Notes under the pieces: model-generated
Databases searched by the model: none
Seen by the model: only the letters and a program-made list of their open reading frames with translations
Told to the model about the DNA's origin: nothing
Source: a virus
Strand: one strand, 5' to 3'
IMG/VR virus record: IMGVR_UViG_3300020162_000359
Span: 1 to 20,492 of that record
Length of the DNA stretch: 20,492 bases
Part shown: in pieces, positions 1 to 20,492 of the stretch
Numbering within the stretch: the first letter of the stretch is position 1
How the letters are laid out: each line of letters opens with the position of its first letter
Program-made: the position numbers and the translations under genes

Positions 1-29
1 GTAAAGGTGCATAGTAACTGTGTTTTCAT
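1..29 (-). CDS. Start of a gene running off the left edge
   Basis: An ATG at 29-27 on the minus strand opens a frame that stays open to the window edge and reads MKTQLLCTF. It lies 38 nt downstream of the polymerase stop codon, in the same direction, with an A/T-rich leader like the other genes here. Only nine codons are visible, so no product can be named, and it may not be a real gene start. Confidence 0.35.
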
Positions 30-67
30 CTAACGATTTATTTTATACTTTTTATCCTATATAAGTA

Positions 68-1306
68 TTAAATATTTCCGTAACTATAATTTTTCTCCAC
101 CTTTGTAGGAGATATTCTATGTAAAACCTCCTCTATTTTAGATAAAAGTTCATTTTCGTTAGTATCAACATCAAATAAAAAAGAATCATATGTGTAAAGA
201 ACCAATTTTGTCTTAGTATTTTCCAACAAAATATTCAGTTGATGGAGTAGCAAAACGTTTTGCTCAGTCTCTAATGCCTGTAAATAATAGTTAAACACTT
301 TCTGAGGATTGTGATTATCTATCTTAGTGAATGGTATCCGTTTCCCAAATCTAGTCTCAATAAATCCATTAACTATGAATTGTTTATATAACTTAGTTAT
401 GAAATCATTCGTTTTCTGAAAAAATGGTATCTCTAAATTATGAACATCTATCCCACCATACAATTGTTGGAAAGTAATCTTCTTACTATTAAGGTAATCC
501 TCTTCGGTTAGTTCTTCTTTACCAAAGTATTGCTTACCCAACCATTCGTGAGCAGAACCTTCCGGCATAGGTTCTCCTACCAATTTTGCAATCAATCGGA
601 TGTGATACCCATCAAAATCGTATTGAACTAATTCACCATTCTTACTAACAATGAAATCCCTGCTACCATCCGATTTTTTAAGTGCGGAATAGTTTACACC
701 TCCAAATGTATTAGAAGGTCTTCCTGTCGTAGTAAAATTATTGTAAAGAGAATACTCATATCCATATGTGGTAGGAATACCATTTGCTTCGATTCTAAGG
801 AACGATGGAATTGTATAATCATTATATCTATCAAAACCATTTGAATCGATTCTAGCGTACTTAGCGTTCTCCACAACGAAATCCACAACTCCTTTTAGAA
901 TAGTTGCAATTGGAATGAATGAGATATCACTTTTATCCCTATATCCATTAGTAAAAGATTGGTATATCATATCATACGCATAGGATTTGAATTCCATTAG
1001 GTGATATGAAACATCTACACTTTTCCAATTTGTAATATTGGTTTTATGTAAGAACCACTTTGTATCGAAGATGTACTTAATCCTATCACTTCTCTCCAAT
1101 ATGGATAAACTAACCGGAACACAATCATTATGGTCTTCCATTATAACCCAACAATGTTCTCCTATAAACACAAAAACACCCAATAGTTTATTGACTATGG
1201 GGTGTTCTGTTCTATTTCTGAATAGTGGGAATATAACGGAATCATTGGATGTGTACTCATCCATAAATTTTTTCGCAATATCTTTGTTTTCTACATAATA
1301 AACCAT
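68..1306 (-). CDS. Divergent, short family A DNA polymerase
   Basis: This probably makes DNA from a template for phage replication. Numbering from the ATG at 1306 (412 residues; a TTG at 1315 would add three), the C-terminal half carries family A landmarks in order. These are TTGRPS near 193-198, motif A YDFDGYHIR with Asp230, motif B KITFQQLYG with Lys276 and Tyr283, a TRFGKR segment near 318, an NYYLQA segment near 342 (counterpart of the Pol I QG region), and motif C TYDSF with Asp374. The N-terminal ~150 residues may be a worn 3'-5' exonuclease-like domain, since no clear exonuclease acids are seen. It is far shorter than a Klenow fragment (about 600 residues). Several usual residues differ: the motif A steric-gate Glu is His235, the motif B Arg four residues before Lys is Leu, and the motif C His-Asp-Glu reads Tyr-Asp-Ser. 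It follows the dioxygenase gene by about 40 nt and looks co-transcribed. The assignment rests on motif order; activity is inferred. Confidence 0.8.
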   Translation of the reverse strand: MVYYVENKDIAKKFMDEYTSNDSVIFPLFRNRTEHPIVNKLLGVFVFIGEHCWVIMEDHNDCVPVSLSILERSDRIKYIFDTKWFLHKTNITNWKSVDVSYHLMEFKSYAYDMIYQSFTNGYRDKSDISFIPIATILKGVVDFVVENAKYARIDSNGFDRYNDYTIPSFLRIEANGIPTTYGYEYSLYNNFTTTGRPSNTFGGVNYSALKKSDGSRDFIVSKNGELVQYDFDGYHIRLIAKLVGEPMPEGSAHEWLGKQYFGKEELTEEDYLNSKKITFQQLYGGIDVHNLEIPFFQKTNDFITKLYKQFIVNGFIETRFGKRIPFTKIDNHNPQKVFNYYLQALETEQNVLLLHQLNILLENTKTKLVLYTYDSFLFDVDTNENELLSKIEEVLHRISPTKVEKNYSYGNI

Positions 1307-1348
1307 AGATAACAAATATACAAAAAAATTATGAGATTACCAAATGAT

Positions 1349-2137
1349 TTAAGCGTTTTCTCCCCAATGTTGTTCCAATAAAGGTTGAAGTTCGATTGGT
1401 TCTCTCTTCATATGACTTCCTTGATTGTAATAAGCTCCTCTCTTAAGATATCCACATAAGAAACTTCTACGGAATCTATTTGATTCGTTTGGTTCTGAAC
1501 CATGCACCACATGAGAGTGTAAAAGAACTACTTGTCCCTTTTTAATAACTCCAGGTACTTTTCTAAAATCATGTCCTTCTGGCATTATACAAGGTTTACC
1601 TCTTTCGTTTCTCCAAAATGTTGGGTTTGTTTGAGTTCTTTCCTCATCTACCTCAATTGGTAAAACAGGTAATCTATGTGAACCTTCGTAGTTCCATACT
1701 GCTCCATTTTCAGGGTCGTGATTATCTAATGCCAATGCACTATTGATAATTTCATTGTGTCCACATCCTGTGTAGAATCCATTTTGATGTTGGTCTCTAC
1801 CTAATTGTCCAGGTGGTTTGAAGTAGCACCATGTCTGCATACCTACTATATCCCCATCCATTAAAAATTTAACCGCTTCCAAAATCTTTGGGTGAACGAA
1901 CATCTTCTCAAATAAAGGTGATACTTTGTGTGGATAAGCAAATGGGTCATATGCTCCCCACTCTTTTCCTTCTGGTGAAGTTGTACCATCTCTTTCAGAA
2001 CGGATTCTCTCCAATTCTACTAAGATTTCATCAACTTCTTCTTCTGTAAATAATTCTAATGTAGTCCAACCTCTGTATCTCCAATCGAAGGTGATTTGTT
2101 GAACCTCTAAATCCGTAAGGTGTTTTAAAACTGCCAT
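1349..2137 (-). CDS. PhyH-type Fe(II)/2-oxoglutarate dioxygenase
   Basis: The 262-residue product resembles the phytanoyl-CoA dioxygenase (PhyH) family, which hydroxylates small molecules or side groups using Fe(II), O2 and 2-oxoglutarate. The metal-site region is GRDQHQNGFY with His117, followed by NHDPENGAVW near 139 and EGSH near 151, typical of the double-stranded beta-helix core. The distal region is HSHVVHGSEPN with His212 as the likely third iron ligand, and RFRRSF (Arg223/224) probably binds 2-oxoglutarate. The expected His-x-Asp reads His-Gln-Asn, since codon 119 is AAT, so one iron ligand appears to be changed. The substrate is unknown. Related oxygenases are common accessory genes in marine phages. 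It has its own upstream motif at 2161-2169 and may start a separate transcription unit that includes the polymerase. Confidence 0.85.
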   Translation of the reverse strand: MAVLKHLTDLEVQQITFDWRYRGWTTLELFTEEEVDEILVELERIRSERDGTTSPEGKEWGAYDPFAYPHKVSPLFEKMFVHPKILEAVKFLMDGDIVGMQTWCYFKPPGQLGRDQHQNGFYTGCGHNEIINSALALDNHDPENGAVWNYEGSHRLPVLPIEVDEERTQTNPTFWRNERGKPCIMPEGHDFRKVPGVIKKGQVVLLHSHVVHGSEPNESNRFRRSFLCGYLKRGAYYNQGSHMKREPIELQPLLEQHWGENA

Positions 2138-2160
2138 TGTTATAACTTTTTATTTGTTTG

Positions 2161-2169
2161 TATAAATAT
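2161..2169 (-). promoter_or_regulatory. Repeated ATATTTATA element before the dioxygenase
   Basis: The coding strand reads ATATTTATA, starting 24 nt before the dioxygenase ATG in an 80-nt gap. The flanks are also shared with the copy at 12244-12252: both have a run of alternating AT before the motif and CAAACAA after it. A TTTG lies 16 nt before TATATTTA, loosely like a Bacteroidota-type promoter (TTTG ... TAnnTTTG). It is a candidate promoter inferred from recurrence. Confidence 0.42.
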
Positions 2170-2217
2170 ATATATTGTTCTATTTACAAAAAGAACAAAC
2201 TTTTTCAATGATTTTTA

Positions 2218-2607
2218 TCAGCCTTTATAAAATTGTTTTAGGTTGACCAAATATAGATTTATATCATCTATTATCTTTTCTGCTTCTTCAATTGCCTTTC
2301 TATTTGAAGTTGTTACAGATGGTATAAACGCATCCATTTCAGTATAAGAATCAACTAAATCTCCTGCTATTCTCCATTTTAATGTAACACCAATATAAAA
2401 CGGCGTAGAATAATAATTTGAATAAACAGTTCGTTTTACTTCATATATAGGTGCTCCCTTTGTATCTCTTTTTTGTAAAAAATATCTTTCTATATATCCT
2501 TTATCATAATCCTCTTGTGAAATTTTTGGATAATATGCACGAGGAGTCTGTGGACTTTCTTTTAAATCCGACCTCAAAATATAATAACTCTGTAAATCAG
2601 TTTTCAT
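2218..2607 (-). CDS. Unknown protein at the end of the baseplate cluster
   Basis: This is a 129-residue protein of unrecognised family. It starts one base after the stop of the hub-like gene (TAA, T, ATG), so it is almost certainly translated with it. It is rich in Tyr and charged residues. Its middle (KRTVYSNYYSTPFYIGVTLKW) looks like beta strands, and its C-terminal third (roughly 100-125) looks helical with an EEAEKIIDDINLYL pattern. There is no signal peptide or membrane segment. The position suggests a small baseplate component or assembly factor, which is inference from context only. It is the last gene of the tail block; a gap with a promoter-like motif follows. Confidence 0.75.
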   Translation of the reverse strand: MKTDLQSYYILRSDLKESPQTPRAYYPKISQEDYDKGYIERYFLQKRDTKGAPIYEVKRTVYSNYYSTPFYIGVTLKWRIAGDLVDSYTEMDAFIPSVTTSNRKAIEEAEKIIDDINLYLVNLKQFYKG

Positions 2608-2608
2608 A

Positions 2609-4747
2609 TTATCTATAAAATGGTTTAAACATAGCTTCTACTGAAGTAGTCCATTGTTTGTTATCTACTTTATGAGTAACTTCTGTAATCATAAATGCTC
2701 CCAATCCTACGTTAGTATATTGAGGAGGTAATCCTATAACTTTAAATAATTGTCCAACTTGAAATCCACTCATACCTAATGTAGTAAAATTGAACTTAAC
2801 AGGAAGAGGTCTGCCTGATGTAACCGGTTTAGAAGAACTACCCATACCACTATCAGCTTTTCTTACCGTATTAAAATATTTCTTATTTAAATATATTCCA
2901 TAAATTGCCCATTTATTAAGGTCAGAATCTATATCACCTTTTTTAGTAATAGTAGGGTCAACTAAAATTCTAATATTTCTTCTTAAATCTATCCACCCAT
3001 TTTTCTTTATCTCATCTGCGGTTAATGTTTTTGCAGCAGCTTTATCATCTTCATTCGATTCTACTTTTATTTTTGCTAATTTTGTATCTTTTTGATTTGA
3101 AAATAAACCCGTTAACTGGTCAGGGTCTCCATCTCCACTAATACTACCCCCTTCCACACTTTTCTGCATAACAACTTTACTTGCCATAGCTTTAGGAATG
3201 TCTAAATTAAATGATGCATCCAAAAAGAAACTCTGTGTACCGGTCATATAAAAACTAGGTATCTCAATTCCAGCTTTATCGTTTCTCAGATTGCCATCAC
3301 TAATTCTTAATTTATTACCATCTTCTACGATTTGGAAATTCCATAATCCTTCTACAGAATCTTCCAATACTTTTAATACACCATCTAAAACTTCTTTAAT
3401 AGGTCGTTTTACATCTCTTAATGCTTCATAAAGAACTTCTGTATCAACAAATACGTCTCCTAACCACCCATGTCTAAATGGGTCAAGTGTAACACTAGTA
3501 CCATCTTTCATTGTAAAAGATGTAGCTTCTGTTTTAACAAATGAAAGTTTTCTACCGGATAGACTCCATGGGTCTAATATCTGTGCAATCGGAGTATCAC
3601 TTCCTGCGTAATATGGTTCATTCCAAAAAAAGTTAACCATAGTTTTATTTGGTATAAAAACTCTATCATCGGTTGAAAACATTCTTCTAAATGCACCGAT
3701 ATAAACGTTCTCTAAATCTATTGTAAAATTTGCCCCACCATCTTCACTTAATTTTAATCTCGTTTCATTTAACATATCAACAAAATTCCTAAATCTAATA
3801 TATTTTTTGGGTGATACAGGTGAAGTATTATCTCTAGCTGAAAATTGTCTACCTAAAATTTGAACATCTTGATTAAAAGAAATTAAACCAAGTAATGTAC
3901 TACCTTTTTTAGTTTCTTCTTGAGCCTCTTCTATTAAACTTTCATTAAATCCTATGAAATCAGTTGTTACATCTACCTTAGTCTTATCGGTAATCCATCC
4001 TTTAATTGTATTAGTTCTATGTTCTGCTGGAAATGTATTAAATGCATATGCATAATTCAATTGTGGAGTTGATTTATATGCTTCAATTTCTTCACTACTA
4101 AATGCTGGTCTAGATGATGTTTTCTCTGTGTCATCTGTTACACTTTCCTGACTTCTTCCCATTAAAATTTCTCCAATAGAACAAACTTTAACTGTTATAC
4201 CATATTCTTCTCCATTTATAAAACTCTCTCCACCTGTTATAATACCAACCATATTATCATAACATCCGTTATTTGCACTTCTTATTTCGTTTAATGATTG
4301 AGGATTTCTATTATATGTGTTTACATTAGCTGCACTAGCCTCTAACGCCAAAATACTTTTTCCACTAATTAAACTTTTATTCCAACCCCATTGTATAAAA
4401 CAACTAATACCGGGTTCAAGAAAGTACTCTTGTAATTTAGAAAGGTCATCAACAGTAAAACATTTTATTTTAAATGTTGCTTTTCTTAAAGTACCTCTAC
4501 TTGCAAAATCTACCGAAAAGTCTGCTATTACTGGTCTGGGTCTAAATCTAGCCGCATTATCACTATGATACATTCCATTTGCACCAAACAAATCTGGATA
4601 TGATGCACTTCCTATTTCATATCCTCCTCCTAAATTTGATGTTATTTGTATCCAAGGGACAAGTTGTGATGCCTTAATCGGGTCGATTCTAGTCTTTAAT
4701 TCATTGTATATGAATGCATCTAAACTTTTTAAAAAAGGAAAAGCCAT
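2609..4747 (-). CDS. Baseplate hub-like tail protein
   Basis: The 712-residue product is probably a baseplate hub or tail-tip structural protein. Its last ~60 residues (FNFTTLGMSGFQVGQLFKV, then GAFMITEVTHKV and WTTSVEAMFKPFYR) match the ending typical of phage hub proteins of the gpD/gp27-like class, where a beta domain deals with a moderately conserved G-(A/F)-F-x-I-x-x-V-x-H segment. The N-terminal part contains PRPVIADFSVDF and FIQWGWNKS, giving a large beta-rich domain that would sit on the tube. I see no lysozyme, no LysM and no membrane span. It follows the LysM-like gene by 13 nt, and its stop is one base from the next start, fitting a baseplate operon. The exact T4 counterpart is not resolved. 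Confidence 0.68.
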   Translation of the reverse strand: MAFPFLKSLDAFIYNELKTRIDPIKASQLVPWIQITSNLGGGYEIGSASYPDLFGANGMYHSDNAARFRPRPVIADFSVDFASRGTLRKATFKIKCFTVDDLSKLQEYFLEPGISCFIQWGWNKSLISGKSILALEASAANVNTYNRNPQSLNEIRSANNGCYDNMVGIITGGESFINGEEYGITVKVCSIGEILMGRSQESVTDDTEKTSSRPAFSSEEIEAYKSTPQLNYAYAFNTFPAEHRTNTIKGWITDKTKVDVTTDFIGFNESLIEEAQEETKKGSTLLGLISFNQDVQILGRQFSARDNTSPVSPKKYIRFRNFVDMLNETRLKLSEDGGANFTIDLENVYIGAFRRMFSTDDRVFIPNKTMVNFFWNEPYYAGSDTPIAQILDPWSLSGRKLSFVKTEATSFTMKDGTSVTLDPFRHGWLGDVFVDTEVLYEALRDVKRPIKEVLDGVLKVLEDSVEGLWNFQIVEDGNKLRISDGNLRNDKAGIEIPSFYMTGTQSFFLDASFNLDIPKAMASKVVMQKSVEGGSISGDGDPDQLTGLFSNQKDTKLAKIKVESNEDDKAAAKTLTADEIKKNGWIDLRRNIRILVDPTITKKGDIDSDLNKWAIYGIYLNKKYFNTVRKADSGMGSSSKPVTSGRPLPVKFNFTTLGMSGFQVGQLFKVIGLPPQYTNVGLGAFMITEVTHKVDNKQWTTSVEAMFKPFYR

Positions 4748-4760
4748 AAAACTATTTTAT

Positions 4761-5039
4761 TTATATATTATTTAATACCGATAATTTGTCAGCAGGTATT
4801 CTTAATTGTATTCCAGGGTCTAATCCTATAGAAGGACTATTGATATTATTCGCCTGTGCAATAATCCACCATAAAGATGGGTCATTGTAATACTGTCTCG
4901 CTAATGTATCTAATCTATCAGTTTCCTGAGTGATAATGTATATATCAGTATCTTTTTTATCTATTTGAGAAGGTAATACAGTCTCATATACTTTCTTACC
5001 GTTAATCAATCTTAATACTCTTGTTTTATCGTATCTCAT
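4761..5039 (-). CDS. LysM-like baseplate wedge/tail protein
   Basis: The 92-residue product has a basic N-terminal part followed by a LysM-type fold at about residues 31-83. Visible features are DIYIITQETDRLDTLARQYY, then DPSLWWIIAQANNI and PGIQLRIP, matching the beta-alpha-alpha-beta pattern of LysM. In phages this fold occurs in small tail proteins such as P2 gpX and the C-terminal part of T4 gp53, where it works in baseplate assembly rather than lysis. The gene lies between two large baseplate genes with short gaps, which supports that role. There is no signal peptide or catalytic domain, so it is not a lysin. Confidence 0.8.
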   Translation of the reverse strand: MRYDKTRVLRLINGKKVYETVLPSQIDKKDTDIYIITQETDRLDTLARQYYNDPSLWWIIAQANNINSPSIGLDPGIQLRIPADKLSVLNNI

Positions 5040-5075
5040 ATTATTAAATATAAAAATCTAAGGTTATTTAGAATC

Positions 5076-8000
5076 CTATCCTAGAAAACCCTTATTGACT
5101 TGTTTTGTACCATCTGGAACATTAGTACCTTTTATTTTCTTCTGTATATCCTTTACAGGAGCTGGACTAGGTTTAGTTGCTCCACCGGCTCCTGCTGCAC
5201 CTCCTTGTTTTCCACTGGCTGCATTATTTCCCTTATTACCATCACCCGTCGGATTCGATGCTTTTGGAGCCGTATCATTACTCAATGGTGTACCAAAATC
5301 ATATAATCTATTAGTTGTATTTCTACTTTCTATAAATGTTAATCCAACTGATATGTTTATAAATTTAGGCAATCTAAAATTACTCATTGATTGAGATGAT
5401 ACACTTTTAGCCCTATCATTTGTTCTACTTGGTAATTCTTCTACAAATCCTTTTTTAGTTACAGGGTCATACACTCTGTTTTCCCCCTCTCTTATTCCTT
5501 CTATTCTACTACCAAACACTTCTATATCTGCACTTGAACCAAATGTTAACGTAGAACCTCCTTCGTATGGAGCAAATTTACCATCGAATTCATATCCATT
5601 GTCATATTTATCTGATACTACTACTTTAGCATTACCTTCGCCCAATTCCCATAAGTTTTCGCTATCTTCAATTGAATAAGTTAAGCTATCTAAAAAACAA
5701 ACTCTATTATGGTATAAATCTCCAAACGTAAATTTCATTAAATTAGCTAATACAACTCCAGTATCAGTATATCCTCCTGGATAATTAAATTGAGCTAAGA
5801 ATTCAATTTTTCTCCACATCATCATCAATTCAACTTGTGACATCGCATATGCCTTTAAGTTGAATGTTACTTTTCTTTCAACACCGGTATAGTTATAAAA
5901 ATTAAATGGTGAACCAATCATTTTACTACTATCCCACGAAGGAGAAAATGTTTCATTAAATCCGGAAACAATTGTTCTCATATAGATACTCTCTCCACTT
6001 GTCATACTAGAAAAACGAAGAGGTATTAAATCAACCTTATCTAATGTTTCCCCATTATATTTTATGGAACTTAATTCACCTGCGGTAAATACACCGGTTT
6101 GATTTATCACATCCGATAAACTTTTTAATCCTCTTTTTGCAGCTAATGAATTTGTTATATTAGATGAATTACTAATTATTTTACTACCACCTACCTTTTG
6201 ACTATATCTATATCCATCCCCTCTTTTCTTAGGTTGAACAAACTTTAATATAGGGTTCAACAATATTTCACTTACTAATCCAGGCCCAGCTGGTAATCCT
6301 GTAAAATAAGGTGCATCGGGAGTGTTGTACAAAAGTAATTCATCCTGTGTAGGTTCTCCTTTCTTTTTATTTAAATCATTATCCGATAATCTAAACGCAT
6401 ATTTACCTAAACCAAACACTCCATCAGGTCTTTGTAATCCGTTAAGAGGTGAATTCAATTCCCATGGTAAGTTTAATAACATCTTACTACCAAATACTGA
6501 TTCTTCTATAAATGGATTGGGTGCAGTTGAAGGGCCTTCGTTTATACCTCCATCAAAATATGGATTAATATTTGTGTAAATGTATTTTAATCCATCTATA
6601 GTAGGCTCTCCAAATCTTTTATAATTACTATTATCGGATAAGCTAAATGCAAAATTAGCATTTTTACCAAATAAGCCAGCTGTAACTGTTATCCCACCTG
6701 CCGGTGAATTTAATTGCCACGGCTGATTTAATAAAAGTTTACTACCTAATTCAACTTTAACTTCTATACGAGGGTCCAACGCAGTTGAAGGCCCACTTTT
6801 AGAATCATATGGGCTATACGGATTTATATTAGTATAAATTTTAGGAACATCTTTTAAAGTAGGTTCTCCAAATTTTTTATTTCTACTACCATCTGATAAA
6901 CTAAATGAATATTCTCCGACACCAAATTTTCCATCTGTTACGGTTATCCCACCTGCCGGTGAATTCAAAATATATGTTTCACCTAAAAATTTAGGATTAA
7001 GGAATTTAGTACTAACTACTAAATCCGCTGTATCTCTATTTGGTAATCCTTTTGCTCTACTGTTTGGGTCTAATGTTGTGTATTTGTCACCTATCCAATA
7101 TCTATTATCTTTGAGAAATGCAGAAGTCGGTTCTCCCATTCTTCCATTCAATCTCATACCATAACTCTTCGAACCTAAATCTCTACCATATATCTCACCC
7201 TTTCTCTCAAATCCTCCTACAGGTGATACAGATGTTATATCTAAATAATTTACCGATAATTTATCAGTATATTTACTCATCGTAGAAGCATATGCAGCAG
7301 TAGATGCATATTTTCCTACAAAACTATTATCGTTTCCTTTTGCTTTATCGGCAACGGTTTGGCTACCAAATAATGCAGTTCTTATTGCACCCTGAGTAAC
7401 TTTTAATCCACCACCAATTATTTGTTTAGCTAATTGAGATGGAGTACCACCACCTGTTTGTTTTAAGAATTTTCCAAATGAACTTCCTGCTGCATCTTTT
7501 TTGATTTCAGCAATCGTAATCATTGTATCGGGTTCTTTTCCTTTTTGAAGTTTTCCTGTTCCGATTACATAAGTTGGATAAGTATCTTGAGGTAATCCTA
7601 ATGTTTTAGTTACAAATCCCTCAACTTTTTTTAATACCTTTCCTATCAATCCATTATTACCACCTTTTGGACCGTTTGTGTTTATGCTATCTTTCATAGC
7701 CTGAACATCATTGGTTTTTTTAGTAGTTAATCTTACAATATCAGTTCCATATAATATAGGTGATGATATCAATCGTAGAGGTCGTAATCCACTAAATTCT
7801 TCTTCTAATAAAGTTTCCTTAGTTCTAAATCCAGTAGCTTTTCTAATCCCATTAATTGCCTTAAATGGTAATCCCATAAGAGGGCTATTAGAAGAAATAG
7901 CAATATCTTTACTATTACGAATATCGTAAGTTTTTTCAGCAGTAGCTCCACTACTCTGAAGTTGTTTTGACTTAAATAATTCTTCTATTGTTTTTCCCAT
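5076..8000 (-). CDS. Large repeat-bearing tail-tip/baseplate protein
   Basis: This 974-residue protein follows the tape measure with a TAATG overlap, the usual place for tail-tip or tube-initiator proteins. The N-terminal 240 residues are low in recognisable features. Residues about 251-592 hold a divergent first copy and three clear copies of a repeat of about 85 residues. Residues about 655-830 form a conserved-looking domain with KVTFNLKAYAMS, ELMMMWRKIEFLAQFNYPGG and LMKFTFGDLYHNRVCFLDSL, which reads like a tube- or baseplate-contact domain found after tape measures in myoviruses. The C-terminal tail (about 905-950) is low-complexity Gly/Ala/Asn/Pro. No enzymatic motif is seen. A structural baseplate role is likely; the exact homologue is unknown to me. 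Confidence 0.65.
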   Translation of the reverse strand: MGKTIEELFKSKQLQSSGATAEKTYDIRNSKDIAISSNSPLMGLPFKAINGIRKATGFRTKETLLEEEFSGLRPLRLISSPILYGTDIVRLTTKKTNDVQAMKDSINTNGPKGGNNGLIGKVLKKVEGFVTKTLGLPQDTYPTYVIGTGKLQKGKEPDTMITIAEIKKDAAGSSFGKFLKQTGGGTPSQLAKQIIGGGLKVTQGAIRTALFGSQTVADKAKGNDNSFVGKYASTAAYASTMSKYTDKLSVNYLDITSVSPVGGFERKGEIYGRDLGSKSYGMRLNGRMGEPTSAFLKDNRYWIGDKYTTLDPNSRAKGLPNRDTADLVVSTKFLNPKFLGETYILNSPAGGITVTDGKFGVGEYSFSLSDGSRNKKFGEPTLKDVPKIYTNINPYSPYDSKSGPSTALDPRIEVKVELGSKLLLNQPWQLNSPAGGITVTAGLFGKNANFAFSLSDNSNYKRFGEPTIDGLKYIYTNINPYFDGGINEGPSTAPNPFIEESVFGSKMLLNLPWELNSPLNGLQRPDGVFGLGKYAFRLSDNDLNKKKGEPTQDELLLYNTPDAPYFTGLPAGPGLVSEILLNPILKFVQPKKRGDGYRYSQKVGGSKIISNSSNITNSLAAKRGLKSLSDVINQTGVFTAGELSSIKYNGETLDKVDLIPLRFSSMTSGESIYMRTIVSGFNETFSPSWDSSKMIGSPFNFYNYTGVERKVTFNLKAYAMSQVELMMMWRKIEFLAQFNYPGGYTDTGVVLANLMKFTFGDLYHNRVCFLDSLTYSIEDSENLWELGEGNAKVVVSDKYDNGYEFDGKFAPYEGGSTLTFGSSADIEVFGSRIEGIREGENRVYDPVTKKGFVEELPSRTNDRAKSVSSQSMSNFRLPKFINISVGLTFIESRNTTNRLYDFGTPLSNDTAPKASNPTGDGNKGNNAASGKQGGAAGAGGATKPSPAPVKDIQKKIKGTNVPDGTKQVNKGFLG
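6225..7250 (-). repeat. Imperfect ~85-residue tandem repeats within the tail-tip gene
   Basis: Three units start at residues 345, 430 and 515 of the 974-residue protein. Each opens with LNSP, then a Gly-rich turn, FG with Y/F-x-F-x-LSD, a basic NKK/YKR and GEPT, then Y-T-N-INPY or a similar segment, and ends with a LLN motif. A more divergent unit precedes them at about 251-344 (SPVGG, SYGMRLNGRMGEPT). At the DNA level the LNSPAGG opening is nearly identical in the first two clear copies (near 6690-6715 and 6945-6970). Confidence 0.8.
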
Positions 8001-10972
8001 TATGAAGTAATTGGATTTTTAGCAGCACCTCTACCAACTGCCGCTGTTACTTTTGCACCATCCATATAAACATCTTTATTAGATAAATATGCTGTCTTTA
8101 ATTCATCTAATTTTTGTATTATCAAATCATCTTTATTATCACCTTGTCCACCGCCTCCTCCTAATAAATCTGCACCACCAACTGCCGCAAATAATCCAAC
8201 TGCGGTCATTGCAGGAACTGCTAACATACCTGCTCCAGCAAACGCAACTAACGCAGTTGATAAAGCGAAAAATGCAGATGCTATTGCAAAGATTCCTAAC
8301 GCACTTTCTATATTCATAAGTGGCATTAAAGTTGCCATCATATTTGTTATACTACCTATAATAACTGATATACCACTTGCTATAGCGGTTATTACACCAA
8401 CTAAAACTTCACCAATCGCTTTTACTAATGGAACTAATAAACTTAATCCAAATGCAAATATTGTAAATGCTCCTGCTAATGCCAATATCACCGCAACGCC
8501 TAACCAACCTACAGTTCCTGCAGTTGCACCGAATGATACCAACGCAGGCCCCAATACGTTTAATCCTGCCGCTGCTGTTCCCGCTGCAGCTCCAAATAAT
8601 GCCATACCAATTGCTCCAGGAATCATTAATATAAATGCAATTGCAGTTGCACCTAATGCTAAAACACCAGGCATAGTTGGAGCCATTTTAATCAATCCTT
8701 TTGCCAAATCACCTAATGCATTCCCAGCCGGTGATGCAAATACTGATAGTAATGCCATTCCTATTATACCAGGAATAATTAATATAAATCCTAATGATGC
8801 TACTGCTAATGCCAATGAACCCATCATCACAGAACCATCACCCATTTTTTTCAATCCTTTCGCCAATTCACCCAATCCTTTACCTGCACTATCAGCAAAT
8901 TTAGAAACTCCCCACATACCTATTAAACCAGGAGTTAATAATAAGAATCCTATTCCCGTTGGTATTAAGTTTAACGCTCCCTTAAGAACTTTTGTATCAC
9001 CCATTGCTTTTAATCCTTTTGATAAATCTTTAAGTTTGTCACCCATTGATTTATCTGCATTAACTGATTCTGTAGCTTCTTCAATTCCTTCCGGTGATGT
9101 TACTGAATCTATTTTATCATCAACAAAACTTTCCGCTTTTTCAGATGCTTTTTCCTGTACTTTATCCGCTATACTAGTTTCGGCTTGTTCTATAACTCCT
9201 CCTGCTGCTGCGGCTCCTCCTCCACCAACCATTTCCCATATTTTCATTGCACCGGCTTTTATCAAATTACCAAGCCAAGCTGCACTCGCAGTAACCCATC
9301 CCCACATTTTCATTAACATGCCACCTGACATACTATTCAAAGTTGTCATAAGTGTTCCTATTGAATTCATCCCTGACCCTAATTGGCCCATTAATATAAT
9401 TCCCTTTCCTATTGCACCTATAAATCCTCCACCAAATTCGTTTACTATCGCACTTATACCTTCCTTCATTGTACTAAACTCTTCGGTCAAAGTACCGGCA
9501 TTTTCAGCGATATTCTGCTGATTCATATACATCTTCTCCAATTCCGCTACACTTATTCCTAATGCTGCTGCCGCTGCATCTTTTTGGTACGCATCCATTT
9601 TATCCCACTCAGCCTTATCACCTAATTGTCTAAGTATTTCAGACATCGCTTCTTCCTGCTTACCCATATAGAATAACTCTCGTGCTCTACTTAAATTTAG
9701 GTCTTTACCTAACATTGCACTAGCTTCTAATTCTTTTTCAATAGAACTTTCAAAATCTAATAATGTATCTGCTATTTTAGCAGTAGTTGCAAAAGTTACA
9801 CCCAATTGTCTAGCTTGTATAGCTGCGTTCTTAATGTTGTCTCCACTTCCTTTTGCATATTTTGCAAAAGCTTCTCCATTAGCCGCTAAATCTTTCATTA
9901 CCGCCGAAGGTAGAACTCCTCTTAATTTTGCAGTTGCCTGAAGTGATTTAAGCATATTGGCTGCTTGGTCTGAAGTCGAACCTCGCATCTTACCAAACTC
10001 CGATGTTAGGTATGCAGCTTCAGTTCCGCTTATACCCATATTGTTTGCAATCAAGTTGGTATTCAATTGAGTACCAAATGAAGCCTCATTCATATCACCT
10101 AAATTATCTACTAAACCTTCAGCTGAACTTTGAGATTCTTTGAAAACCATTCCCAATACTCCGGCTGATGCAGTAAATCCATTGATTCCTTGACCTACCA
10201 TACCAAATGCTTTCTGCATTTCGAACATCTTACCAACAACTTTACCTACTCCAACTATGAGTAATCCAATTGCCAATGATGGTTTCTTTAACGCAGTAGT
10301 TATTTGATTTGCAATTGCGTTTAATCTACCTTTCATCTCCGCCGCTTCTTTATTCAACTCTTTGTATGCCTCTACTTCATCATCAGTCAATCCATGCATT
10401 ACTTCAAGTTCACGATTCGCAGCTACTAAGTTTTTATTAAAATCTCCTACTATACTAGACAATTGTGAATTACCCGCTATTATTGTCGCATTATCTTTGA
10501 TATGCTGTTGATAACTATCTGTTTGGGATTGTAAATTAGCCGCAGCCGCTTGTTGTTCTTCTTTAGTACCGGATGCTGCAGCTAAAACATCTCTCTGTGC
10601 TTCCGCCACCGCTAATCCTCTTTTTGCAAATTCAGCAGCAAACTCTATATCAGCAGGGTCGGTTAAACTAATCTGAACTTTACTTAATGATTTAAGTTGT
10701 TTATCCATTGAAGTGAACGACTTACCTAACGCAGTAGTTGCTCTCTCAGATATGGATATTTGCGATGCTAAATCACTAAAATCAGAAACAGTGGTTTTTA
10801 TACCTTTTGCTTTGTTAATATAGGCTTCGGTTTTACTAATCTTTTCTTGCAAGTCGGCAATAGCATCCGCATCACCCCTTTGCTGAGCATCAGCAAGGTC
10901 AGCCTGCTGTTTGGCTAAATTTTCGACCGCCTTAGCTTCCGCATTGATTAGTTTTATTTTTTCCCCTGCCAT
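8000..10972 (-). CDS. Tail tape measure protein
   Basis: This 990-residue protein most likely sets tail length and is threaded through the tail tube. Residues 1-220 are mainly helical and rich in Ala, Gln, Lys and Glu, as in coiled coils. A hydrophobic segment follows at about 233-247. Residues 640-930 are strongly hydrophobic, with repeated Gly-rich helices (FILIIPGIIGMALL, AFILMIPGAIGMALF). The C-terminal 45 residues are polar again (QKLDELKTAYLSNKDVYMDG). Length, composition and position between the chaperone-like genes and the baseplate genes all fit. At the usual ~1.5 angstrom per residue, a tail of roughly 150 nm is inferred. It starts 6 nt after the 65-residue gene and shares its stop with the next start (TAATG). 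Confidence 0.88.
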   Translation of the reverse strand: MAGEKIKLINAEAKAVENLAKQQADLADAQQRGDADAIADLQEKISKTEAYINKAKGIKTTVSDFSDLASQISISERATTALGKSFTSMDKQLKSLSKVQISLTDPADIEFAAEFAKRGLAVAEAQRDVLAAASGTKEEQQAAAANLQSQTDSYQQHIKDNATIIAGNSQLSSIVGDFNKNLVAANRELEVMHGLTDDEVEAYKELNKEAAEMKGRLNAIANQITTALKKPSLAIGLLIVGVGKVVGKMFEMQKAFGMVGQGINGFTASAGVLGMVFKESQSSAEGLVDNLGDMNEASFGTQLNTNLIANNMGISGTEAAYLTSEFGKMRGSTSDQAANMLKSLQATAKLRGVLPSAVMKDLAANGEAFAKYAKGSGDNIKNAAIQARQLGVTFATTAKIADTLLDFESSIEKELEASAMLGKDLNLSRARELFYMGKQEEAMSEILRQLGDKAEWDKMDAYQKDAAAAALGISVAELEKMYMNQQNIAENAGTLTEEFSTMKEGISAIVNEFGGGFIGAIGKGIILMGQLGSGMNSIGTLMTTLNSMSGGMLMKMWGWVTASAAWLGNLIKAGAMKIWEMVGGGGAAAAGGVIEQAETSIADKVQEKASEKAESFVDDKIDSVTSPEGIEEATESVNADKSMGDKLKDLSKGLKAMGDTKVLKGALNLIPTGIGFLLLTPGLIGMWGVSKFADSAGKGLGELAKGLKKMGDGSVMMGSLALAVASLGFILIIPGIIGMALLSVFASPAGNALGDLAKGLIKMAPTMPGVLALGATAIAFILMIPGAIGMALFGAAAGTAAAGLNVLGPALVSFGATAGTVGWLGVAVILALAGAFTIFAFGLSLLVPLVKAIGEVLVGVITAIASGISVIIGSITNMMATLMPLMNIESALGIFAIASAFFALSTALVAFAGAGMLAVPAMTAVGLFAAVGGADLLGGGGGQGDNKDDLIIQKLDELKTAYLSNKDVYMDGAKVTAAVGRGAAKNPITS
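8414..9037 (-). repeat. Four ~52-residue hydrophobic repeats in the tape measure
   Basis: Residues about 646-853 of the tape measure divide into four units beginning KLKDLSKGLKAMG, GLGELAKGLKKMG, ALGDLAKGLIKM and GLNVLGPALVSFG. Each has an amphipathic helix followed by a hydrophobic helical hairpin with a central (I/T)PG. Units 2 and 3 are closest. The pattern suggests growth by internal duplication, a known way for tape measures to change length. Confidence 0.75.
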
Positions 10973-10978
10973 TTATTA

Positions 10979-11176
10979 TTATTTCTTCTTATTAATTTTA
11001 TCTAAGATTTTTTGCAAATCATCTAAAGAATCACTCGTGTTTTTAAGTGCTTTAGCTAATTCAGGATTTCTTTCTGCTGATTTTTCTATGAAATACTTAT
11101 CTAATCCTCTTTTATAGGAATCCATAAAGCTATCTACAAATTTATTAAGAATCCCTTCTCTAATAGGTTGTTTCAT
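10979..11176 (-). CDS. Small charged protein upstream of the tape measure
   Basis: This 65-residue product is of unknown family, highly charged and probably all helical (KALKNTSDSLDDLQKILDKI at the C-terminal end, ending in NKKK). It is preceded by a promoter-like motif and a terminator, so it appears to lead the tape-measure/baseplate transcription unit, and its stop is 6 nt before the tape measure start. A helper of the tape measure is possible from position alone; no motif proves it. Confidence 0.7.
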   Translation of the reverse strand: MKQPIREGILNKFVDSFMDSYKRGLDKYFIEKSAERNPELAKALKNTSDSLDDLQKILDKINKKK

Positions 11177-11196
11177 TGTGAGTATATTTTTACTAA

Positions 11197-11205
11197 TATA
11201 AATAT
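11197..11205 (-). promoter_or_regulatory. Repeated ATATTTATA element before the tape-measure unit
   Basis: The coding strand reads ATATTTATA, 21 nt before the ATG of the 65-residue gene. It sits just downstream of the terminator at 11211-11239, so a promoter for the tape-measure/baseplate unit is sensible here. Confidence 0.42.
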
Positions 11206-11210
11206 TGGAT

Positions 11211-11239
11211 AAAAAAATAAGGGGTGATTACACCCCTTA
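11211..11239 (-). terminator. Intrinsic terminator after the chaperone-like unit
   Basis: On the minus strand, a 9-bp stem (arms at 11231-11239 and 11218-11226, core CCCC/GGGG) with a 4-nt loop is followed by seven Ts (11217-11211). It lies 8 nt after the stop of the downstream chaperone-like frame, in the direction of transcription. Confidence 0.85.
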
Positions 11240-11246
11240 AATTTTA

Positions 11247-11543
11247 CTATCTCATCCTTACTTTTGAAGAACCACCAGAAGGAACTTTTGTTTTCCTATT
11301 GGCTCTATCATATTCTTCTTTCTCTTTTTTCTTTAAATCTACTAACTTTTTAAGATAAAATCTCCTCCAATGAATTGGCATTGTATATACATCTTTCCAA
11401 GTAAATCCATTACCATATTGAACCAAACTCCAAATCTCTTCGTGAAGTTGTGTGGAGTAATTAGTTGGAAGGGTAAAAAAAGCTAACCCCAAAAGGTATA
11501 TCAAGTGCCTCCCTCTCACCGGTAATATCTGATACAAATTCAA
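11247..11543 (-). CDS. Tail assembly chaperone-like T segment, probably by frameshift
   Basis: This frame overlaps the end of the 253-residue gene and has no ATG until deep inside its conserved part. The first in-frame possible start is TTG at 11543, with no ribosome binding site. The distinctive part is after the slip site, about 75 residues from 11474 to the stop: QLHEEIWSLVQYGNGFTWKD, then VYTMPIHWRRFYLKKL, and a basic tail. Short Trp-rich second frames like this occur beside tape measure genes in many phages and are translated as the T part of a G/GT chaperone fusion. I infer the same here: about 249 residues of the first frame plus 75 of this one, about 324 in total. It could instead be a separate gene or reflect an indel in the T run. 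Confidence 0.7.
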   Translation of the reverse strand: MNLYQILPVRGRHLIYLLGLAFFTLPTNYSTQLHEEIWSLVQYGNGFTWKDVYTMPIHWRRFYLKKLVDLKKKEKEEYDRANRKTKVPSGGSSKVRMR

Positions 11544-12222
11544 ATTTTAAATCCAAATCAGGTGCAAACTCTCTAACATGCGCTCTTAATGCTCTACTAT
11601 CTTGAGCTAACAATTGATTACTTACCCAATTATTAATGAATCCTCTTTCAGTATTACCTTCAACCTCTACTATCATCTTTCTTAATCTAGTCGTAACTTC
11701 AACAGGATTAGTACCCTTTGATAATTTATCTAATGCAGCTACTTCAGCTTGCACATCCTTCTCATCTCTGTGTGATAATAATTTGAATTTAATCTTTTTA
11801 TTAGATTGAGGTAGTGTGAATTCATAACGATTATCTCTTCTTAATTTAGAATAATCGATTTCCTTTGTTTGAACTTTAGATAAATCAATCGTTACTTGCT
11901 GCCTTTCACCACTAAATGGGTCAGATACTTCTACTTGATAAGCCGCTCCATATCCTAAAATACGAGTTGCTAACATAATAGCGTTCTTATCACCTGTAAC
12001 TAAGTCATCAATAGTGGTATCAACAACCACCGATTCTAATAACTTATCTAATACAATACCTTTTTTGATTAGGTTCTGAGAAGAAAGAATATCTTCCTCT
12101 CTTGCGGTCATATATTTGATGGTAACTTGTCCGGTTGCCAATGGATGACCTTCTGGGTAACATTTTCCTTCCGATGGTAATGATATCACCTCTGTTGGAA
12201 ATTCATAATTTTTTTCTGCCAT
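11461..12222 (-). CDS. T4 gp26/gp51-type tail assembly or baseplate protein
   Basis: The 253-residue product has FPTEVISLPSEGKCYPEGHP at its N-terminus, then IKYMTAREEDILSSQNL and LDKLLESVVVD, a pattern I associate with T4-like baseplate/hub-assembly proteins (gp26/gp51 family). The middle (GDKNAIMLATRILGYGAAY) is also typical. It sits between tube and tape measure, the usual place of tail assembly chaperones, and is the only full gene of its transcription unit, bounded by terminators on both sides. Its last codons read AGC TTT TTT TAC CCT TCC AAC TAA, containing the T7 run that could shift ribosomes into the overlapping frame. The chaperone role is inferred from position and the overlap. Confidence 0.75.
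   Translation of the reverse strand: MAEKNYEFPTEVISLPSEGKCYPEGHPLATGQVTIKYMTAREEDILSSQNLIKKGIVLDKLLESVVVDTTIDDLVTGDKNAIMLATRILGYGAAYQVEVSDPFSGERQQVTIDLSKVQTKEIDYSKLRRDNRYEFTLPQSNKKIKFKLLSHRDEKDVQAEVAALDKLSKGTNPVEVTTRLRKMIVEVEGNTERGFINNWVSNQLLAQDSRALRAHVREFAPDLDLKFEFVSDITGEREALDIPFGVSFFYPSN
11475..11481 (-). other. Candidate +1 (or -2) frameshift site, T7 run
   Basis: The coding strand has seven Ts, read AGC TTT TTT TAC in the first frame, 12 nt before its TAA. A Phe tRNA on the second TTT can move forward one base and still pair with TTT, continuing as ACC CTT CCA in the overlapping frame. A -2 slip would also re-pair and add one Phe. The -1 frame is not the one that is open downstream. Confidence 0.6.
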
Positions 12223-12243
12223 AATAATAACTTATTGTTTGTA

Positions 12244-12252
12244 TATAAATAT
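12244..12252 (-). promoter_or_regulatory. Repeated ATATTTATA element before the chaperone-like gene
   Basis: The coding strand reads ATATTTATA, 22 nt before the ATG at 12222, within a long alternating AT run and followed by CAAACAA, as in the copy at 2161-2169. TTTG tetramers lie 15 and 20 nt upstream of the TATATTTA core. It lies just downstream of the terminator at 12271-12305, which supports a promoter role for the isolated chaperone-like unit. Confidence 0.45.
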
Positions 12253-12270
12253 ATATATCACAAATTTTCA

Positions 12271-12305
12271 AAACAAAAAAAGGGGAAGTAATTAAACTTC
12301 CCCTT
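12271..12305 (-). terminator. Intrinsic terminator after the tail tube gene
   Basis: On the minus strand, a perfect 10-bp stem (arms 12296-12305 and 12280-12289, AAGGGGAAGT pairing with ACTTCCCCTT) has a 6-nt loop and is followed by five Ts, G and three Ts. It begins 20 nt after the tail tube stop. Confidence 0.9.
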
Positions 12306-12325
12306 AATATATTGTGTTTTAGTGA

Positions 12326-12817
12326 TTAGAATTCTAAGATTGCGTAATCGTAAGTCAAAGTGATTTCGATTTGCGCAGGGTCTGTAGCATTACTCCAATC
12401 CAAGTCACCGAAGTTAGCTTGAGAGATAAATGCTCCTTTTAGTTTCCATTGCTCAATTTTATCACCTACTGGACCTAACATATAGAAATCCACATCCTTC
12501 TTATAGAATTCTGCGTATCCATCTCTACCTGTCAATGATTCATGTGATGTTCTAATCCACTCCATTACCGCTTGAGCTCCAGAAGGAACGATTGGGTCAA
12601 ACAATGTAAGTGCTACATCTTGCCAATCACCCTTTCCTTTTAACTTTCTTTTCACGTTGATGTGGTCTAATACAACCGTCTCAAACTGAATTGTAGGTCT
12701 GTTTGCTACTCTTACTAAGTATGAAGGAATACCATCGATTTCTACGATGAATCTATTTTTCATCTTAGGTTCGAAATTGGTATAAAACATTTCGTTAAAT
12801 TCTAATACTTCTGCCAT
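12326..12817 (-). CDS. Tail tube protein (T4 gp19-like)
   Basis: The 163-residue product matches the T4 gp19 type of tube protein in size and layout. It starts EFNEMFYTNFEPKMKNRFIV, followed by EIDGIPSYLVRVANRP, a KRKLKGKGDW segment and the ending ITLTYDYAILEF. Many copies stack into the inner tube through which DNA passes. It follows the sheath gene by 38 nt in the standard sheath-tube order, carries its own ATATTTATA motif, and is closed by the terminator downstream. Tube needs high copy number, which fits an extra promoter. Confidence 0.92.
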   Translation of the reverse strand: MAEVLEFNEMFYTNFEPKMKNRFIVEIDGIPSYLVRVANRPTIQFETVVLDHINVKRKLKGKGDWQDVALTLFDPIVPSGAQAVMEWIRTSHESLTGRDGYAEFYKKDVDFYMLGPVGDKIEQWKLKGAFISQANFGDLDWSNATDPAQIEITLTYDYAILEF

Positions 12818-12834
12818 TTTATTACTTTATTTTA

Positions 12835-12843
12835 TATAAATAT
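12835..12843 (-). promoter_or_regulatory. Repeated ATATTTATA element before the tail tube gene
   Basis: The coding strand reads ATATTTATA, 18 nt before the tube ATG in the 38-nt gap after the sheath gene. It could give extra tube transcripts. Confidence 0.4.
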
Positions 12844-12855
12844 TAGTTATTCAAA

Positions 12856-15198
12856 TTATACACTAAAAGTTGCTCCTGTCGGTAAGATATTGAAATCTAT
12901 TACGATAAATTCAGCAGTTTTAGCAGGTTGTAAAAACACAGAACCTTGTAATATGTTTCTGTCGATTACATCCGGTGTATTATTTGTCTCGTCCATAACC
13001 ACTCTAAATGCATATAAACCTTGTCTTTGTTGAACGCTCTCTAAGTAAGGGTTTACTGTATTTAAGAATTTAGCTCTTGTTTGTCCGGTGTTTTGTTCGA
13101 ACACTAAGAATCTAGAAGTAGATGCAACGAACTTCTTCAAGTTAATTAACAATCTTCTTACGTTGATTCTATCTAATGCCGATGCACTTTCTTGTAAAGT
13201 TTTTTGTCCAAATGCACTAATACCTTGTCCAGGGAATGCCGCAATTGGGTTTACTTTTCCTTCGTATAATGTATCTCTTTCAGATTGAGTTAATCTATTC
13301 ATTACTTGAACCGCTCCCTGAATACCACCTCTGTTTAAACCAGCTGGTGCGAACCATTCAGCACCTAATCTATCGTTCTGTGCATATGTACCAACTAATA
13401 AAACTGAAGGAGGTACAGGTAAAATTCTATTTGTCAATGAATCAACTGTCTTAACCCAAGGATAATAAGTACCTGCGTAATTAGAATCAACTTGTCCTGC
13501 TTCTTCTACTACAGAAGTAATATCATCATTTGCTCCAACAAAATCTGCTATATAAAATACATCTTCTCTCGCCTCACAAACATCAATTGCTTTCTGTGAT
13601 ACATAATTATGTTCTTTTCTAATAATACCAGGAGTTACTAATAAATTGATATCTATCTCGTCTGCATTTGAAAGTGTATTCAAAGCTTTCACATATGCCT
13701 TTGTTCCCCATGCTGCAGAACCATTACAATTAATGCCCTGTGTATTATTACTAACTATATCCCCACCTTTTTTGATTGGTATAGTTGGATTAATTCCACT
13801 ATATCCACCTTGTAATGCTAAACAGAAGTTTCTCTTTGCGATAGTGGCAGTTGCATCTGAACCACTTAGTTCACTTGCATCCAATCCAACTTGTGTATCT
13901 AATCCAAAAACTATGTTTGAACCTGTTCCAGCTGAAGCCGGTATTGGGTTTAGATAGTTTTTGTTATTTTTATAAGCAATAGTATCGGTATCTCCGAACT
14001 CAAACCCACTTGAATTAGTTCCATTTGTAGATGCAGTTGTATATTCTACAACTGGAAAATCAGTACCTACTACCTGACCGGTTAAATAAACAGGTAATTC
14101 ATATGCCGCAAATCCAAAAGGAGATGCATTTATTGGAAATGTACCATCTGCTTTTACTTCTACATAAATAAATTTACTTTTATTTGAATAATCACCAAAT
14201 TCTTTTATTTTTCCAGTTGATTCAATTGTAATATATCTATCACCAATTCTTCTAGCTATGTAGTTAGGGGAATTTGGATTTAAATTTAAATTACTATAAG
14301 TTTCCAACACAACCTTTCTCTTATCAGTATCATTAAAATCTCTAACCGTTAATGTAAATGTACCATAATCGTCATTTATTATTTTTACATTAGAAATTTG
14401 AATTTTGAATCTTTGGTTTTCACTCTCTCCGTGTGAAATTGTTTTAACTTTAAATAAATCATATCTACTCGTACCATTAAATATTTGGGAAAGAATCCAT
14501 GGAGTTTCTGCATTAGAATATCCATTATCCATCACTCTAAAGTTCTGAATAGGAAGTTCAGCTACGTTTACAGAACCATCTTCTGCGCCGGTATATGTAG
14601 CATCAATCAAATTAGATTCATCAAATACTATGTTAGCATATTTAGTTTTTTTAGTAGTAGGTGTAGTTCCCAATACTTTATCAATTGAATTGGCCTGCGT
14701 TAAGTCTATAGAAACTGTATAAGGTGTTGCACCTAAAGTTAATATGAATTCATGAGCCTCTAATCCAACAGGTTGAACATCTGTTGTTCCAACAGTTGCA
14801 GCAGATGAAGTCAATGACCCTTCTGCATTAGATGATGTACTTTCAAGTACAGCGATTACTCTTTTTGTAGGACCAGTTCCATCCTGTCCGTAAACTACAT
14901 ATGTTCCACCGCTTCCTCCTGCTAAAGTAGTATGACCATCTGTTCCTGCTACTCTAACTACGGTTACTGAACCGGCATCTCTTAAATAATTCTGTACTGT
15001 ATAACCTGTGTAATAATCTTTCGGTGCTCCAAAGATTTGTTCATATTCAGCTTGTGACGTTACTAACGTAGGAACGAATGCAGGTCCCTTTTCTGTAGGG
15101 CCTACAATAGCTGCACCTATTTGTGATATACCTTGTGGTAAGAAAGAAAGGTCATTTTCTCTCGTAAATACACCAGGTGATACAATTTTCTCTGCCAT
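12856..15198 (-). CDS. Contractile tail sheath protein (T4 gp18-like)
   Basis: The 780-residue product forms the contractile sheath. The N-terminus (SPGVFTRENDLSFLPQG, AAIVGPTEKGPAFVPT, then the FGAPKDYYTGYTVQNYL and VTVVRVAG segments) is the standard opening of sheath proteins. The last ~160 residues carry NRGGIQGAV, SERDTLY, VNPIAAFPGQGISAFGQKTL and SALDRINVRRLLINLKKFV, the conserved sheath core that grips neighbours. The middle, about 100-500, is a large variable beta-rich insertion, making it longer than T4 gp18 (659 residues); such domains usually face outward. It starts 58 nt after the small coiled-coil gene and has its own upstream motif. Confidence 0.95.
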   Translation of the reverse strand: MAEKIVSPGVFTRENDLSFLPQGISQIGAAIVGPTEKGPAFVPTLVTSQAEYEQIFGAPKDYYTGYTVQNYLRDAGSVTVVRVAGTDGHTTLAGGSGGTYVVYGQDGTGPTKRVIAVLESTSSNAEGSLTSSAATVGTTDVQPVGLEAHEFILTLGATPYTVSIDLTQANSIDKVLGTTPTTKKTKYANIVFDESNLIDATYTGAEDGSVNVAELPIQNFRVMDNGYSNAETPWILSQIFNGTSRYDLFKVKTISHGESENQRFKIQISNVKIINDDYGTFTLTVRDFNDTDKRKVVLETYSNLNLNPNSPNYIARRIGDRYITIESTGKIKEFGDYSNKSKFIYVEVKADGTFPINASPFGFAAYELPVYLTGQVVGTDFPVVEYTTASTNGTNSSGFEFGDTDTIAYKNNKNYLNPIPASAGTGSNIVFGLDTQVGLDASELSGSDATATIAKRNFCLALQGGYSGINPTIPIKKGGDIVSNNTQGINCNGSAAWGTKAYVKALNTLSNADEIDINLLVTPGIIRKEHNYVSQKAIDVCEAREDVFYIADFVGANDDITSVVEEAGQVDSNYAGTYYPWVKTVDSLTNRILPVPPSVLLVGTYAQNDRLGAEWFAPAGLNRGGIQGAVQVMNRLTQSERDTLYEGKVNPIAAFPGQGISAFGQKTLQESASALDRINVRRLLINLKKFVASTSRFLVFEQNTGQTRAKFLNTVNPYLESVQQRQGLYAFRVVMDETNNTPDVIDRNILQGSVFLQPAKTAEFIVIDFNILPTGATFSV

Positions 15199-15227
15199 AT
15201 TAATTGTTGTTTAATTTAGTTTACTAC

Positions 15228-15236
15228 TATAAATAT
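15228..15236 (-). promoter_or_regulatory. Repeated ATATTTATA element before the tail sheath gene
   Basis: The coding strand reads ATATTTATA, 30 nt before the sheath ATG in a 58-nt gap. There is no Shine-Dalgarno sequence before the ATG. Confidence 0.42.
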
Positions 15237-15256
15237 CAAATGAAACCTCCAAAATA

Positions 15257-15508
15257 TTATTGCACTGGTTTAAATTCGCCAGTAATTAAATCTACTGTCC
15301 CTTCTCCGTATGCAGTTTTTAATTTTTCGAACAAATCTGCCTCTTTTTTCTGAATTTCTTTTAAAGTTGCATAGTTTGTTTCATTCTCTTCCTCCAACTC
15401 CTTAATTCTACTTTGAACTGAACCTATGTTTGCAAATGCATTAGCAAAATCTGTTCTTAATTCATTAATTGTTTGTAACTCTTCTTCCGATAACTTTTTG
15501 TTTTCCAT
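15257..15508 (-). CDS. Small coiled-coil protein of unknown function
   Basis: This 83-residue protein is highly charged. Residues about 5-70 have a helical heptad-like pattern (EELQTINELRTDFANAF, VQSRIKELEEENETNY, KKEADLFEKLKTAYG), so a coiled coil is likely. The end GTVDLITGEFKPVQ is a short beta-type tail. The family is not recognised. It lies immediately upstream of the sheath gene with a promoter-like motif of its own; a virion or assembly role is possible but not shown. Confidence 0.75.
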   Translation of the reverse strand: MENKKLSEEELQTINELRTDFANAFANIGSVQSRIKELEEENETNYATLKEIQKKEADLFEKLKTAYGEGTVDLITGEFKPVQ

Positions 15509-15546
15509 TTTGTTTAAATTTGGGTTTGTTTATACTAATATATATG

Positions 15547-15555
15547 TATAAATAT
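15547..15555 (-). promoter_or_regulatory. Repeated ATATTTATA element before the coiled-coil gene
   Basis: The coding strand reads ATATTTATA, 39 nt before the ATG at 15508 and touching the stop codon of the preceding 61-residue gene. It is the farthest of the six copies from its start codon. Confidence 0.38.
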
Positions 15556-15740
15556 TACGATAAATGTGTAATCTTATATTTAGCACCAAAATTATCTAAA
15601 CTTTCTAATTCTTCTGCTTTTTTAGCCGCATCTTCCTCTTTTTCGAAGATAGACACCCCACTCCAGGTCTCATCTGAACTTACCCAGAATTTAGAAATAA
15701 CTCTACTATCTTTTACTAATTGTTTTATTATCTTAAACAT
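15555..15740 (-). CDS. Small unknown protein after the Hint-domain gene
   Basis: This 61-residue product is of no recognised family. The N-terminus (FKIIKQLVKDSRVISKFWVS) reads as a basic helix or strand, the middle has WSGVSIF, and a helix EKEEDAAKKAEELESL follows. It starts 14 nt after the Hint protein stop and is probably on the same transcript. It is short, so it could be a spurious call, but the spacing and direction fit the operon. Confidence 0.6.
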   Translation of the reverse strand: MFKIIKQLVKDSRVISKFWVSSDETWSGVSIFEKEEDAAKKAEELESLDNFGAKYKITHLS

Positions 15741-15754
15741 ATTATATTATTTTA

Positions 15755-17050
15755 TTATCCGCTTGCAGTTGAACCATATCCTGTTTGTAATCCTGCAAAG
15801 TTTGTTTTAGCTCTTGCATAAATCACAGATGGAGTTTTGAAATTTAATGTATTTGAACTATATGATGTAAATGTACCTAATACAGATGTAAACCCACTAT
15901 CAGATGCCACTTGTATATCATATGAATAGTTCGCTGTAATTGCTGTTGAACCAGGTGATACTACCGCTGAGTTTGTACTCAACGCCAATTGTTTATATGT
16001 ATCCCCACCGATTGCTACAGTTGTAATTGCAATAGTAGGAGTTGCAGAAATTGAATATCCTGCTAATGAGTTTGCTCCTTTATTGTGAGTTACAAATCCA
16101 TTAACTAAAAATGTATCCACATCTTCAACATCAATTGATACAACTTCCAATGTAGAATTTTGTACTTCGTTTGTTATTATTTCTACCTCTTCTATATCAC
16201 CATCAACTGATACTTTTATTAAACGGTCTCCAGGTTGAAGTAATCCCAATGGTTTAAATTTATAAACTTCTTCGTTCATATCCCAAACCATCATAGGGTG
16301 TTCTCCGTTTCCTCTAACATCTCCTTTTGCAGTTGTTACTTTATTCCATCTATCAACAAATGTATATGCTACATCTCTTACATATGCTTCTACTATTATT
16401 CCACCAGGTGTATAATACTTCCAATCATAGAAATTAAAATCATTCGATTGTTGAAAGTGTGGAGGAAAATATGCTTTTACAACATCCTCTTCTACTAAAT
16501 CTCCTGCTTTTTTAAATGTACCATCCCACATTTCTATCATCTCATCTAAGTGTAAACATAGTCCACTCGCTCCCGCATAATCATCAACGTTGTATATCGT
16601 TTTTGTTTTAGTTAGATTATAATCTGTAGCGTGGTCATTATAAAGGTCTCTGAATGTTACCGAAAGTGTTCTAGCAGTTGGGGCTGCCAATGTAGCTGAG
16701 TTACCTACCGCAGCTGCAGTAACAGTTGGATTATACGGAGGATTTGATTGAAGTGTAAACTCTGCTCCTGCTGATAAACTCCAAGTGAAATTATTATATT
16801 GTGAACCTATTCTACTAAGAAATCTACTACCTGCATTAGTGAATCCTAATGTCATTGTTTCCGCAGTTGATTCTTTAACGTATGTAAATCCACTCAATGT
16901 ACCAACAGCATCAATTGAAAATTCAGAAAATGCAATTGGTCCGGTTGTTGTACCAGCTGCAGTTGCAATAGAATAATCAGAGGTTGCTGCATTACCCGTT
17001 GCGGCCTTTAACTTTGATAGCTCTAAATTATCCCCTTGTGTTCTAGGCAT
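15755..17050 (-). CDS. Virion-type protein with an internal Hint (intein-like) domain
   Basis: The 431-residue product has three parts. Residues 1-164 are Thr/Ala/Ser-rich and beta-type, like phage appendage proteins. Residues 165-323 form a Hint domain without an endonuclease: block A starts at Cys165 (CLHLDEMIEMWDGTFKKAG), the block B counterpart is GNGEHPMMV with His251, and block F/G reads VEDVDTFLVNGFVTHN with His322-Asn323. Residues 335-431 look like an Fn3-type beta domain. Hint domains splice or cut proteins at their own ends. The residue after Asn323 is Lys, not the Cys/Ser/Thr needed for normal splicing, so cleavage at one or both ends, or loss of activity, is likelier. It overlaps the glycosyltransferase stop by 8 nt (ATGCCTAG), and both belong to the fibre cluster. 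Confidence 0.85.
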   Translation of the reverse strand: MPRTQGDNLELSKLKAATGNAATSDYSIATAAGTTTGPIAFSEFSIDAVGTLSGFTYVKESTAETMTLGFTNAGSRFLSRIGSQYNNFTWSLSAGAEFTLQSNPPYNPTVTAAAVGNSATLAAPTARTLSVTFRDLYNDHATDYNLTKTKTIYNVDDYAGASGLCLHLDEMIEMWDGTFKKAGDLVEEDVVKAYFPPHFQQSNDFNFYDWKYYTPGGIIVEAYVRDVAYTFVDRWNKVTTAKGDVRGNGEHPMMVWDMNEEVYKFKPLGLLQPGDRLIKVSVDGDIEEVEIITNEVQNSTLEVVSIDVEDVDTFLVNGFVTHNKGANSLAGYSISATPTIAITTVAIGGDTYKQLALSTNSAVVSPGSTAITANYSYDIQVASDSGFTSVLGTFTSYSSNTLNFKTPSVIYARAKTNFAGLQTGYGSTASG

Positions 17051-18056
17051 TATATAAATTTGTTAATTGTTCTTTCCAACTTTGTTTTGTACCGAATCGT
17101 TGTTCTAATAAATATTTAAATTTATCAAACTCCTCTTTTTTCTCTTCATATGTGAGATACCCAATACTATCATAAATATCTTTAAATTCCTCTTTAGTAC
17201 TAGCTCTGAATTTATAAGGTATATCTTCACACCAATCTTTTGATATGATAGGTAATTTACCCCAATCTAAACTTTGAAATATGGAGAACCCAAATGGCTC
17301 AGCAGAAAATGCACAATGAGATATACCCCAATCCATACCATAGTATATTTCTTCAAATTGGCTTTCATATTGAATTTGTTTTAAGTTCTTAAAGTTTATA
17401 TCAGTTTTCTGTTTCCAAGTCTTTTGAAAGGTTCTTATATTAGTAAACATAAATCCTCCCAATTGGTCTAAGTAATGTGGGTTTTTTCTACTCTCACATC
17501 TCGCAGTAAATCCTATAAAGTTTGAATCAGATAATTCTTTATTATGAGTAAATTCGTAGTATGATGGTATATTGATTGTCCCATTAAATTTCTCACCTTT
17601 CAATTCGTACAATCCTATCCATACTTTGTTTTTAGCATAAGATAGTATTTCAGTTTCCCATTTATCCGAATAGTATGGTGTCCATCCAAAAGGTAAATCA
17701 GTTAAACCTGTTTCTACTATTACTTTATCTAAACAATTGTGGATTATATAAGAATGAATTTTATCCTTATTATCTTCTATTAATTCTAAGGGAGTGTAGT
17801 GAGCATGTAAAATGTTAGCCCTCCTACACTCTCTAAACTTATCTTCAAAAATATCTTTATGATTTCCATTCTCATCATTGTACCAATAGTGTTCAATCGG
17901 TATATCAAAATTAAAATCAGTTGGCTTTGTTCTGTAAATTAAAAGAATGGGCTTCACCTCTAAATTCGGTACTACTTCTTTCAGCCAGTTATTTACCCAA
18001 ATATCAACACCGGTATTGATTTTACCAATACCGGTGCTAAAATATATATCGTACAT
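17043..18056 (-). CDS. GT-B type glycosyltransferase (GT4-like)
   Basis: The 337-residue product resembles a retaining GT-B glycosyltransferase of the GT4 kind, which moves a sugar from a nucleotide-sugar donor. The C-terminal half has GFTARCESRKNPHYLDQL near 182-199 and SAEPFGFSIFQSLDWGKLPI near 251-270. That is the donor-site region, with Glu253; the usual second Glu of the E-x7-E motif reads Gln261. NILHAHYTPL near 81-90 fits the N-terminal domain. It starts on the TAATG of the fibre gene, so it is translationally coupled to it. Likely targets are virion proteins such as the fibre or host surface sugar; this is inference from position. Confidence 0.82.
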   Translation of the reverse strand: MYDIYFSTGIGKINTGVDIWVNNWLKEVVPNLEVKPILLIYRTKPTDFNFDIPIEHYWYNDENGNHKDIFEDKFRECRRANILHAHYTPLELIEDNKDKIHSYIIHNCLDKVIVETGLTDLPFGWTPYYSDKWETEILSYAKNKVWIGLYELKGEKFNGTINIPSYYEFTHNKELSDSNFIGFTARCESRKNPHYLDQLGGFMFTNIRTFQKTWKQKTDINFKNLKQIQYESQFEEIYYGMDWGISHCAFSAEPFGFSIFQSLDWGKLPIISKDWCEDIPYKFRASTKEEFKDIYDSIGYLTYEEKKEEFDKFKYLLEQRFGTKQSWKEQLTNLYNA

Positions 18057-20492
18057 TATAACCCCTTTTGTTTCTTTATTTGTTCGATTTCAGCTTTTAA
18101 GTTATCGATTTGTATTTGTTGTTCTTTCATACCTTCGATAAGAAGTGCAACTAACTTATCATACTTAACCGCTTTATATCCACTTTCTCTTGTTTGAACT
18201 AATTCTGGAAGTATCTCTTCAATTTCTTGTGCGATAACACCCACATCATGTCCTTCGTGTCCATGTAATTCAACGTTTGAAATCCAATCGAATTCGTATC
18301 CACCTATTTTTAATACTTTAGCTAATGCGTTTGGTATATTTTTGATATTTTCTTTGAATCTTCTATCTGATGAAGAATATGCTACGATATCGTTTGCCGC
18401 ATCTATTCTACCTGCAGTTCCACTTGCACCAACTCCAATTCCTAAAGAACCAAATCTTACGTTTGATGCAGTACCGATATCCTGAGGTAATGCTAATGAT
18501 GCAGTCATACCACCATTTGCGATGATACCACTTACTGTAATCTGGTTTGATGCTCCTGTTACGTTTGTTACTCTAGGAATACTTGCTAAGTTAACAGTTG
18601 CGTATCCGGTAGATGAGTTGATTGTTAAATCACCATTTACCCATGCCGCAATTGTACCTCTAGCTCCGTTGGTAAAATGCGATGAACCGGTATTTAATGA
18701 AACAATATCTGCTCCGACTGTTATACCATCACCTGCTCCTACCGCTAAAGTATGAGCAACGCCTTCGCCACTTGTCGCCCCACCGGTCAAACCAGCGCCA
18801 GGATTAATACTTGCAACATAATCTCCCGTTGTATCAGTTCCTAAAGCAATTGAATTTGCTTGAATTGTAGCAGTACCATCTGTTGCAATTAAGATATCTC
18901 CTTTAACATATGATACAACTGCTTGCTGAGAACCTGATTGGAAATGAACTGATTGTGTATCAATTGCGAATATAGTATTTGTTTGGTTCTTAAATACTGA
19001 ACCACTAATACCACTACCCGCAGTTACATAATATTGTAAATTTCCTTTGTATTCTCCTGCAGTTACTTCTCCTCTGAAATTAGAAGCAGAAGCACTCATA
19101 AATCCACTTGCTGAAATGTTTCCACCGAATCCTGCTAAAGGATGCCCAAGAGGATAATCGGATGCAGTTATAGAACCCGTTACTCTTAAATTATTAGAGA
19201 ACCATGCGGTTGAACCTGTTATCGGCCCTTGGAATGATGATGAACCATATGCTCCCTCACCTTCTATTCTAAATCCACTTGCAGTTATTACACCACTTGC
19301 AGAAATATTACTATTAAATGTACCCACTCCATCATGTATAGATGCACCGGTTACTCTAAATCCTCCGTTTGATTGGATACCCGAACCTGATATAGCACCA
19401 CTCGCAGAAATTGTACTTCTTACGGTTGTAGCACCAATAATCAATGCAGTTCCATCGAATTGAACATTTGATAATGCTCTGATTTCACCTGCTGACCATA
19501 CACCACTACCTGTGATACCTTTACTAGCAGAGATATATTCTTTACCACTTATGTTTCCAACAACTTCTAATGCTCCACTTATGTTTGTAGCGTTTTGTAC
19601 AAATAATGCAGATGCACTAATTGTATTACTTGCAGATACGAAACCTCTTAATGAAGTATTCCCTTCTACAAATAATGCTCCACCACTTACGGTTGAACTA
19701 GCTGAAATATGATTGAATGATGCAGTTTGTGCTACTAATATTGTTGATGATGTAACTGCGCCATTTACAAACAATCCACTACCTAATCTCATATTAGTTT
19801 CAGCATTCGACCATGAGAAGAATACGTTAGCACCACTTATGAATAAACCTGCTCCGTTTGCAGAAACCGATGTAGTTGAACCACTAGCGATTTCAATTAA
19901 ACGGTCTTCAATTTTTAAATCTGAAATTTGAAGTTGAGTTGTTGTACCCAATACATTCAAATCTCCTTTAATAGTTGTTACTGAACTTACACCACTTCCC
20001 GCTACAGTTATAGCATCTTTTAATGAAGAAGAATAAACTTCCAATGCACCAGTTGCCTGGTTAACTTGATTTCTAAATGTCGTTAAGTTTATACCATTAA
20101 TTGTACTTGCGTTGAAATCACCATTTACGGTAAACGCTTTGTCTAAGTACATATATTGTTCAGGATGGTCCCAATAGAAATTAACATTAGCACCACTTAT
20201 GAATAAACCTGCTTTATCCGATTGAGCAGAAGTTGTAGAACCACTATTTATTTCAATTTGCTTATCCTTAACTTGTAATCTATCAACTCTTAATTCACCT
20301 AATGTACCTCTAACTTGTAAGTTATTGAATACAATTAAATCGCCATTACTTTCAGATACCGCAGTTCTTAATGATGCCGTATATGCGTTTATCGATGAAG
20401 AGAAATTATTATGTGAAGGTGCAAATTCTCTGATTAAAGTTCCATCAACAGTTCCTCTTACTTCAATATTGTTATCAGAGTAAAGTGTATCA
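18056..20492 (-). CDS. Tail fibre/appendage protein with S74 chaperone domain (5' end missing)
   Basis: The frame is open from the right edge through the internal ATG at 20152 to the stop at 18056, giving at least 811 residues, so the true start is outside the window. The visible part has two ~120-residue modules, then a long Ser/Gly/Ala repeat region typical of beta-structured fibres, then a further beta-rich stretch. The last ~108 residues are a peptidase S74 / intramolecular chaperone domain: SDRRFKENI holds the Ser (18370-18368) and the Lys five residues on (18355-18353), followed by GGYEFDW, HDVGVIAQEIEEILPELV and a C-terminal coiled coil. In known cases this domain drives trimer folding and then cuts itself off. 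The protein most likely binds the host or forms a side appendage. It is coupled to the glycosyltransferase by TAATG. Confidence 0.92.
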   Translation of the reverse strand, partial: DTLYSDNNIEVRGTVDGTLIREFAPSHNNFSSSINAYTASLRTAVSESNGDLIVFNNLQVRGTLGELRVDRLQVKDKQIEINSGSTTSAQSDKAGLFISGANVNFYWDHPEQYMYLDKAFTVNGDFNASTINGINLTTFRNQVNQATGALEVYSSSLKDAITVAGSGVSSVTTIKGDLNVLGTTTQLQISDLKIEDRLIEIASGSTTSVSANGAGLFISGANVFFSWSNAETNMRLGSGLFVNGAVTSSTILVAQTASFNHISASSTVSGGALFVEGNTSLRGFVSASNTISASALFVQNATNISGALEVVGNISGKEYISASKGITGSGVWSAGEIRALSNVQFDGTALIIGATTVRSTISASGAISGSGIQSNGGFRVTGASIHDGVGTFNSNISASGVITASGFRIEGEGAYGSSSFQGPITGSTAWFSNNLRVTGSITASDYPLGHPLAGFGGNISASGFMSASASNFRGEVTAGEYKGNLQYYVTAGSGISGSVFKNQTNTIFAIDTQSVHFQSGSQQAVVSYVKGDILIATDGTATIQANSIALGTDTTGDYVASINPGAGLTGGATSGEGVAHTLAVGAGDGITVGADIVSLNTGSSHFTNGARGTIAAWVNGDLTINSSTGYATVNLASIPRVTNVTGASNQITVSGIIANGGMTASLALPQDIGTASNVRFGSLGIGVGASGTAGRIDAANDIVAYSSSDRRFKENIKNIPNALAKVLKIGGYEFDWISNVELHGHEGHDVGVIAQEIEEILPELVQTRESGYKAVKYDKLVALLIEGMKEQQIQIDNLKAEIEQIKKQKGL
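19043..19708 (-). repeat. Ser/Gly-rich ISASG-type repeats in the fibre
   Basis: Residues following the two modules carry repeated short units of the form ISASG / ITASG / ISGSG, each followed by a hydrophobic strand (GALFVEGN, GIQSNGGFRV, GFRIEGEG, WFSNNLRV). Spacing is irregular, about 15-30 residues. The pattern suggests a beta-helix-like or triple-stranded beta shaft. Confidence 0.7.
19715..20434 (-). repeat. Two ~120-residue duplicated modules in the fibre
   Basis: Both modules contain IEI-x-SGSTTS followed by AGLFISGANV-x-F and a Trp, then a VNG turn. The corresponding residues are about 120 apart. At DNA level, 19827-19853 and 20187-20213 are an exact 27-base match offset by 360 bases. 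Identity drops outside this core, so the duplication is not recent across its whole length. Confidence 0.85.

Follow-up and report, generated by a model that had tools for sequence, protein, structure and literature searches.

How is a reading frame expressed when it overlaps the end of a T4 gp26-like gene and no ATG precedes its conserved part? The question is raised by a stretch of viral DNA of 20,492 nt (IMG/VR virus record IMGVR_UViG_3300020162_000359, positions 1 to 20,492), here called the window, which encodes a contractile-tail module on its minus strand. The original prediction, made from the sequence alone, was that a slip by one base forward or two bases back at a T7 run joins the two frames, such that a short and a long tail chaperone (TAC) are produced. 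Comparison with homologues points the same way and favours the forward slip. The locus is likely to express its chaperone in a short and a long form through a +1 slip at a conserved U run, a reading to which a probability of about 0.87 can be given.

The upstream gene (ORF1) ends in frame 0 with GTT AGC TTT TTT TAC CCT TCC AAC TAA, and the TAA stop is at 11461-11463. Read from the T-run in the +1 frame, the sequence is TTT TTT ACC CTT CCA ACT AAT... (FFTLPTN...). The T7 lies exactly where it had been placed, with a spacing to the stop of 11 nt and not 12 as claimed. The second frame, which begins as a TTG ORF, is +1 relative to ORF1 and indeed lacks an ATG ahead of its conserved part. The window contains ten runs of seven or more A or T, and the T7 by itself is unremarkable; its significance comes from conservation, not from run length.

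Gene order in the window is sheath, tube, TAC and a 990-aa ORF (Table 1), and the annotations of phages immuto and SP-15 show the same order, i.e. sheath, tube, TAC and tape measure. The placement of the pair between tube and tape measure genes is thereby confirmed. The immuto gene equivalent to the 990-aa ORF is annotated as tail tape measure protein; the ORF itself had no match in Pfam and PHROG profile searches. Other parts of the window carry a PhyH-type dioxygenase gene (1349-2137; PF05721, E 1e-22) and, adjoining it, an A-family DNA polymerase-like ORF with a TTG start (68-1315; E 1e-5, below the Pfam cut-off). A 431-aa ORF (15755-17050) has no Pfam match at E 1e-3 and contains, by eye, a Hint/intein-looking stretch (CLHLDEMIEMWDGTFKKAGDL ... 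VNGFVTHN). A fibre-like protein with many ISASG-type repeats and a C-terminal Peptidase_S74 intramolecular chaperone (18056-20491; E 9e-18) runs off the contig end.

Table 1. Positions of the tail genes and of the elements of the proposed slip site in the window
Feature	Position	Strand	Evidence or remark
Tail sheath protein	12856-15198	-	PF04984 + PF17482; phrog_23 E 1e-72
Tail tube protein, T4 gp19-like	12326-12817	-	PF06841 E 6e-8; phrog_4542 E 1e-27
ORF1, T4 gp26-like, putative short form TAC-N, 253 aa, ATG start	11461-12222	-	PF12322, phrog_150
Second frame, TTG ORF overlapping ORF1	11247-11543	-	ORF list
ORF2 extension, putative TAC-C, 75 aa from codon ACC	11247-11474	-	stop 11247-11249
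65-aa ORF between chaperone pair and tape measure gene	10979-11176	-	ORF list; weak phrog_7012
Presumed tape measure protein, 990 aa	8000-10972	-	position + length
Slip element UUU_UUU_U (T7)	11475-11481	-	conserved in homologues
First Phe codon	11479-11481	-	
Second Phe codon, proposed P-site codon at shift	11476-11478	-	
Extra base taken in by proposed slip	11475	-	
0-frame A-site codon UAC (UGG in most homologues)	11473-11475	-	
A-site codon ACC after proposed +1 slip	11472-11474	-	
Guard base 5' of T-run, C here	11482	-	T there would make U_UUU_UUU

What are the two proteins? ORF1 matches PF12322, the T4 base plate protein family, at E 5.6e-8 (33.2 bits, above the gathering cut-off of 24.5) and phrog_150 at E 3.8e-12; T4 gp26 and T4 gp51 each match the same two models, and the gp26-like assignment is borne out. 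The AlphaFold model of ORF1 is confident (pLDDT 90) and has 58 matches in BFVD at E up to 1e-3, to viral T4-like baseplate hub proteins. Foldseek gave a weak match to the HK97 gp13 TAC (2ob9; rank 7, E 2.1, prob 0.33), and a sequence search of solved structures yielded no match. ORF2, modelled apart from ORF1 and not as a fusion, is predicted to form a three-helix domain (pLDDT 84). The part of ORF2 that lies 3' of the ORF1 stop evolves as protein, with a dN/dS of 0.15 over 44 independent pairs. ORF1 and ORF2 are best read as a TAC-N/TAC-NC pair, in view of the order of the genes, their short/long architecture and what is published on lambda G/GT; chaperone function is a prediction by analogy. 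Pfam DUF6760, of unknown function, is matched by 16 of 42 ORF2 members (window 11250-11480 plus homologues; best E 8e-6). DUF6760 occurs in contractile injection system clusters, and such systems may also have a TAC-C-like protein.

The alignment of homologues keeps both the T-run site and the frame relation. In a first scan of 80 IMG/VR loci, T7 was found in the same place in all 80, together with a conserved +1 frame; that frame is shortened in two, at a contig end (L048) and by a likely indel (L072). Profile scans and isolate phages then brought the collection to 321 distinct ORF1 ends. ORF2 is in the +1 phase in 302 of these and in another phase in six, and went undetected by the +1 profile in 13, mostly distant phages that were read by hand. 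The six were inspected individually: a downstream indel is likely in L072, a jumbo phage of the -1 type accounts for L337, and a genuine -1 clade is made up of L217, L350 and L351, whereas L331 gives no clear picture (see below). Bacterial and archaeal assemblies contributed 11 further loci, among them two near-identical pairs, and all 11 are +1. Conservation of both frames and of their phase is thus shown.

The site itself is equally constrained. Among 300 of the +1 loci it reads TTT TTT T in 266, TTT CTT T in 26, TTC TTT T in six, and TTC TTT C and TTT TTT C in one each. The 0-frame codon that follows is TGG in 229 and TAC in 65. In 300 of the 302 +1 loci the shift codon is (U/C)UU with U or C as the next base, which allows re-pairing one base 3'. 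When the +1 loci were grouped at 70% identity into 121 clusters, the second Phe codon was TTT in 110/110 clusters (80.2 expected from each cluster's codon use, P ~1e-17). The site finder demanded NTT at the second codon, a filter that rejected just two of 302 loci, LR756508 (CTA) and Listeria phage LIS04 (TTT then A); therefore no TTC at the second codon was hidden by this requirement. Control Phe-Phe pairs elsewhere in the same loci are TTTTTT in 48 of 147, with T as the next base in only six of the 48. In the +1 frame, the third base of the second Phe codon falls at codon position two, and the TTT constraint is informative only because translation in that frame does not take place ahead of the slip. 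This is supported by the absence of any ATG, GTG or TTG in that frame 5' of the site in 125/300 loci, and by closure of the frame within the 12 nt upstream in 104/300.

A second constraint is found at the base that precedes the run. T stands there in 3/95 cluster representatives, the 95 being those whose preceding codon has a T-ending synonym, against 56.2 expected; the choice is synonymous in frame 0. T precedes TTT TTT T in one of 85 clusters, as compared with 14 of 35 at control TTT TTT in the same loci (Fisher p 4e-8). Seven loci do have T before the run, and all but one of these carry TTT CTT or TTC TTT, which gives no U_UUU_UUU. On these counts the pattern is one of avoidance of the -1 heptamer U_UUU_UUU. 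A rival reason would be escape from a T8 run for the sake of polymerase or replication fidelity.

How would the two products be made? Both would come from one start codon. Most ribosomes would end at 11461-11463 and release the 253-aa TAC-N. A minority would come to a pause while peptidyl-tRNA-Phe occupies the second UUU (11476-11478) and UAC the A site; the tRNA would re-pair one base forward onto UUU (11475-11477), and translation would go on at ACC to give a TAC-NC with a predicted length of 324 aa and a helical C-terminal domain. We infer that this slip occurs, that it does so at an efficiency which leaves TAC-N the major product, and that tRNA-Phe is the tRNA that moves. By analogy with lambda gpG/gpGT, TAC-N may coat the tape measure protein, and the C-terminal extension may recruit tube subunits. 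A slip at the second codon, from (U/C)UU to UUU or UUC, fits all variants but two. LR756508 (L084, 4501-5515), with TTT CTA TTC, would need the slip to take place at Phe codon 1, or some other mechanism, and LIS04, with TTT TTT AGT, would also require a codon-1 slip. As to stimulators, the A-site UGG or UAC is conserved, a scan for Shine-Dalgarno-like elements found none that is conserved, and the downstream structure signal is marginal (mean z -0.73 vs -0.33 to -0.47 in control stretches), with no clear structural element in the scans.

Could the ribosome instead slip back by two bases? A -2 shift, as employed by phage Mu (PMC5009743), enters the same frame with one extra residue (SFFF-TLP), and UUU to UUU re-pairing is possible on the T7 of the window. 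The variant sites argue otherwise. At TTC TTT T (the six loci) or TTC TTT C (GXN1, which is L085; L169; and the Bacilli MAG loci L428 and L429), a -2 move would place tRNA-Phe onto UCU, and at the CTG TTT C of LuckySocke onto UGU, each with a mismatch at the middle base. U or C follows the second codon in 300/300 loci, as +1 needs and -2 does not, although the amino acid encoded at that position and the way in which the site was defined partly confound this argument. The +1 shift is preferred because TTC TTT Y would give the -2 mismatch in mid-codon, and of the two directions first proposed the -2 is left as quite unlikely.

Slippage of RNA polymerase on the T7, with one U deleted in some of the mRNAs, would likewise bring ORF2 into frame, and T7 is present at 266/300 loci. 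Yet the 26 TTTCTTT and seven TTCTTTY loci have the same phase and a conserved ORF2 without a long homopolymer, and LR756508, which carries TTTCTATTC, also lacks one. With 33 of 300 sites devoid of a long T-run, transcriptional slippage is very unlikely as a general mechanism.

Still less probable is a separate ORF2 gene with its own start codon. Annotators have split ORF2 off in this manner: it is called gp51 in S-PM2 and S-SM1, and a hypothetical protein in both immuto and Mel-JY01. A conserved independent start was sought among the homologues and none was found: there is no ATG upstream in 252/300 loci and none within 75 nt after the site in 184/300, and the conserved FF(G/T)L segment adjoins the slip site, ahead of any start in many loci. 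A separate gene would also leave the codon and guard-base constraints unexplained. One locus stands apart. In L331 (LR756511, 4001-4926, from a 595-kb phage), ORF1 extends about 20 codons beyond FFFP, and ORF2, which is in the -1 phase, has an ATG where ORF1 stops; this may be a case of re-initiation and not of frameshifting.

A sequencing or assembly indel, conceivable in that homopolymers are error-prone and L072 has an apparent indel of such kind further downstream, is refuted by the homologues, as 302 distinct loci, drawn from isolates and many metagenomes, agree in this phase and a continuous ORF1-ORF2 frame was found at none of the 321 ends. Programmed +1 frameshifting that yields a short and a long chaperone, the substance of the original prediction, thus has the support of conserved frames, phase and site.

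The same gene appears to shift in the other direction in relatives of the +1 group. A set of -1 sites was found in the cyanophages S-PM2 and S-SM1, in Mendera, PX29, Milchi, RHph_Y68 and Vibrio D533, and in the jumbo phages 121Q, RaK2, GAP32, CBB, XbC2, Munch, Hallingskeid, PA5oct and Atu_ph07; with marine virus AG-345-E15 these make 17. ORF1 terminates at the same place, with Phe-Phe in nearly all, and ORF2 is in the -1 frame in all. T stands immediately before the site in 16/17, and the types are U_UUU_UUC (15), U_UUU_UUG (one) and A_CUU_UUC (one). ORF2 of the +1 group is homologous to its -1 counterpart (hhalign 96%, E 2.7e-9). Cyanophage records give the extension as a separate gp51 of ~57-60 aa. 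The C-terminus of gp51, when compared with the ORF2 profiles, gave E 0.12 (not significant) for the +1 group and a suggestive prob 58%, E 1e-4 for the -1 group.

L217, L350 and L351 have A_AAU_UUC, with ORF2 in -1. Their clade (SH-aLRT 100) is nested within the +1 group and therefore suggests a switch back to -1, although the tree is a quick one, without bootstrap, and its exact branching is tentative. We lean towards the view that the gp26-type gene has changed shift direction more than once with its product architecture constant, that the base 5' of UUU_UU helps to set direction (U in -1 lineages, and in +1 lineages a base other than U, mostly C, maintained by purifying selection), and that at least one clade within the +1 group reverted to -1 via A_AAU_UUC.

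What do these sites add? To our knowledge, natural +1 frameshifts of bacterial systems, prfB apart, are seldom backed by more than a few sequences. The natural sites collected here are diverse and number in the hundreds, and they define a requirement (NUU_Y), an avoidance (U before the run) and a route to a flip in direction. Current annotations miss or split the second chaperone form in T4-like phages of Flavobacterium, Microcystis, Bacillus and others; in the isolates immuto and SP-15, the long form is directly testable.

A study by Vladimirov, Gautam and Davidson (2022, Virology 566:9-15) reportedly identified TAC genes of T4-like phages and frameshifting in gp26-type TACs, and is said to name genes 26 and 51 as the TAC genes of T4. 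According to papers that cite it (PMC10885494, PMC12846349), T4-like TAC-N genes carry polyT -1 signals, and some T4-like phages have separate short and long TAC genes. That T4 genes 26 and 51 represent short and long forms resolved by duplication was entertained here as a new idea and is already published (PRFect paper, citing Vladimirov 2022). The 2016 review by Atkins lists T4 as an exception to G-T frameshifting. The window shares with the T4-like TACs the PF12322/phrog_150 family, the predicted short and long forms and a polyT signal; unlike them, as the citing papers describe them (-1 polyT or separate genes), it would use +1 at (U/C)UU_U and it avoids the -1 heptamer. S-PM2, S-SM1, 121Q, RaK2, GAP32, PA5oct, Atu_ph07, PX29 and Mendera have homologous ORF1 and ORF2 and a shift at the terminal Phe-Phe; unlike the window, these cyanophage, jumbo-phage and other gp26/gp51 pairs use U_UUU_UUC with ORF2 in -1. 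A literature search, in which Vladimirov 2022 was covered through citing papers, found no +1 mode in the gp26 family, (U/C)UU_Y site, guard-base signature or direction switch. As far as those sources go, the two-version strategy is known for T4-like phages, and the +1 direction, the site and the direction switch appear to be new.

With respect to the shift itself, the prfB (RF2) +1 site is CUU_U, and at that position CCC and UUU rank next in slipperiness (PMC10885494). UUC_UUU_CGU in GXN1 and L169 has its UUU_CGU in common with the +1 site of influenza PA-X (PMC3498833). As in prfB and PA-X, the proposed P-site tRNA on CUU_U or UUU_C would re-pair one base forward. Unlike these systems, with an A-site stop or rare CGU, nearly all loci here have UGG or UAC in the A site, and, also in contrast to them, there is no conserved Shine-Dalgarno-like stimulator. 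Among tail chaperones, lambda G/GT (-1) and Mu (-2) rely on frameshifting for short and long forms encoded beside the tape measure gene, and +1 frameshifting is thought very likely for the TAC of haloarchaeal HSTV-2. The window pair shares with all three the predicted short/long architecture and the position by the tape measure gene; unlike theirs, its ORF1 belongs to the T4 gp26 family.
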